Below are positions 1-64,000 of a stretch of 64,000 bases of DNA, one piece after another (the stretch's first letter is position 1; each line of letters starts with the position of its first letter). The stretch is from the NCBI GenBank assembly GCA_903927185.1, contig CAIYLW010000045.1, positions 1-64,000 on the forward strand, written 5' to 3'. The notes under the pieces were generated by a model, which did not search any database, was not told the origin of the DNA, and was given only the letters and a program-made list of their open reading frames with translations. Source of the DNA: an uncultured Bacteroidota bacterium. Its GTDB lineage: Bacteria; Bacteroidota; Bacteroidia; Chitinophagales; Chitinophagaceae. Position numbers and translations under genes: made by a program.

Positions 1-13
1 ATAACTCATTGCA

Positions 14-66
14 ATTCTAACGCAATATTTCTACTTACTATTCTTGTCATTTCTATCAGGTACTCC
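14..66 (+). repeat. Upstream direct repeat, copy A
   Basis: This block starts with ATTCTAACGCAA and aligns over about 53 bases with the block at 2295-2347, with one base of offset. Both copies lie just upstream of a small lipoprotein gene (51 and 47 bases before the start codon). This suggests a duplicated promoter or leader. I do not recognise the motif as a known operator. Confidence 0.6.
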
Positions 67-116
67 ATTTTTATTAACAAAAAAATAGTAACAATCTATT
101 TGTCTAATCCCAAGTC

Positions 117-611
117 ATGAAAAAATATATTTTCTACTCTACCATTATTTTTATTGCTTTATTTTCTTGTAATGAATCGAAAGAAGCAGATGTTAACTTA
201 ACTAAGTTTAACAAAAATCTTGTTGTTGCAAAACAATTCATAGAAGCTTTCTCCTCAAAGGATAGTACTAAAGAAGCCAGTTTACTAGCTGAAGATTTAA
301 TCGCTACTGGACCTGGAATCGGACAAGATTCAATTTCTAAAAAAACTTTTATTAATGGGGATAAAGATCACATGATTACGTTTAGTGATATTAAATTAAA
401 CAACGCTGAATATTCTCCAGGTTTAGATGCTAATTACAAAATTAGTCCAGATGTTAGAGTGTATGGTACTTGGATTCAAAAATTTGTTAAATCCGGAAAA
501 ATAAGTAAAATGAAATGGTATGCAGAATTTAAAATCAATGATGCAGGTAAAATATTCGGCTATAAAGAATACTGCGAACTTGCAGATATGAGCAAAGAAT
601 TAGATAGATAA
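117..611 (+). CDS. Secreted lipoprotein with SnoaL/NTF2-like features
   Basis: A 164-residue protein with a lipoprotein signal peptide ending in a lipobox-like LFSC near residue 18, so it is probably exported and lipid-anchored. The rest resembles small SnoaL/NTF2-like proteins: a helical start (VVAKQFIEAFSSKD) followed by a beta-rich part with the pattern KWYAEFKIND. That fold assignment comes from pattern only and is moderate. It is the first of a run of small lipoproteins, 25 bases ahead of the next one, so they are likely co-transcribed. The function is unknown; NTF2-like folds bind small ligands or act as enzymes, and nothing here identifies a substrate. Confidence 0.75.
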   Translation: MKKYIFYSTIIFIALFSCNESKEADVNLTKFNKNLVVAKQFIEAFSSKDSTKEASLLAEDLIATGPGIGQDSISKKTFINGDKDHMITFSDIKLNNAEYSPGLDANYKISPDVRVYGTWIQKFVKSGKISKMKWYAEFKINDAGKIFGYKEYCELADMSKELDR

Positions 612-636
612 TTTATTTATAAAAACAATTAAACTT

Positions 637-1149
637 ATGCATAAAATATCATTCACTTTAGTTTTAATTATATTAATAATTTCTTGTGATACAAAACAAG
701 CAAAACCTGTTAAACATGATTACCCACCTAATGCCACAGGATATACATTAGATAGTACTGCTAATACAGATTTGGTGAAAAAGGCATTACATGCTTTAAT
801 TACCAATGATACGGTTACTTATAAAGATACCTATAGCAGTAATGCGATTTTTCACCACAATACTGATTCAATGAATTTATCGCAAAATATGGCAATGATA
901 AAGGCACAATTTGATAGCAAAATTGAAATGAAAATATTCGGGGTTCCTGAGATATGGGAATTAATAAATAATAATCCAGATAAGAATGGAATTAATCATT
1001 ATGTCTTATCGTTTATTGATTTTCAACTAACAAAAGGCGGTAGAAGTATGAAATTGAGTATTTCTTTTTGTGATTTAATTAAAGATGGAAAACAAGTTGA
1101 AGAATATTTGATTTATGATAAATCAAGTATTGCAGAATTTATGAAATAA
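637..1149 (+). CDS. Small secreted lipoprotein, family shared with neighbours
   Basis: A 170-residue protein with a short hydrophobic signal peptide and the lipobox IISC near residue 17. It shares with the proteins at 1180 and 2394 a middle region of similar length and a C-terminal pattern DGK-x-V-x-E-(x)3-YD, then a Phe and a terminal Lys. These three therefore look like paralogues that diverged after local duplication. The fold may be NTF2-like. It lies in an apparent operon with 25 bases before it and 30 bases after it. I cannot assign a function. Confidence 0.72.
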   Translation: MHKISFTLVLIILIISCDTKQAKPVKHDYPPNATGYTLDSTANTDLVKKALHALITNDTVTYKDTYSSNAIFHHNTDSMNLSQNMAMIKAQFDSKIEMKIFGVPEIWELINNNPDKNGINHYVLSFIDFQLTKGGRSMKLSISFCDLIKDGKQVEEYLIYDKSSIAEFMK

Positions 1150-1179
1150 TTGAATTATTAATTTACAATAAAAAAAAGT

Positions 1180-1689
1180 ATGAAAAAGAGAGTATTAATT
1201 GCAATTACAGCAGCATCATTATTTGCTTGTAAATCTGAAACTAAAGAAGGTACAAACATTGTTAATCCTGATCAATTCGGGTATACTATCATTAAGTCTT
1301 CTAATATTGATATTGTTAAAGAAATAAATGTTGACCTAACAAATTATGATTTTGTAAAGCTCAGGTCTCATTATTTAGATAGCACTAAAGTCCATGACAA
1401 TTTAAATATTCAACAAATAGATGTGAATCTGGCTACTTTTATTCCAATGAAAAATGCAGGTATAAAATTCTCAATTGAAAGTGAGCCAATAATATTTGAA
1501 ATTATTGAAAAGCCTGATCCTGTAACAGGGTATACCAATTATGTTGACACCTATTATTTATTAGGAGTTACTAAAAATGGCAAAAAAAACTTATCTAAAT
1601 TGAATCAAATGTTTGCAATGAAGGACGGGAAAGTTCTTGAAGAATGGGATGTGTATGATACAGCTCCTTTTACCGACTTGATGAAATAA
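1180..1689 (+). CDS. Small secreted lipoprotein, paralogue
   Basis: A 169-residue lipoprotein with signal peptide and lipobox LFAC near residue 17. Its C-terminus carries the DGKVLEEWDVYD pattern also found in the proteins at 637 and 2394, and it ends in LMK. Sequence identity to them looks low outside this motif, which implies an old duplication. It is last in the three-gene lipoprotein run and is followed by a hairpin terminator at 1714. No catalytic motif is visible and the function is unknown. Confidence 0.72.
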   Translation: MKKRVLIAITAASLFACKSETKEGTNIVNPDQFGYTIIKSSNIDIVKEINVDLTNYDFVKLRSHYLDSTKVHDNLNIQQIDVNLATFIPMKNAGIKFSIESEPIIFEIIEKPDPVTGYTNYVDTYYLLGVTKNGKKNLSKLNQMFAMKDGKVLEEWDVYDTAPFTDLMK

Positions 1690-1713
1690 TTAATTTTATA
1701 TTTTAATAATATT

Positions 1714-1743
1714 AGGGGCTCTTAGCAATAAGGGCCCTTTTTA
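1714..1743 (+). terminator. Intrinsic terminator after lipoprotein run
   Basis: AGGGGCTCTT pairs with AAGGGCCCTT across a short loop (one or two wobbles), followed by a T run. The surrounding sequence is similar to the terminator at 2926, so it belongs to the duplicated block. Confidence 0.6.
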
Positions 1744-1785
1744 AAAATCAAGTAATAGGCTTCAATATAAAACTATTAGAAAATC

Positions 1786-1998
1786 ATGGAAGTACATCAC
1801 CATCCACAAGTAACGCATAAAGAAAAACCATGGAAAGAATATCTCCTTGAAGGTTTAATGATATTTCTAGCGGTAAGTTTAGGATTTATTGCCGAAAATA
1901 TTAGAGAGCATCTTTCCGAACAAAATAAAAAGAAAGAATTAATTGAAATGGTATCATTGGACAAGGAGTTAGGAGAAAAGCAATTTTTTGAATTATAA
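1786..1998 (+). pseudogene. Truncated remnant of a Bacteroidota membrane protein (MEVHHHP type)
   Basis: Seventy codons encode a start typical of a Bacteroidota family that begins with MEVHHH, followed by a basic stretch, one membrane segment (LMIFLAVSLGFIAEN) and a coiled-coil-like ENIREHLSEQNKKKE. From memory, members of this family are much longer (roughly 200 residues or more), with a conserved periplasmic part that is missing here. The frame stops soon after the helix. I therefore read it as a 3'-truncated remnant, though a short functional version cannot be excluded. A second, more degraded start of the same kind lies at 2996. Confidence 0.55.
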
Positions 1999-2013
1999 TA
2001 TTTTTTCTAATCT

Positions 2014-2094
2014 CTATTTATTTTTACTACGATAATGTCTGCGCCACATTATTATTATGATGGCCAATATGCCAAATAGAATTGGTAATGTCAT
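2014..2094 (-). CDS. Possible 26-residue membrane peptide
   Basis: The stretch 1999-2393 has no long ORF. On the minus strand there is a 26-codon frame MTLPILFGILAIIIIMW followed by a basic tail (RRHYRSKNK). This is the layout of a single-pass membrane peptide, with an AAAAAGGAA run directly before the ATG. There is no homology evidence, and hydrophobic short frames arise by chance in AT-rich DNA, so this is tentative. Confidence 0.25.
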   Translation of the reverse strand: MTLPILFGILAIIIIMWRRHYRSKNK

Positions 2095-2294
2095 TTCCTT
2101 TTTATTGTAATGTACTCATTTACACTATTTCAAACAATTCAATTAATTAAAGGCAACGCATTCCTGCATATTTTGTATATGTAATTGAAGTAATTGATAT
2201 AGTCTAAGAAAATAATGAAAAATTGTGTATGAAAAGTATATCAATGTCAATTAATCCACTTACTTTAAGAAAGTAATTAATCTAGCCTGTTGTT

Positions 2295-2347
2295 ATTCTA
2301 ACGCAACAATTTTATTACGATTCTAGTAATTCCTAAAAGTAACCACC
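2295..2347 (+). repeat. Upstream direct repeat, copy B
   Basis: This is the second copy of the block at 14-66, again starting ATTCTAACGCAA, and again ending roughly 50 bases before a lipoprotein start codon. It marks the start of the second transcription unit of the lipoprotein patch. Confidence 0.6.
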
Positions 2348-2393
2348 TAATTATTCATTGAAATAGATTATAAACTATTTCTAAAACAACATC

Positions 2394-2903
2394 ATGAAAA
2401 TATTCTTTTTATCACTAATTATCATTACAACAATCTTTTCTTGTTCTCCAACTCCTGAAGCAAAAGTTATTACTGATAAAGTAGATGTACACCAATCTGG
2501 TATAATCTATGACAGTTCAGCAAATCTTGATGCGATTATAGCTTTAAATAAGGATTTGGAAAATCTCGATTCAATTAGTTACAAAACTAAATATGCTGAC
2601 ACTGTTATTTTTTGGAATAATGATAAACAAACCCACTTATCTGAAAATGTTAGTTTTATTAAAACTTGTTTAAAAAATAAAGTTCAAGTTAAAGTTGAAA
2701 AAAATGGCCGATGGGGAAGTCGATTTAATCATAAAAATGGAACAACTGATGATTTTGTTTATCAATCAATAGATATACATTTTACAAGAGGTTCTAAATC
2801 TGTAGATGTAGAATTTTTTCAAGCTGACCAATTCAAAGATGGTAAAATTGTAAGAGAGTATAATTATTATGATCCAACAAATTTTAATACTTTACTAAAA
2901 TAG
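2394..2903 (+). CDS. Small secreted lipoprotein, paralogue
   Basis: A 169-residue lipoprotein with signal peptide and lipobox IFSC near residue 17. It shares the C-terminal pattern KDGKIVREYNYYD and a final LLK with the proteins at 637 and 1180, plus a SKSVDVEFF segment matching RSMKLSISF of the 637 protein. Of the neighbours it is closest to the 637 protein. It sits behind a copy of the upstream repeat and ahead of a terminator related to the one at 1714, so gene and flanks were probably duplicated together. Function unknown. Confidence 0.72.
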   Translation: MKIFFLSLIIITTIFSCSPTPEAKVITDKVDVHQSGIIYDSSANLDAIIALNKDLENLDSISYKTKYADTVIFWNNDKQTHLSENVSFIKTCLKNKVQVKVEKNGRWGSRFNHKNGTTDDFVYQSIDIHFTRGSKSVDVEFFQADQFKDGKIVREYNYYDPTNFNTLLK

Positions 2904-2925
2904 GATTTTTCTTATGACATATAAT

Positions 2926-2956
2926 AAAAGGGATCTTAGCTATAATAGTCCCTTTT
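2926..2956 (+). terminator. Hairpin terminator, relative of the one at 1714
   Basis: AAAAGGGA pairs with TCCCTTTT over a 15-base loop. The 3' arm supplies a four-base T run. The sequence from here through 3015 aligns with 1713-1800, including the remnant start codon region. Confidence 0.5.
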
Positions 2957-2995
2957 AGGAAAGATAATTAGTATCAATGCAAATATTATAAAATG

Positions 2996-3040
2996 ATGGA
3001 TGTATATGATCTACACCTTGCACTAACTATAAACAAATAG
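2996..3040 (+). pseudogene. Degenerate start of a second MEVHHHP-type gene
   Basis: ATGGATGTATATGATCTACA aligns by eye with the start of the remnant at 1786 (ATGGAAGTACATCACCATCC), at a matching distance downstream of a matching terminator. The frame stops after 14 codons, so only the start of the gene is left. This is part of the duplicated block. Confidence 0.4.
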
Positions 3041-3069
3041 AATTATTCAATTAAAGTAAATCATCAATT

Positions 3070-3528
3070 ATGAAAAAAATATTATTTTATTTTATTGTAT
3101 CAGTATCCTTTTTTTCATGTAAAACAAAAGAAACAAAATCTGCATTTGATTTAGTTAATGCAAAAAAGGAAATTGAAGCAGCCGAAAAAAACATATGTGA
3201 GTTAATGGCTAAAGGGGACTCAATTGGAAGCGCAAATTGTTATAGTAAAGATGCAAAAATGATGTTTAACAATCACCCTGCAATTTCAGGAAAAAGTAAT
3301 ATCACATCTGTCTTTTCAAAATGGGCTAAATGTTATCTACATGAAAAGACTTTAGAGGTTTGGGGTGATGAAAATTTCATAACTGAAGAAGGAGAATTTG
3401 AAACCCAAACGATAGATGGAAAAATACTTGATAAAGGTAAAGCATTAGTTATTTGGAAAAAAGAAGATGGTGTATGGAAATTGCATAGAGACATGCCTAG
3501 TTCAGATCTTCCAGTTGTAACAAAATAA
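3070..3528 (+). CDS. Secreted DUF4440/SnoaL-like lipoprotein
   Basis: A 152-residue lipoprotein with lipobox FFSC near residue 17. The mature part follows the DUF4440/SnoaL pattern: helix with FxMAKGDSIGSANCYSKDAKMM, then ISGKSNI, and a C-terminal strand pair ending KALVIWKKEDGVWKLHRDMP. In this fold family the barrel cavity usually binds a small molecule; no ligand can be named from sequence. It belongs to a different branch from the 637/1180/2394 group. The start fits a typical short signal peptide. Confidence 0.75.
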   Translation: MKKILFYFIVSVSFFSCKTKETKSAFDLVNAKKEIEAAEKNICELMAKGDSIGSANCYSKDAKMMFNNHPAISGKSNITSVFSKWAKCYLHEKTLEVWGDENFITEEGEFETQTIDGKILDKGKALVIWKKEDGVWKLHRDMPSSDLPVVTK

Positions 3529-3587
3529 GTATTCAAGTAGTGTAGCCTAAAACACCTTTCTATTTTAAATAATTTTTAAAAAATTAA

Positions 3588-4085
3588 AAAAATACATTTT
3601 TTCTCCTTCTATTATTTTTTATATTTAATCTTAATGCACAGAATATAAAGCCATATACCATTGTATGTTCAGAAACCTATGTAATTTATTCAAAAATTAA
3701 TCAAAGGTTATATAATCCTGCGGTATCTCTACCTAATAATTATCTTAAAGAAAATATATACCCTGTTTATTATATATCAGACGGTTATTACTCATTTCCA
3801 ATAATAGCGGAATCAAATAAACTCAGGGGTAATCATTGGGTATTAGATGGTAAGATTGAGTATGTAATTATTGTTTCCATTACTGGAAATGAAAAAAACA
3901 ATAATGTTTGGCTATATCAAAGGTGGCCTGGTTATACTTTTGATACATTGGTGAAATTTGATACCATTTTTACTCCTGCCTGGGAATCACCAAAACCACT
4001 AATTTCTGGAAAAGGGAATTCTTTTTTAGCAGTGATTCGAAAAGAGATTATTAATGTCAACAAAAGTAGTTACCCTACCAACTAA
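3588..4085 (+). pseudogene. Signal-peptide ORF with no start codon
   Basis: The frame from the stop at 3585 to the stop at 4083 is open for 165 codons and begins KNTFFLLLLFFIFNLNAQ, an excellent signal peptide core ending at a typical NAQ cleavage site. It continues with a plausible folded protein (for example RWPGYTFDTLVKFDTIFT). There is no ATG, GTG or TTG before or inside the signal peptide, and the whole frame contains no Met codon, so it is absent from the ORF track. Upstream, 3529-3587 has no ATG in any frame. The simplest reading is a gene that lost its start by a small indel or point change in the poly-A/T stretch. A sequence error at that homopolymer would look the same. I do not recognise the family. 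Confidence 0.5.
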
Positions 4086-4117
4086 ATTGTCATCGAAAGT
4101 ATAGTAGGGAAAGCCAA

Positions 4118-4750
4118 TTAAGGGATTTTTATTATCTTCTCTTTTTTCTTCTCAATAAATTTCTTGTTCAACCAATTGGTAAGACATGCACTTCCGCCGC
4201 CTAAAATTGCTCCCACTAAAACATCAGAAGGGTAGTGTTGCCCTAAATACATTCTACTATAGCCAACTGCTGATGCCCATGTAAATGCTGGTAATGCTAC
4301 ATACCATTTTGGATAGGCTAAATAAATGGATGTAGCTGTTGTAAAAGCCAATGCAGTATGGGCTGAGGGCATTGATTTTCCTGTTTCATCTTTTTGATTA
4401 GGGAATACATCCAAAGGATATTTCACAAAAGGGCGATCTCTATTGATTGTAACTTTCATTACTTCAGTGATAGCCGCAGTGATTACTATAGATTCTGCCA
4501 GTTTAAAAGAATTCTTTTTTAGATTTTGATCGTGGTTGATCAACGAAGCTGCGAACATGCCAATAGGTGCAGCTACACAGAGCGGTTCAGACGTCGAAGA
4601 AATGTTTTTCCAGGTGCTGCTATTCGGGTTCGAAGGATTGATTTGTTTAAGCAAATTAATATCCCAATTCTGCGCATTAAGTTGATTGCAAAAAACGATA
4701 CTAGAAACTAGAAGTATTGAGAAACCGATTGACTTTATAAATGAATTCAT
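4118..4750 (-). CDS. PAP2-family phosphatase, exported or membrane-bound
   Basis: A 210-residue protein with a signal-like N-terminus ending in LNAQ near residue 27. It has all three PAP2 motifs: KVTINRDRP (K-x6-RP), PSAH, and SRMYLGQHYPSD (SR-x5-H-x3-D), which hold the catalytic histidines. Hydrophobic segments near residues 55-70, 140-160 and 170-190 fit the usual helical core. Family members dephosphorylate lipid phosphates such as undecaprenyl pyrophosphate, phosphatidic acid or lipid A; the substrate here is not defined. It lies 34 bases downstream of valS on the same strand, so the two may be co-transcribed. Confidence 0.88.
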   Translation of the reverse strand: MNSFIKSIGFSILLVSSIVFCNQLNAQNWDINLLKQINPSNPNSSTWKNISSTSEPLCVAAPIGMFAASLINHDQNLKKNSFKLAESIVITAAITEVMKVTINRDRPFVKYPLDVFPNQKDETGKSMPSAHTALAFTTATSIYLAYPKWYVALPAFTWASAVGYSRMYLGQHYPSDVLVGAILGGGSACLTNWLNKKFIEKKKEKIIKIP

Positions 4751-4760
4751 CTAGTTTATT

Positions 4761-4779
4761 TTTTGAATTTTGAATTTTT
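4761..4779. repeat. 19-base AT-rich repeat, copy 1
   Basis: TTTTGAATTTTGAATTTTT, between valS and the PAP2 gene. An identical 19-mer lies inside valS at 6084-6102, at the frameshift. The core unit is TTTTGAA repeated. Confidence 0.6.
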
Positions 4780-4784
4780 ACTTT

Positions 4785-7408
4785 TTAATTTAAATTAGCT
4801 AAGCTCTCTTCGATAGTCTTGATCCTAGCCACTGCATCAGCCTGTTTTTTTCTTTCAAATTCTACCACATCTGGTTTTGCATTTTGTACAAAACGTTCGT
4901 TCGATAATTTGATGGTTACGCTTTGCAGAAATTTTGTTTGATATTCTAAATCCTTCAACAATTCTGCTCTTAGTGTGGTTGCATCTAATACTTTTTCTGT
5001 CTCAATAAAGAATTTATCTTTTTCTATCGCAACTACAATACTATTGGCAATGGGTTCTGTTGTAAACTTTGTTTCCTCTGCGTTTACTTGCTTCGCCAAT
5101 ATTTTTTCAATAGCTTGATAACTACTAATGTTTTCAGCTTGTATATGCAGTTTAATGGTTTCTTTTGGCTTTAATTGATTCTTATTTCTCGCATCCCTTA
5201 AAGCCGATATTACATTCTTTAATAATTCTCCAGCAGCAGTAATTTCGGCGTTAACAGATTGGATAGGTTGGTTTTGTTTTACACAGAGATCATCTTTTTG
5301 CTCATTTAGTAAATGATAGATTTCTTCCGTGATAAATGGAACAAATGGATGCAATAATTGCATTAATTCCTCAAAATATACAACTGTTCTTTTGTAAACT
5401 GCAGTATCCATGGGTTGTTCAAAACCCGGCTTGATCCACTCTAAATACCAACTGCAGAAGTCATCCCATACTAACGAATAAATGATTTTCAAAGCTTCAC
5501 TTAAACGGAATTGTAGCATTAAAGTTTCTACTTCTGCTTTTACAGTATTGAGTCTATTTTCAAACCAATTAATGGCGAAATCATTTTTCAAATCTGTTCC
5601 TAAATCTGCCTGACGGGCATCCCACATTTTCAATAACTTCAAAGCATTCCATAATTTGTTATTGAAATTTCTTCCTTGTTCTAATGATGATTCATCAAAT
5701 AATAAATCATTACCTGCTGGGGATGCAATCATGATACCAAATCTTACTGCATCAGCACCATATTGATCGATCAGTCCAAGCAGATCTGGGGAGTTGCCTA
5801 AACTCTTACTCATTTTTCTTCCTTGCTTGTCCCTTACAATCCCTGTAAAATAAACATCGCTGAAAGGTTTCTCTCCACGATATTCATATCCTGCCATAAT
5901 CATTCGTGCTACCCAGAAGAAAATGATTTCAGGTGCAGTTACTAATGTATTAGTAGGATAATAATATTTCACTTCTGCATTGTCTGGATTCGATAAGCCT
6001 TTGAAAACTTCAAAAGGCCATAGCCAACTTGAGAACCAAGTATCTAAGCAATCTTCATCTTGCTTAATATCTTCCAGAGTAACTTTTGAATTTTGAATTT
6101 TTCAAAAGCTTCATCCAATGAATGCGCAACTACAAAAGATCCATCTTCTAAATAATAAGCTGGAATCCTATGTCCCCACCAAAGTTGGCGACTAATACAC
6201 CAATCTTTGATATTTTCCATCCAATGACGGTAGAGGTTCTTGAATTTTGTGGGATGAAAATTAATTTCATCATCCATCACAGCTTTCAAAGCCGGTTCTG
6301 AAATGGCTTTCATACTTACCCACCATTGTAAACTCAATCTAGATTCAACTACAGCATCAGTTCTTTCACTATATCCTACCTGGTTAGTATAATCTTCAAT
6401 CTTAACCAAATTACCTGCTGCTTCTAATGCAGGAATGATATTCTTGCGAACATCGAATCTATCTTCGCCAATAAATATTTGTGCGGCTTCACTCATCGTA
6501 CCATCATCATTCATGGTATCGATAATTTCGAGTTGGTATTTTTGTCCTAATTGATAATCGTTAATATCGTGAGCTGGCGTAACTTTTAACGCACCTGTTC
6601 CAAAATCTATTTCTACATATTCATCCGGGATGATGGGAATTCTTCTGTTTATTAAAGGAACAAAAGCAAATTTACCATGCAAGTGCTTAAAGCGGTCATC
6701 ATTTGGATTTACACAAATAGCTGTGTCGCCCATAATGGTTTCTGGTCTTACCGTTGCAATAGTAATAAATTCATGATGCGATTCAGAGCCAGTATCAATT
6801 CTGTATCGGATATAATATAACTTGCTCTGAACCTCTTTATAAATAACTTCTTCATCACTCAAGGCAGTCTTAGCTCGTACATCCCAGTTAATCATGCGCT
6901 TGCCCCGATAGATATGTCCCTTTGCAAATAGGTCGTTAAAAACCTTAATGACAGATTGATAATAATCTGGGTCCATTGTAAAAGAGGTGCGGTCCCAATC
7001 CAAGCTGCAACCCAATTTGCGTAATTGCTGTAAAATGATCCCACCATATTTCTCTTTCCATTCCCAGGCATAACTTAGAAACTCATCCCTTGTTAAAGAA
7101 GATTTAGCAATTCCCCTTTCACGGAGCATGGCTACAACTTTAGCTTCAGTGGCAATGGAAGCATGATCAGTACCGGGAACCCAACAAGCATTTTTGCCCA
7201 TCATTCTAGCCCTGCGTACCAAAATATCCTGAATAGAATTGTTAAGGCAATGACCCATATGTAATACTCCAGTAACATTTGGTGGAGGAATCACTACCGT
7301 ATAAGGTTCCCGATCATCAGGTTTACTATTGAAATAACCCTTTTCAATCCAATGGGCATTCCATTTTATTTCAACATCGGTAGGGATATAATTCTTACTC
7401 AGTTCCAT
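4785..7408 (-). CDS. valS: Valine-tRNA ligase, reading frame broken once
   Basis: Charges tRNA-Val in the cytoplasm. Two ORFs join to a full-length enzyme of about 874 residues, close to what I recall as usual for Bacteroidota ValS. The N-terminal part (7408 down to 6044) has the HIGH-type motif in [12 protein letters not shown] and the editing domain. The C-terminal part (stop at 4785) has KMSKS in [13 protein letters not shown], an anticodon-binding domain and a coiled-coil tail. The annotated C-terminal ORF starts only at 5972, but the correct frame continues upstream to about 6090 and encodes the conserved [16 protein letters not shown]. The break is a single frameshift (two bases too many or one too few) at the AAAATTC repeat near 6084-6102. 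The gene should be essential, so a sequencing error or a recent mutation is likely. Confidence 0.88.
6084..6102. repeat. 19-base AT-rich repeat, copy 2, at valS frameshift
   Basis: Identical to the 19-mer at 4761-4779. The N-terminal valS frame is lost just downstream of this point, so slippage or insertion here could explain the broken frame. Confidence 0.6.
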
Positions 7409-7487
7409 GCTTACAGCTATAATTTAAGTGTGCAAAGGTAAGGAAAAGGGGGGTGGCTTAAAAGGGAAAGTCAATTTGGTTAAGAAT

Positions 7488-7730
7488 TTACCAAACCATA
7501 CTATTTTTTTGTAACTCGATTGTAGAAAAATCCATTTGAGATTGGTTGTCCTCATCAGAGTCTTCTTTTGTTGGAACCGATGTTGTAGATTTTCCAGCAA
7601 TACCAACAGCTGATCTACAGTTTTTTTCTGTGCTATTCACCCCTTTACAAATGGTATCGATAGCATCTTTGCGATTATTTACACATCCCATTAAGCTTAC
7701 GATACAAAGAATAAAAACTAAGGGTTTCAT
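7488..7730 (-). CDS. Small lipoprotein, unknown function
   Basis: An 80-residue protein if started at the internal ATG (MKPLVFILCIVSLMGC), which gives a clean lipoprotein signal peptide with lipobox LMGC. The ORF track start seven codons upstream would spoil the signal peptide. The mature part is short, polar and low-complexity, with two further cysteines (TICKGV, EKNCRS). No family is recognised. It stands alone, 79 bases upstream of the valS start on the same strand. Confidence 0.6.
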   Translation of the reverse strand: MKPLVFILCIVSLMGCVNNRKDAIDTICKGVNSTEKNCRSAVGIAGKSTTSVPTKEDSDEDNQSQMDFSTIELQKNSMVW

Positions 7731-7819
7731 ATTGTTTGGTTGACTATTCAAATTTAGTAACTAGGTTTAATTTTATAGGTTAAGAGATGTTAATTATAGC
7801 TAACGTACCAATAAATAAA

Positions 7820-7848
7820 TTGTTACATCCCTCGCATATATAAATTTG
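7820..7848 (+). promoter_or_regulatory. Bacteroidota promoter for the exonuclease gene
   Basis: TTG at 7820, an 18-base spacer, then TAAATTTG at 7841, matching the -33/-7 consensus (TTTG, TAnnTTTG). The predicted start is near 7855, leaving a leader of roughly 118 bases before the ATG at 7973. Confidence 0.6.
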
Positions 7849-7972
7849 TAGTTGAAAGGATCGTTTTATTACAACCGTTTAACTAATTTTCTTAGTTTTA
7901 AACCTAGAATGCTTTTTAAAGGGGATATTTTTCAGAAATAATAGACTTATAATCATTAATAGAAAGGACTAA

Positions 7973-9286
7973 ATGCGTTTTGCGGTAGTAGATATAGAAA
8001 CAACAGGAGGATTTCCAGAACAACATGGTATTACAGAAATTGCCATTGTTTTAATGGATGGAAATGAAATTGAAGGGAAGTACTCAACACTTGTAAACCC
8101 TCATCAACTAATCCCGCCTTTTATTGCTAACATGACTGGAATCTCCGATGCGATGGTTGCTCAAGCGCCTTCCTTTGAGTTAGTTGCTGAAAAAATTAAT
8201 GAGTTATTGCAGGGTAGAATTTTTGTTGCACACAATGTAAATTTTGATTTTTCCTTTGTGAAATATCATTTGCAGCAGGCTGGGTATCATTTGCAAACAC
8301 CTAAACTTTGTACTATTCGAATGAGTAGAAAAGTCTTTCCGGGTTTTCGAAAATATGGTTTAGGGCATTTAACAAGAGAACTTGGTATTAGAATTGAAGA
8401 TAGACATAGGGCAGGAGGAGACGCATTAGCAACGGCTCAAGTATTGCAGTTAATTTTAGAAAAAGACGGAATGCATGTAATTAAAGACATGCTTAAGAAA
8501 GAAAATAGGATGCAGATACTGCCTCCTAACTTACCAGAACAACATGTAAAAGATTTGCCTAAAGATCCTGGCGTTTATTACTTTAAGGATGTTAAAGGCA
8601 AAGTAATTTATGTAGGAAAGGCAAAGTGTTTACAAAAAAGAGTAGTTAGTCATTTTACAGGGTTAGATATCAGCAAAAAAAGACAAGATTTTCTTAGAGG
8701 TATTTATTCGATAAGTTTTCAGGTTTGTCCTACAGAATTTGCTGCTTCACTTTTAGAAAGTGTAGAGATTAAACGGTTATGGCCGATACATAATAAAAGT
8801 CAAAAAAGATACGAACAACTATGGGGAATTTATCACTTTGAAGATAGTAGGGGATATTTTCGTTTGGCAATCGATAAAAAAGTAAAACATACGCAACCTA
8901 TCGCAAGCTTTTCAATGCTCGCTGATGCACATAGAATGTTATGGAAATTAGTGCGCGATTTTCAGTTACATCCTGTTCTCTGTTTTCTTGATCAATCTGA
9001 TGTAGATGAATATCCTGATACTGATGAATATAATTTGTCTGTGATGTCTGCTATTCATTGGATTAAATCAAAGAAGGAAACTTATTTAATCAGAGAAAAA
9101 AATAATTGTGTATTAATAGAAGATGGCAGATTTTACGGAATGGGTTCGATCGATAATCATTTAAAAATTACAGAATTAAATGTGATCAAACCTTTGTTAA
9201 CCGAATACCCCGAGAATGAAGTAATTAAATCGATGATACGTAATTTTGTGGAAAGATATCCTGCTAAAGTAACTAAAATTGCCTAA
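7973..9286 (+). CDS. DnaQ-type 3'-5' exonuclease fused to GIY-YIG domain
   Basis: A 437-residue two-domain nuclease. Residues about 1-165 form a DEDDh exonuclease like the DNA polymerase III epsilon subunit: VDIETTGG (Exo I), AHNVNFDFSF (Exo II), HRAGGDA (Exo III, with the catalytic His and Asp). Residues about 195-280 form a GIY-YIG domain as in the UvrC N-terminus or Cho (DPGVYYFKDV then VIYVGKAKCLQKRV). The C-terminal 150 residues are less conserved. Such fusions are known in Bacteroidota and other phyla and are thought to act in DNA repair; the exact role is not established here. The gene is monocistronic with its own promoter. Confidence 0.9.
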   Translation: MRFAVVDIETTGGFPEQHGITEIAIVLMDGNEIEGKYSTLVNPHQLIPPFIANMTGISDAMVAQAPSFELVAEKINELLQGRIFVAHNVNFDFSFVKYHLQQAGYHLQTPKLCTIRMSRKVFPGFRKYGLGHLTRELGIRIEDRHRAGGDALATAQVLQLILEKDGMHVIKDMLKKENRMQILPPNLPEQHVKDLPKDPGVYYFKDVKGKVIYVGKAKCLQKRVVSHFTGLDISKKRQDFLRGIYSISFQVCPTEFAASLLESVEIKRLWPIHNKSQKRYEQLWGIYHFEDSRGYFRLAIDKKVKHTQPIASFSMLADAHRMLWKLVRDFQLHPVLCFLDQSDVDEYPDTDEYNLSVMSAIHWIKSKKETYLIREKNNCVLIEDGRFYGMGSIDNHLKITELNVIKPLLTEYPENEVIKSMIRNFVERYPAKVTKIA

Positions 9287-9401
9287 TATTTTTCTTTCTA
9301 TTTCTTTTTTCAATTGTTGATATCTTCTATTTTTTCTTTTCTTTCAAGCCCATACATTCGCATCCCTTAAAGCTTTTTATCTACTGGTTAATTAAATTAT
9401 T

Positions 9402-11654
9402 ATGATTGATTTTGCTCCTTTAATCGCTTCCAAATTAAGTATTCGTATCAATCAGGTTGAGGCTGTTCTTGAACTTTTTAGTGAAGCTGCTACCATCCCA
9501 TTTATTGCTCGATATAGAAAAGATAAAACCGGAGGATTGGATGAAGTACAAATTCAAAATATCCAGGATGAATCAAAATTATATAAAGAATTTTTTGAAA
9601 GAAAAACGTTTATTGAAAAAACGATTGCTGAACAGGATAAGATGACGGATATTATTCAGAAAAAATTGAATGCTGCAACTACTTTATCAGAACTGGAAGA
9701 TATTTATTTGCCCTATAAACCCAAAAGAAAAACAAAAGCTCAAACTGCCAGAGAAAATGGTTTGGAACCATTAGCCTTATTATTATTAGAACAAACCAAC
9801 ATTAGCGTGGGTTTAACCGCTGAGAAATTCATTAGCGAAAAAGTATTAACCATTGAAGATGCTTTGCAGGGTGCCAGAGATATCATTGCAGAAATGATAA
9901 ACGAAGATGCACATGTGCGAGCTAAAATGCGCAAACTGTTTGAAGATTCCGCCTTATTACAAAGTAAAGTATTATCTGGAAAGGAAGCTGAAGGTATTAA
10001 GTACAAAGACTATTTTGATTTTTCAGAACCTATTCATAAGATTCCTTCCCATCGAATTCTGGCGGTATTAAGAGGATTTTTAGAAGGGTTTCTCCGCATG
10101 AGCATTTTGCCGTTGGAAGATGATGCTTTAGTGATGATTGAAATAATCTACGTTAAAGGAATGACTGAGTCTGGCGACCAACTAAAAAAAGCAATCAAAG
10201 ATGCTTATCGACGATTATTGCAACCTAGTCTTGAGTCTGAATTCAGATCTGCCTTAAAACAAAAAGCTGATGAAGAGGCAATAGCAGTATTTGCTGAAAA
10301 TCTTCGTCAATTGTTATTAAGTTCACCACTGGGTAGTAAAAAAATATTAGCAATAGATCCAGGTTATAGAACTGGATGCAAAGTGGTTTGTTTAGATGAA
10401 AAAGGGGAGTTGCTAAAAACTGAACTTATCTACATCCACGAAGCAAATCGATTATATGATGGTGAGTATAAAATAAAAGAACTCGTAAAAAAATATCAAA
10501 TTGAAGTGTTTGCAATTGGAGATGGAACTGCTGGTAGAGAGACAGAACACTTCATTAAAAAAATGCAATTAGGGCTCCCTATATTTCTTGTTAATGAAGA
10601 TGGTGCATCAATCTATTCTGCTTCAGAAATTGCAAGAGAAGAATTCCCTGATCAGGATATAACGGTAAGAGGTGCCGTAAGTATCGGAAGACGCTTAATG
10701 GATCCTTTGGCGGAATTAGTTAAAATAGATCCCAAAAGTATTGGCGTAGGTCAATATCAACATGATGTAAATCAGTTTAGGCTCAAAGAAAAACTAGATC
10801 AAACTGTTGTTAGTTGTGTAAATAGTGTTGGCGTAAATTTAAATACTGCAAGTAAACATTTATTGAGTTATGTAAGTGGGATAGGATCTGGATTAGCTGA
10901 AAACATTATTCGATATCGTTCAGAGATAGGAAAGTTTACCGACAGAAGTCAATTATTAAAAGTAACTCGTCTGGGTGGGAAAGCCTTTGAACAATGTGCT
11001 GGATTTTTGAGAATACAGTATGGTGAAAATCCATTAGACCAAAGTTCGGTTCATCCGGAAGCGTATCCGGTTATTGAAAAGATGGCGAAAGACTTAGGTA
11101 TTGAAATTAAATCTTTGATTGCTAATGAATCTGTTTTAAACAAAATAGATCCTCAGAAATATGTTTCGGAGCAATTGGGTTTGCTAACTATTAAAGATGT
11201 TTTGAATGAATTAAAAAAACCAGGATTAGATCCAAGGTCTGAATTAGAGGAATTCGAATATGCAGGTATTTATAAAATTGAAGATGTACAATTAGGAATG
11301 ATTGTTCCCGGAGTTGTTACAAATATTACCCGTTTTGGTGCATTTGTAGATATTGGAGTAAAGCAAGATGGATTGGTACATGTTAGTGAAATAGCACATC
11401 AATATATAACCAATCCCAACGAAGTACTAAAATTGAATGATAAAGTTCAGGTGAAAGTTATGGAAGTTGATATTGCCAGAAAGCGCATTGCACTCTCTAT
11501 CAAACAAACGCAAGAGGCACCTTCAAGGGAGCAAAAAAATAACCGGTCAAATCCTCCAAAAATTGCTAATCCTGCACCAAAGATGGAACCCGGATTAGCT
11601 GAATTAAGCGTTAATGATGCTTTAGCTTTATTGAAGAAAAAGTTTGTAAAATAA
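9402..11654 (+). CDS. tex: Tex-family RNA-binding transcription accessory protein
   Basis: A 750-residue protein, about normal length for Tex. The order is a helical N-terminal domain (1-300), a YqgF/RNase H-like domain starting KKILAIDPGYRTG near residue 312, a helix-hairpin-helix region (VSGIGSGLAENIIRYRSE), and an S1 RNA-binding domain (MIVPGVVTNITRFGAFVDIG, near residue 635-705). A short basic tail follows. Tex proteins bind nucleic acid and affect transcription and stress tolerance. The stop is one base from the stop of the convergent gene at 11656, with no room for a separate terminator. Confidence 0.95.
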   Translation: MIDFAPLIASKLSIRINQVEAVLELFSEAATIPFIARYRKDKTGGLDEVQIQNIQDESKLYKEFFERKTFIEKTIAEQDKMTDIIQKKLNAATTLSELEDIYLPYKPKRKTKAQTARENGLEPLALLLLEQTNISVGLTAEKFISEKVLTIEDALQGARDIIAEMINEDAHVRAKMRKLFEDSALLQSKVLSGKEAEGIKYKDYFDFSEPIHKIPSHRILAVLRGFLEGFLRMSILPLEDDALVMIEIIYVKGMTESGDQLKKAIKDAYRRLLQPSLESEFRSALKQKADEEAIAVFAENLRQLLLSSPLGSKKILAIDPGYRTGCKVVCLDEKGELLKTELIYIHEANRLYDGEYKIKELVKKYQIEVFAIGDGTAGRETEHFIKKMQLGLPIFLVNEDGASIYSASEIAREEFPDQDITVRGAVSIGRRLMDPLAELVKIDPKSIGVGQYQHDVNQFRLKEKLDQTVVSCVNSVGVNLNTASKHLLSYVSGIGSGLAENIIRYRSEIGKFTDRSQLLKVTRLGGKAFEQCAGFLRIQYGENPLDQSSVHPEAYPVIEKMAKDLGIEIKSLIANESVLNKIDPQKYVSEQLGLLTIKDVLNELKKPGLDPRSELEEFEYAGIYKIEDVQLGMIVPGVVTNITRFGAFVDIGVKQDGLVHVSEIAHQYITNPNEVLKLNDKVQVKVMEVDIARKRIALSIKQTQEAPSREQKNNRSNPPKIANPAPKMEPGLAELSVNDALALLKKKFVK

Positions 11655-11655
11655 T

Positions 11656-13386
11656 TTATCGATTATAAAACCTCCAATTGGTTTTAAAGTCTTTATTGAG
11701 ATCTTGTTTTAGTAAAATAGCTCTAACCATTTCAACAGGCATATTATTTTCTTTTAGAATAGCATCATGAAATTGTTTGTAGGTCATTTTTTTACTATCA
11801 ACCAATTCTTTCTTTAATTCATAGAATTGAAATGCACCTGTCATATATGCCAATTGATATAAAGGACCATACCCCCCTGTAAATGATCTTCTCACTTCAC
11901 CTTCTGCATTAGCTCTTTCATGTCCAACTCGATCAACCAGAAAGTCGATACTTTGTTGTGGTGTCCAATTTCCTAAATGATAATTTAGAGAAAATATAAT
12001 TCTTGCGCATCGATGCATTCGCCAGAAAAGCATTCCCACCCTATCTTCAGGAGATCTTGGAAAATTCATATCCCATAAAATAAATTCCCAGTATAAAGAC
12101 CATCCTTCCGTCCAGAATGGAGTAAAATAATTTCGATAAGGCTTGTATCTATCATTCATAAAACCTTGAAGATGATGCCCTGCAATCAATTCATGGTGAA
12201 CTGTAGCTCTTGAAAAATGTGGGTTGTTCCCTCGCATACTCATCAACTTTGCATCTTCATCCATTGTATTAGTGGGATAAGAAATCATAAGTTGTTCACC
12301 GCCAAGAAAGAAGGGGCTAATTAATTGTTGCTTTGGCGATAACATAACCATTCGCCAGGTTTCTTCTGCAATCGGCGGGATGGTTACTAATTCGTGTTTT
12401 TTTATGAAGTCGATGGATTGATTATACAAATCCATAATCATCTCGGGTTGTTTTCCCACAGGCACATAACTATTTTTGACTTTCTCTAAAGCAGCTTTCC
12501 AATCAGTTCCGAATCCCATTTCTTTTGATGCTTTCAACATTTCTGCATCACACCAGGCAAATTCTTTATTGGCAATATCAATCAATTCTTCGGGAGTATA
12601 ATTAATCATTTCAAATTGCAATTGTCGAATCAGTTCTTCTCTACCAATTGGATTCCCAACGATACCACTTGCATCAGGTTTTTGAAAACTTTCCTTTTTG
12701 CCTTTACTTTTTAAGAGCACTGCATAGGCACTTAAAGAAGAATCTATATTTTTGTAAGGTTGTTGAATCCACCATGTAAATTCAGGATCATAGCCGTTAT
12801 AGAATTCAAAAACCGATTTTAATGCATCTTTTAACCCAATCGCAGTAGATTCAGCGCGAATAGCCAGTTTCATATCAATAGAAGCTTCATTATTTATTTT
12901 ATTGCTTAAACTGTTGATTTGCTTTTGCCAATCAAATAGTTGTTTCGACAAATTAATGCTGTTTAATGTGGTACCTCTTCTCCGAGTTTTTTCCAATTCA
13001 TAAATTGCATTTGCGAAAGGAAAATAATGACTAATTTTTTGAAATTCTTTCTCTTCATCATCTAAAAGAAATAATTCGTTATTAATTTCACGCTTCAGTA
13101 AAATATAATCAACTTTTGAGTCGGTTTTCATTTTATCGAAATTCATTGCTTCTAATTGAGTTAAATAATCTTTATTAAAAGTGATAAATCGAGATCTTCG
13201 TTCAGGTGAGTTAACTATTGTATAAAACCTAATTAGGCTACCTTTATCAGCTTGATATTGCTGCATGAGCGGTTGTACATCGCTTGTCTGATAATAACTA
13301 TCTGTAGATTTACCTGACTGGGCATTTAAAGCAATAATTGAAATAATGAATAGTGAGTTTATTAGAATTATTGCTTTTCGCTTCAT
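11656..13386 (-). CDS. DUF885-family exported peptidase-like protein
   Basis: A 576-residue protein with a signal peptide (SLFIISIIALNAQ) and the DUF885 layout. The metal-binding signature HHELIAGHHLQG lies near residue 395, followed by a conserved WTEGWSLYWE segment that supplies the expected glutamate. DUF885 proteins are predicted zinc metallopeptidases; substrates are mostly unknown. Here it should act in the periplasm or on the surface. It is transcribed alone, divergent from the DsrE-like gene with 69 bases between them. Confidence 0.85.
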   Translation of the reverse strand: MKRKAIILINSLFIISIIALNAQSGKSTDSYYQTSDVQPLMQQYQADKGSLIRFYTIVNSPERRSRFITFNKDYLTQLEAMNFDKMKTDSKVDYILLKREINNELFLLDDEEKEFQKISHYFPFANAIYELEKTRRRGTTLNSINLSKQLFDWQKQINSLSNKINNEASIDMKLAIRAESTAIGLKDALKSVFEFYNGYDPEFTWWIQQPYKNIDSSLSAYAVLLKSKGKKESFQKPDASGIVGNPIGREELIRQLQFEMINYTPEELIDIANKEFAWCDAEMLKASKEMGFGTDWKAALEKVKNSYVPVGKQPEMIMDLYNQSIDFIKKHELVTIPPIAEETWRMVMLSPKQQLISPFFLGGEQLMISYPTNTMDEDAKLMSMRGNNPHFSRATVHHELIAGHHLQGFMNDRYKPYRNYFTPFWTEGWSLYWEFILWDMNFPRSPEDRVGMLFWRMHRCARIIFSLNYHLGNWTPQQSIDFLVDRVGHERANAEGEVRRSFTGGYGPLYQLAYMTGAFQFYELKKELVDSKKMTYKQFHDAILKENNMPVEMVRAILLKQDLNKDFKTNWRFYNR

Positions 13387-13455
13387 AAAAGTTAATTTGT
13401 ATGAATATACAAAAATATCAAACCCATAATTGCTTAATTTAATTCAAAATATCTC

Positions 13456-13986
13456 ATGAAAAATTCGGTTCTATTTTTATTGTTATTTGTTTGTATTAAT
13501 TCTTATGCTCAAGAAAAATCGAATCCTCTTGTTAAAAAATTCGGAACTGTTTTTAGTGTCCCATTTGCTTCAGAAAAGCCTAATCCAGATTTTAAATACA
13601 AAATATTAGTTGAAGTAAATTCTATGGGCGAAAAGCCTGATCTATTAAATGAGAATTTAGAAGCTGCAGCAAAAGTTCTGAACTTACACATTTTAGGAGG
13701 AGTTCCTGAAAAAAACGTAGAAGTGGTATTAGTAGTGCATGGACCTGCTGCATTAAATTTGATGAACAATGAAGCCTATCAGCAAAAGTTTGCTGTTGAC
13801 AATCCAAATTTGCCTTTGATTGCAGCCTTAGGAGATGCAGGGGTTAAAATATTCATTTGTGGACAAACTATGGCCAAGAGGTCAATATCCCCCAATCAAT
13901 TAGCACCTGAGGTAACTGTGGCATTATCGGCAATTACAACTATAACTAATTATGCAATTAAAGGATTTACTAACTTGAAATATTAG
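13456..13986 (+). CDS. Exported DsrE-like protein
   Basis: A 176-residue protein with a signal peptide ending in NSYAQ. The mature part has the DsrE/DsrF fold pattern: KILVEVNSMG strand, LNLHILGG, VEVVLVVHGPAA, and a CGQTMAKR segment whose cysteine matches the conserved position in DsrE-like proteins. Cytoplasmic relatives transfer sulfur; exported versions are frequent in Bacteroidota and their role is not clear. It has no sulfur-metabolism neighbours, so I assign only the fold. Confidence 0.8.
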   Translation: MKNSVLFLLLFVCINSYAQEKSNPLVKKFGTVFSVPFASEKPNPDFKYKILVEVNSMGEKPDLLNENLEAAAKVLNLHILGGVPEKNVEVVLVVHGPAALNLMNNEAYQQKFAVDNPNLPLIAALGDAGVKIFICGQTMAKRSISPNQLAPEVTVALSAITTITNYAIKGFTNLKY

Positions 13987-14066
13987 TAATTGTCATCAAA
14001 AATATCTTAAATTTATAATGTGTTTGAATTATAGGTTGTAACTCGTTATGTTTAACTAATGTAAAT

Positions 14067-17000
14067 ATGGTGGAACAGCTTCTAAATAATGAGGTATTTA
14101 AAAAAGGGGAGCAAATTAAAAATTCTTCTGAATTTGAAAATCTGATTGAGTTAACAAATCATCTTTTTGAAGCTCCATTTATCTCTTTATGCAGTTTTGA
14201 TAATGAGAAATTTAATTTTCATTTTATACAAGGATTTGATTTTAATATACTTCCTGATTTAAATCCATTCGCTAATTATTGTGTAAGAAAAAAGAAGCCA
14301 TTAATTATATCGGATTTTAAAAAGGTTAATAATTTTGATGCTAACAAATACCAAGCACCTTATACACAATTTCTTTTTTATGCAGGTATTCCACTTCTAA
14401 ATGAGTTAGGAGAAGTTATCGGTTTATTTGAAATCGCCGATTTTGTATCCAGAGAATTTTCAGATAAGCAATTGGATCAATTAACGCTTATTGCTAAACA
14501 AATTCAAATTACAATAATAAAAGAAAGGAAGTTATCTTCTTGGGAAAATGAATATGAAGCAAAGGATCTAAGAAAGAATATCCTATTGCAAGAGTTAGAT
14601 GATGGTTGGTGGGATAAGGATCTTATTAAAGAAGAGACTTATTATTCACCAAAATGGTGGGGTATGCTTGGGATGGAGCCTGATTTATCTCAAAAGGGTT
14701 TTGATTATTGGAAAATTTTCGTGCATCCTGAAGATAGTTTGAAACTGGAAGAACAAATGTCGAATCCAAAATTAGATAGTGATAATGGATTTGAAATTGA
14801 ATTAAGATTAAAACATACCAAGGGACATTACGTACCTGTATTAATTAGAGGACATTTTTTAAGGAATCATGAGGGTAAAATCATTAGAATCTTTGGGTCT
14901 AATTTTGATTTGACTCGTATCAAAAAAGCTGAAGAGGAAGTTAAGCAGAGCGAATTTAACCTCTTAACTATTTTTAATCATGCGCCTACTGCTATGTTAT
15001 TCGCTAGGCCCGAAGATGGACTTATTGTTAAGGTAAATAAAGAGCTTCAGAATTTAGCAGAAGCAGATGCAGTTGATCTAATTGGAATGTATACTACTGA
15101 ATTTTATGCGTATCATTTTGAAAGAGATTTATTCTTTTCGATGATGCTTGAAAAAGGTAGTGTTAAAAATTTAGAATTAAGGATCAAGAAAAATGATGGA
15201 AGTATTGCAAATTGTTTAGTTTCTTCTGAGAAAATTATTTGGAAAGGTGAGGAAATGTTACTGTCAAGTTTTATCGATATTTCAGATAGGAAAAAATCGG
15301 AATCTCTTTTAATACAAAACGAAGAGCGGTTTCGTTCATTGTACAACCGCACACCCGTAATGCTTCACTCTTTAAATCAAAATGGGGATTTTGTAAGTGT
15401 AAGTGATTATTGGTTAGCCAAACTAGGTTATCAAAGAATGCAAATTATTGGTAAAAACATCAGTGATTTTTTTACCCAAGCATCATTTAATGATTCCGTT
15501 AAAATAAGAATACCTGAATTAAATAAACGGGGTTATGATTTTGATATTCCCTATCAAGTTATCAAGCGTAATGGAGAAGTAATGGATGTACTTGTGTCAA
15601 CCATTATTGAAAAATCGTCAGACCAAAATGAAATTAGATACTTGGCTGTGATGCAAGATATTACAGAACGAAAGAAAATCGATGAAGCACTTCAGCAATC
15701 TGAAGACAACTTAAGAACTATTTTTGAAAATACTAATATTGGCTATGCTTTATTAGATGCAGATTTATTTATTGTTTCATTTAATACAATGATGCAAAAA
15801 TTTGCTCAAAATGATTTACATAAAACCTTATACCTGCATACTTTTTCAGTTTTATATTTTTCGGAAGCACGACAGCCCAGTATAACTCATGCATTGGAAT
15901 CTGTTCTTAATGGAGAAACTATTAGTTATGAAATTAACTATATACAAGATGATGGTTCTGATAAATGGTATAAGATGAATATGTTCCCTGTATTCAATAA
16001 AAAATCTATTGCATCAGGTATTGTTATGGCAATTGAAGATATTAACGAGTTGAAACTGAAGGAAATTCATTTAAGTAAAGTAGTAAAAGAAATTACTGAC
16101 TATAAATTGGCCTTAGATGAATCGTCGATAGTGATGATTATGGATGAAAAAGGGTTGATCACTTATGCAAATGAAAATTGTATAAAAGCTACAGAGTATT
16201 CTTTGGACGAAATGTTAGGTAAAAGTTTAAAAATATTTGATTCTAATTACCATAAGAATGAATTCTTTACAGATTTGTGGAATACTATTCAAAATGGTAG
16301 TATATGGAAAGGTGAAATAAGAAACAAAAACAAAGGAGGAAACTTTTTCTGGGTAGATTGTACAATTGTACCTTTTGTTGATATCAATAAAAAATTGTAT
16401 CAATATATTGCAATACAAAGGGATATTACTCAAACAAAAAATGCGGAATTTGAATTAAACAAATCGTTTAGTTTAGTAAATGAACAAAACAAACGGTTAC
16501 TCAATTTCTCCTATATCGTTTCTCATAACCTTCGTTCTCATACCAGTAATATTATCTCGATTTTGAATTTCCTTGAGAAAGAAGACACAATTGCTGAAAA
16601 AGGTGAGTTGTTGCAACATTTAAAACGAGTGTCTCTTTCATTAAATGATACTTTATATAATTTAAATGAGGTAGTTTCAATTCGGAACAATTTAAATATG
16701 GTGATAGAGCCTCTTAATTTAAGGGAATATATTCTGCAAGCTTTAGGAGTTCTGAGCGAACAAATTATATTGAAAAATGTAATCATAGTAAACGATGTTC
16801 CAGAAAACACTTTAGTTAATTATAACCCTGCTTATTTAGAAAGTGTAGTTTTGAATTTCCTTTCTAATGCTATAAAATATAGTTCTCCAGAAAGACAACC
16901 CAAAATTGAGCTCTCAGTTCTTCACGAAATGGATCAAATGATATTTCAAGTAAGCGATAATGGCATTGGCATTGATATGAAAAAGAACGGTGATAAATTA

Positions 17001-17153
17001 TTTGGGATGTATAAAACATTTAATAATAATGTGGATGCTCGAGGCATTGGTTTATTTATTACTAAAAACCAGATTGATGCAATGGGTGGAAAGGTTGAAG
17101 TTCATAGTGAACTTGGCAAAGGGACAAGTTTTAAAATATCTTTTGCAAAATAG
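14067..17153 (+). CDS. Multi-PAS sensor histidine kinase with N-terminal GAF domain
   Basis: A 1028-residue kinase. The order is a GAF-like domain (about 15-155), five PAS/PAC repeats (about 175-800; several end in the DITERKK or DISDRKK linker), then a dimerisation helix with the phosphoacceptor in FSYIVSHNLRSH (His820) and a HATPase domain (FLSNAIKYSS N-box, DNGIGID, ARGIGLFI G-box). No membrane segment is evident, so it probably senses a cytoplasmic signal (redox, light or small molecule). It has no receiver domain and no adjacent response regulator, so it is an orphan kinase. A strong terminator follows directly. Confidence 0.92.
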   Translation: MVEQLLNNEVFKKGEQIKNSSEFENLIELTNHLFEAPFISLCSFDNEKFNFHFIQGFDFNILPDLNPFANYCVRKKKPLIISDFKKVNNFDANKYQAPYTQFLFYAGIPLLNELGEVIGLFEIADFVSREFSDKQLDQLTLIAKQIQITIIKERKLSSWENEYEAKDLRKNILLQELDDGWWDKDLIKEETYYSPKWWGMLGMEPDLSQKGFDYWKIFVHPEDSLKLEEQMSNPKLDSDNGFEIELRLKHTKGHYVPVLIRGHFLRNHEGKIIRIFGSNFDLTRIKKAEEEVKQSEFNLLTIFNHAPTAMLFARPEDGLIVKVNKELQNLAEADAVDLIGMYTTEFYAYHFERDLFFSMMLEKGSVKNLELRIKKNDGSIANCLVSSEKIIWKGEEMLLSSFIDISDRKKSESLLIQNEERFRSLYNRTPVMLHSLNQNGDFVSVSDYWLAKLGYQRMQIIGKNISDFFTQASFNDSVKIRIPELNKRGYDFDIPYQVIKRNGEVMDVLVSTIIEKSSDQNEIRYLAVMQDITERKKIDEALQQSEDNLRTIFENTNIGYALLDADLFIVSFNTMMQKFAQNDLHKTLYLHTFSVLYFSEARQPSITHALESVLNGETISYEINYIQDDGSDKWYKMNMFPVFNKKSIASGIVMAIEDINELKLKEIHLSKVVKEITDYKLALDESSIVMIMDEKGLITYANENCIKATEYSLDEMLGKSLKIFDSNYHKNEFFTDLWNTIQNGSIWKGEIRNKNKGGNFFWVDCTIVPFVDINKKLYQYIAIQRDITQTKNAEFELNKSFSLVNEQNKRLLNFSYIVSHNLRSHTSNIISILNFLEKEDTIAEKGELLQHLKRVSLSLNDTLYNLNEVVSIRNNLNMVIEPLNLREYILQALGVLSEQIILKNVIIVNDVPENTLVNYNPAYLESVVLNFLSNAIKYSSPERQPKIELSVLHEMDQMIFQVSDNGIGIDMKKNGDKLFGMYKTFNNNVDARGIGLFITKNQIDAMGGKVEVHSELGKGTSFKISFAK

Positions 17154-17162
17154 CTTAAAAAA

Positions 17163-17200
17163 AAATACCGTCCTGAAAACTTAGGACGGTATTTTTTTTT
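17163..17200 (+). terminator. Strong intrinsic terminator
   Basis: AAATACCGTCCT pairs with AGGACGGTATTT over an eight-base loop, with a T run. It ends the kinase gene, and the symmetric A/T flanks allow use from both strands for the convergent dehydrogenase. Confidence 0.88.
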
Positions 17201-17210
17201 AAGTAATTAA

Positions 17211-18734
17211 CTAAAAATCAAATTTAATTCCTTGAGCTAAGGGGAGTTTATCGCTCCAGTTAATGGTATTGGTTTGTCTACGCATATATGCTTTCCATGC
17301 ATCACTTCCACTTTCTCTTCCTCCACCAGTTTCTTTCTCGCCTCCAAATGCCCCACCAATTTCTGCACCACTAGTTCCAATATTTACATTTGCTATTCCG
17401 CAGTCGCTACCTGTTTGTGAAAGAAATTTTTCTGCTTCACGCATATTTAATGTCATAATTGCGGATGATAAACCCTGTGGTACTCCATTCTGGATAGCTA
17501 TGGCCTCATCTAAAGTACTATATTTCATCAAATACAAAATTGGGGCAAATGTTTCATGTTGTACAATCGCAAAATTATTTTTTGCTTCTGCAATACATGG
17601 TTTTACATAACATCCACTTTCAAATCCCGCACCTGAAAGAACCCCACCTTCCACTATAAAATTACAACCTTGCTTTTTGCCTTCTTCTATGGCCCGAACA
17701 TACATATTTGCAGCATCTTTATCAATTAAAGGTCCCATATGGTTATCAGAATCTAATGGGTCACCAATTTTTATTTGATGATAAGCTTTAAGTAATTTTT
17801 CTTTAAACTGATCATATACTTTTTCATGAATGATTAATCTTCTTGTACTTGTACACCTTTGTCCAGCTGTGCCAACAGCTCCAAAAACTGCCCCAATCAA
17901 TGACATATCCAGATCTGCATGTTCAGAAATGATAATTGCATTATTACCGCCTAATTCTAAGATACTCTTTCCTAATCTTGCACCAACAGCTGCGCTTACT
18001 GCCTTACCCATTCTGGTACTTCCAGTAGCCGAGATCAAAGAGATTTTTTCATCCTTACTCATCCATTCCCCCAATTCTCTACCACCTTGTATCAGGCAAT
18101 TGACTCCTTCCGGTACATTATTAAGAGCAAATACTTCTTTAACAATTTCAAATATTGCTATTCCACAAAGTGGAGTCTTTTCACTTGGTTTCCATACAGT
18201 TGTATTTCCACAAACCCATGCCAGAGCTGCATTCCAACTCCAAACAGCAACAGGGAAATTAAAAGCAGAAATGATTCCAACAATACCCAAAGGATGCCAT
18301 TGTTCATACATTCTGTGTGAAGGTCTTTCACTATGCATGGTTAAACCATATAATTGTCTGGATAGCCCAACAGCAAAATCGCAGATATCAATCATTTCCT
18401 GAACTTCACCTAAGCCTTCCTGCAAACTTTTCCCCATTTCATAACTCACTAATTTGCCTAAAGATGCCTTGTTCTTTCTTAAAGCGTCACCAACCTGTCT
18501 AACAATTTCACCCCTTTTCGGAGCAGGCCAATTGCGCCATTCTTTAAAAGCTTGTTCTGATGTTAAAATAAGGTTTTCGTATGCATTATTATCAGTAGTG
18601 CTTACAGCAGCAATTAATTGGCCATTAACAGGAGAAAATGATTCAATGACTTCTCCATTGCTTTCAATCCATTTTGTGCCAGTAGATACACCTTTGTTTT
18701 GAGGGAGTATTCCAAGTTCCTTTAAAAAGTCCAT
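17211..18734 (-). CDS. ALDH7-type aldehyde dehydrogenase (aminoadipate-semialdehyde type)
   Basis: A 507-residue NAD-dependent aldehyde dehydrogenase of full length. It shows the catalytic glutamate in LELGGNNAII and the catalytic cysteine in GTAGQRCTSTRR, a signature close to antiquitin/ALDH7. Also present are the FNFPVAVWSWN and WKPSEKTPL cofactor segments. ALDH7 enzymes oxidise alpha-aminoadipate semialdehyde to aminoadipate in lysine breakdown, and some act on other aldehydes. No lysine-degradation partner is adjacent, so the substrate is inferred from family only. It is monocistronic, between two two-component genes. Confidence 0.9.
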   Translation of the reverse strand: MDFLKELGILPQNKGVSTGTKWIESNGEVIESFSPVNGQLIAAVSTTDNNAYENLILTSEQAFKEWRNWPAPKRGEIVRQVGDALRKNKASLGKLVSYEMGKSLQEGLGEVQEMIDICDFAVGLSRQLYGLTMHSERPSHRMYEQWHPLGIVGIISAFNFPVAVWSWNAALAWVCGNTTVWKPSEKTPLCGIAIFEIVKEVFALNNVPEGVNCLIQGGRELGEWMSKDEKISLISATGSTRMGKAVSAAVGARLGKSILELGGNNAIIISEHADLDMSLIGAVFGAVGTAGQRCTSTRRLIIHEKVYDQFKEKLLKAYHQIKIGDPLDSDNHMGPLIDKDAANMYVRAIEEGKKQGCNFIVEGGVLSGAGFESGCYVKPCIAEAKNNFAIVQHETFAPILYLMKYSTLDEAIAIQNGVPQGLSSAIMTLNMREAEKFLSQTGSDCGIANVNIGTSGAEIGGAFGGEKETGGGRESGSDAWKAYMRRQTNTINWSDKLPLAQGIKFDF

Positions 18735-18803
18735 ACAAATAATTTTGCCAAAGGTAGGGGATTGGCTGACTTCTAAAAATGATAACTAAACCTCAACAAT
18801 AAC

Positions 18804-19502
18804 TTATTTATTCTGAGATAGCTCCAAAAGTTGATCATAAACAAAACTATAGCTACTTCCAATGGGGATTTCTTTTCCTGCAACCAATAATTTCGTCTTA
18901 CTGAATTTTTCAATCTTATTGATGGGTACTATAAATGATCGGTGAACCCTTGCGAAATCTCGAACTGGTAACCTTTCTTGAATACTTTTTAAAGTCATTA
19001 ATGTTAAAACCGGGTTGGGCTTGATATACAATTTAATATAATCGTCTAAAGCTTCAATAAGTTCGATGTCTTTTAAATTGATCTTCATGATTTCGTAATT
19101 CACTTTTACGAAAATTGAATTTAGCTGTAACTCCTGTGAACTTAAAAATTCCAAGTATTCTTTTGATTTATATACAGCTTTTAGAAAACGATCATATTCA
19201 AAAGGTTTTAATAAATAATCAACAGCATCTACATTGAATCCTTCCACTGCAAAATCTTTATACGCAGTAGTAAAAATTACTAATGGTTTTACAGAAAGAC
19301 TTTTATAAAATTGAAGTCCATTCACATCAGGCATTTGGATATCTAAGAATAACAGATCTACTTTGTTTTGTGAAAGCCAAACTCTTGCTTCATCAGTATT
19401 TGTAAAAACTTTGTCTAATTGAAGAAAAGAAATTTTCCCGCAATATTCATTAATTAGTTGAAGTGCTAAAGGCTCGTCGTCAATTGCTATACAGTGAATC
19501 AT
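18804..19502 (-). CDS. LytTR-family response regulator
   Basis: A 232-residue regulator. The receiver domain (1-120) has acidic residues IDDEP, the phosphoacceptor Asp in LLFLDIQMPDVNG (near residue 55) and a Lys in YLLKPF. The C-terminal LytTR DNA-binding domain (about 135-230) has the pattern RVHRSFIVPINKIEKF. Its start codon overlaps the stop of the upstream sensor gene (ATGA), so the pair is translationally coupled and surely a cognate system. Targets cannot be told from sequence. Confidence 0.95.
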   Translation of the reverse strand: MIHCIAIDDEPLALQLINEYCGKISFLQLDKVFTNTDEARVWLSQNKVDLLFLDIQMPDVNGLQFYKSLSVKPLVIFTTAYKDFAVEGFNVDAVDYLLKPFEYDRFLKAVYKSKEYLEFLSSQELQLNSIFVKVNYEIMKINLKDIELIEALDDYIKLYIKPNPVLTLMTLKSIQERLPVRDFARVHRSFIVPINKIEKFSKTKLLVAGKEIPIGSSYSFVYDQLLELSQNK

Positions 19503-20575
19503 AATAATTGAATCTCTAAATGAACATAATAATTGTTATCCTTAAGAGTATGAGTAAGTAAATGTTTATAGGGATACATTAACTCCAATCTTCTCTTTAC
19601 ATTGTTAATGCCAATGCCAGTATTTTCAAGCATATTATTTTCTGATGGAATAACAAAATTACTCACATCAAAAACTATTTTATTTTCGAAGGCTTCGAGT
19701 TTTATCTCAATGGTAGAAGCAAGTTTAGTACTAATTCCATATTTAAAGGCATTTTCAACAAAGGGTATGAAAATTAAGGGTGCTACAAGTTTATTCTCAA
19801 TACTTCCAATGGCATGAAAATTAATGATGGTTTTATCTGTTAATCTTACTTGTTGTAATTCTATAAAATTATTAATAAAATCAACTTCATTTTGAAGAGC
19901 CACCAAATCTTGTGTTGTTTCTGTTAGAATATACCTCATTATTGATGAGAGCTTCATTACAGCTGGAGCAGTTTTTTCGCTTCTAATTATAGCCAATGAA
20001 TATATATTATTCAAAGTGTTAAAGAAGAAGTGTGGATTGATTTGAGATTTCAAAAAAGATAATTCAGTATTTACTCTTTGGCTCTCTGTTTCTTTTCTTG
20101 TTTCTTCAGTTTTTAGCCATCGCTGAATGACTGAAATACAAGTTCCTACTGTAAACACAAGAAAGAAGATAGCAATATTATAAGTATCCACAAGCCCCCT
20201 TCTCCTAATTCTTGGTCTATTAGGGCCATTTTCATTGTTATGATTAATAATGGGATGTATTTCAGGACTGGCTATAAGACCTGCAATATATTTTGGGAGA
20301 AATAGAAAAATTAATAAGGAAGTAATAATGGAAAAAATATAGAGGCCCCATTTTTCGTTCATCAGAAATTTGGGAATTAAAAATTGTGTATTAAAATAGT
20401 AAAAAATTACTAAATAAACATTATTACAAATAATAGTAGCTATTAAGTGATCACTCATTGTAAACTGAGAATCGAGAAGTCTAGGGAAAAAAACTAAATA
20501 GGGTAGCGCAAAAAAACATGCCCAAGCAGCAAAATGAGCAATAATGGATACTATTCTTTTATTTTGATTTAGCAA
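19499..20575 (-). CDS. LytS-like sensor histidine kinase
   Basis: A 358-residue kinase with about four membrane helices in the first 150 residues, then the His_kinase domain with phosphoacceptor in LKSQINPHFFFNTLNNIY and a HATPase segment (FIPFVENAFKYG, TGIGINNVKRRLELMYP). It lacks a known sensor domain, as is usual for this Bacteroidota class. The ORF track start is a TTG (MLNQNKR); there is no ATG before the first helix, so TTG is probably right. It lies upstream of, and overlaps by four bases with, the LytTR regulator. Confidence 0.93.
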   Translation of the reverse strand: MLNQNKRIVSIIAHFAAWACFFALPYLVFFPRLLDSQFTMSDHLIATIICNNVYLVIFYYFNTQFLIPKFLMNEKWGLYIFSIITSLLIFLFLPKYIAGLIASPEIHPIINHNNENGPNRPRIRRRGLVDTYNIAIFFLVFTVGTCISVIQRWLKTEETRKETESQRVNTELSFLKSQINPHFFFNTLNNIYSLAIIRSEKTAPAVMKLSSIMRYILTETTQDLVALQNEVDFINNFIELQQVRLTDKTIINFHAIGSIENKLVAPLIFIPFVENAFKYGISTKLASTIEIKLEAFENKIVFDVSNFVIPSENNMLENTGIGINNVKRRLELMYPYKHLLTHTLKDNNYYVHLEIQLL

Positions 20576-20693
20576 GAGGTTAATGTTGTTTTACAAATGA
20601 ACTACTTACTCAAATATATTCAAGGTTTAAGGTCTTTAGAGGGAATATGGGTGAAATATTAGCTGTTATCGGTGAATCAAGTTTTATAAAGCA

Positions 20694-21581
20694 TTATGCT
20701 TTTGAACTTAACTCACTATACAAATGCTGAATCAAACCATCTGCTAAGCCTATTTTTGGCACATATATTTCTTCTGAATCAGACCAGCGCATAATATTAA
20801 TATAGATCTGAAGGGCAGGCACAATTACATCGGCTCTGTCTGGACGTAGTTTATATACATTTATCCGATCTTCTAATGAAAAACTAGAAATCTCTTTATA
20901 GTAATCCTTTAATAGTTCAATACTTAGCGGTTTTCCATCTTTCTTTTTACTCAAAGAAAAAACCTTGTTTATATTTCCACCTGTACCAATTGCTACTATT
21001 TTTTTAAATCCTTTGGTTTTTATTTTTATGAAGTCTTTTAACTCGTTCCATTTAGCATCACTAACCATGTCTTTTAACATTCTGATTGTTCCAATGTTAA
21101 AGGATTGTTTGAAAATTAATTTACCCTCTGCAAAGAAAGTGAGTTCCGTACTACCACCTCCTACGTCAATGTACAAATAACTATGATCAGTGTCCATCGT
21201 TTCTGCTACGTGGTTCTCATATATCAATGATGCTTCAAAATCGCCTGTAATTACTTCAATATTCAGGCCTGTTTCCATCTTGACTTTTCGAATGATATCA
21301 TTACTATTACTAGCATCACGCATGGCGGAGGTTGCACAAGCAATAGTATTTGTAACGCCATAGGCATTAATTAAATGAGTATAAGCTTTCATAGTTTGGA
21401 GAATCATACCTCTTTTCTCCTTAGATATTTCCTTCTTTTCAAATACATCAAATCCTAACCTTAAGGGTACTCTTACCAAATTAAGTTTGTTGAAAATGGG
21501 GTTGCCATATTTGTCGGTTATGACATCAACTATCAATAGCCTGGCTGCGTTACTTCCGATATCAATGGCTGCTAACCTCAC
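20694..21581 (-). CDS. ppx: Exopolyphosphatase / pppGpp phosphatase family protein
   Basis: A 295-residue Ppx/GppA protein of the actin-like ATPase fold, of the short type without a C-terminal HD domain. Motifs are AAIDIGSNAARLLI (phosphate 1), ACATSAMRDASN, and YIDVGGGSTELTFF. It would release phosphate from polyphosphate or pppGpp. It starts at GTG, 20 bases inside the end of ppk, so synthesis and breakdown of polyphosphate are coupled in one operon. The choice between Ppx and GppA activity rests on this pairing. Confidence 0.9.
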   Translation of the reverse strand: MRLAAIDIGSNAARLLIVDVITDKYGNPIFNKLNLVRVPLRLGFDVFEKKEISKEKRGMILQTMKAYTHLINAYGVTNTIACATSAMRDASNSNDIIRKVKMETGLNIEVITGDFEASLIYENHVAETMDTDHSYLYIDVGGGSTELTFFAEGKLIFKQSFNIGTIRMLKDMVSDAKWNELKDFIKIKTKGFKKIVAIGTGGNINKVFSLSKKKDGKPLSIELLKDYYKEISSFSLEDRINVYKLRPDRADVIVPALQIYINIMRWSDSEEIYVPKIGLADGLIQHLYSELSSKA

Positions 21582-23655
21582 TTGTTGCTGTATTTTTCTT
21601 GATCAGATAATTATAAGTCTCAATTTGAGATCTTATTTTCTTTTTGCCGTCGGAAGGTACATAGTTGTTAGTTAATTCGTTGTTGAGTATTCTTGCTTTT
21701 ACATTATCTCTTAATTGTATGTGGATAATATCTTTTATCTCCTGTTGTAAAAGGGGGTCTGTAATTGGAATTGCCGCTTCTACTCGGTGATCTAAATTTC
21801 TAACCATCCAATCTGCACTAGATATAAATACTTTTTCATTTCCTCCATTATGAAAAATGATTACTCTGGCATGTTCCAAATATTCGTCAACAATACTTAT
21901 TGCTGTTGCTTGTTTTTTAAATTTCTTATTTTCTAACTTTGCACAAAAAATACCTCTTACCACCATTTTAATTTCTACTCCTGCTATTGCCGCTTCATAA
22001 AGTTTATTAATTAAAAGATCATCACTAAGTGAGTTTACTTTTAAAATAATTTGGGATGGTTTACGAGATTTAGCCGCCTTGATTTCACGATTAATCAATG
22101 CAATAATTTCTTTACGCATATTATTAGGGCAAACCATCAAAGTTTTGCATGCTTGTAATGGGGTCGTTCCAATTTTCCAATTTTCAAGATACCGGAAGAT
22201 GCGATTAATATCTGCCATTACATTTCTGTTGCTTGTCATTAAACAGTGGTCGCTGTATACTTTCGATGTACTTTCATTTAAATTTCCAGTACTTACAAAT
22301 CCATATTGGATAGTAGTATTACCTTTTCTCTTTTTAATGATACAAAGCTTCGCATGGATTTTTATTTTAGGTACCCCTAACAATACTTTAATTCCTTCTT
22401 CTTCCAATATTTTTTTCCATTCTAAATTTGCCTCTTCATCAAATCTTGCTTTTAGTTCTAACATAACTACCACTTCTTTCCCGTTTCTAGCTGCGTTAAT
22501 TAAAGCATTAATGATTTTAGAATTTGAAGCTAAACGATAAGCAGTAATTTTTATAGAATTCACATCAGGGTCCATCGCTGCTTCTCTTAGTAGATCAATC
22601 AAAGCATTAAAAGAATGATAGGGAAAATTTAGTAATACATCTTTTTTTAAAATCACATCAGTAACACGCATGGTGCTTTTTAATTCAGAATGTGTGAAAG
22701 AAGGCCTTCTAGAGGATTTTTCTTTAATCACATCCGGGAAATCCATAAAATGTCTGAAATTGTGGATTCGCCCCCCGGGTATAATATTACTTTTTCTGTT
22801 TAAATTCAATCTTCGAATTAAATACTCCAATAAGCCGGCATCCATTTCTTTATCATACACAAAACGAACAGGTTTTCCCTTTCTTCTATTTTTTAATCCT
22901 TTTTCAATTTTTTCTACAAATGTGGTACTCACATCACTATCTAAATCAATCTCTGCATCTTTTGTAACCTTGAAAATATGTGATTCAAAATGATCGAATC
23001 CGAAATATGAAAAAATCTGGGGAAGGTTAAAACGAATGATATCTTCTAATAAAATAATTTGTGTATCACCCACTTTGGAAGGTAATATCACAAAGCGTCC
23101 ATTAGCTTTTGCGGGAATCTCAATGAGCGCATATTTTTGTCGATAAGCTGAACTTACTTTCGACATTACGATACCTAAATAAATACTTTTGTCTCTGAGA
23201 TAAGGAAGTAATGGTAAACTCTCTATCATTAAAGGAATAATATTAGAGCGTACTTCTTCTTCAAAATATTTAAGAACAAACTTTTGTTGATCCTTATTTA
23301 GGTGTTTTTCGTCAACTAAAGAAATTTTCTGTTTTTTTAGTTCTTTTAATATTCCTTCCCAAATTCTATTAAATTCATTTTGTTGTTGTAAAACAATTGT
23401 TTGAATATCATCCAGAATTGTCTGAGGTGCAATTTCCAAATGCATATTGAGTTTTTTTCGAGACTCAGCTAATTCAATCATCCTCTTTAATGTGGCTACC
23501 CGAACTCTAAAAAATTCATCACTATTATTAGAAAAGATACCTAGAAATCTAATTCTTGCACTTAATGGAACGCTGGGATCGTTGGCTTCTTGTAATACTC
23601 TTGCATTAAAACTTAACCAACTAATATCTCTTTGTATAAATTGTCTTTTAGCCAT
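21562..23655 (-). CDS. ppk1: Polyphosphate kinase 1
   Basis: A 697-residue enzyme that polymerises ATP gamma-phosphate into polyphosphate, of normal PPK1 length. It begins with the conserved RDISWLSFNARVLQEA and NNSDEFFRVRV. The phosphohistidine lies in KIKIHAKLCIIKK, followed by TGNLNESTSKVYSDH. The second PLD-like histidine region is near HARVIIFHNGGNEKVFISSADWM. It is first in a two-gene operon with ppx. Polyphosphate is linked to phosphate storage, stress and surface behaviour. Confidence 0.96.
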   Translation of the reverse strand: MAKRQFIQRDISWLSFNARVLQEANDPSVPLSARIRFLGIFSNNSDEFFRVRVATLKRMIELAESRKKLNMHLEIAPQTILDDIQTIVLQQQNEFNRIWEGILKELKKQKISLVDEKHLNKDQQKFVLKYFEEEVRSNIIPLMIESLPLLPYLRDKSIYLGIVMSKVSSAYRQKYALIEIPAKANGRFVILPSKVGDTQIILLEDIIRFNLPQIFSYFGFDHFESHIFKVTKDAEIDLDSDVSTTFVEKIEKGLKNRRKGKPVRFVYDKEMDAGLLEYLIRRLNLNRKSNIIPGGRIHNFRHFMDFPDVIKEKSSRRPSFTHSELKSTMRVTDVILKKDVLLNFPYHSFNALIDLLREAAMDPDVNSIKITAYRLASNSKIINALINAARNGKEVVVMLELKARFDEEANLEWKKILEEEGIKVLLGVPKIKIHAKLCIIKKRKGNTTIQYGFVSTGNLNESTSKVYSDHCLMTSNRNVMADINRIFRYLENWKIGTTPLQACKTLMVCPNNMRKEIIALINREIKAAKSRKPSQIILKVNSLSDDLLINKLYEAAIAGVEIKMVVRGIFCAKLENKKFKKQATAISIVDEYLEHARVIIFHNGGNEKVFISSADWMVRNLDHRVEAAIPITDPLLQQEIKDIIHIQLRDNVKARILNNELTNNYVPSDGKKKIRSQIETYNYLIKKNTATSEVSSH

Positions 23656-23726
23656 ATTTAAAAAGTCTAATAACCAAAAATATAGAAGAGATTAACTTTT
23701 TTGTGTTAAGTTTTTGATTGGAGCAA

Positions 23727-24224
23727 TTATGAATAGGAAGATTTGATTTGTTGAATAATACCTGTTGTGGAGAATCCTTCAATTAATGGATTCACAATAA
23801 CTTTCCCACCACTTGCAATTACCTCCTTAGAACCTACAATTTGATCAATAGTGTAATCTCCTCCTTTAACTAATACATCGGGAAGTATTGAATTAATGAG
23901 TTCTAGGGGCGTGTCTTCTTCAAAAATCACTACAGCATCAACTATAGCTAAACTTGCTAATAATAATGCCCTACTTTGTTCATGATTGATGGGGCGGTCA
24001 TTCCCTTTTAATCTTTTTACACTTGCGTCACTATTAACTCCAATAATTAAATAATCGGCTTCTTTGGCCGCCTGAGAAAGAGAAAATATATGTCCCTCAT
24101 GTAAAATATCGAAACAACCATTTGTGAAAGCGATAGTTTTTCCTGTTGCCCTCCAAGAAGCGATTTTAAAACTAAGAGACTTTAATGTCTCGATTTTTTG
24201 AGGGATACTATCAATTGCTCGCAT
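23727..24224 (-). CDS. rfaE2: Heptose-1-phosphate adenylyltransferase (RfaE2/HldE C-domain)
   Basis: A 165-residue nucleotidyltransferase when started at the internal ATG (MRAIDSIPQ). The ORF track start lies 13 codons upstream, deeper inside the previous gene. Motifs are FTNGCFDILHEGH (HxGH-type nucleotide binding) and a terminal GFSTTGII (ISSTxII-like). This stand-alone domain would activate D-glycero-beta-D-manno-heptose 1-phosphate with ATP for lipopolysaccharide core synthesis. It overlaps the upstream membrane protein gene by 14 bases. Its partner kinase (RfaE1) is not in the window. Related cytidylyltransferases are the main alternative. Confidence 0.88.
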   Translation of the reverse strand: MRAIDSIPQKIETLKSLSFKIASWRATGKTIAFTNGCFDILHEGHIFSLSQAAKEADYLIIGVNSDASVKRLKGNDRPINHEQSRALLLASLAIVDAVVIFEEDTPLELINSILPDVLVKGGDYTIDQIVGSKEVIASGGKVIVNPLIEGFSTTGIIQQIKSSYS

Positions 24225-25224
24225 GCAATATTTTTTTATTATAAATAGGTAATAAAATAACACAAATGGTTCCCACGATTAATACAATCATAAATTGAGC
24301 AAACCATTGTAAAGTTCCATTTGCAAAACCCAACTCAAAAGGAATGTCACTCTTCTCTAATACTTTTGCCATGAAGAATGCATAGGCTCCGATACCACCC
24401 GGAGTAATAATCATACCAATACTGGCAAATGCTAAAGCCGTAATTGCATCTTGTAATCCTAAATGGGCTGTTCCCTGTGTGGCGTATAAACCTACCCAAG
24501 TCCCCAATATATATAGAGACCAAATTGCAATACTGTAAAAAAAGAACAAACCTTTATTTTGAAGTTTATTTACACTACTCAATCCTTCCCAAATACCTCG
24601 AAGGATTTTTTTGAATAGGATTACAATATTAAGATGCGCAAATTGTCGGAACCAGATTTTTAATGAAATAAGAATAATTATAATAATCCCAAAAAATATC
24701 AGAAGCTTATTTGCAGAATAATGGCCCGATTTGTTTTGTAAAAGTTCCTTGAGCAATTGTTTGCCATACTCCCCAACCACATCAAATTGCAATATAAATG
24801 CTAACAAAAAAACTAAAACCAAAGACATTACATCAAAAGCTCGCTCAGCCACAATGGTTCCCACTAGTTTTTCAGTGGGTACTTTTTCGTACTTGGCCAA
24901 TATGGTGCATTTGAGCACTTCTCCCAAACGAGGTACCGCAAGATTGGCCAAATAACCAATCATCACCGCAAAAAAAGTATTGGGAATAGAAGGCGTATAA
25001 CCCATTGGACTCATCAAAATGCGCCATCTTAATGCCCTGCAGATATGACTAAGCGTCAATATTAGAAATACAGGTGCTATTAATCCATATCGAGCAGTTC
25101 TAAGAGAATTTTTAAACTCTCCCCACTTGTCAGAAGGTATCTGATGCAAACTCCACCAAACCAGAAATACGCCAATTCCTAAGAAAAATAGATATTTTAT
25201 GAAAGCAATTAGCCTTTTTTTCAT
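24211..25224 (-). CDS. Lysylphosphatidylglycerol synthase-like/UPF0104 membrane protein
   Basis: A 337-residue protein when started at MKKRLIAFIKYLFF; the ORF start ten codons upstream adds a polar stretch unlike the family. About eight membrane helices and the conserved LSHICRALRWRILM and NLAVPRLGEVLKC segments mark the flippase-like domain related to MprF and YbhN. Family members are thought to move lipids or lipid-linked molecules across the membrane; the substrate is unknown. It is co-transcribed with rfaE2 and divergent from the glycogen synthase-like gene, a context consistent with envelope polysaccharide work. Confidence 0.88.
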   Translation of the reverse strand: MKKRLIAFIKYLFFLGIGVFLVWWSLHQIPSDKWGEFKNSLRTARYGLIAPVFLILTLSHICRALRWRILMSPMGYTPSIPNTFFAVMIGYLANLAVPRLGEVLKCTILAKYEKVPTEKLVGTIVAERAFDVMSLVLVFLLAFILQFDVVGEYGKQLLKELLQNKSGHYSANKLLIFFGIIIIILISLKIWFRQFAHLNIVILFKKILRGIWEGLSSVNKLQNKGLFFFYSIAIWSLYILGTWVGLYATQGTAHLGLQDAITALAFASIGMIITPGGIGAYAFFMAKVLEKSDIPFELGFANGTLQWFAQFMIVLIVGTICVILLPIYNKKILHASN

Positions 25225-25373
25225 GTAGCATTCGTTCCATGGCAAGTTACGCAAGCAATTTTAATATTCAGTTTTTTCCCCACTTTAGGTCTATTATTTG
25301 CAATAATTTAAGATCAAATGTATCAAATAGTGTTGCAAAAACTTAGGGAACCACTCCACTAATTCAAATCAGC

Positions 25374-25403
25374 TTGCGTTTCTATCTATTTTTAGTACCT
25401 TCG
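25374..25403 (+). promoter_or_regulatory. Promoter for the GT5 gene
   Basis: TTG at 25374, a 19-base spacer and TACCTTCG at 25396, one mismatch from TAnnTTTG. The predicted start is near 25410, about 29 bases before the ATG at 25439. Confidence 0.55.
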
Positions 25404-25438
25404 CGGATTATTTTCAAGTTTGCTAAAATGGCGTGATA

Positions 25439-26257
25439 ATGTCAACAAAGAAAAGAATTTTATTCATAGCCACGGAGATGTCTCCTTATCTGGAACTAAC
25501 TGAGTTCGCAGAAGTGATTAACAAATTGGCTATTAAAAGTAATGATACTGGACTAGAAGTAAGGTGTATCATGCCGAGATTTGGTGTAATTAATGAGCGA
25601 AGACATCGTTTACACGAAGTTGTTCGTCTTTCAGGAATCAACGTTTCTGTTGATAATGACGATTACCCTCTTCAAATTAAAGTGGCCTCTTTGCCTAATG
25701 CTCGCTTACAAGTTTATTTTCTCGAAAATGAAGATTTTTTTAAACGCAAACAGATTTTTCACGATGATGCCGAAACTTGGTTTGACGATAATGCGTTAAG
25801 AACCATTTTCTTTTGCAAAGGAGCATTGGAGACTGTCAAAAAATTCGGATGGCCTCCAGATATTATTCATTGTAGTGGATGGATGACTGGTTTAATTCCA
25901 GCTTACATAAAAACTGCCTATAAAAAAGAGCCGGTTTTTGGTAATAGTAAAGTGATATTCACTGTTGGTCAAAATACCTTTACAGAAGATTTTGGACAAG
26001 AGTTTATCAAAAAAGCCCTTATTAATGTTAATATCAAAGAAAAGGATTTAGAGAGCTTTAAAGAAAATAATAATACGGCCATGTTCAGAGGCGGAGCCAC
26101 ATATGCCGATGCCATTACTTTTGGATCTGATATTATAGAAAAGAAATTAATGGATGAATTTTCTAAAGTAAAAGGCAAAAAAACTGTTCCATTTAAAGGA
26201 TGGGATTCAGATTTAACAGAATATCTCGAGTTGTATAATGATGTTTCTGGGAAGTAA
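25439..26257 (+). CDS. Glycogen/starch synthase-like protein, GT5 N-domain only
   Basis: A 272-residue protein; I use ATG at 25439 rather than the GTG two codons earlier. It resembles the N-terminal Rossmann half of glycogen synthase: FIATEMSPYLELTEFAEVI (compare EmxPxxKxGGLADVV), YFLENEDFF, DIIHCSGWMTGLIPAY and FTVGQNTFTEDFG. The C-terminal GT1-type half with the nucleotide-sugar site is absent, yet the frame ends cleanly. Such short forms recur in Bacteroidota. The missing half means glycogen synthase activity is doubtful; a regulatory or other role is possible. It has its own promoter. Confidence 0.82.
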   Translation: MSTKKRILFIATEMSPYLELTEFAEVINKLAIKSNDTGLEVRCIMPRFGVINERRHRLHEVVRLSGINVSVDNDDYPLQIKVASLPNARLQVYFLENEDFFKRKQIFHDDAETWFDDNALRTIFFCKGALETVKKFGWPPDIIHCSGWMTGLIPAYIKTAYKKEPVFGNSKVIFTVGQNTFTEDFGQEFIKKALINVNIKEKDLESFKENNNTAMFRGGATYADAITFGSDIIEKKLMDEFSKVKGKKTVPFKGWDSDLTEYLELYNDVSGK

Positions 26258-26405
26258 TTTTTTCAGATAGTTAAGTCATTAAGATCTGACTTTTACAGAT
26301 GAATATTAATTTACGAACTAGCTATGCCTTTTATTTTTTGAATGCTAATTCAAAAAAGCAAAACTTTTAAAATTTATTTGTATCATTAAATTATAAAAAA
26401 CACCT

Positions 26406-27656
26406 ATGCCTTATTTGTTTACTTCCGAGAGTGTATCTGAGGGCCATCCTGATAAAGTAGCCGATCAGATATCTGATGCATTGATTGATAATTTTTTGGC
26501 TTTCGATAAAGAATCGAAAGTGGCTTGTGAAACTTTAGTTACTACTGGTCAGGTAATATTGGCTGGTGAAGTAAAGTCTAAAGCTTATTTGGATGTGCAG
26601 GAAATTGCACGTGGTGTGATTCGCAAAATCGGTTATACTAAGAGCGAGTACATGTTCGAAGCTAATAGTTGTGGTATCTTATCTGCTATCCACGAACAGA
26701 GTGCTGATATCAATCAGGGTGTAGACAAGAAGAAAAAAGAAGATCAAGGAGCAGGTGACCAGGGTATGATGTTTGGCTATGCTACCAACGAAACCGAAGA
26801 TTATATGCCATTGGCTTTGGATCTGGCTCATAAGATCTTAATTGAACTGGCTGCTCTTCGCCGCGAGAATAAAGCGATCCAGTACTTACGTCCGGATGCA
26901 AAGAGTCAGGTTACTTTAGAATACGATGATAATAACAAACCTGTTAGAATCGATGCCATCGTAGTTTCTACCCAACACGATGACTTTGATCAGGAAGCAA
27001 AAATGCTGGCTAAGATCAAAGACGATATCATCAATATCCTGATCCCAAGAGTTAAAAAGAAATACAAAAAATACGCGAAATTATTTAACGCGGATATCAA
27101 ATACCATATCAACCCAACTGGTAAGTTTGTAATTGGTGGTCCACATGGCGACACTGGTTTAACAGGCCGCAAGATCATCGTAGATACCTATGGTGGAAAA
27201 GGTGCACACGGTGGTGGCGCATTCAGCGGTAAAGATCCAAGTAAGGTAGACCGTTCTGCTGCTTATGCAACCAGACATATCGCTAAGAACTTAGTAGCTG
27301 CAGGTGTGGCTGATGAGGTATTAGTGCAAGTGTCTTATGCCATTGGGGTTGCAAAACCAACGAGCATCAATGTAAACACTTATGGAACTGCAAAAGTTGA
27401 AATGACCGACGGCCAGATCGGAAAGATCGTACAAAGCATCTTCGATATGCGTCCTTACTTCATTGAGCAAAGATTGAAGTTGAGAACACCGATGTATAGC
27501 GAAACTGCTGCTTACGGGCATATGGGCCGCAAGAACGAAGTGGTGGTGAAGACCTTCAAAGATCCTTCTGGTAAAGAGAAATCTATGAAAGTAGAACTGT
27601 TTACCTGGGAGAAATTGGATTATGTAAGAAAAGTAAAAACTGCTTTTGGAATTTAG
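26406..27656 (+). CDS. metK: S-adenosylmethionine synthase
   Basis: A 416-residue enzyme that makes S-adenosylmethionine from methionine and ATP. It has [19 protein letters not shown] at the start, [16 protein letters not shown], and the loop [21 protein letters not shown], covering the ATP, phosphate and K/Mg sites. Codon use differs from the neighbours, with many ATC, CTG, CGC and GGT codons and a GC-richer look, as expected for a very highly expressed gene. I saw no SAM riboswitch in the 148 bases upstream. A hairpin terminator follows. Confidence 0.98.
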
Positions 27657-27674
27657 TAGTTTTCTGAAAAATAA

Positions 27675-27707
27675 AAAAAACCTTCGCAAGTTGAGCGGAG
27701 GTTTTTT
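27675..27707 (+). terminator. Intrinsic terminator after metK
   Basis: AACCTTCGC pairs with GCGGAGGTT (one wobble) over loop AAGTTGA, flanked by an A run and a T run. Confidence 0.85.
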
Positions 27708-27746
27708 ATTTTTAGGGGGAGTTACCTTACTTAATATTCAATAAAG

Positions 27747-28244
27747 ATGAGACAGAAATTAATTGTTGCTGCTTTTGCTTGCATTTTAATGATTGCGGCT
27801 CTTCAATGGCAAGGGGCAAGTCTTAAAAGAAATAGTAGTCCAGGAGGAATTGTTGAGTTAGAAATGGCAACTCAGCCTAGACAAGTTGCATTTTTAATGG
27901 AAGTTTGGGATATGTCTGTAGCCAAAATGAATATCTGGCTTGATTTTTTATTCATCGTATCATATGTAGCATTTCTTGCACTTGCCTGTGAAGCAGTTTC
28001 AACGAAATGGAAAAATCAAAATTTAAAAATGATCGGTTTAACATTAGCAAGAGTGGCTGTTGTTGCAGGTGTTTTAGATATTGGTGAAAATTTATTGATG
28101 TTGCAAACAATAGCAGGTAATTTTACAGTAGTTTCTTTACAGATGACGCATTATTTTGCTACCATTAAATTTACTTTAGCTACTATAGTACTCATTTATT
28201 TGTTGATATCAATACCTGTTAGTTTAAGAAATAATCAATCATGA
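27747..28244 (+). CDS. Four-helix membrane protein, unknown function
   Basis: A 165-residue protein with hydrophobic segments near residues 4-22, 62-85, 95-118 and 135-158, and a polar loop between the first two (GGIVELEMATQPRQVAFLMEVWD). No known domain is recognised. It overlaps the NUDIX gene by four bases (ATGA), so it heads an operon with a NUDIX hydrolase, an rRNA methyltransferase and a GSCFA protein; this does not reveal its role. Confidence 0.75.
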   Translation: MRQKLIVAAFACILMIAALQWQGASLKRNSSPGGIVELEMATQPRQVAFLMEVWDMSVAKMNIWLDFLFIVSYVAFLALACEAVSTKWKNQNLKMIGLTLARVAVVAGVLDIGENLLMLQTIAGNFTVVSLQMTHYFATIKFTLATIVLIYLLISIPVSLRNNQS

Positions 28245-28801
28245 ATCCTGAATCGAATCCCTGGAAAATTTTAGCTTCAAATCAGGCATATGATAATCCT
28301 TGGATAAAATTAACCGAGTATGAAGTAATTAACCCAAGCGGCGGTAAAGGAATTTATGGGAAAGTTCATTTTAAAAACACTGCTATAGGTGTTATGGTTT
28401 TAGATGAATCGATGAATACATGGTTAGTTGGACAATTTCGATTTACAGTAGATCAATATAGTTGGGAGATTCCGGAAGGTGGCGGCTTAATTGGAATTGA
28501 TCCTTTAATAGGCGCTAAAAGAGAATTGCTGGAGGAAACGGGTTTGATAGCAGACCATTGGGAACCATTATTATCCATGCATCTATCGAATTCTGTGAGT
28601 GATGAACTTGCCATAATTTTTTTAGCTAGAGGGATAACTCAAAAAACGGCAGAACCGGAAGAAACTGAACAATTGCAAATTCAAAAACTTCCCTTTGAAA
28701 AAGTATATGAAATGGTAGAAGCTGGAAAAATTACCGATTCAATGTCAGTGGCAGCTATCTATAAGATTAAATTAATGTTAGTTCAAGGGAAACTTAAATA
28801 A
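28241..28801 (+). CDS. NUDIX hydrolase
   Basis: A 186-residue protein with a Nudix box running from about residue 80 to 103: GGGLIGIDPLIGAKRELLEETGL, which fits G-x5-E-x7-RE-x2-EE-x-G closely enough to keep the metal-binding glutamates. The preceding EIPEGG and the overall length resemble ADP-sugar diphosphatases (ADP-ribose pyrophosphatase group). It would hydrolyse a nucleoside diphosphate linked to another group. It overlaps the membrane protein by four bases and lies seven bases before the methyltransferase gene. Confidence 0.9.
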   Translation: MNPESNPWKILASNQAYDNPWIKLTEYEVINPSGGKGIYGKVHFKNTAIGVMVLDESMNTWLVGQFRFTVDQYSWEIPEGGGLIGIDPLIGAKRELLEETGLIADHWEPLLSMHLSNSVSDELAIIFLARGITQKTAEPEETEQLQIQKLPFEKVYEMVEAGKITDSMSVAAIYKIKLMLVQGKLK

Positions 28802-28808
28802 AAAAACT

Positions 28809-29552
28809 ATGCCTCCAAAACAAGATAAATTAATTATTGGTCGTCAGCCATTAATCGAAGCAATTAATTCAGGAAAAGCAATTGATAAAATATTTTTTCA
28901 AAAAAACGTGGAGGGAGATAGTATTGGTGCTATCCGTCATTTAGCAAAAGAAAAAAATATTCCTATTCAAGTAGTCCCAATTGAAAAGCTAAATAGCTTG
29001 AGCAGGGCAAACCACCAAGGAGTGATGGCTTTTGTAGCATCTGTTATTTATATGGATTTACAACAAGTAATTGATCATGTAGTTTCAGAAGGGAATGTTC
29101 CTTTGTTAGTAATGTTGGATGGTGTAACAGATGTAAGAAATATTGGAGCAATTGCAAGATCTGCTGTATGTACGGGTGCACATGCTATTATTATTCCTGA
29201 TAAAGGCGTTGGAGCGCTTAATGAAGAAGCTATGAAAAGCAGTGCTGGTGCATTAGAGTTAATTCATGTTTGCAGAGTTAATAGTTTACTTAAAGCCGTT
29301 GATACTTTACACCTAAATGGAATACAGGTTTTTACCAGTGAAATGCGTGCAGAAAAAAATGTAGCAGATTTGGAATTAGCCGGACCTTGTTGCTTAATTA
29401 TGGGAGATGAAGGTAAGGGTGTACAACCCTATATTGCAAAAGCTGCGGATCAGTTTTTTAAAATCCCAATGGCGGGCAAATTTGATTCTTATAATGTTTC
29501 TGTTGCAACAGGAATTATTTTATACGAAGCGATGAAACAAAGAATGAAATAA
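28809..29552 (+). CDS. rlmB: RlmB-type 2'-O-ribose RNA methyltransferase
   Basis: A 247-residue SPOUT (TrmH/SpoU) methyltransferase. It has an N-terminal substrate-binding domain (IIGRQPLIEAI, up to about 75), then motif 1 LDGVTDVRNIGAIARSA, motif 2 IMGDEGKGV and motif 3 KIPMAGKFDSYNVSVATGI, which form the knotted SAM site. Members of this size methylate the 2'-O of a guanosine in 23S rRNA; exact RlmB specificity is inferred from family. It sits inside the four-gene operon. Confidence 0.9.
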   Translation: MPPKQDKLIIGRQPLIEAINSGKAIDKIFFQKNVEGDSIGAIRHLAKEKNIPIQVVPIEKLNSLSRANHQGVMAFVASVIYMDLQQVIDHVVSEGNVPLLVMLDGVTDVRNIGAIARSAVCTGAHAIIIPDKGVGALNEEAMKSSAGALELIHVCRVNSLLKAVDTLHLNGIQVFTSEMRAEKNVADLELAGPCCLIMGDEGKGVQPYIAKAADQFFKIPMAGKFDSYNVSVATGIILYEAMKQRMK

Positions 29553-29559
29553 CATTATT

Positions 29560-30564
29560 ATGAAGTTTCATTTTGAATTCGATATTAAAAAATTAGAACA
29601 GCCTATACAATTACAAAACAAATTGTTTTTGATGGGCTCATGCTTTACTGAAAATATTGGTGAAAAACTTCGTAAACATAAGTTTCAAATTCTAGAAAAT
29701 CCACATGGAATATTATTTAATCCAGTAAGTGTAGTTAATGCAATTACGGATTATATCTCTAATAAAAAATATACTACCTCTGATTTGTTTCAGTTAAATG
29801 AGGTATGGCATAGTTGGAATCATCATAGTAGATTTTCAGGATTAACTGCTGAAGATAGTATCACAAAAATCAATCAGTCAATATCAATTGCTCATTTATA
29901 TCTTAAAGAATCAGATTTCTTAATCATTACTCTTGGATCAGCTTGGTTGTATACACTAACCGAAAATGCACCCAATGCCCAATTGCATGCTGTTGCTTCC
30001 AATAATCATAAAGCACCTAGTGAATGGTTTCAGAAAAGATTGATGACAGCAGCAGAAATAGTGTCCATTTTTGATGAGCTCATTCGAAAATTAAACTCAT
30101 TCAACCCCAAACTTCAAATTTTATTGACGATTAGTCCTGTCAGACATTTGAGAGAAGGGCTAGTAGAAAACAATCGAAGTAAAGCAGTCTTAATTCAAGC
30201 CGTCCATCAATTAGTAGAAATAAACGTGCATGTAAATTATTTTCCAGCTTATGAATTGGTGATTGATGATTTGCGCGATTATAGATTTTATGCAGAAGAT
30301 TTGGTTCATCCGAATTATCAAGCTACTCAATATGTTTGGGAAAAATTAGTAGAATCATGCATGAATGAAACTACAAAAACAGTCATGAAAGAAATTGCTG
30401 AAATCAATCTTGCCTTTCAACATAAACCTTTTAACCCAAGGTCTGAAAACCATCTTCAGTTTTTATCTCGCTATTATTCCAAAACAAACAATCTCAAAGA
30501 AAAGTATCCCTTTCTTGATCTAACCCTGGAACTTGACTATTTTGAAAAAGGAGTGAAAGGATAA
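29560..30564 (+). CDS. GSCFA-domain protein
   Basis: A 334-residue protein with the family marker near residue 26 (LMGSCFTENIGEKL, here GSCFT rather than GSCFA), a LITLGSAWLYT segment, a central LTISPVRH and a C-terminal YAEDLVHPNYQATQY. These positions match an SGNH/GDSL-like hydrolase core: nucleophile Ser in GS, a Gly-rich block, and D-x2-H (DLVH). The activity has not been defined in the family as far as I know; an esterase or acetyl-hydrolase role is plausible. It is last in the operon. Confidence 0.85.
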   Translation: MKFHFEFDIKKLEQPIQLQNKLFLMGSCFTENIGEKLRKHKFQILENPHGILFNPVSVVNAITDYISNKKYTTSDLFQLNEVWHSWNHHSRFSGLTAEDSITKINQSISIAHLYLKESDFLIITLGSAWLYTLTENAPNAQLHAVASNNHKAPSEWFQKRLMTAAEIVSIFDELIRKLNSFNPKLQILLTISPVRHLREGLVENNRSKAVLIQAVHQLVEINVHVNYFPAYELVIDDLRDYRFYAEDLVHPNYQATQYVWEKLVESCMNETTKTVMKEIAEINLAFQHKPFNPRSENHLQFLSRYYSKTNNLKEKYPFLDLTLELDYFEKGVKG

Positions 30565-30567
30565 TAA

Positions 30568-31176
30568 TTAATGAATTCGATCTCCACGAATTGCCATTTC
30601 ATCCATTATCCCTGCCTCATATTCTAACCATTCTTTCCATCTTAATCGTACTAATTTTTTGTCGGTATAATGATCAGCCAGATTAATAAATAAGGTATAA
30701 TGTCCTGCTTCGCTTTCCATGAATTTTCTATAAAAGTTTCTCAAATAGGCATCATCTAAACCTTCACTCAACCTTTTAAAACGTTCACAACTTCTCGCTT
30801 CTACCAACGCCATTGTAAGCATCTGATCTAGAAAACGATCTTCGATTCTTCCTCCCTTTCGTTGAAATTCGATTAGTTTATTTACATATTCGTCCTTTCT
30901 CTGCCTTCCTAATTCAAGTCCTCTTTTTTTCAATTCTTGTAATACCATTCGAAAATGTCCCCATTCTTCTGTAACAATTGGAGCAAGCGATTCCACCATT
31001 AAACTATAGTCGGAATATCGCTGTATATAGGAAATACAGGTTGTAGCTGCTTTCTGTTCGCAATAAGCGTGGTCGGTTAAAATGGCTTCAATCGATATTT
31101 CAGCCAGATTTACCCAACGGGGATCGGTTGGAAGTTGAAGTCCTAATATATTTTTGGTATGTATGGAAAGTTCCAT
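30568..31176 (-). CDS. miaE: tRNA-(ms2io6A)-hydroxylase family protein
   Basis: A 202-residue protein when started at MELSIHTKN; the ORF start 11 codons upstream is less likely. It is a helical di-iron protein in the MiaE family, with ligands likely in ILTDHAYCEQKAA, TEEWGHFRMVL, ALVEARSCERF and ESEAGHYTLF (E-x2-H type patterns). MiaE hydroxylates the modified adenosine at position 37 of some tRNAs, using oxygen. Its stop is 3 bases from that of the convergent GSCFA gene. The miaA and miaB partners are not in the window. Confidence 0.88.
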   Translation of the reverse strand: MELSIHTKNILGLQLPTDPRWVNLAEISIEAILTDHAYCEQKAATTCISYIQRYSDYSLMVESLAPIVTEEWGHFRMVLQELKKRGLELGRQRKDEYVNKLIEFQRKGGRIEDRFLDQMLTMALVEARSCERFKRLSEGLDDAYLRNFYRKFMESEAGHYTLFINLADHYTDKKLVRLRWKEWLEYEAGIMDEMAIRGDRIH

Positions 31177-31262
31177 GTTCAGTTTTTGTAAGTTCAAAAT
31201 AATGTGCAAATATCCAATTGTTCTGTCTATTTATAGCCGAGAACTTAATAGTATCTTTGCTT

Positions 31263-32588
31263 ATGCAATTGAATGACAATAAGATATCTGAGTTATTGAA
31301 AAATGTTTCAATAAACACTTTAAATGAAATGCAAAAGGATGCTTACCCTGGATTTCTGAGGCATCGAGATACGTTGCTACTTTCTCCAACTGGATCTGGA
31401 AAAACAATTGCGTTTCTTTTAGCGGTTTTGGAATTAATGCAGGAAGAAAATAATAAAGTGCAGTGTCTGATATTGGTGCCACCAAGAGAGTTAGCTATTC
31501 AAATAGAACAAGTGTGGAAAAAATTGGCTACTGGCTTTAAAGTAAGCTGTTGTTATGGTGGCCATGATATGCAAACTGAAATTCAAAACCTGGTAGAAGC
31601 CCCATCACTTTTAATTGGAACCCCTGGTAGAATAGCTGATCATATTAGAAGAGAAACATTTTTGGTTGATGGGATAAGAACCCTGGTTTTAGATGAATTT
31701 GATAAATCTTTAGCCTTAGGTTTTGAAGAAGAAATGAGTTTTGTAATTGGTGCTATACCTAAAATTACCAAACGAATCTTGGTATCAGCAACTGCTGCCA
31801 TTCAGGTGCCTGAATTTGCTGGGGTACAAAATTTATTTGTTATTGATCATTTAGTCAGTGACGAAGAAAATGATCAATTGAGTTTGCAATTGGTTCTGTC
31901 AGACAGTAAGGATAAGGTAGATCGTTTATCACAGTTGTTATGTTTTATAGGGGCTGAATCAACCATCATTTTTTGTAATCACCGAGATGCTGTGGAAAGG
32001 ACTTCTATTTTATTAAAAGAAAAAGGAATTCAAAATGCTTCATTTCATGGGGGAATGGAGCAAATGCAAAGAGAACAAACTTTAATTCAATTTAGAAATG
32101 GATCAGTGTTGTTTTTGGTAGCTACAGACCTTGCTGCGAGAGGTTTGGATATTCCAGAAATTAAACACATCATACATTATCACCTGCCCTCTACATTTGC
32201 TGAATTCACACACAGAAATGGGAGAACAGCACGTATGAATGCAATTGGAACGGCTTATCTTTTAATGAATCGAGAAGAGCCAATGCCAAATTATATTAGA
32301 AAAGATTTGGAACCTTTAGATATTCCGGTTAGTCAGAAGCCTCCAAAACCGGCCTTATACACTACTATTTATATTAATGGTGGGAAAAAAGACAAATTAA
32401 ATAAAGTAGATATTGTTGGCTTCTTATCACAAAAAGGAAAGTTGCTAAAAGACGATATTGGTTTAATTGTTGTAAAAGATTTTAATTCCTTTGTGGCTGT
32501 TAAAAAAAATAAGGTGAATGCTATGTTAGACCAGGTAAAGGATGAAAAAATTAAGGGAACAAAATACAAAATTGTAATAGCGAAATAG
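31263..32588 (+). CDS. DEAD-box RNA helicase
   Basis: A 441-residue helicase starting at ATG 31263; the ORF track start at 31218 is a TTG with an unrelated leader. Motifs are Q-type MQKDAYPGF, SPTGSGKTIAF (Walker A), PPRELAIQ, GTPGRI, a Walker B reading LDEFDKS (DEFD instead of DEAD), SAT, and ARGLDIPEIKH and HRNGRTAR of domain 2. The C-terminus (about 370-441) looks like a DbpA-type RNA-binding domain, so it may act in ribosome assembly. The DEFD variant keeps both catalytic acids. A candidate -7 element (TATCTTTG) ends four bases before the ATG, suggesting an almost leaderless mRNA. Confidence 0.9.
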   Translation: MQLNDNKISELLKNVSINTLNEMQKDAYPGFLRHRDTLLLSPTGSGKTIAFLLAVLELMQEENNKVQCLILVPPRELAIQIEQVWKKLATGFKVSCCYGGHDMQTEIQNLVEAPSLLIGTPGRIADHIRRETFLVDGIRTLVLDEFDKSLALGFEEEMSFVIGAIPKITKRILVSATAAIQVPEFAGVQNLFVIDHLVSDEENDQLSLQLVLSDSKDKVDRLSQLLCFIGAESTIIFCNHRDAVERTSILLKEKGIQNASFHGGMEQMQREQTLIQFRNGSVLFLVATDLAARGLDIPEIKHIIHYHLPSTFAEFTHRNGRTARMNAIGTAYLLMNREEPMPNYIRKDLEPLDIPVSQKPPKPALYTTIYINGGKKDKLNKVDIVGFLSQKGKLLKDDIGLIVVKDFNSFVAVKKNKVNAMLDQVKDEKIKGTKYKIVIAK

Positions 32589-32612
32589 TACTTTTAAATA
32601 CAATTCATTCAA

Positions 32613-35078
32613 ATGCGAATAGTCCCTTTTTTAATTTCTACAGCTGCAACTGCTGGGTTAGTTTTTGTATTAAATTCTTCATGGCCAACTGGAAAAACAA
32701 AAACTCCCAGATTAGGATATTTTTTATCTCCACAACAAGGATTTTGGCAGAATGAAGAAGCTTCAAATACTTCTTTTTCAGGGAATGTAAAATTAGAAGG
32801 GTTAAAAAGTAAAGTGGATGTTTTCATGGATGAGCGTCTCGTTCCGCATATTTATGCTCAAACTGATTTGGATGCCTATTATGTACAAGGGTTTATTCAT
32901 GCTAAGTTCAGACTTTGGCAAATGGAATTTCAAACTTATGTAGCAGCAGGTAGATTAAGTGAAATTGCTGGTCCTGAAAGACTTAATATTGATCTTTTTT
33001 TTAGAAGATTAGGGATGGTATATGGTGCAGAACAAACCATGCAGCGAATGGAGAAGGATCATGAAATGCAAGCCACAGTTGATGCCTATACGGAAGGTGT
33101 TAACGCCTATATCAAATCATTGAAGCCCGAAGAAATCCCTTTTGAATACAAATTGATGGATTATAAACCAGAAGCTTGGACACCTTTAAAAACTTATTTG
33201 TTTTTGATGTATATGTCGTACGACTTAACTGGAAGTGGAGCAAAACAGGATTTGACAATGTCTAATGCCAAAAATTATTTGGGGTACGAAGCATTTGAAC
33301 AGCTTTTCCCAAATGTGCAGGATTCATTGGATCCAATTATACCTAAAGGAACTGCTTTTGCAAAACCGTCGATTGTTCCAATCGCACCCAAAGATGTTGA
33401 TTCTCCTTATTTAAATAAATCCGCCTATTCAAGTTCTGCCGAAAGCCCTTTAACACCAAATAGAAATAATGGAAGTAATAATTGGGCAGTATCTGGTAAA
33501 AAAACTGCTTCTGGAAGACCTATTCTTTGTAATGATCCCCATCTTGGATTGAATCTTCCTTCACTTTGGTACGAAGTACAAATTAATACACCCACTCATA
33601 ATACCTATGGTGCCAGCTTTCCTGGTGCACCTGCAGTAATTATTGGGTTTAATGATAGTATTGCTTGGGGAGTAACTAATGCTGGTAGAGATGTATTAGA
33701 TTATTATGAAGTTCAATTCAAAGATACTTCCATGCAAGAGTATTGGTATAATGGAGAATGGAAGAAAGCTGAATTGAGATTAGAAACCATCAAAGTAAAA
33801 GGTAAGCCTGATGTAAATGAATACATTGCTATGACTACAATGGGGCCAGTAATGTATGATCGTCATTATAAAAGTGATAGTATTCACCCACAGTACCTTG
33901 CTGTTAAATGGACTGCTACTAAAGCGGGAACCGGGTTAAAGACTTTTTATAAATTAAATAGGGCTAAAAATTTCGATGATTATCAGAAAGCAATTGCAGA
34001 ATGGAGTTGCCCTGGTCAGAATTTTGCTTTCGCTTCTAAGAGTGGAGATATTGCAATAAAGCAACAAGGAAGTTTTGTAGCAAGATGGAAAAGGCAGGGA
34101 GACTTTATTATGCCTGGCATAGATAGTACTTATCAATGGCAAGGGATGATTCCTGAATCAGAAAATCCAATGATAAAAAACCCTGAAAGAGGATGGGTGA
34201 GTAGTGCGAACCAAAAAGCTACCGATTCAACTTATCCATATTATTTGGGTACGTCTAATAATTTTCCAGTTTATAGAGGAGTGATGATTAATAAAAGATT
34301 GTCTGTTATGAATGGTATTACTCCTATGGACATGCAATATTTACAAAATGAAAATTTTGATGTGTTTGCAGAAATGGCCAGACCGGTACTATTGAAAAAT
34401 ATTGATGTTTCTAAACTAACAACTACTGAAAAAAAATATGTTGACATCATGCGAGATTGGAATTTTCGAAATGAAGTAACAGCTCAGGGGGCAACAGTTT
34501 TTAATGCCATTTGGGATAGCCTTGAAGAGGTAGTTTGGAAAGATGATTTTAAAAATGCAAAAAGTCCAATGCCCTGGCCTGATGGATCAACATTATTGGA
34601 TAATCTATTAAAAAATAATAATTATCGGTTTGCTGATAATATAAATACTCCTGACAAAATAGAGACCATTGAAGACGATGTGATGGAAGCTGTAAAAAAA
34701 GCTTCTGTGTTTTTAGCGCAATTGGAAAAAGACAAGAAGTTAGATTGGGGTATTGTAAAAGATACCAGAGTAAATCATTTATTACAATTGCCTGCTTTAA
34801 GTAGATTACATCTTCCCATTGGAGGTGGAAAGAACTGTGTGAATGCAACAACCTCTGCTCATGGACCAAGTTGGCGGATGATAGTTCATATGACTGATGA
34901 AACTGAAGCCTATGGCGTGTATCCAGGGGGGCAAAGCGGTAATCCAGGTTCTAAATTCTATGATAATTTTATAGATAGTTGGGTAGCAGGAAAATATTAT
35001 AAACTATTATTCTTGTCCAAAGAAAATGCCAATAAAAATGAAAAAATAAAATGGCATATGACATTCACTAATGGATAA
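32613..35078 (+). CDS. Penicillin acylase family protein (Ntn hydrolase)
   Basis: An 821-residue exported precursor. It starts with a signal or anchor helix, then an alpha-chain region (VDVFMDERLVPHIYAQ...). The beta chain should begin at the autocatalytic nucleophile Ser288 in NNGSNNWAVSG, followed by NDPHLGLNLPSLWYE. Near the C-terminus GGGKNCVNA and GVYPGGQSGNPGS are typical. The family cleaves amides, including penicillins and acyl-homoserine lactones; the natural substrate here is not known. It is followed after nine bases by a small membrane protein. Confidence 0.93.
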   Translation: MRIVPFLISTAATAGLVFVLNSSWPTGKTKTPRLGYFLSPQQGFWQNEEASNTSFSGNVKLEGLKSKVDVFMDERLVPHIYAQTDLDAYYVQGFIHAKFRLWQMEFQTYVAAGRLSEIAGPERLNIDLFFRRLGMVYGAEQTMQRMEKDHEMQATVDAYTEGVNAYIKSLKPEEIPFEYKLMDYKPEAWTPLKTYLFLMYMSYDLTGSGAKQDLTMSNAKNYLGYEAFEQLFPNVQDSLDPIIPKGTAFAKPSIVPIAPKDVDSPYLNKSAYSSSAESPLTPNRNNGSNNWAVSGKKTASGRPILCNDPHLGLNLPSLWYEVQINTPTHNTYGASFPGAPAVIIGFNDSIAWGVTNAGRDVLDYYEVQFKDTSMQEYWYNGEWKKAELRLETIKVKGKPDVNEYIAMTTMGPVMYDRHYKSDSIHPQYLAVKWTATKAGTGLKTFYKLNRAKNFDDYQKAIAEWSCPGQNFAFASKSGDIAIKQQGSFVARWKRQGDFIMPGIDSTYQWQGMIPESENPMIKNPERGWVSSANQKATDSTYPYYLGTSNNFPVYRGVMINKRLSVMNGITPMDMQYLQNENFDVFAEMARPVLLKNIDVSKLTTTEKKYVDIMRDWNFRNEVTAQGATVFNAIWDSLEEVVWKDDFKNAKSPMPWPDGSTLLDNLLKNNNYRFADNINTPDKIETIEDDVMEAVKKASVFLAQLEKDKKLDWGIVKDTRVNHLLQLPALSRLHLPIGGGKNCVNATTSAHGPSWRMIVHMTDETEAYGVYPGGQSGNPGSKFYDNFIDSWVAGKYYKLLFLSKENANKNEKIKWHMTFTNG

Positions 35079-35087
35079 ATATATTTT

Positions 35088-35447
35088 ATGAAATTTATTA
35101 CGGCAATTTTTTTAACTGCATTTCTTGCATTTGCAATAGGTTTATTTACTGGATTACCTTGGTGGTCTTTTGTAATCACTTCCTTTCTAGTTGCGATGGG
35201 TATTCATCAAAAATCAGGGAAAGCATTCTTGACTGGATTTTTAGGGCTATTTATATTATGGACATTTCTGGCAATAATTAAAGACTTTTCCAATGAACAT
35301 ATTCTTTCAATCAAAGTGGCCAAAATTTTGCCTCTCGGGGGCTCTTATTTGGTTTTAATTTTTGTGACAGGATTGATTGGGGGCCTGGTAAGTGGTTTAG
35401 CAGCAATTTCAGGTTCAACTGCCAGAAAGAATAGAGCAAATTTATAA
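35088..35447 (+). CDS. Small four-helix membrane protein
   Basis: A 119-residue very hydrophobic protein with segments at about 4-22, 25-42, 50-66 and 84-108 and little between them. The last helix is glycine-rich (LVLIFVTGLIGGLVSGL). No known family is recognised. It is nine bases downstream of the penicillin acylase gene, so the two share a transcript, but this alone does not establish a functional link. Confidence 0.72.
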   Translation: MKFITAIFLTAFLAFAIGLFTGLPWWSFVITSFLVAMGIHQKSGKAFLTGFLGLFILWTFLAIIKDFSNEHILSIKVAKILPLGGSYLVLIFVTGLIGGLVSGLAAISGSTARKNRANL

Positions 35448-35528
35448 ACTATAGTTAAATACTTTTCATAAGGATGAATGGTTTGTTAATGGTAGAATTA
35501 AGCCGTTAATTTAGTTTTAAATTCTTCT

Positions 35529-37994
35529 ATGCGTAAGCTTTTAGCAATTCTTTTAATTCTGCAGGTTCTTCAAGCTAAATCTTCAACAGTGTCTGGATGG
35601 GTGAAAGATAAAACGGGAAATGTGATTCCTTTTGCATCTGTATTAATAAAGGGTACAACAAAGGGTACAACTGCTAATGCTAAAGGATCCTTTACTTTAG
35701 AAATGTCGCCTGGAACTTATTCTTTAGTTGCTCAACACGTTGGTCACAAATCATTAGAACAACAAATTAAAATCTCTTTTTCTTCCATAGAATTAAATTT
35801 CGAATTGGAAGAACAACTATATAATTTGAAAGAGGTTGTGGTAAAATCAGGTGGGGAAGATCCGGCTTATGCTATTATTAGGAAAGCCATTTCAATGAGA
35901 GAAGAACATTTGAAAGAAATTAAAAAATTTGAATGCGAAGTCTATTTAAAGGGACAATTGCAATTAAGAAATTATCCAAAGAAATTTTTAGGTAAGTCAG
36001 TTGATTTTGAAGACGGTGATACGAGTAAAAAGAAAATAATATTTCTTTCGGAATCGATTGTTAAATATGCTGTAGAAGAACCAGATTTAAAAAAAATCGA
36101 TGTAATCTCTTCTAAGGTAGGAGGACAAAGCGATGGTTTTGGATTTGCGAATCCTCAGATTATTTCATTGTATGAGAATAATGTTTCATTAGGTAGAGGT
36201 TTAAATCCTCGTGGTTTTGTATCTCCTATTTCTAGTAATGCACTCAATTTTTATAAATACAAATTTGAAGGAACATTCTTTGAAAACGGTAAAGAGATCA
36301 GTAGAATTAAAATAATTCCCAAAAGAAAATATGAACCAGTATTTGCTGGGTATATTAATATTGTTGAAGATGAATGGCGGATTCAAAGTGTACAAGTTAA
36401 GTTGCTCAAAGAACAGGCAATGCAATTGATAGACACCTTAGTACTTGAACAATTATACGTGCCGGTAACAGGAAATGTTTGGGTTATTAAAAGCCAAGTT
36501 CTTTATCCCTCAGGTAAAATTTTCGGCTTTGATTTTTATGGTAATTTCTTGCAGGTATATGATAAGTTTAATTTAAATCCAATATTTAAAAAGAAATTTT
36601 TCGATCATACTATTCTGAAATTTGAAGATAGTGCTAATAAAAAAACGATGTCATATTGGGATAGCATACGACCTATTCCGTTGGTATTGGAAGAAAAGAA
36701 GACCTATCGAAAGTTAGATAGTTTAGAAGAACAAAGAAAAAGTCCTCATTATCTTGACTCGTTGGATAAAAAGAGAAATAAATTTACTCTTTCAGGCTTT
36801 TTGTTTACCGGCAATTCAATCAATATTCAAAAGAAAAAAGAGTTTTATGGATTGCCGCCCATGCTCACCAGTTTTTTCTATAATACGGTGGAAGGAGGTG
36901 TGATTGATTATGCGCCCTATTTCACGAAAAATTATAAGGGTAGAAAATCATTCACCTTTACACCGGATGTACGCTATGGATTTGCAAATCAACATTTCAA
37001 CCCAAGCCTATCTGTTAATTATAACTTTGGAAAAAAGTATTTAAAGACGTTCAATATATCAGGAGGTTCAAAAGTATTTCAGTTTAATAACGAATCTCCC
37101 ATTCTACCTATACTGAATACATTGACCACCTTGGGTCAAGAATATAATTATATGAAGATCTATGAAGCAGATTTTTTTAAGATATCATACAATGCTGGAA
37201 TAGGTTACGGTTTAAATGTAGGAGCAGAATTTCAGTTTCAAAACAGAAAGCCTTTAGAAAATTTAGCTGACATAACACACTGGAGAGATTTTCCTAATAG
37301 AAATTTTACTCCAAATTATCCAACCGAAATTTCGCAATCAAATATGATAGCGAATAAGGCAAGTATAATAACTATTAATTTAAGTTGGAAACCAGGTTCC
37401 AATTATATAGAATTTCCTGATCAAAAAATTAATATCGGTTCAAAATATCCTACTTTCCGAGCTTCCATAACTCAAGGAATTAATGGGTTATTTGGTAGCG
37501 ATGTTTCTTATACAAAATGGCATCTGGGTATAACAGATAATTTGAATTTAAAATTAGGTGGCAGGCTCAATTATGCTTTGGGAATAGGAGGCTTTATAAA
37601 TGCCGACAAATTATTTACCCCGGATTATGAGCACGTTCAGGGAAACCAAATTATATTAGCAACACCTTATTTAAGTAGCTTTCAATTGCCTGCTTATTAT
37701 CAATTTAGTAATACATCCAAACTCAACGCAAGTGCCCATTTGGAGTATCATTTAAATGGATTAATTACCAATAAAATTCCAGGATTTCGAAGCCTTAATC
37801 TTTTTTTTGTAACAGGAGGATCTGCTTTATTTATTCAACCTAACACTACATATTTTGAAGCCTATTTTGGGATTGAAAATATCTTCAAAATATTTCGATT
37901 TGATTATGTTCAGGGATTTGAACAAAATGGGGATAGGCCAAGTGGATTCAGGATTTCTATGCCATTATTAAGAGTAGGGAGCAATAGCAGATAA
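35529..37994 (+). CDS. DUF5686 outer-membrane protein with carboxypeptidase-like N-domain
   Basis: An 821-residue protein with a signal peptide (LLILQVLQAKS), a carboxypeptidase-regulatory-like domain (about 20-110: VSGWVKDKTGNVIPFASV, GSFTLEMSPG), a helical-to-strand middle region and a C-terminal outer-membrane barrel. The arrangement matches DUF5686 proteins common in Bacteroidota. They resemble TonB receptors in their first domain but lack a plug. The biological role is unknown. The gene seems transcribed alone. Confidence 0.88.
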   Translation: MRKLLAILLILQVLQAKSSTVSGWVKDKTGNVIPFASVLIKGTTKGTTANAKGSFTLEMSPGTYSLVAQHVGHKSLEQQIKISFSSIELNFELEEQLYNLKEVVVKSGGEDPAYAIIRKAISMREEHLKEIKKFECEVYLKGQLQLRNYPKKFLGKSVDFEDGDTSKKKIIFLSESIVKYAVEEPDLKKIDVISSKVGGQSDGFGFANPQIISLYENNVSLGRGLNPRGFVSPISSNALNFYKYKFEGTFFENGKEISRIKIIPKRKYEPVFAGYINIVEDEWRIQSVQVKLLKEQAMQLIDTLVLEQLYVPVTGNVWVIKSQVLYPSGKIFGFDFYGNFLQVYDKFNLNPIFKKKFFDHTILKFEDSANKKTMSYWDSIRPIPLVLEEKKTYRKLDSLEEQRKSPHYLDSLDKKRNKFTLSGFLFTGNSINIQKKKEFYGLPPMLTSFFYNTVEGGVIDYAPYFTKNYKGRKSFTFTPDVRYGFANQHFNPSLSVNYNFGKKYLKTFNISGGSKVFQFNNESPILPILNTLTTLGQEYNYMKIYEADFFKISYNAGIGYGLNVGAEFQFQNRKPLENLADITHWRDFPNRNFTPNYPTEISQSNMIANKASIITINLSWKPGSNYIEFPDQKINIGSKYPTFRASITQGINGLFGSDVSYTKWHLGITDNLNLKLGGRLNYALGIGGFINADKLFTPDYEHVQGNQIILATPYLSSFQLPAYYQFSNTSKLNASAHLEYHLNGLITNKIPGFRSLNLFFVTGGSALFIQPNTTYFEAYFGIENIFKIFRFDYVQGFEQNGDRPSGFRISMPLLRVGSNSR

Positions 37995-38103
37995 CTGTAT
38001 TTTATTTAATTCATATCTTTGTTGCGAAATTTTGGCTACCCTGCAAGTAGCTCCAAACATTAATCATGGAACATTCTGAGAAGGATGTCTGAAATTTAGT
38101 AAC

Positions 38104-39150
38104 ATGCCCGTATTACACAATCGTGTTTCCAATGAAGAATTGAAACAACTCTTGTTGAAGGAAGAATTTCCTCGGACAACTATCAGTTTCTATGCCTATT
38201 TTCCAATAACAAATCCCTTTGAATTTAGAGATTTTTTATATAAACAATTGAATACTTTAAAAGTATTTGGAAGGATTTATATAGCAAAAGAAGGCATCAA
38301 TGCTCAAATGAGTGTACCTAGTGAACACATTGAATCTTTTAAAACTTTCTTGTATTCAATAGATTATTTAAACGATTTACGTTTAAATATTGCGGTAGAT
38401 GATGATGGCAAGAGTTTTTGGGTGTTGAAAATAAAAGTTCGAGACAAAATTGTTGCTGATGGAATTGATGACCCAACATTCAGCATGGAAAATAAAGGGA
38501 AATACGTTAATGCGGAGCAAATGAACGCATTATTAAATCAAAATGATACGATAGTAATTGATATGCGTAATCATTACGAATATGAAGTGGGACATTTTGA
38601 TAAGGCTATAGAAATACCTTCAGATACATTCAGGGAACAATTGCCCATGGCTGTTGATATGATGAAAGGGAATGAAGATAAAAATATCATTATGTATTGC
38701 ACTGGTGGTATTAGATGCGAAAAAGCGAGCGCTTTTATGTTGCATAAGGGGTTTAAAAATGTGTTCCATTTGGAAGGTGGTGTAATTAATTATGCTCGCC
38801 AATCAAAAGAATTGGATTTAGAACCTAAGTTTATCGGTAAGAACTTTGTTTTTGATAAACGACTAGGGGAGCGAATTACAGAACATGTGATTGCTAAATG
38901 CCACCAATGTTCACAGCCTTGTGACGTTCATACAAATTGTTTAAATGATGGTTGCCATCTATTATTTATACAATGTCTTGATTGTGCTGAGAAATTTGAT
39001 GGATGTTGTTCTCAGGAATGTAAAGATACTATTCATCTCCCCCTGGAACGTCAAAAAGAATTAAGGCAGGGGTTTGTTAACGGACAAAAAATATTTAATA
39101 AAAGTAAGCAGCGGTTGAGGCCGAGGCTTGATGAAATGAATGGTTTGTAA
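38104..39150 (+). CDS. trhO: tRNA uridine(34) hydroxylase, rhodanese-like (TrhO)
   Basis: A 348-residue protein of TrhO/YceA type. An N-terminal acylphosphatase-like domain (1-110: [34 protein letters not shown]) is followed by a rhodanese domain ([15 protein letters not shown]) with active-site Cys in [12 protein letters not shown] Cys-rich tail ([24 protein letters not shown]) may bind metal. The enzyme makes 5-hydroxyuridine at the wobble base of certain tRNAs using oxygen. The leader at 38022-38103 has three short hairpins, noted separately. Confidence 0.93.
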
Positions 39151-39208
39151 ACACTCATCATTTTTGTGTGTAGGTTTCCTGCTTTTGTTTTATTTTGCCA
39201 ACTAACTA

Positions 39209-39736
39209 GTGAAAAAGTCTATAAGTTTCATATTATTATTTTGTCTTTTGATATACGTTGGCGGGTATCATTTAATATATATGATATATCTGCAAAGTCT
39301 TAAAACAGAGATGAAAGCATATATCAAGGAAACTCAATCCACAAAATTTGGATCTAAATATATTTTTGCTATCAACAATGGCAAAATAAATGATTCTGCT
39401 TTCAGATGGGAAGAAGAGGGAGAAGAATTTCGATATCATCAAGATTTATATGATGTAATCAGTATCAAAAAAACGCATGATGTAATTGAAATTATTTGTT
39501 TAAAAGATGATAATGAGAATCAGCTTGAATCTCAAATGAATCAAATCCATAAACTAAATAAATCAAATTCCTCAAAAACAGCTGAAAACTATTTTAAGTT
39601 TTTCTCTCCGTTTTATTTTCAAAAGCAAAATATTAATGAAACAACTTTTGAGGAGAGGTTTAATTCACCATATCAATTTTCTTCGGAATTAGTATATCAT
39701 TTTTTTGATATTAACTCACCACCGCCTCGATGTTGA
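39209..39736 (+). CDS. Membrane-anchored protein before a TonB receptor
   Basis: A 175-residue protein starting at GTG, with one N-terminal membrane segment (FILLFCLLIYVGGYHLIY) and an exported polar part. A segment with RWEEEGEEFRYHQDLYDVI and EIICLKDDNE is similar, from memory, to small proteins found beside metal-related TonB receptors in Bacteroidota. That link is a moderate inference. It lies 70 bases before the TonB receptor on the same strand and probably belongs to its uptake locus. It has no known catalytic motif. Confidence 0.65.
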   Translation: MKKSISFILLFCLLIYVGGYHLIYMIYLQSLKTEMKAYIKETQSTKFGSKYIFAINNGKINDSAFRWEEEGEEFRYHQDLYDVISIKKTHDVIEIICLKDDNENQLESQMNQIHKLNKSNSSKTAENYFKFFSPFYFQKQNINETTFEERFNSPYQFSSELVYHFFDINSPPPRC

Positions 39737-39806
39737 AAATAAATACCAATTGGGCTATCTAAAAAGATCGCTGCAAAATTGATTATTTCAACATTAAAAT
39801 ATTTAA

Positions 39807-42296
39807 ATGAATCGACTAATCTTAGGATTATTATTAGTATGTTTTTTTGTAACTAGTAATGCTCAAAATGAATTAAAGGGTGTAGTTAAAGATAATAAAT
39901 CCGGTCTCCCCTTAGCTGCAGTTTCAATATACCTGCCCGACTTCAAAAAAAATGTGAGTACAAATAATGAAGGCATTTATAGTATTAAAAATATTCCTTC
40001 AGGTGATTTTTTAATTCAGTTAACCTTGGTAGGATATGGTAAAAAGGTCGAAGAAGTAAAAATAAAAGGAGCAACAATAAAAGATTTCTCCTTAGAGGCT
40101 AATACAAATGCTTTAAAAGAAGTAGTAGTAACTGGGGTTATTGCTGCAATTGATAATCAACAAACCCCCTATGTCATTTCAACTGTTGATAATACTGAAC
40201 TTTTACAAACAAGTGCAACAAATGCAATAGACGCAATTTCAAAAGTTGCTGGAGTTTCGGCAATGACAAACGGACAATCGATATCTAAGCCAGTTATCAG
40301 AGGGCTTGGGTACAATCGAGTGCTTACCATAAATGATGGCGTTAAGCAAATGGGACAGGTTTGGTTTGATGAATTTGGTATTGAGGTAGATCCTAATTCT
40401 GTTAATAGGTATGAAATTTTAAAAGGACCCGGTTCTTTGGCTTATGGCTCAGATGCCATTGCTGGCGTAATTAATATGATTCCGGAACAACCTCTTCCAG
40501 AAGGTATAACAAAAGGAGACATTCTTTTGAACTATCAAACTAATAATGGGCTTATCAATAATATGTTGCATTTGGCTGGGACAAAAAATGGTATTTCCTG
40601 GAGTGCTAGAGTAGATAATACGATGGCCCATGCCTATCAAAATCCTTTTGATGGTTATGTATTGAATTCGCAATTCAGAAATTTTAATACTGATGGAACA
40701 ATAGGCTTACATAAAAAATGGGGCTATACTCAAATTCATGCCAGTTATTTTGATATGCATAATGGGATTGTTGATGGAACGCGAGATTCAGCATCCGGAG
40801 CTATGGAAAGAATGGTTTCATATCCTGGCTTAAATGGCGGTGATCCAACTTATGTATTACCCACAAATCAAGAACAGAAATCGTATGATGCCTTTGTGAT
40901 CAATCAAAGAATACAACATACAAAATTGGTTTGGGATAATGCAATTGCTGTGGGAGAGGGAAGAATTCAAGCGGTTTTTTCTTGGCAAAAAAATCAACAC
41001 GAAGAATCTAATGATCCTACTATTCCAAATACATCCAATATTTATTACAATTCAACAGGTGCAACTTTTGATGTAAAATATATCTCACCTCAAAAAGCTG
41101 GATTTAATTTTGCTACTGGTACTAATGGAATGTATCAATCATCTCAAAGTTTGGGAACATTAATGTTGATTCCGAATTACCATTTTTTTGAGATTGGGGG
41201 GTATTTTATAGCTAATCAAAAAATTGGCAAATTAAATTTGAGTGGAGGTATCCGATATGATACCCGAAGTTTTAGTGGAATAGATCATTGGGTTGATTCT
41301 ACAAATCAAGAACCAGTTTTACCAACTGACCCAAATGCACTTCACGAATTCCAAGGGTTCACTTCAAAATTTAGCGGATTGTCTTTTAGTTTTGGAGGCA
41401 CTTATCATTTATCAAACAATTCGTATATCAAAGCAAATATTTCTCGTGGATGGAGAGCACCAAATGTGTCTGAGTGTGCAGCAAATGGAGTTCATGATGG
41501 TACAGTAGTTTATGAAATCGGAGATAACACTATAAAACCAGAAACGAGTTTAGAAGAAGATGTAACTTTTGGAATAAGTTCTAAAGATGTTGGTATTGAA
41601 CTAAATCTATTTAATAATAATATTGATAAGTTTATATATGCCCAAGGCTTGCAAAGCGTTTTCGGCGGTGATAGTATTAATAATTCCTTGAACTCAGCAG
41701 GACTTGGTGAGGCGCCAGTTTATAAGTTCACTCAAGGCTCCGCACATTTATACGGGGGAGAACTTACTTTAAATATTCATCCAACTACTTTGCCTTGGGT
41801 TGAATTTAATTCAACATTAAGTATGGTAGATGGTGGCTTATCAAATGTTTCTATTAATGAAAAGTATTTGCCTTTTGTGCCGCCAACAAGAATAACGGCA
41901 GACTTCAAATTTCCAATTAAACAGATTGGAAAATCTATTAAGGATGCCTATTTTAAAATAGGACTTTTAAGCTGTTTTGATCAAAATCATATCTATAAAC
42001 AATATTCAATTTATAACGGACTAAATACTGCATTAACTCCTTTTGAATACGCAGCAAGCAACTCAGCAACAAAAGGATATACCTTGTTTAATGCAAGTTT
42101 TGGTGGTGATATTGTAGTGAAGGGTAAGTTGGTTTGTAAACTATTCGTGATTTGTAATAATCTATTTAATACAGGCTACATGGATTATATGAGTAGGTTT
42201 AAGTATTTGCCGGTAAACTATACTTCAAATAGAGTAGGGGTATTTAATATGGGAAGAAATGTGAGTGTGAAATTGTTAATTCCAATTAATTTTTAA
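39807..42296 (+). CDS. TonB-dependent receptor with carboxypeptidase-like N-domain
   Basis: An 829-residue receptor: signal peptide, CarboxypepD_reg-like domain (about 20-95: LKGVVKDNKSGLPLAAVSIYL), a linker with LKEVVVTGV, plug domain (DAISKVAGVSAMTNGQSISKPVIRGLGYNRVLTINDG; ILKGPGSLAYGSDAIAGVINMI), then a 22-strand-type barrel ending in a short C-terminal strand. It would import a chelated metal, vitamin or small organic ligand using TonB energy. The substrate is not fixed, but the adjacent small membrane-anchored protein suggests a metal. A strong bidirectional terminator follows. Confidence 0.93.
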   Translation: MNRLILGLLLVCFFVTSNAQNELKGVVKDNKSGLPLAAVSIYLPDFKKNVSTNNEGIYSIKNIPSGDFLIQLTLVGYGKKVEEVKIKGATIKDFSLEANTNALKEVVVTGVIAAIDNQQTPYVISTVDNTELLQTSATNAIDAISKVAGVSAMTNGQSISKPVIRGLGYNRVLTINDGVKQMGQVWFDEFGIEVDPNSVNRYEILKGPGSLAYGSDAIAGVINMIPEQPLPEGITKGDILLNYQTNNGLINNMLHLAGTKNGISWSARVDNTMAHAYQNPFDGYVLNSQFRNFNTDGTIGLHKKWGYTQIHASYFDMHNGIVDGTRDSASGAMERMVSYPGLNGGDPTYVLPTNQEQKSYDAFVINQRIQHTKLVWDNAIAVGEGRIQAVFSWQKNQHEESNDPTIPNTSNIYYNSTGATFDVKYISPQKAGFNFATGTNGMYQSSQSLGTLMLIPNYHFFEIGGYFIANQKIGKLNLSGGIRYDTRSFSGIDHWVDSTNQEPVLPTDPNALHEFQGFTSKFSGLSFSFGGTYHLSNNSYIKANISRGWRAPNVSECAANGVHDGTVVYEIGDNTIKPETSLEEDVTFGISSKDVGIELNLFNNNIDKFIYAQGLQSVFGGDSINNSLNSAGLGEAPVYKFTQGSAHLYGGELTLNIHPTTLPWVEFNSTLSMVDGGLSNVSINEKYLPFVPPTRITADFKFPIKQIGKSIKDAYFKIGLLSCFDQNHIYKQYSIYNGLNTALTPFEYAASNSATKGYTLFNASFGGDIVVKGKLVCKLFVICNNLFNTGYMDYMSRFKYLPVNYTSNRVGVFNMGRNVSVKLLIPINF

Positions 42297-42303
42297 CTTT
42301 TTA

Positions 42304-42347
42304 AAATAGCCTGATCAAAGTAATAAACAATTTTGATCAGGCTATTT
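42304..42347. terminator. Bidirectional terminator between TonB receptor and purC
   Basis: AAATAGCCTGATCAAA pairs perfectly with TTTGATCAGGCTATTT over 12 bases of loop. It sits between two convergent stop codons, so it can serve both genes. Confidence 0.92.
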
Positions 42348-42351
42348 CAAA

Positions 42352-43284
42352 TTAAATGATAAGGAGCTTTTTTAAGCTTTCAATTATTTGTGATTCTACT
42401 TTTTCTTCTGAAATAATTTCTGGAACAAATTTTTTCCCACTAACTTTTTCAAAAAGCTCAATATATCTTTTGCTAATAGTATCAATCCATTCTTCGGACA
42501 TTTCTGGTACAACTTGCCCTTCCTTACCCATAAAATTGTTAGCAATCAACCATTCTCTCACAAATTCTTTGCTTAATTGTTTTTGTTTTTCACCTGAAAA
42601 CTGTCTTGATTCAAAACTTTCTGAATAAAAATATCTGGATGAGTCTGGGGTATGCACTTCGTCCATTAAAAAAATGGTATCTCCAATTTTGCCAAATTCG
42701 TATTTGGTATCAGCAAGAATTAGGCCTTGCTTAAGTGCAATTTCTTTTCCTCTTTGAAAAAGAGCCAATGCATATTTTTCTAAAACAGCCCAATCAGCCT
42801 CTGATGCTAATCCTTGTGCAATAATTTCTTCTTTGGAAATATCTTCATCATGCCCAGCATCTGCTTTTGTAGAAGGTGTTATTATTGGATTAGGGAAAAA
42901 ATCATTTTCTTTTAATCCATCAGCCAAATTAACGCCGCAAAGTTTTCTAGACCCTGATTGATAAGTTCTCCAGGCATGGCCAACCAAATTTCCTCTTACA
43001 ACCATCTCTATTTTGAAGGGGACACATTTTTTTCCAATTGAAACATTCGGTGAAGGCACATCAATCAACCAGTTTGGGCAGATATCTTTTGTTGCATCGA
43101 GCATAATTGCTGCAATTTGATTTAAAACTTGACCTTTAAAAGGAATTGGTTTTGGTAAAATCACATCAAATGCGGAGATCCTGTCACTGGCCAACATAAC
43201 CAGCCAATCTTGATGAATGGTATAAACATCTCTTACTTTACCATGATATATGGCTGTTTGTGAAGGGAATTGATAATTGCGCAT
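42352..43284 (-). CDS. purC: SAICAR synthase (purine biosynthesis)
   Basis: A 310-residue enzyme that joins aspartate to CAIR in purine synthesis. I start at ATG 43284 (MRNYQFPSQTAIYHGKVRDVYTI); the ORF track uses a TTG two codons earlier. Motifs are GKVRDVY (ATP loop), ASDRISAFDVILP, EMVVRGNLVGHAW and DTKYEFG. The length and the N-terminus with a hydrophobic start fit the longer eukaryote-like PurC group. It is monocistronic; other pur genes are absent. Confidence 0.95.
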   Translation of the reverse strand: MRNYQFPSQTAIYHGKVRDVYTIHQDWLVMLASDRISAFDVILPKPIPFKGQVLNQIAAIMLDATKDICPNWLIDVPSPNVSIGKKCVPFKIEMVVRGNLVGHAWRTYQSGSRKLCGVNLADGLKENDFFPNPIITPSTKADAGHDEDISKEEIIAQGLASEADWAVLEKYALALFQRGKEIALKQGLILADTKYEFGKIGDTIFLMDEVHTPDSSRYFYSESFESRQFSGEKQKQLSKEFVREWLIANNFMGKEGQVVPEMSEEWIDTISKRYIELFEKVSGKKFVPEIISEEKVESQIIESLKKLLII

Positions 43285-43373
43285 GAACAAAAATAGAAAG
43301 GCTAATCTTATAAATTGCTACTATTAATTTGTTTTTCTCAACAGATCTAATTGATTTGTGGACAAATTAAATT

Positions 43374-43403
43374 TTTGCATAAATATAACAATTGCTACTT
43401 TTA
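43374..43403 (+). promoter_or_regulatory. Promoter for the second TonB receptor
   Basis: TTTG at 43374, an 18-base spacer, TACTTTTA at 43396 (one mismatch to TAnnTTTG). The predicted start is about 43410, 22 bases before the ATG. Confidence 0.5.
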
Positions 43404-43431
43404 ACAAAACGTTCTAATTAAACTTGCTATT

Positions 43432-46395
43432 ATGAGAAGATTCTACACGAGTTGTGTGTTAGTGTTGATAGCTTTTGGCTTGTCTTTCAATGCCACTGCT
43501 CAACAATCTACAAATGTTTCTGGTAGTGTTAAAAATTCCAAATCGAAAGAAGCGGTTTCTGCCGTTTCAATTACTGTTAAAGGAAGTTCTACTGGTACTT
43601 TCACTGACGATAAAGGAAATTTTAAATTTACTACTGTTCAAAAAACTCCATTTACTGTAATTATTTCTTCAGTTGGATATTCTAATAAGGAAGTAATTGT
43701 TAAAAACGACAATCAAGTAATTGATGTAGAGTTAGATGCTGCCTTCACTTTAGGTGATGAAGTAGTTGTAGCTGCTTCAAGAGTTCCTGAAAGAATTTTG
43801 GAGTCCCCTGTTTCTATTGAGAGAATTGGCGCTAAAGCTATTTTAAACTCTCCTGCCTCTAACTACTATGATATGATTACCAATCTTAAGGGTGTCGATA
43901 TCGTTACAGCTAGTTTAACTTTTAAAAGCGTAGGAACACGTGGATTTAATAGTTCTGGAAATACTAGATTAAATCAAATCGTGGATGGTATGGACAACCA
44001 AGCGCCAGGATTGAATTTTTCTGTAGGAAATATCATCGGATTAACTGAACTCGATGTAGATAATATTGAATTATTACCAGGAGCATCTTCTGCACTTTAT
44101 GGTCCAGGAGGTATGAATGGTACCATATTAATCAATAGCAAAAATCCATTCAAATATCAGGGGCTTAGCTTCCAGATTAAACAAGGGGTAACTAACGTTG
44201 ATAATAAACAACGCGCTCAGTCGCCCTTTTACGATTGGTCCGTTCGTTGGGCTAATAAGATATCAGATAAATTTGCCTATAAAATTGGAGCAGAATATAC
44301 TCAGGCTACTGATTGGTTAGCAAACTCTTCAGATAACTACGATCGTAATGGAACGCCTCAAAATCCTAATGGTGTAGTTAAGCCTGGATTTAGATCATCT
44401 GACCCTAACTACGATGGAGTAAACATTTATGGCGATGAAACGAATGCGAATTTAAGTGGTGTAGCAAATAGTGTTTTGAAACTAATGCCAGCAGGTATTG
44501 TTCCAGCTTCTAATGCTTTTTTAGCAGCGAATCCTGGTGCTAGACTTTCGAATTACAATAGCTTTTTAACTGCTATTGGAGCAGGAGCATTGGTTGCAGG
44601 TGGATATTCACCCATATTATATGGAGCATCACCATCACGTAACTTTTACAATAATCAATCTGTGAGTCGTACTGGATATGGTGAACAAGATGTGATTGAT
44701 CCAATTACCAGTAATTTTAAATTATCTGGTGGACTGTATTATAAACTGTCCGACAAATTAGAAGCATCTGTAACAGCTAATTGGGGAACAGGTACAACCG
44801 TTTATACAGGTGCCGACCGCTATTCAATTAAAGATTTCAAGATGGGCCAATATAAACTTGAATTGAAATCAAAAAATTGGTATTTACGTGGTTATACTAC
44901 AGCTGAAAATTCTGGAAACTCCTATGTAACCACAACAACTACACGATTATTTAATGAGGCATGGAAATCAAGTACTGCTTGGTATCCTGCTTATGCCGCT
45001 GCATATGTAACTGCTGCTGATGCAGGTTTACCGCATGATCAGGCACATGGTGCGGCTCGTGCTTATGCAGATCAAGGCCGACCAACTGGCTTCCAATTGT
45101 ATAATCCATTATATCAAGCTATTGCTCAAACACCCATCTCTAAAGGTGGTGGTTTGTTCCTGGATAGAACAAAAGTATACACTGCTGAAGGTCAATATAA
45201 TTTAACTGAAGCACTAGGATTAGCAAAATCTGGAACTGATCTTTTAGTAGGAGGAAGCTGGAGACAATATGTATTGAACTCTCAAGGAACTATTTTTGCT
45301 GATACCACTGGCCCTATCAAAATTGCTGAAACTGGCGCATATGCACAGTTATCTCAGCGCTTATTTGAAGACTTTTTAAAGATCACTGTTTCTGGACGCT
45401 ATGATAAAAATGTGAATTTTGCGGGTCATTTTACCCCAAGAGCTTCAGCAGTAATTAAATTAGCTAAGGATCATAATCTACGCTTTTCTTATCAGTCGGC
45501 TTATCGTTTTCCAACTACTCAAAACCAATGGATTAACTTAAGTACTTCTCAAGGTCGATTAATGGGTGGTTTACCTCAGTTGAGAGATTATTACCATTTT
45601 TCTACCAATCCTGCTTATACATTGGCTAGTGTAACTAATTATGGTGCGGCTGTTGGTGCTGCTGCAGCAGTAGGAAATATTCCTGGAATTATTTCTGCAG
45701 CAAGTTTATTGAAATCTCAAGATTTTGGTGAATTCAAACCTGAATCAAGTACTTCATTTGAAGTAGGTTATAAAGGCTTATTCGCAAAGAGAATTTTAAT
45801 TGATGTCTATGCTTATTGGGCTAAATACAAAGACTTCTTAGGGGGAGTAACAGTTATCCAATCAAACAATGGATCTGCAGCAGGTTTAATTGGTTATAAT
45901 CCAGATTTCACTCCGGGTAATGCATCTGCAACTAGAAATATTTATAGTGTATCTGTTAATCAAACAACAGATGTTAATACAAACGGATGGGGAGCATCTA
46001 TTGAGTATTTATTACCTAAGAATTTCTCTGTGAGTGGTAATGTTTATTCTGATATGATTGGAGCTACTCCTGTTGGTTTTGTTACCTATTTTAATACTCC
46101 AAAGTATAGAGTAAATGCAGCTTTCAATAATTCTGGTTTTGGACCTAAGAATTTACTTGGATTCAGCATCGTTTACAGATGGTTAGATGGATTCCATTAT
46201 GATGGCACTTTTGCAGCTGGTGAAGTAGCTTCATATCAAACATTGGATGCAATGGTGAGCTTGAAATTCCCTAAAACCAAATCAATGCTAAAAGTTGGTG
46301 GTACTAATATTTTTAATAGATATTATTATACTGGTTATGGTAACCCACAAATTGGTGGTCTATATTATGTAAGTTTTGGATGGAACGTATTTTAA
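43432..46395 (+). CDS. TonB-dependent receptor with carboxypeptidase-like N-domain
   Basis: A 987-residue receptor: signal peptide (LSFNATAQ), CarboxypepD_reg-like domain (about 28-105), plug (VVVAASRVPERILESPVSIERIGA, TRGFNSSGNTRLNQIVDGMDNQ, IELLPGASSALYGPGGMNG), then a long barrel with extracellular loops rich in Ala, Gly and Tyr. The codon use looks more even and GC-richer than that of the other two receptors here, suggesting high expression. It has its own promoter and a strong terminator, so it is a stand-alone transport gene; no SusD partner follows. The substrate is unknown. Confidence 0.93.
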   Translation: MRRFYTSCVLVLIAFGLSFNATAQQSTNVSGSVKNSKSKEAVSAVSITVKGSSTGTFTDDKGNFKFTTVQKTPFTVIISSVGYSNKEVIVKNDNQVIDVELDAAFTLGDEVVVAASRVPERILESPVSIERIGAKAILNSPASNYYDMITNLKGVDIVTASLTFKSVGTRGFNSSGNTRLNQIVDGMDNQAPGLNFSVGNIIGLTELDVDNIELLPGASSALYGPGGMNGTILINSKNPFKYQGLSFQIKQGVTNVDNKQRAQSPFYDWSVRWANKISDKFAYKIGAEYTQATDWLANSSDNYDRNGTPQNPNGVVKPGFRSSDPNYDGVNIYGDETNANLSGVANSVLKLMPAGIVPASNAFLAANPGARLSNYNSFLTAIGAGALVAGGYSPILYGASPSRNFYNNQSVSRTGYGEQDVIDPITSNFKLSGGLYYKLSDKLEASVTANWGTGTTVYTGADRYSIKDFKMGQYKLELKSKNWYLRGYTTAENSGNSYVTTTTTRLFNEAWKSSTAWYPAYAAAYVTAADAGLPHDQAHGAARAYADQGRPTGFQLYNPLYQAIAQTPISKGGGLFLDRTKVYTAEGQYNLTEALGLAKSGTDLLVGGSWRQYVLNSQGTIFADTTGPIKIAETGAYAQLSQRLFEDFLKITVSGRYDKNVNFAGHFTPRASAVIKLAKDHNLRFSYQSAYRFPTTQNQWINLSTSQGRLMGGLPQLRDYYHFSTNPAYTLASVTNYGAAVGAAAAVGNIPGIISAASLLKSQDFGEFKPESSTSFEVGYKGLFAKRILIDVYAYWAKYKDFLGGVTVIQSNNGSAAGLIGYNPDFTPGNASATRNIYSVSVNQTTDVNTNGWGASIEYLLPKNFSVSGNVYSDMIGATPVGFVTYFNTPKYRVNAAFNNSGFGPKNLLGFSIVYRWLDGFHYDGTFAAGEVASYQTLDAMVSLKFPKTKSMLKVGGTNIFNRYYYTGYGNPQIGGLYYVSFGWNVF

Positions 46396-46415
46396 TAGAT
46401 AGGGTTTAAACCATG

Positions 46416-46450
46416 AAAAATCCTCTCCGACTGGTCGGAGAGGATTTTTT
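46416..46450 (+). terminator. Intrinsic terminator after TonB receptor
   Basis: AAAATCCTCTCCGA pairs with TCGGAGAGGATTTT over loop CTGG, with a T run; a very stable hairpin. Confidence 0.92.
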
Positions 46451-46471
46451 GTTGGTAAAAGACCCAAGTCT

Positions 46472-46504
46472 TTTGGTTTTATAGGTGATAATCTTATATT
46501 TTTG
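46472..46504 (+). promoter_or_regulatory. Promoter for pdhB
   Basis: TTTG at 46472, a 21-base spacer and TATTTTTG at 46497. This is a full match to TAnnTTTG. The predicted start is near 46511, 18 bases before the ATG. Confidence 0.6.
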
Positions 46505-46528
46505 CTCCTCATTTAATTCAAAGTACTT

Positions 46529-47515
46529 ATGCGTTCAATTGCTTTCAGAGAGGCTTTAAGAGAAGCCATGCAAGAAGAGATGAGAAGAGACGAGAGGGTC
46601 TTTTTAATGGGTGAAGAGGTTGCCGAATACAATGGCGCTTATAAAGTAAGTCAGGGAATGCTGGCTGAATTTGGCGAAAAAAGGGTAATAGATACCCCAA
46701 TTGCTGAGTTGGGTTTTGCTGCTGTAGCTGTAGGTGCTGCTCAAAACGGACTAAGACCAATTGTTGAATTTATGACTTGGAATTTTGCAGTTCTTCCAAT
46801 GGATCAGATCCTAAATACAGCATCAAAAATGTTGGCAATGAGTGGTGGACAGATTGGATGCCCAATTGTTTTCAGAGGACCCGGGGGTAGTGCTGGTCAA
46901 TTAGGAGCCCAACATAGTACTGCTTTTGAAAGCTATTATGCCAATATTCCAGGCTTGAAAGTGGTTTCACCTTCTAATGGCTATGATGCAAAAGGGTTAA
47001 TGAAACAAGCCATTCGCTACGAAGAAGATCCTGTAATGTTTATGGAAAGTGAAGTGATGTATGGTGATAAATGTGAAGTGCCAGAAGAAGAATATTATAT
47101 TCCTTTGGGAAAGGCTGATGTGAAAAGACAAGGAAGAGACGTAACGATTGTTTCTTATAATAAGATGATGAAAGTGGCGTTAGGTGCAGCTATTGAATTG
47201 GAAAAAGAAGGCATTAGTGCAGAAGTAATCGATCTTAGAACTATTCGACCGCTTGACTGGGAAACGATCGTAGAAAGCGTTAAAAAAACAAATCGTTTAG
47301 TGATTGTGGAAGAGCAATGGCCTTTTGCTTCTATATCATCAGAAATAACTTATCGCATTCAAAAGGAAGCATTTGATTATTTAGATGCCCCAATACGCAG
47401 AATAACAAGTGCTGATGCTCCGATGCACTATGCACCTAATTTAGCAGCTTTGGCAATTCCAGATATTGATAGAACTGTGCGATTAGTGAAAGAAGTGATT
47501 AATCAAAAGAAATAA
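46529..47515 (+). CDS. pdhB: Pyruvate dehydrogenase E1 component, beta subunit
   Basis: A 328-residue thiamine-diphosphate enzyme subunit. It has REALREAMQEEMRRDERVFLMGEEVAEYNGAYKV, TPIAELGFAAVAVGAAQNGLRPIVEFM, the K-binding FRGPGGSAG region and VIDLRTIRPLDWETI in the C-terminal domain. With an alpha subunit, E2 and E3 it converts pyruvate to acetyl-CoA. The alpha subunit gene is not adjacent, which is usual in several Bacteroidota. It has its own promoter and terminator. Confidence 0.95.
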   Translation: MRSIAFREALREAMQEEMRRDERVFLMGEEVAEYNGAYKVSQGMLAEFGEKRVIDTPIAELGFAAVAVGAAQNGLRPIVEFMTWNFAVLPMDQILNTASKMLAMSGGQIGCPIVFRGPGGSAGQLGAQHSTAFESYYANIPGLKVVSPSNGYDAKGLMKQAIRYEEDPVMFMESEVMYGDKCEVPEEEYYIPLGKADVKRQGRDVTIVSYNKMMKVALGAAIELEKEGISAEVIDLRTIRPLDWETIVESVKKTNRLVIVEEQWPFASISSEITYRIQKEAFDYLDAPIRRITSADAPMHYAPNLAALAIPDIDRTVRLVKEVINQKK

Positions 47516-47540
47516 AATTCTTTTAATATTATTTTTCATT

Positions 47541-47586
47541 GAATCCCGAAACATCTTGTAAAAGAAGTTTCGGGGTTCTTATTTTT
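47541..47586 (+). terminator. Intrinsic terminator after pdhB
   Basis: GAATCCCGAAAC pairs with GTTTCGGGGTTC (one wobble) over a 14-base loop, then TTATTTTTAT. It ends six bases before the next gene's GTG, so that gene's promoter must overlap it. Confidence 0.8.
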
Positions 47587-47591
47587 ATAAA

Positions 47592-49655
47592 GTGAAGTAT
47601 CTTTTAATTTTCTTTTTAATGATGACTTTTATTCAGATAAAAGCTCAAAAAAACCTCTATCAATCTAACGATCAAGACAGCTTAGCGCCTGTATTGGTGC
47701 AAGCGTTCAGTCAGACAATCAAATGGAAAGAAGCTGGCGCCGCAATAGCACTTTTAAATTATTCAGATCTTAACTCTTATGGCCCCACGTCAATAGTGCC
47801 TGCTTTTAATAAAATCAGTGGGGTTAGAATGGAAGAAAGATCACCGGGTAGTTATAGGATATCAATTAGAGGAAGTTTATTGAGATCGCCTTTTGGAGTA
47901 AGAAATACTAAAATCTATTGGAATGAATTTCCATTATCAGATGCCACTGGAAATACCTATTTAAATTTGCTGGATCTAAGTCAAATTGAAGCTGCTGAAA
48001 TTGTGAAGGGGCCAGCAAGTAGTATTTACGGAGCCGGAACTGGGGGTGTTGTTCTTTTAAAATCATTCTTACCATTCTCAGATTCAACTCAACAACATTT
48101 TAAAGTTGGCATAGAACAAGGGTCCTATGGCCTGAAGAAAGAACAGTTATCCTGGAAAACACACACCAAACATTTTAGCAGCGAATTAAGTCAATCCTAT
48201 TTGTATTCTGAGGGTTATCGAGACCAATCAGCTATGCGAAAATTTAATTTAATGTATCAGGCATCTTTAGAACTCTCAGAACACCAGATAGACTTCCTGG
48301 GGTGGATGACTGATCTATATTATCAAACACCGGGCGGTATTAATTTAGCTCAAATGCTAGCCAATCCTAAGCTCTCAAGACAGGCAACTTCTACATTCCC
48401 CAGTGCAATGCAACAAAAGACAGCTATTTATAATAAAACCATTTTTGCTGGATTAAAAGATCAATGGAAATTGGGGACTAATACAATGTTGCATTCCTTT
48501 GTCTCTTTAAACAATACCAGGTTTGAAAATCCTTTTATTACCAATTATGAATTCAGAAATGAAACAAATGCAAGCTTAGGAACTAAATTAATTGTAAAAT
48601 CAAAGGAACTTGCCTTGCAATGGGTTAGTGGTTTTGAATGGCTTTATAATCATTCTGTGATTACAGACTATGGGAATAAAAAAGGAATGCCCGATACACT
48701 TCAATTCAATGATCAGGCATTTGCAAATCAGTGGAGTGTTTACACCCAATTGCAAAAAATATATAGGGATAAACTACATATTAATGCAGGAATAAGTTTG
48801 AATCAACAGTTGTATCAATATAAACGTGTATCAAACCCTTTGCCAATTGTACAATATAAGAATACCCATATTGTACCTGCTCCTCGTTTATCCGTACTGT
48901 ATGATTTGAATTCTTCCATCGCCGCCTATGGTTTAGCTGCGTATGGTTTTTCTCCTGCATCTTTAGCAGAATTGCGGCCTTCAGATGGTAATTATTATGG
49001 AGAGTTAGAACCAGAAAAAGGATGGAATTTAGAAATAGGCTTAAAGGGTTTTTTATTTCAACATATTATTCAGTTTGATTTAGCGTACTATCATTTTCAA
49101 TTGAAAGATGCAATAGTTAGCAGAAATAATGCTGCAGGGGCACAATATTTTATCAATGCAGGTTCAACATTGCAACAAGGTCTTGAAGCTACGATCAAAG
49201 TAACAGTGATAAAAAATCGAAATGGGATTCTCTCTAATATGATAATCTGGGGTTCACAAAGTTTTCAACCCTATCATTTTAAAAGTTACCAACAGGGTAA
49301 TATTAACTATGCAGGTAACATGATTACAGGAGTGCCAAGAAATATTTTGGTTGCGGGAATTGATTTTGTTTTTCTGAAAAAACTAACTCTGAATTCTTCT
49401 ATAAATTGTGTATCTCGTATTCCATTAACTGATGCAAATGATGCTTTTGCAAATGCTTATCAATTGCTTCAATTAAAACTAGAATTCCCTGTCAATTTTA
49501 AAAAATGTCAAACTCGCTTTTTTGCTGGAGTAGATAATGGGCTAAACCAAAATTATAGTTTGGGTAACGATATAAATGCTGCTGCGAAAAGATTTTATAA
49601 TCCTGCAGCTGCAAGGAACTTTTATGCAGGAATTCATTTATCATTTGATAAATAA
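47592..49655 (+). CDS. TonB-dependent receptor, no carboxypeptidase-like domain
   Basis: A 687-residue receptor starting at GTG with a signal peptide (MTFIQIKAQ) and no carboxypeptidase-like domain. The plug is near residues 30-155 (VLVQAFSQTI, FNKISGVRMEERSPGSYRISIRG, AAEIVKGPASSIYGAGTGGVV). The barrel includes LAAYGFSPASLAELRPSDGNYYGELEPEKGWNLEIG, a pattern found in siderophore- and cobalamin-type receptors. The substrate is unknown. It directly follows the pdhB terminator, and is followed after 38 bases by a sigma-54-type regulator that may share its transcript. Confidence 0.9.
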   Translation: MKYLLIFFLMMTFIQIKAQKNLYQSNDQDSLAPVLVQAFSQTIKWKEAGAAIALLNYSDLNSYGPTSIVPAFNKISGVRMEERSPGSYRISIRGSLLRSPFGVRNTKIYWNEFPLSDATGNTYLNLLDLSQIEAAEIVKGPASSIYGAGTGGVVLLKSFLPFSDSTQQHFKVGIEQGSYGLKKEQLSWKTHTKHFSSELSQSYLYSEGYRDQSAMRKFNLMYQASLELSEHQIDFLGWMTDLYYQTPGGINLAQMLANPKLSRQATSTFPSAMQQKTAIYNKTIFAGLKDQWKLGTNTMLHSFVSLNNTRFENPFITNYEFRNETNASLGTKLIVKSKELALQWVSGFEWLYNHSVITDYGNKKGMPDTLQFNDQAFANQWSVYTQLQKIYRDKLHINAGISLNQQLYQYKRVSNPLPIVQYKNTHIVPAPRLSVLYDLNSSIAAYGLAAYGFSPASLAELRPSDGNYYGELEPEKGWNLEIGLKGFLFQHIIQFDLAYYHFQLKDAIVSRNNAAGAQYFINAGSTLQQGLEATIKVTVIKNRNGILSNMIIWGSQSFQPYHFKSYQQGNINYAGNMITGVPRNILVAGIDFVFLKKLTLNSSINCVSRIPLTDANDAFANAYQLLQLKLEFPVNFKKCQTRFFAGVDNGLNQNYSLGNDINAAAKRFYNPAAARNFYAGIHLSFDK

Positions 49656-49693
49656 GCAATGATTATCTTAGTACAACAGAATTAAACAAATCT

Positions 49694-50857
49694 ATGGCTC
49701 AAATTCTTATTATTGATGATGAACGTTCTATTAGGAATGTGTTGAAAGATATATTAACCAATGAAGGGTTTAAAGTAGAAGAAGCAGCCGATGGCGAGGA
49801 AGGATTAAAGAAGTTTAATGCTAATTCCTATGATTTGGTTTTGTGTGATATAAAGATGCCCAAATTGGATGGACTAGAATTTTTGGATAATATTATTCAG
49901 GCAAATTCAGAAGTTCCGGTAATTATGATTAGTGGTCACGGCAATATTGAAACAGCTGTGGATGCTGTAAAAAAGGGTGCTTACGATTATATTTCAAAGC
50001 CGCCAGATTTAAATCGATTACTAATAACTATTAGAAATGCCCTAGATAAAAATAACCTTGTTAAAGAAGCTAAAGTACTGAAGAGAAAAGTTTCTAGGGT
50101 GCAAGAAATCATAGGGAATAGCGATGCGATTAATAAAATAAAAGAAACGATTGAAAAAGTAGCCACCACTGATGCCAGGGTTTTGGTGACTGGTGAGAAT
50201 GGCACAGGAAAGGAATTAGTAGCAAGGTGGTTACATGAGAAAAGCAATAGGTCAAATGGTCCTATAATCGAAGTCAACTGTGCCGCAATACCATCAGAAT
50301 TAATTGAAAGCGAATTGTTTGGTCATGAGAAAGGCTCTTTCACCTCGGCTATTAAACAAAGGATTGGAAAATTTGAACAGGCAAATGGGGGCACTTTATT
50401 TCTTGATGAAATTGGCGATATGAGTTTATCCGCACAGGCAAAAGTGTTGAGAGCTTTGCAGGAATCAAAGATTACCAGAGTAGGGGGGGATAAAGAAATC
50501 ACAGTTGATGTTCGAGTGATAGCTGCAACTAATAAAGATCTTTTAAAAGAAGTAGAATTAAAGAACTTTAGGTTGGATCTTTATCATCGAATAGGGGTTA
50601 TTTTAATTCAAGTGCCTTCACTTAATCAGCGTCTAGAAGATATCCCATTATTAGTCGACAAATTTCTAATAGATATTGCACAGGAATATGGCCAAGCTAC
50701 TAAAACGATAGATAAAAAAGCAATGGAAGCATTACAATTGCATAACTGGACAGGCAATATAAGAGAACTAAGAAATGTGGTTGAAAGATTAATTATACTT
50801 TCAGGAAAAACTATTACTGTATCTGATATCTCTAGTTTTGTAATTCCGGGTTCTTAA
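49694..50857 (+). CDS. Sigma-54-type response regulator without an HTH domain
   Basis: A 387-residue NtrC-like regulator. The receiver domain (1-120) has the phosphoacceptor Asp in LVLCDIKMPKLDG. The AAA+ domain (about 140-375) has Walker A GENGTGKELVARW, Walker B TLFLDEIGDM and an arginine-finger region. The sigma-54 contact loop, normally GAFTGA, reads GSFTSA (residues 214-219), a variant I recall from other Bacteroidota. The protein stops after ITVSDISSFVIPGS, so the C-terminal Fis-type HTH is absent. It may activate without site-specific DNA binding. The 3' end overlaps the convergent MerR gene by 26 bases. No cognate kinase is adjacent. Confidence 0.9.
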   Translation: MAQILIIDDERSIRNVLKDILTNEGFKVEEAADGEEGLKKFNANSYDLVLCDIKMPKLDGLEFLDNIIQANSEVPVIMISGHGNIETAVDAVKKGAYDYISKPPDLNRLLITIRNALDKNNLVKEAKVLKRKVSRVQEIIGNSDAINKIKETIEKVATTDARVLVTGENGTGKELVARWLHEKSNRSNGPIIEVNCAAIPSELIESELFGHEKGSFTSAIKQRIGKFEQANGGTLFLDEIGDMSLSAQAKVLRALQESKITRVGGDKEITVDVRVIAATNKDLLKEVELKNFRLDLYHRIGVILIQVPSLNQRLEDIPLLVDKFLIDIAQEYGQATKTIDKKAMEALQLHNWTGNIRELRNVVERLIILSGKTITVSDISSFVIPGS

Positions 50858-51731
50858 AATTTATTGGAAATAGAATCATTTCTTCCATCGATTTTAAACA
50901 TATTAAATTTGGTGAGTTTAAACTAAGATTTTTTGTATATGGGCCAGAAGCAATGATTTTTATTGTTGGGAAAAGAATTTGTAATTCTTCTACAAATTCA
51001 TTTAACGTTTTCCCTGTTAAATTGGTGATGAGGTGAAAGTATAAATGTGTTACACCTCTTTGTTCAACACATAATGATATATCTGAAATAGAAGTATTAG
51101 TGCCAAGATAAATTACTCGTCTTCCATTTTTCTTGAAAAGCCAATGAGCAAATAATAATGGAATTTCGTGAAACTCACCATAAGGTGTAAATAATAAAGT
51201 TAATTCTTTTGAACCAGAGGTTGTATTTGGCAATTCTTCAATGGCTCTAATGATTCTTGATTTTATCAGATTAGTTGCAAAATGTTCTTGAGCAGGAATC
51301 AAATGATTAGTTAACCATAGCAGTCCCATTCTTTTTAATAAATGATAGGCAATTTCTGAAATGGCAATTTCAAATCCCAGCTTTGTAATAGCATTATTTA
51401 AAATACTGTCGAAATTAGTAGCATCATAATCAATCGTTACTCTAATTAATTGTAAAATGTATGCTTCAGTAGGTATAGATTTTTTATGATCTATGTTGGC
51501 AAAAGTGTTAATTGCTTCTGCACTTAATTTAGCAATTTGAGAAATTTTAAAATCAGATTCGTATAAATAAGTGATTCGAAGTATTGTTTTTAAGTCCTCA
51601 TTATCAAAATATCGGTGTTTACTATCTTTTCTTTTTGAAATAATGAGATTATATCTTTTTTCCCAAACACGAAGTGTATGAGCTTTAATACCAGTTAGAT
51701 TCTCTATATCTTTAATGCTAAAATAATCCAT
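50832..51731 (-). CDS. MerR/CarH-LitR-type B12-dependent photoreceptor repressor
   Basis: A 299-residue regulator. The MerR winged helix (1-70) has HTLRVWEKRYNL and HRYFDNEDL. A helical cap domain follows (about 85-165) carrying the adenosylcobalamin signature W-x9-EH (Trp139, Glu149, His150), then a B12-binding Rossmann domain with GEFHE (His188, the expected lower axial ligand). These are the residues that make CarH-type proteins light-sensitive repressors: tetramers bind DNA in the dark and split in light. The residue after Trp139 is Leu, where Thermus CarH has the His132 that forms the bis-His adduct. Targets elsewhere often include carotenoid genes; none are here. It is divergent from lepB. 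Confidence 0.88.
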   Translation of the reverse strand: MDYFSIKDIENLTGIKAHTLRVWEKRYNLIISKRKDSKHRYFDNEDLKTILRITYLYESDFKISQIAKLSAEAINTFANIDHKKSIPTEAYILQLIRVTIDYDATNFDSILNNAITKLGFEIAISEIAYHLLKRMGLLWLTNHLIPAQEHFATNLIKSRIIRAIEELPNTTSGSKELTLLFTPYGEFHEIPLLFAHWLFKKNGRRVIYLGTNTSISDISLCVEQRGVTHLYFHLITNLTGKTLNEFVEELQILFPTIKIIASGPYTKNLSLNSPNLICLKSMEEMILFPINFKNPELQN

Positions 51732-51765
51732 TCTTTTAAAAAGTAGGGGTTTAATGTTTTGATTT

Positions 51766-51797
51766 AATTAGCATATTATGTTAAACGCTAGCTAATT
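51766..51797. promoter_or_regulatory. Inverted repeat AATTAGC-N18-GCTAATT
   Basis: Seven-base perfect inverted repeat in the divergent region between the MerR-type gene and lepB, 36 to 66 bases upstream of the regulator start. It could be an operator for self-control; this is inference from position. Confidence 0.35.
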
Positions 51798-51818
51798 TAG
51801 GGAAACTTTTCATTTAGT

Positions 51819-51851
51819 TTACATTATGTGTAATTGAAAAGGATATTTTTG
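51819..51851 (+). promoter_or_regulatory. lepB promoter with overlapping TTACA-N5-TGTAA palindrome
   Basis: TATTTTTG at 51844 is a perfect -7 element, with a weak TTTA -33 about 22 bases upstream. The inverted repeat TTACA-TTATG-TGTAA (51819-51833) covers the -33 side and part of the spacer, as expected for a repressor site. Whether the neighbouring CarH-like protein binds here is not shown. Confidence 0.45.
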
Positions 51852-51869
51852 TTATAATAATTGAATATT

Positions 51870-53378
51870 ATGGGTTTATTATTGTTTTTTGTAGGGTTAA
51901 TAGGTTGGCATATTGGTATGTATGGGATGTTTCAGAAAGCTGGAATAACCCCTTGGAAGGCATTAGTGCCTTTTTATAATACATGGCTAATTGTAGAAAA
52001 AACAGAACTGAAAAAGTATTGGTTCTGGTTACAGTTAATTCCTGTTGCTGGTCAATTCATTACTATTTGGATTACCATCATTTTTGTGATGCAATTCAAA
52101 AGGGTGAATATGATGCATCATACGGCAACTGTTCTGATCCCTTTTATCTATTTCCCCTATCTGGGTTTTTCAAAAAATGAAAAGTTTTATGGCCCTTCAG
52201 TCATGAAATTATATCATAAACCTGCATCCAGGGAATGGATCGACGCCGGTGTTTTTGCAATCGTTGCAGCCACTATTATTAGGACATTTGTTTTTGAAGC
52301 TTATGTAATTCCATCTGGAAGTATGGAAAAAACGCTGTTGGTAAACGATTTTCTTTTTGTAAATAAAATGAGCTATGGGGCTAGAATTCCACAAACACCC
52401 ATGTCTTTTCCATTTGTTCATAATACCATGCCAGGATCTATTACAACACCCTCTTACTTAACATGGATTCAGATCCCTTATAAAAGGTTGCCAGCATTTA
52501 CGCCTGTAAAAAGAAATGATGTAGTTGTTTTTAATGTTCCTGCTGGCGATACCATTATCAACCTACCTGAATATGGAAGTAAAATGCTTTATTATGATGT
52601 GTTGCGTACCCAATTTAAAGGCGATAGAGAAGCATTGATGAATCAGTTCCCAGTAATTGTACATCCAATGGATAAGACAGATAATTATATTAAGAGATGT
52701 GTGGCAGAAGGCGGTGATATGTTACAAATTAAAAATGCGGAACTTTATATTAATGGACAAAAAGCATATTTGCCCAATGCATCTCAAACAGAATATCTTG
52801 TTGAAACTAATGGTATCAATTTTACTGAAGATTTTTTAATGACTTCGCTTGGAATTAATGTGCAGGATACAGAGGGGCAAATTCAACCAATAGAAAATAA
52901 GTCTAATCTTTTTAAGATTAATATGACTCCTCAAGAATTTGAATTGATTAAAAAACAACCGAATGTAAAATCTGCAAACCTTTATGTAGATAATTATGTA
53001 GGTGGTTATTTTCCATTTGATGATGCTAATTTTCCGTTTAGCTTGGATAATTTCGGGCCAATTAAAATTCCTAAAAAAGGAGAGACAATTTCATTGACGC
53101 CTCAAAATATTGCTCTTTACAGAAGATTAATATCTGTTTATGAACACAATGTTTTAGATGAACAAAATGGTAAAATTGTTATTAATGGTAAGGAAACAAA
53201 TTCATATACTCCTATCTATAATTATTATTGGATGATGGGAGATAATAGACATCGAAGTCAGGATAGCCGCTTCTGGGGATTTGTACCAGAAACAAATATA
53301 GTGGGTAAGGCATCCATGATTTGGTTTAGCTACGAAAAAGGACCTCGTTGGAGCCGCTTGTTCAATTCTATTAAATAG
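51870..53378 (+). CDS. lepB: Signal peptidase I, long Bacteroidota form
   Basis: A 502-residue type I signal peptidase starting at ATG 51870 (the ORF track starts three codons earlier at TTG). Several N-terminal membrane segments precede the S26 domain: catalytic Ser151 in IPSGSMEKTLLV, general base Lys275 in DNYIKRCVAEGGD, and the final MGDNRHRSQDSRFWG box. A long insertion of about 125 residues between the Lys box and the final box makes it much larger than the E. coli enzyme, which is typical of the group. It removes signal peptides from exported proteins. A terminator follows. Confidence 0.94.
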   Translation: MGLLLFFVGLIGWHIGMYGMFQKAGITPWKALVPFYNTWLIVEKTELKKYWFWLQLIPVAGQFITIWITIIFVMQFKRVNMMHHTATVLIPFIYFPYLGFSKNEKFYGPSVMKLYHKPASREWIDAGVFAIVAATIIRTFVFEAYVIPSGSMEKTLLVNDFLFVNKMSYGARIPQTPMSFPFVHNTMPGSITTPSYLTWIQIPYKRLPAFTPVKRNDVVVFNVPAGDTIINLPEYGSKMLYYDVLRTQFKGDREALMNQFPVIVHPMDKTDNYIKRCVAEGGDMLQIKNAELYINGQKAYLPNASQTEYLVETNGINFTEDFLMTSLGINVQDTEGQIQPIENKSNLFKINMTPQEFELIKKQPNVKSANLYVDNYVGGYFPFDDANFPFSLDNFGPIKIPKKGETISLTPQNIALYRRLISVYEHNVLDEQNGKIVINGKETNSYTPIYNYYWMMGDNRHRSQDSRFWGFVPETNIVGKASMIWFSYEKGPRWSRLFNSIK

Positions 53379-53398
53379 CTTATCTTCAAATTTCATTG

Positions 53399-53433
53399 AG
53401 GTCCTCATAGTTCTTTGCTATGGGGACTTTTTT
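53399..53433 (+). terminator. Terminator after lepB
   Basis: AGGTCCTCATAG pairs with CTATGGGGACTT (two wobbles) over loop TTCTTTG, with a T run. It overlaps the ORF-track start of cdd, supporting the downstream start. Confidence 0.8.
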
Positions 53434-53449
53434 GTCTAATTTATTTTTT

Positions 53450-53935
53450 ATGCAAAAACAGCTTATTCAGGTTTATTTCGATGAATATCAGGGTATCAAT
53501 ACTCTAAAAACGCAAGACGCCTTTTTATTGCAAGCAGCTAGAGAAGCAATTACATTATCCTATGCTCCTTATTCTAAATTCCAGGTGGGAGCCGCTGCCA
53601 GACTTATCAATGGCGTTATCTTAAAAGGAAGCAATCAAGAAAATGCAAGTTTTCCGGCAGGATTATGTGCAGAAAGGGTTCTATTATCCATTTGTTCATC
53701 GCTCTATCCGGGCATTCCAATAATTGATTTGGCAGTTAGTTATCATAATCAATTAGGTGAAAGCAATAAACCAATTAGTCCTTGTGGAATATGCCGACAA
53801 AGTTTAACAGAATATGAAAATATAGTTAACCATAGTATTCGGTTGATTTTAGGAGGAATGACAGGGAAAGTTTTTATCATTGAAAAGGCAACTGATTTGT
53901 TGCCACTTGGATTTTCTTTTACAGATATGAAATAA
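53450..53935 (+). CDS. cdd: Cytidine deaminase
   Basis: A 161-residue enzyme that deaminates cytidine and deoxycytidine for pyrimidine salvage. I start at ATG 53450 (MQKQLIQVYFDEY) because the longer ORF start at 53420 lies within the lepB terminator. Zinc ligands and the catalytic Glu are in ASFPAGLCAERVLL (C-A-E) and SPCGICRQ (PCxxC). YAPYSKFQVGAA is the substrate region. Length is slightly above the dimer-size bacterial enzyme, which has about 130 to 150 residues. Confidence 0.95.
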   Translation: MQKQLIQVYFDEYQGINTLKTQDAFLLQAAREAITLSYAPYSKFQVGAAARLINGVILKGSNQENASFPAGLCAERVLLSICSSLYPGIPIIDLAVSYHNQLGESNKPISPCGICRQSLTEYENIVNHSIRLILGGMTGKVFIIEKATDLLPLGFSFTDMK

Positions 53936-54012
53936 ATATTCAAAAATATGGGGCTATTGAATTTCTTAATGAGACTATATATGAATTAGGATTTTACAAT
54001 TAATTTTAAAGT

Positions 54013-54597
54013 ATGGTTATTCATGTTCAAAAAAGAAGACTTTTTCTAACTTATTTGAAGCTTGGATATCTTTTGCATTTAATGTCAATTTTGGAATTAG
54101 TGCTTATCATAAGTTGTTTTCTTCATTATGATTTATTCCATTGGGTTCAAAATGAGTATACTTTTTTAAGAGCAATTTTAGTATTTGTTTTTATTTCAGC
54201 TCCCATCTTTCCTCAGTGCGATGCTCGATCAAGATTCCAAAATTATAAACAAGTAAAAGATCATTTATTCATCTATGGTTTTCAGCCAAGAATTATAAAA
54301 CCATTTTCTTTTTCAAGATGTCAAAGAGACGCGGTTTTAGCTGCTGCTGAAGAATTAGGAATGAAAAAGGAATGCAAACAATATTTTTTTGAACAGGGGC
54401 ACCGCTGGTATCACCTTTTACCAGAATTTCTTTATCACAAACCTGGATATTTATTTCGAAAAGCATTTTGGCTCAATACTTTTTTTGCAAAACACTATCA
54501 ATCTAAAGTAGATTTTTCCGTTCATGTAAAAGCCAATAAGTATAATTTATTAAATGAAAATCAGTTTAATTTAATGCAGGATTTATTATCTAATTAA
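54013..54597 (+). CDS. Two-helix membrane protein, unknown function
   Basis: A 194-residue protein with two hydrophobic segments (about residues 15-38 and 50-67) and a basic, aromatic-rich cytoplasmic part containing FPQCDARSRFQNYKQVKDHLF and CQRDAVLAAAEELG. The second half (EQGHRWYHLLPEFLYHKPGYLFRKAFW) has many His and Trp. I believe similar unnamed proteins exist in Chitinophagaceae, but I cannot assign a role. It overlaps the convergent T9SS protein gene by 12 bases. Confidence 0.7.
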   Translation: MVIHVQKRRLFLTYLKLGYLLHLMSILELVLIISCFLHYDLFHWVQNEYTFLRAILVFVFISAPIFPQCDARSRFQNYKQVKDHLFIYGFQPRIIKPFSFSRCQRDAVLAAAEELGMKKECKQYFFEQGHRWYHLLPEFLYHKPGYLFRKAFWLNTFFAKHYQSKVDFSVHVKANKYNLLNENQFNLMQDLLSN

Positions 54598-56613
54598 AAC
54601 AGTAGTGCCTTTTAAATGAAAGATCTTGCCAGTATCTTTATGGGTGTAATCCAGCGTCCAAATATAGGTTCCACTTGGTTGTAATTCTCCATTTAATCTA
54701 CCATCCCATTTTTCATGCCAATCGCTGCTTTCATAAATTATCTGCCCATAACGGTTGTAAACTTTAAAGCTTAGGTTTCTTGCTTTAAATGCATTTAGCG
54801 GGTAGAGATAATCATTTAGTCCATCTCCGTTTGGTGTAAATCCTGTGGGTATATCAATATAACAGTTAGGAAGAACAAATACATTTTTGAAACTAGTATC
54901 TGAACAGTTAAATACATTTTGCACTACTTCCACAACTAGGTATTGGTTTTGATTGCCATTTGCAGGGAAATAGATGCCCACAGGTTGTTTTAAGTTACTA
55001 GTTAAGCTATTTCCAAAACTCCATTTCCAACTTATAATATTAGAACTGCTATTATCAACAACCATTAAACTATCATTCAAACAAAGTGTATCCGAAATAG
55101 TAAAACCAGCCTTCACGGTATGGTCAGGTAAATTTAAATCAACAACACTGCTATCATTACAAAATCCATTTGTTACAGATAAAACAGTATGCAATTTTCC
55201 AAACTTGTTTAATTTTAAAATAGGATTTTGTAAAGCACTATTGGTACCATTGTTTAATGTCCAATTCCACTGATTGGCTCCATTATTGGCATCATGGAAT
55301 AAATTTAAGGTATCGTATTTGCATCCAACATCAATTTGGTAAGTGAAATCTGCAGTAGTAACATTTTTTATCGAAAAATTAATTATGGAACCTATTGGTG
55401 TTGGTTGACCACATTCGTTAATGATAATATTCCCATTAGTTCCATTTTGTAAATGCAATTGATAATTACCATTAGTTTTAATTGGACTGCTAAGGATAAT
55501 TTGAATAATATCCGATAATCCACTACTGCAAACTCCTTGCGCTGATTTGATATTGACTGGAGAAGGACCAGTAATAAAAAAGTTGGATCCATCTTTTGAT
55601 ATAGAGCTACACTTCATTGGTCTACTGAAAACTAATTGTAAGGTATCTTGAATACACACAATTGGTCTAATACTGTCCATAGGAGTTGGGAGTGCAGTAG
55701 TGAAAATTAAACTCTCTGTTAATCCAACCGCAAGCTGATTTCCACAGTTATCCAATAAGGTGTTATGGTCTGTTCCAATTTTTGAAGTTACCGTATATGT
55801 TCCTGGTGTAAGAAGGTTTTGCAAAGTTAATTCAAGTGTATCTGTATCAAAAGAAACAGCACATCCACGACCAGTAGTTAATGCAATAGAATTTGGGGTA
55901 GTTCCAGAAACATTGAAATCAGTACCATCAGAACTGATGCTATTGCAGAGCACTTTTTTGTTAAGCATTAACAAAATTTGAGTACCGTCGCAAACTGCGT
56001 GACCCTTTGAAATTGTTGGGGTAACTGGATCAATAATACTAGCTGATCCACCTTGAAAAGACAGGTTATATCCAACTTGGGATGGAGAAAAATTGCTAAC
56101 AAGCAAAATATAATTGTGTCCTGCAATTAAGTCTGGCATGGTACTAAATGTTGGATTACCATTAATTGCAGGGGATGCACATTCAAACCATTTTACTCCA
56201 GAACTTCCTGCTCCTGTTGGTCCATACATGCCTGACCAGTTAGCAGAAATAATTAAATTACTGTTCGTATAAACTTCCATTGGGTCATGCCCAGTAATAT
56301 CAAACAGTTCCCAATCATAATCATCATTAGAATTAATTGGGGTAATAGTAAAAGCAAATTTACCGGAAGCATAACAGGTGAATTTGTACCAAAATGGATT
56401 AATATCCGAGTAACCAGCCTTGTCGGTACAAGGTGTTGGTACACTTCTGCCTCCACAAAAAGGAACTATTTTTTGGTCAAAGTTGGTAGTCCCGCAAACA
56501 GGGAATGCAGTAGTTGGATTCTGTCCAAGTGTAGTGCATATTTGCCCCTCACCAGTTAAATAAATAGTTAGTGTAAAAATTAAAGCAACTATATGTCGAT
56601 ATTGGAATTTCAC
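54586..56613 (-). CDS. T9SS type-B secreted protein with gliding motility C-domain
   Basis: A 675-residue secreted protein that starts at GTG (no ATG precedes its signal peptide). The middle part contains several Ig/PKD-like repeats, including a PKD-like segment (DSLMVVDNSSSNIISWKWSFG). The last 85 residues are the gliding-motility-associated C-terminal domain: CYIDIPTGFTPNGDGLNDYL and FKVYNRYGQIIYESSDWHEKWDG, used as a type-B sorting signal for type IX secretion. It should be exported and attached to the cell surface, probably acting as an adhesin or matrix protein. Its promoter carries a perfect inverted repeat. Confidence 0.9.
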   Translation of the reverse strand: MKFQYRHIVALIFTLTIYLTGEGQICTTLGQNPTTAFPVCGTTNFDQKIVPFCGGRSVPTPCTDKAGYSDINPFWYKFTCYASGKFAFTITPINSNDDYDWELFDITGHDPMEVYTNSNLIISANWSGMYGPTGAGSSGVKWFECASPAINGNPTFSTMPDLIAGHNYILLVSNFSPSQVGYNLSFQGGSASIIDPVTPTISKGHAVCDGTQILLMLNKKVLCNSISSDGTDFNVSGTTPNSIALTTGRGCAVSFDTDTLELTLQNLLTPGTYTVTSKIGTDHNTLLDNCGNQLAVGLTESLIFTTALPTPMDSIRPIVCIQDTLQLVFSRPMKCSSISKDGSNFFITGPSPVNIKSAQGVCSSGLSDIIQIILSSPIKTNGNYQLHLQNGTNGNIIINECGQPTPIGSIINFSIKNVTTADFTYQIDVGCKYDTLNLFHDANNGANQWNWTLNNGTNSALQNPILKLNKFGKLHTVLSVTNGFCNDSSVVDLNLPDHTVKAGFTISDTLCLNDSLMVVDNSSSNIISWKWSFGNSLTSNLKQPVGIYFPANGNQNQYLVVEVVQNVFNCSDTSFKNVFVLPNCYIDIPTGFTPNGDGLNDYLYPLNAFKARNLSFKVYNRYGQIIYESSDWHEKWDGRLNGELQPSGTYIWTLDYTHKDTGKIFHLKGTTVLIR

Positions 56614-56617
56614 CTAT

Positions 56618-56651
56618 CAAATTTATTGTATCAATGCTGAATTGATACAAA
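56618..56651 (-). promoter_or_regulatory. Promoter of T9SS protein with inverted repeat filling the spacer
   Basis: On the minus strand TTTG (56651-56648), a 22-base spacer, then TAAATTTG (56625-56618): both elements match the consensus. A perfect inverted repeat TTGTATCAAT-N5-ATTGATACAA (56626-56650) fills the spacer. The start point predicted from the -7 box falls at or near the GTG, implying a leaderless mRNA. Regulator unknown. Confidence 0.6.
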
Positions 56652-56824
56652 TTCGTGATAATCTTATCATAAAAATGACAAATAATTAAGTTCTGATATT
56701 ATTTTAATTGTAATCAATTGAAAAACACGTAAATATGTTATTAACTCCTATTTATTAAGTACATTAATTTAGGTTTGGCATGGTGTTTGGCTTATCATTG
56801 AAAGTAATTATTACCAATCTATAT

Positions 56825-56858
56825 TTCGAATTAAAGGAGTTAAAGTAAATTACCTTTG
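56825..56858 (+). promoter_or_regulatory. Promoter for the RlpA-like gene
   Basis: TTCG at 56825 (one mismatch), a 22-base spacer and TACCTTTG at 56851, a perfect -7 element. The predicted start is near 56865. The rest of 56652-56824 shows nothing I can name. Confidence 0.5.
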
Positions 56859-56896
56859 AATTAGATCAGCAAGACAGCTAAATCTCAATTAGGAGC

Positions 56897-57412
56897 ATGA
56901 AAAAAATTATTGCCATTATATTGATGATAATCTGTCATGGGCAGATTCATGCACAAATTGATACTATAATCAACCCTATAAAAGCGGATACTCTTTTTCA
57001 AGTTAGGGATAGCCTTGCGCCTTTAAAAGATTCTTTTAAACTCGATTCTTCTATTAAATTAGAGCCTTTGGGCGGTTTTAAGTTAAAACCTAATGCAAAA
57101 GTAATTACCGGAATCGCCAGTTTTTACTCAAAAAATCTGGATGGTACAAAGACTGCAACAGGAGAGTATTATAGAAATGCAAAGCTTACAGCTGCTAGTA
57201 ATAATTACAAATTGAATACTTGGGTAAAAGTTACTAATATCAGTAATGATAAATTTGTAATTGTACGGATTAATGATCGAATGCATCCGAGAATGGCAAA
57301 AAGGGGAAGGGTGGTAGATTTAAGCAGAGCAGCTGCAAAAGAGCTAGATTTCATGAAAAAAGGTCTCACTAAAGTCCGAGTTGAACCCATTGACATCATA
57401 AGTGTTGATTAA
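56897..57412 (+). CDS. RlpA-like double-psi beta-barrel protein
   Basis: A 171-residue exported protein with a signal peptide (ICHGQIHAQ) and a Pro/Lys-rich linker. The C-terminal RlpA-like domain (about 75-168) is GIASFYSKNLDGTKTATGEYY, WVKVTNISNDKFVIVRINDRMHP, then RVVDLSRAAAKEL. The conserved Asp in NDRMHP and the His both match active RlpA lytic transglycosylases, which cut peptidoglycan lacking stem peptides. There is no SPOR domain. It probably acts in the periplasm on the cell wall. Confidence 0.9.
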   Translation: MKKIIAIILMIICHGQIHAQIDTIINPIKADTLFQVRDSLAPLKDSFKLDSSIKLEPLGGFKLKPNAKVITGIASFYSKNLDGTKTATGEYYRNAKLTAASNNYKLNTWVKVTNISNDKFVIVRINDRMHPRMAKRGRVVDLSRAAAKELDFMKKGLTKVRVEPIDIISVD

Positions 57413-57440
57413 TGGTGTAGAATTTGGCAGTTTATATTAT

Positions 57441-57471
57441 TTTAAAAAATGAAATCTTGACTGTATTTTTG
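57441..57471 (+). promoter_or_regulatory. Promoter for the OmpA-family gene
   Basis: TATTTTTG at 57464 is a perfect -7 element; a weak TTT at 57441 gives a 20-base spacer. The start point should be near 57478, about 14 bases before the ATG. Confidence 0.45.
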
Positions 57472-57491
57472 TTGGACCAATAAAACTGTTT

Positions 57492-58820
57492 ATGAAGAAA
57501 ATTTTATTTTTTACTGTAGTAATGGGTCTATCTGCAATTAGTTTTGCTCAGACTACTAGTTATAAAAAAATGCCCTCTTTAGGAATTAATTTCTTTTTAC
57601 AAGACTTTAAAACCCCTTCATTAATTAATAGTAGTTCATTAAGTAGCGCTTTAAATGGTGGATGGGCAAAATTGAGTGATATGAATGCTGGTATAAGCCT
57701 TCAATATATGAATGGGCTTACTGATCATGTAGATTTCACCACCTCATTTGGTGCATCAGGGTTAAGTTATCCATTTAGAGCATCATCTGGTATCTCATCA
57801 CCAAGTAATAGCAAATTATTATTAGAGTGGGATGCAGGTGTGAATATCAAGCTGTTGACAGATAAATACTTCTTAGTTCCCTATTTAAATACTGGATTAG
57901 GTGCTTCTATGTATGGAGCCACTTATTTCGCTGCTTTTATACCTATTGGAGCTGGTTTGCAAATGAATCTTGGAGAAGGTGCTTTCATTCATACTCAAAT
58001 GAATTATCGTAGTCAGGTCTCTCCTTTGTCTACCAACCATATAAATTATTCAATTGGATTTTCTATTCCTGTAAAAGAGAATAAACCACCGGTTGTTGTG
58101 GCGCCTCCTCCTCCGCCTCCGCCAGCCCCTCTGGATACAGATGGAGACGGTATCATTGATACAAATGACAAATGTCCTACGGTTCCAGGTGTAGCTAAAT
58201 ACCAAGGATGCCCAGTACCTGATACTGATGGTGATGGAATCAATGATGATAACGACAAATGTCCAACTGTAAAAGGTCTTGCAAAATATGAGGGATGTCC
58301 AATTCCAGATACTGATAAAGATGGTATCAATGATGAGGAAGATAAATGTCCTACCGTTCCTGGTCTTGCACGTTATCAAGGATGTCCAATTCCTGATACA
58401 GATGGTGATGGAGTTAATGATGAAGAAGATAAATGCCCGCACGTTAAAGGAACAGCTGCATTATTTGGTTGTCCTTCATTGAATTTCAAAGCTGCCGATA
58501 TTAATTTTGATAACTCTAGTACCGAACTAACAAAAGTTTCAAAAACTGAATTAGATAAAGGTGTGAAGGTATTGACTGAGAATCCAGAATTGAAATTATA
58601 TGTGGAAGGTCACACTTCAAGCACGGGTACTGCAAAATTGAATGATAAACTATCATTAGATCGTGCTAACATCGTTAAGGCTTATTTAGTTAAAAAAGGA
58701 ATTGCTCCAAATAGATTAACCGCTACAGGTTTTGGTAGCAGCAAACCAATTGCTGATAACAAAACTAAAGAAGGACAAAAATTAAATAGAAGAGTAGAAT
58801 TTAAAGTTCAGGAGAATTAA
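57492..58820 (+). CDS. OmpA-family outer-membrane protein with TSP3 repeats
   Basis: A 442-residue protein: signal peptide (SAISFAQ), an eight-stranded-type barrel (about 20-195), a proline run (VVAPPPPPPPAP), four calcium-binding thrombospondin type-3 repeats (DTDGDGINDDNDKCPTV and relatives, about 213-330), then an OmpA-like domain (about 332-440) with VEGHTSSTGTAKLNDKLS and the NRRVEFKV end that holds peptidoglycan. It should link the outer membrane to the cell wall. The repeats share 70-80 percent of their bases, enough for unequal exchange. Confidence 0.94.
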   Translation: MKKILFFTVVMGLSAISFAQTTSYKKMPSLGINFFLQDFKTPSLINSSSLSSALNGGWAKLSDMNAGISLQYMNGLTDHVDFTTSFGASGLSYPFRASSGISSPSNSKLLLEWDAGVNIKLLTDKYFLVPYLNTGLGASMYGATYFAAFIPIGAGLQMNLGEGAFIHTQMNYRSQVSPLSTNHINYSIGFSIPVKENKPPVVVAPPPPPPPAPLDTDGDGIIDTNDKCPTVPGVAKYQGCPVPDTDGDGINDDNDKCPTVKGLAKYEGCPIPDTDKDGINDEEDKCPTVPGLARYQGCPIPDTDGDGVNDEEDKCPHVKGTAALFGCPSLNFKAADINFDNSSTELTKVSKTELDKGVKVLTENPELKLYVEGHTSSTGTAKLNDKLSLDRANIVKAYLVKKGIAPNRLTATGFGSSKPIADNKTKEGQKLNRRVEFKVQEN

Positions 58821-58841
58821 TCTGAATGCATCATAGTAAAA

Positions 58842-58877
58842 GGCCCGATTGCAAATAATGTAATCGGGTTTTTTTTG
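58842..58877 (+). terminator. Terminator after OmpA-family gene
   Basis: CCCGATTGC pairs with GTAATCGGG (one wobble) over loop AAATAAT, followed by eight T. The gene on the other side is convergent (murB). Confidence 0.85.
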
Positions 58878-58882
58878 TGAGG

Positions 58883-59905
58883 TTATAAAATATTCACTTC
58901 TCTTTCGAGGCTAATATTAAATTCTTTGAAAATGGAATCGATAATTTTTTCAGATAAAGCATAGATATCCCAACCGGTTGCATTACCGAAATTAATTAAC
59001 ACTAATGCTTGCATAGAATGACAGCCGGCGTCACCTTCTCGATATCCCTTCCAGCCAGCTTTTTCTATCAACCATCCTGCTGCTATTTTTATGGTTCCAT
59101 CTATATTTAGATAACCAGGTAGGTCAGGATATTTCAACAAAATTTTATTGAATTGATCTTTTGCAATACTGGGATTTTTAAAGAAGCTTCCCGCATTGCC
59201 TATCAACTTTGGATCGGGTAATTTACTTGATCGAATGTTAATAATTGCATTGGATATTGCTCGAATATTAAGTTCTTGAACGCCCATTTTTTTAAGCTCA
59301 GTTTCAATAGCTCCATAACTCGTTTTTAAGATCGGTATTTTATTTAATTTAAAATTTACACTCGTGATTACAAATTGATTTTTCCATTTACTTTTAAATG
59401 CGCTATTTCGGTAGTCGAATGTACAATCGGCATTTGTAAAATTTTGCCATGATTTATCTGCAATATGAAAGGCTTCTACTGATTCAATTAGGTCTTTTAC
59501 TTCTACTCCATATGCTCCGATATTTTGAATAGGGGAGGCACCTACTGTACCTGGAATCAAGCTTAAATTTTCTATACCCGCCCATCCATTATTGATACAA
59601 TACAAAACAAATTGATGCCAATTTTCACCAGCAGCTGCCTTTACATAGAAGTAATTCTCATCTTCTTTATATAATTGGATTCCTTTGATTTCGTTTTTCA
59701 AAACAACGGTATCTAACAACTGTTGTATAAATAAGATATTACTTCCACCACCTAAAATAAAATGTGATTCAAGTATTCGATTCTGATAGTTATCTACAAT
59801 TTCAGAAAGTGCATCATTACTACTGAAGATATAAAAGTCTCTTGCGATGGTTTCAATACCAAAGCTGTTATATTTTTTAAGCGATATGTTATTTTGTAAG
59901 CGCAT
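58883..59905 (-). CDS. murB: UDP-N-acetylenolpyruvoylglucosamine reductase
   Basis: A 340-residue FAD enzyme of the second step in UDP-MurNAc synthesis, with E. coli-type length. FAD binding is seen in FILGGGSNILF and SLIPGTVGASPIQNIGAYGVEVKD; YRNSAFKSKW and GNAGSFFKNP carry active-site residues (Tyr, Ser), and the C-terminal LINFGNATG is the type I end. It is co-directional with priA, 24 bases downstream of it. Confidence 0.96.
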   Translation of the reverse strand: MRLQNNISLKKYNSFGIETIARDFYIFSSNDALSEIVDNYQNRILESHFILGGGSNILFIQQLLDTVVLKNEIKGIQLYKEDENYFYVKAAAGENWHQFVLYCINNGWAGIENLSLIPGTVGASPIQNIGAYGVEVKDLIESVEAFHIADKSWQNFTNADCTFDYRNSAFKSKWKNQFVITSVNFKLNKIPILKTSYGAIETELKKMGVQELNIRAISNAIINIRSSKLPDPKLIGNAGSFFKNPSIAKDQFNKILLKYPDLPGYLNIDGTIKIAAGWLIEKAGWKGYREGDAGCHSMQALVLINFGNATGWDIYALSEKIIDSIFKEFNISLEREVNIL

Positions 59906-59929
59906 CTACATGAAAATAAATAAAAAGAT

Positions 59930-62428
59930 TTAGTTGGGGTCCACATCTGTAATAATATGAACAGATCGATATCTTTTATGTGTTTGCAAGATCAATGACT
60001 GTTGCTGTATAGCTATTTTACTTTGATGAATGAGCCGATTGTCTTTTGGTAATTTCAAAAGAATCTCCCAGATATATTGGTTCCTTACCCGGTCAACAAC
60101 AGGTTGTGAAGGCCCCATCATATAGTTTCCAAATTGCTCTTTTATCCCATTTGAAAATACATTGGCAGCTTCCTCTGCAATATGCTTTTCCTTGTGTTTG
60201 AAATTGATTCTAATTAGTCTAGTAAAGGGAGGGTACCCAAATTGTTTTCTGTTATCTATTTCAAATTTGTAAAGTTGAAAATAGTTGTGAGCTTTTACGA
60301 ATTGTAAAATTGGATGTTTCAAATTACTGACTTGTACAATTACTTTGCCATCAGCATTTTTCCTGCCTGCCCTACCGCTTACTTGTTCCATCAATTGGAA
60401 AGCCCTTTCATTCACTCTGAAATCAGTAAAGTTTAATATACCATCTGCATCTACTATTCCCACCAAATTCACATGTTCAAAATCAAGCCCCTTTACTACC
60501 ATTTGAGTGCCTACCAATATATCAATACGTTGTTGTTCAAATTGTTTTATTAAAGCATCATGAGCGTTTTTCCCTTTAACACTATCGTAATCCATGCGTG
60601 CAACTTTGGCATCTGGAAAAAATTCTAATACTTGTTCTTCTATTTTTTCTGTTCCAAAATTTTTCTGAATAAAATGATGACTGCCACAAGCAGCACAACT
60701 TGAAACTACAGGGTAAGTGCTACCACAATAATGACAGGAAAGTTTGTGTTTTGATTTGTGGTAAGTAAGTGTTACATCGCAATGTTCACAATGCGGGATC
60801 CATCCACATGTATTACAAATTAAATAGGGAGAATAACCTCTGCGGTTTTGAAAAAGTATAATTTGTTTATTTTCTTGTAATGTTTTCTCCATGCTTTTAA
60901 GCAAGGCTTCTGTAAATACTGTAATCCCATTTGGTGTTTCTATTCGGTTTTTAAAATCGGCTAATTCCATTTTAGGTAATTCTGCATCACCGAATCTCTC
61001 CGATAAATTAACGAGTGAATATTTTTCTTGCAGGCAATTATAGTATGATTCAATGCTGGGTGTTGCACTTCCCAATAATACTTTGGCTTGAAATAATCCA
61101 GCATAATAAATGGCACTATCCCGTGCATGATACCTGGGAGCAGGATCATGTTGTTTATACGATCCATCATGCTCTTCATCCGCGATAATTAATCCCAAAT
61201 TGCAAAAGGGTAATAGAAGCGAAGACCGAGCACCTAATACAGCTTTCATTTCACCATTTTTTACCTTGTTCCAAATCTCCACTCTTTCGTTAGCATTGAA
61301 TTTAGAATGGTAAATACCAATTTTATTGCCAAAATACAATTGCAGCCTTCGAATGATTTGCGAAGTGAGTGCAATTTCTGGAAGTAAATAAAGAACTTGT
61401 TTGCCAAGCTTGATATATTCTTCTATTAATTGAATATAAATTTGAGTTTTTCCACTAGCAGTTACACCATGCAATAGACATACCTGTTTGGTTTGAAAAG
61501 CTTCTTTTATCTGTGTTAATGCAATAGTTTGTGCGTTAGAAAGTTGGATATTAATATCAATATCTTGTGAGTATAGTGCAATTCTTGAAACAGCTCTTTT
61601 TTGAGCAATGAGAATCCCTTTATCGATTAATCCCTTTAATTGTGCAGCAGATGCATTAGACTTTTTTAATAGTGAGGGTTGAATAACTTCACCTTCTGTT
61701 TTGATAAGGTGCAAATATGATAGTAATAATTCCATTTGCTTAGGAGCCTTCCCCCAATTATTTAAAAGTTCAGCAAGTTTTTCATCACTAGTATAATCAG
61801 GATGCATTAAAATATAGGTTTGTTTTTTTTCCTGATATTTTTCTACTAATTCTTCCCATACATAGCAAATCTTTCTGTCAATTAATTTCTTTATAATTGG
61901 GTAAACATGTGAGCTGTCGAGTAATTGTTGTACTTCACTTAATCTTAATTCTTTCTTTAATTCTAAAGCTTCTGCAACGATAAATTCTTCGTCATTTAAA
62001 TCGTTATAAGATTCATCCAGCTCTTCATTCCAAATTAAAATACTTTCGCTTGATAATTTTAAATTTGCAGGAACTGCGGCTTGCATTACTTCACCTTCAC
62101 TGCATAAATAATATTTGGCTATCCAATCCCAAAGTGCCAGTTGTTGAGGGTTTATAAGAGGTTCTTCATCAAGTATATTTAGTAGCGGTTTTGGTGAAAA
62201 TCCAATTGGAGCCACAGAAAAAATTCTTTTAACAATTCCTGCATATTTTTTATGCTTGCCAAGAATTACTTCCACCCTTATTCCTGGTTTGATATTAGTT
62301 TGCATTTCAAATGGCACAGACCAGGTATAATTCTTAGGTAATGCTAATGGAATGATTACTTCAGCAAACAAAGTTGCCTCATTGTTTGAAAAAGCAGAGA
62401 GTATTGTAGAAGAAGAATTTATTGCCAT
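59930..62428 (-). CDS. priA: Primosomal protein N' (replication restart helicase)
   Basis: An 832-residue PriA. N-terminal 3'-DNA-binding domain (1-110), a winged-helix linker, Walker A LHGVTASGKTQIY near residue 325, the DEAH-type box ADEEHDGSYKQHDPAPRY, a zinc-binding set of eight Cys (CNTCGW, CEHCD, CHYCG, CAACG near residues 545-590) and the C-terminal helicase motifs (VGTQMVVKGLDF, QVSGRAGRKN). It reloads the replisome at stalled forks. Normal length. Confidence 0.97.
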   Translation of the reverse strand: MAINSSSTILSAFSNNEATLFAEVIIPLALPKNYTWSVPFEMQTNIKPGIRVEVILGKHKKYAGIVKRIFSVAPIGFSPKPLLNILDEEPLINPQQLALWDWIAKYYLCSEGEVMQAAVPANLKLSSESILIWNEELDESYNDLNDEEFIVAEALELKKELRLSEVQQLLDSSHVYPIIKKLIDRKICYVWEELVEKYQEKKQTYILMHPDYTSDEKLAELLNNWGKAPKQMELLLSYLHLIKTEGEVIQPSLLKKSNASAAQLKGLIDKGILIAQKRAVSRIALYSQDIDINIQLSNAQTIALTQIKEAFQTKQVCLLHGVTASGKTQIYIQLIEEYIKLGKQVLYLLPEIALTSQIIRRLQLYFGNKIGIYHSKFNANERVEIWNKVKNGEMKAVLGARSSLLLPFCNLGLIIADEEHDGSYKQHDPAPRYHARDSAIYYAGLFQAKVLLGSATPSIESYYNCLQEKYSLVNLSERFGDAELPKMELADFKNRIETPNGITVFTEALLKSMEKTLQENKQIILFQNRRGYSPYLICNTCGWIPHCEHCDVTLTYHKSKHKLSCHYCGSTYPVVSSCAACGSHHFIQKNFGTEKIEEQVLEFFPDAKVARMDYDSVKGKNAHDALIKQFEQQRIDILVGTQMVVKGLDFEHVNLVGIVDADGILNFTDFRVNERAFQLMEQVSGRAGRKNADGKVIVQVSNLKHPILQFVKAHNYFQLYKFEIDNRKQFGYPPFTRLIRINFKHKEKHIAEEAANVFSNGIKEQFGNYMMGPSQPVVDRVRNQYIWEILLKLPKDNRLIHQSKIAIQQQSLILQTHKRYRSVHIITDVDPN

Positions 62429-62464
62429 GAAAATTAGAGGACTAAGTTAAGACGCTTTCAACAA

Positions 62465-63220
62465 TCAAACAGAATAACTGCGATACCTTCTTAATCCAGT
62501 ATCCATTATTTGATACACCTGATCCCTCAAGAAAGGGATGTCTGTCATCCCTAACCCCGAAACAGAAACCTCTTCAAGATAAACAATTCTATTTTTTCCA
62601 GGAGTTAGGGAAAAAATAGAATTAAAATGTAATCTTTCTAATGTATCTAATAATAAGATGGGTTTTATAGGTGTTTGGGTTTCAATCGCAATTCTAAAAG
62701 CCCCATCATAAAATGATTTGAGTGGATTGATCGTTTCGTTAAAAGTACCCTCTGGAAAAATGAAAATGGAAATATTGTTTTTGATTGCTGCTTTAAGAGC
62801 CCTCACACTTTTTGCCCTAGTTTCTGAATTACTCCGGTCTACAAGAATCACAGCAGATTTATAAATCAATCCAAATATGGGAATTTTCACCATTTCATAT
62901 TTTCCAAGAACCCGAATAGGTTGATGAGCCAATAATACAATGGGAGGTATGTCGATATAGGAAGAATGATTCCCCACAAAAATATATTGTTGATTAGTAT
63001 TGTGAGTTGATTCATATATTTCTTGATGCCTGATACCAATAAAGAGATACCAAATCCAAGCCCAATATTTACAAATTCGATAAATAATATTCCCCCCTTT
63101 GATTTTACCAAAGGCTAGAGCAATCATTACAAATGGGAAAGCAATGAGTGTGAGAATAACAAACAATAAAAAAGCATAAAGACAATATAAAAACTGTAGA
63201 GGCTTCCAGATCCATTTCAT
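62465..63220 (-). CDS. plsC: 1-acyl-sn-glycerol-3-phosphate acyltransferase
   Basis: A 251-residue membrane acyltransferase that adds the second fatty acid to make phosphatidic acid. Two N-terminal hydrophobic stretches (about 10-32 and 35-55) precede the catalytic NHSSYID (N-H-x4-D) and the FPEGTFNE binding block, with a basic VDRSN segment between. It lies 36 bases upstream of priA on the same strand, so the three minus-strand genes plsC-priA-murB may form one operon. Confidence 0.92.
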   Translation of the reverse strand: MKWIWKPLQFLYCLYAFLLFVILTLIAFPFVMIALAFGKIKGGNIIYRICKYWAWIWYLFIGIRHQEIYESTHNTNQQYIFVGNHSSYIDIPPIVLLAHQPIRVLGKYEMVKIPIFGLIYKSAVILVDRSNSETRAKSVRALKAAIKNNISIFIFPEGTFNETINPLKSFYDGAFRIAIETQTPIKPILLLDTLERLHFNSIFSLTPGKNRIVYLEEVSVSGLGMTDIPFLRDQVYQIMDTGLRRYRSYSV

Positions 63221-63273
63221 CTTTCTAACTTAAGTAGAATAAGGGATATTTCTTTAATTTTTTGCATAAACAT

Positions 63274-63298
63274 AAAAAAAGCAACCCGAGGGCTGCTT
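63274..63298 (-). terminator. Terminator of the small membrane peptide gene
   Basis: On the minus strand AAGCAGCCC pairs with GGGTTGCTT (one wobble), followed by seven T. It lies 24 bases past the stop of the small ORF at 63323. Confidence 0.75.
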
Positions 63299-63322
63299 GT
63301 AAAATATGGCTAAGCTTATATT

Positions 63323-63454
63323 TTAGATAGTAGTTTTTGCTTCATTTTTCCAAAGTAACAAAATGATGGATATAACACAAGCAGTAACTCCAATAATCAA
63401 TAACGGACTTTCGCTAGTGGTGTTATTGGCAATTTGTGCAGCTATTAAAATCAT
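63323..63454 (-). CDS. 43-residue single-pass membrane peptide
   Basis: This minus-strand frame is too short for the ORF track. It reads MILIAAQIANNTTSESPLLI, then a membrane helix (IIGVTACVISIILLLW) and a charged tail KNEAKTTI. It has a candidate promoter upstream (TTG, 20 bases, TCAATTTG) and a good terminator downstream, so it looks like an independent short gene, not noise. No family is recognised; the helix with a polar N-part suggests a membrane peptide. Confidence 0.6.
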   Translation of the reverse strand: MILIAAQIANNTTSESPLLIIGVTACVISIILLLWKNEAKTTI

Positions 63455-63485
63455 TGTCTAATTTTTATTAATGATAAATCTGGTA

Positions 63486-63516
63486 CAAATTGAGCATAAA
63501 TTTTTTAAATAAACAA
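63486..63516 (-). promoter_or_regulatory. Candidate promoter for the 43-residue peptide
   Basis: Minus strand TTG (63516-63514), a 20-base spacer and TCAATTTG (63493-63486), one mismatch from TAnnTTTG. The start would be about 26 bases before the ATG. From 63517 to 63791 I see only AT-rich DNA without an ORF or repeat. Confidence 0.4.
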
Positions 63517-63792
63517 CTTTTTGGAGCTAACTTATATGTCGATTACATATTATGAAAAAAATAAATAAATTAAGTTTTTAGTAATCGAAATCAAAAATCA
63601 GAGGAAAACGATAAAAATTAGTAGTATTTAATTTAAGGGTTATTTTAATTTCAATTGTTACCCTGATAAAATCATTTTTTTGTGATAGAAAATAAATGAA
63701 AAAAGTGAAATTATTTTTTAAAAAATGACTAAAAAAGCTATTTAAATAGGATTTTTCTGTTTTCTGTACTTTTTATTTGAGTTTGCAAAAGC

Positions 63793-63821
63793 AAAAAGGA
63801 CCATAAAAAATGGTCCTTTTG
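63793..63821. terminator. Bidirectional terminator
   Basis: AAAAGGACCAT pairs with ATGGTCCTTTT over a five-base A loop, with A/T flanks. On the minus strand it follows the stop of the barrel protein by 55 bases and should end its transcript. Confidence 0.85.
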
Positions 63822-63876
63822 TTTCAGGTTTTAATTGTGGAGTGGTTTTCTTAGGAATGATAACTTATATAGAAAA

Positions 63877-64000
63877 TTAGAATTTATAGATAGCAGCAAG
63901 TATGAATCCGCTAGTTGTTTGAGTAGCAGATCCGTCGCCTTTTAAATAAATGGCATTACTTCCATTGTCAACACGGATTTCAGGAATGATTGTCAAATTA
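63877..64000 (-). CDS. C-terminus of an outer-membrane beta-barrel protein (partial)
   Basis: The last 40 codons of a minus-strand gene that enters from beyond the window. The frame reads NLTIIPEIRVDNGSNAIYLKGDG and ends GFILAAIYKF. Alternating hydrophobic strands and a final aromatic residue fit an outer-membrane barrel, and the ending resembles putative porin (BBP2-type) proteins of Bacteroidota. The full gene is not visible, so the family is only probable. Confidence 0.65.
   Translation of the reverse strand, partial: NLTIIPEIRVDNGSNAIYLKGDGSATQTTSGFILAAIYKF

Follow-up and report, generated by a model that had tools for sequence, protein, structure and literature searches.

The window, a 64,000-nucleotide stretch of a Chitinophagaceae genome, carries on its minus strand a gene (54586..56613) for a 675-aa secreted protein with a signal peptide-like N-terminus and a C-terminal CHU_C type IX secretion domain (PF13585, E=1.2e-16). 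The domain bears out the preliminary description of this DNA, which had placed a type IX secretion (T9SS) gene behind the promoter studied here. A divergent RlpA-like gene (56897..57412, plus strand; PF03330, E=1.8e-15) encodes a double-psi beta-barrel lytic transglycosylase. The gene order is priA, murB, an OmpA-like gene, the rlpA-like gene, the CHU_C gene, a small ORF, the cytidine deaminase gene, lepB and a MerR-family gene. The last of these (50832-51731, minus strand) combines MerR_1 and B12-binding_2 domains in a CarH-like arrangement. Synteny confirmed that the locus is the same in two relatives, G149 and G106, and in G027 and G035 as far as their loci reach.

Read on the minus strand, the promoter region of the CHU_C gene runs TTTG-TATCAATTCAGCATTGATACAA-TAAATTTG-ATAG-GTG. 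The TTTG (56648..56651) resembles a -33 element. It stands 22 nt before TAAATTTG (56618..56625), which occupies -12 to -5 relative to the start codon as the housekeeping sigma factor's -7 element. The perfect inverted repeat TTGTATCAAT-TCAGC-ATTGATACAA (56626..56650, minus strand) has 10-bp arms, a loop of 5 and no mismatch, as had been described. It had also been said to fill the promoter spacer exactly, which we correct: the repeat opens with the TTG of TTTG and covers these three bases together with the spacer proper (56647-56626, 22 nt). The GTG at 56611..56613 is both start codon and predicted transcription start; an in-frame TAG immediately precedes it, and the signal peptide contains no other ATG, GTG or TTG, which leaves the start codon no alternative position.

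The elements on both sides of the repeat had been matched to the Bacteroidota promoter consensus, and the match is supported for the -7 side, the TTTG being a less certain -33 element. TAAATTTG conforms to the TAnnTTTG -7 box of sigma-ABfr promoters (TAHHTTTG in F. johnsoniae). For genome-wide counts we used 1.97 Mb of this genome (34% GC), sampled in pieces, with a simple open-frame caller. Around 165 TAHHTTTG boxes, TTG occurred most often 19, 20 and 22 nt upstream (8, 9 and 11 times, versus about 3-4 elsewhere), and TTTG was most frequent at 22 nt. The 22-nt spacer is thus ordinary in this genome. The -33 TTTG motif is weak in F. johnsoniae too (PMC6847099), and here it is present at a common spacing but is not kept in relatives.

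How surprising is the palindrome itself? For repeats with arms of at least 10, loops of 3-8 and no mismatch, Markov models of order 1 and 2 built on the genome put the expectation at 0.92-0.96 in 64 kb; the window contains 6, of which several look like terminators. One such palindrome somewhere in the window is therefore expected by chance. It is mildly unusual, on the other hand, that this one lies in a promoter: for the about 50 genes of the window, the expectation would be roughly 0.06. Genome-wide, such a repeat lay within 60 bp upstream of the start codon in 14 of 1,423 genes, compared with 0-4 in column-shuffled controls. By inspection, most of the 14 resemble terminators of the preceding gene. 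The palindrome at 56626-56650 does not: it lacks the GC-rich stem and the run of Ts behind it that mark an intrinsic terminator. An Rfam scan of the window found no family.

The comparison with related species separated the kept parts of the promoter from the rest. We found the orthologous gene in six genomes, with proteins 68-80% identical, and aligned the promoters of these seven species, the window's included, which were close enough for the purpose; five of the relatives aligned without gaps. The -7 box TAAATTTG was identical in six of the seven species and read TAGATTTG in the seventh, G106. The GTG start was kept in all seven, each time with the box ending 4 nt before it (N4). In the ungapped alignment, the kept core is AATAAATTTG-N4-GTGAAAT, the exceptions being the first bases in the G126 context and TAGATTTG in G106. 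By contrast, the palindrome and the TTTG were both absent from the orthologous promoter in all six relatives; loss of the repeat among close relatives with the same gene is what the preliminary description had itself named as evidence against its reading. The identity of the arms to the relatives was 0.62-0.64, versus 0.64 for flanking sequence, and that of the -7 box was 1.00 in the six aligned species.

In the palindrome columns, the relatives paired at 4-6 of the 10 arm positions at this register, where about 3 would be expected. This partial symmetry is slightly high, as a degenerate ancestral site might leave behind. Summed over the five ungapped relatives, however, 10 of the 303 registers of the same alignment scored higher; we therefore rejected a conserved weak dyad in the relatives, since the pairing is not exceptional within the alignment.

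The kept box, and how far it stands from the start codon, bear on a second claim, that the transcript start and the GTG nearly coincide and the message is leaderless. The sigma-A box of F. psychrophilum occupies -12 to -5 (PMC9723704), and the gap from box to start site in F. johnsoniae is 4-5 nt (PMC6847099); with a box at N4, transcription is therefore predicted to begin on the first base of the codon. Among the 1,423 sampled genes, 27 had a TAnnTTTG whose end lay exactly 4 nt ahead of the start codon, where the background gives 1.1 per position; the start codon was ATG in 24 of these, GTG in 3 and TTG in none. Of 19 more distant orthologues, 17 had a -7-like box (TAnnTT[T/C][G/A]) ahead of a GTG or ATG, at a distance of N4 or N5. 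Across all orthologues the count was 24 of 26 with such a box 4-5 nt before the start, versus 3.9% of all genes, although these orthologues are related and so not independent. The genome-wide peak at exactly N4, together with the conservation of box and start, makes a leaderless CHU_C message well supported; the transcription start and leaderless translation are what we infer from these patterns.

The N4 arrangement is not special to the CHU_C gene. Two further genes, rlmN (L210:7984-9039, plus strand) and pyrD (L116:11132-12185, minus strand), carry TAnnTTTG-N4-ATG, kept in 12 relatives and in most of 11 relatives, respectively, when near-consensus boxes are allowed in these counts; both are probably leaderless. 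On the other hand, sdhC also has an N4 box in this genome, yet from its relatives the promoter appears to lie upstream. Because rlmN and pyrD keep the box and sdhC does not, the arrangement is a stable feature of some genes, and an N4 box can also be fortuitous, as it is in some of the 27. In Bacteroidota, TAnnTTTG promoters are already known to give leaderless mRNAs, which form a minority class. These messages make up 5.5% of the mapped mRNAs in F. psychrophilum (PMC9723704), and about 3.7% of 5' UTRs in B. thetaiotaomicron are under 10 nt (PMC7366714). The CHU_C gene has in common with these messages (PMC9723704, PMC7366714, PMC6847099) the -7 box, placed at -12 to -5, and a start site that would be the start codon. 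It differs in that the case is built from sequence and conservation, concerns a GTG instead of an ATG, and comes from one Chitinophagaceae genus. These patterns suggest that leaderless expression, GTG starts included, is stable for particular genes in that genus.

We then asked whether the palindrome recurs, as had been proposed for finding a regulon of arm-N5-arm sites. The genome yielded a single site and no regulon. No second copy, exact or with up to 3 mismatches, was found outside coding sequence in the assembly, which is about 94% complete; the nearest match has 3 mismatches and lies within a serine acetyltransferase-like coding sequence. A search of the genome with a variable-spacing pattern gave no further site, and a shortened pattern gave a few weak 2-mismatch matches only. 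Across the genus (147 genomes), 7 other genomes had one 2-mismatch match each, a number near that of the reversed-pattern control, which matched in 3 genomes. All seven matches fall in open frames as called, in unrelated genes. One of them, in G142 (L243:1501-1525), is itself a perfect dyad, TTGTATCATT-CACTA-AATGATACAA, two mismatches from the window's dyad. Though inside the called frame, it lies a little ahead of the ATG that more likely starts its gene, which we take, from reading the sequence, to be SRPBCC-like.

These results weigh on the proposal that a dimeric regulator sits in the spacer and controls the gene directly. In one form, a species-specific operator, a dimeric repressor would cover -37 to -13 and block polymerase. 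The repeat resembles the operator palindromes of dimeric repressors in spanning the -33 to -7 spacer as a perfect inverted repeat; its perfect 10-bp arms are centred in a promoter, they are not a terminator, about 0.06 such cases are expected per window, and the relatives show slight partial symmetry. A lineage-specific local regulator would, moreover, need no second site. Nevertheless, the dyad is unique in the genome and recurs neither at a co-regulated gene nor at a regulator's own gene, the genus matches lie in unrelated open frames, and six orthologous promoters lack it. Its arms evolve at the flanking rate, and no dedicated regulator gene is adjacent that could be its cognate. We therefore consider such an operator unlikely. 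A somewhat narrower version, in which the spacer recently became a perfect dyad in this species alone, for a local regulator switching a single target, the type IX-secreted surface protein, is slightly less probable still. More generally, when a genome is AT-rich, a perfect palindrome of 10 bp counts weakly as evidence for an operator.

Two further readings fare considerably worse. In one, transcription would begin at an upstream promoter, and the repeat would form an RNA hairpin in the resulting longer transcript and control translation. A stem of -12.4 kcal/mol can form on the strand, but the z-score is only -1.59, the stem is absent in relatives, has no terminator tail and lies upstream of the predicted start site, making this reading very improbable. 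The least probable is a MerR-type activator twisting a too-long spacer, the DNA bending suggested in the preliminary description: the dyad does lie between two promoter elements, as in MerR-family operators, and the MerR/B12-binding gene, 5 kb away and with its synteny kept in G149 and G106, would be a candidate, but a twist is not needed because the 22-nt spacer is among the commonest in this genome, and relatives without the palindrome have the regulator gene as well.

An ordinary leaderless promoter with a chance palindrome is thus the best explanation, to which we give a probability of about 0.82. An ordinary housekeeping promoter of the sigma-ABfr type would drive the CHU_C gene, and TAAATTTG at -12 to -5 would set RNA polymerase to start at the GTG or within a base of it, yielding a leaderless mRNA. 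The palindrome lies in the weakly constrained stretch from -37 to -13, is most likely a coincidence of one species and not an operator, and would have no regulator bound to it. Comparing one promoter across species distinguished its kept parts, the -7 box and its spacing from the start codon, from those that are not kept.

The intergenic alignment also contains invariant sequence in all seven species. One invariant block, ATAAGATT (56660..56667, minus strand), lies ahead of the CHU_C gene at -54 to -47; considered as an element that other genes might share, it showed no positional enrichment before them. The most conserved intergenic stretch is the 18-nt element TTTGGCATGGTGTTTGGC (56774..56791, plus strand), identical in all seven. 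Of 13 other genomes in which a copy with at most 1 mismatch and an rlpA-like gene could both be located, 12 (G010, G061, G064, G065, G074, G079, G105, G114, G129, G142, G159 and G165) had the copy roughly 35-135 bp upstream of the gene and on the same strand, the distances being measured to rlpA-like starts extrapolated from alignments. The exception is G118, whose copy is on another contig. G114 has a second copy, with one mismatch, on another contig. The pairing extends to genomes in which the CHU_C gene is elsewhere. TTTGGCATGGTGTTTGGC belongs to the rlpA-like gene rather than the CHU_C gene. It resembles a sigma-54 -24/-12 promoter, with TGGCAT-N5-TTGG in which TTGG stands in place of TTGC, and an rpoN gene is present.
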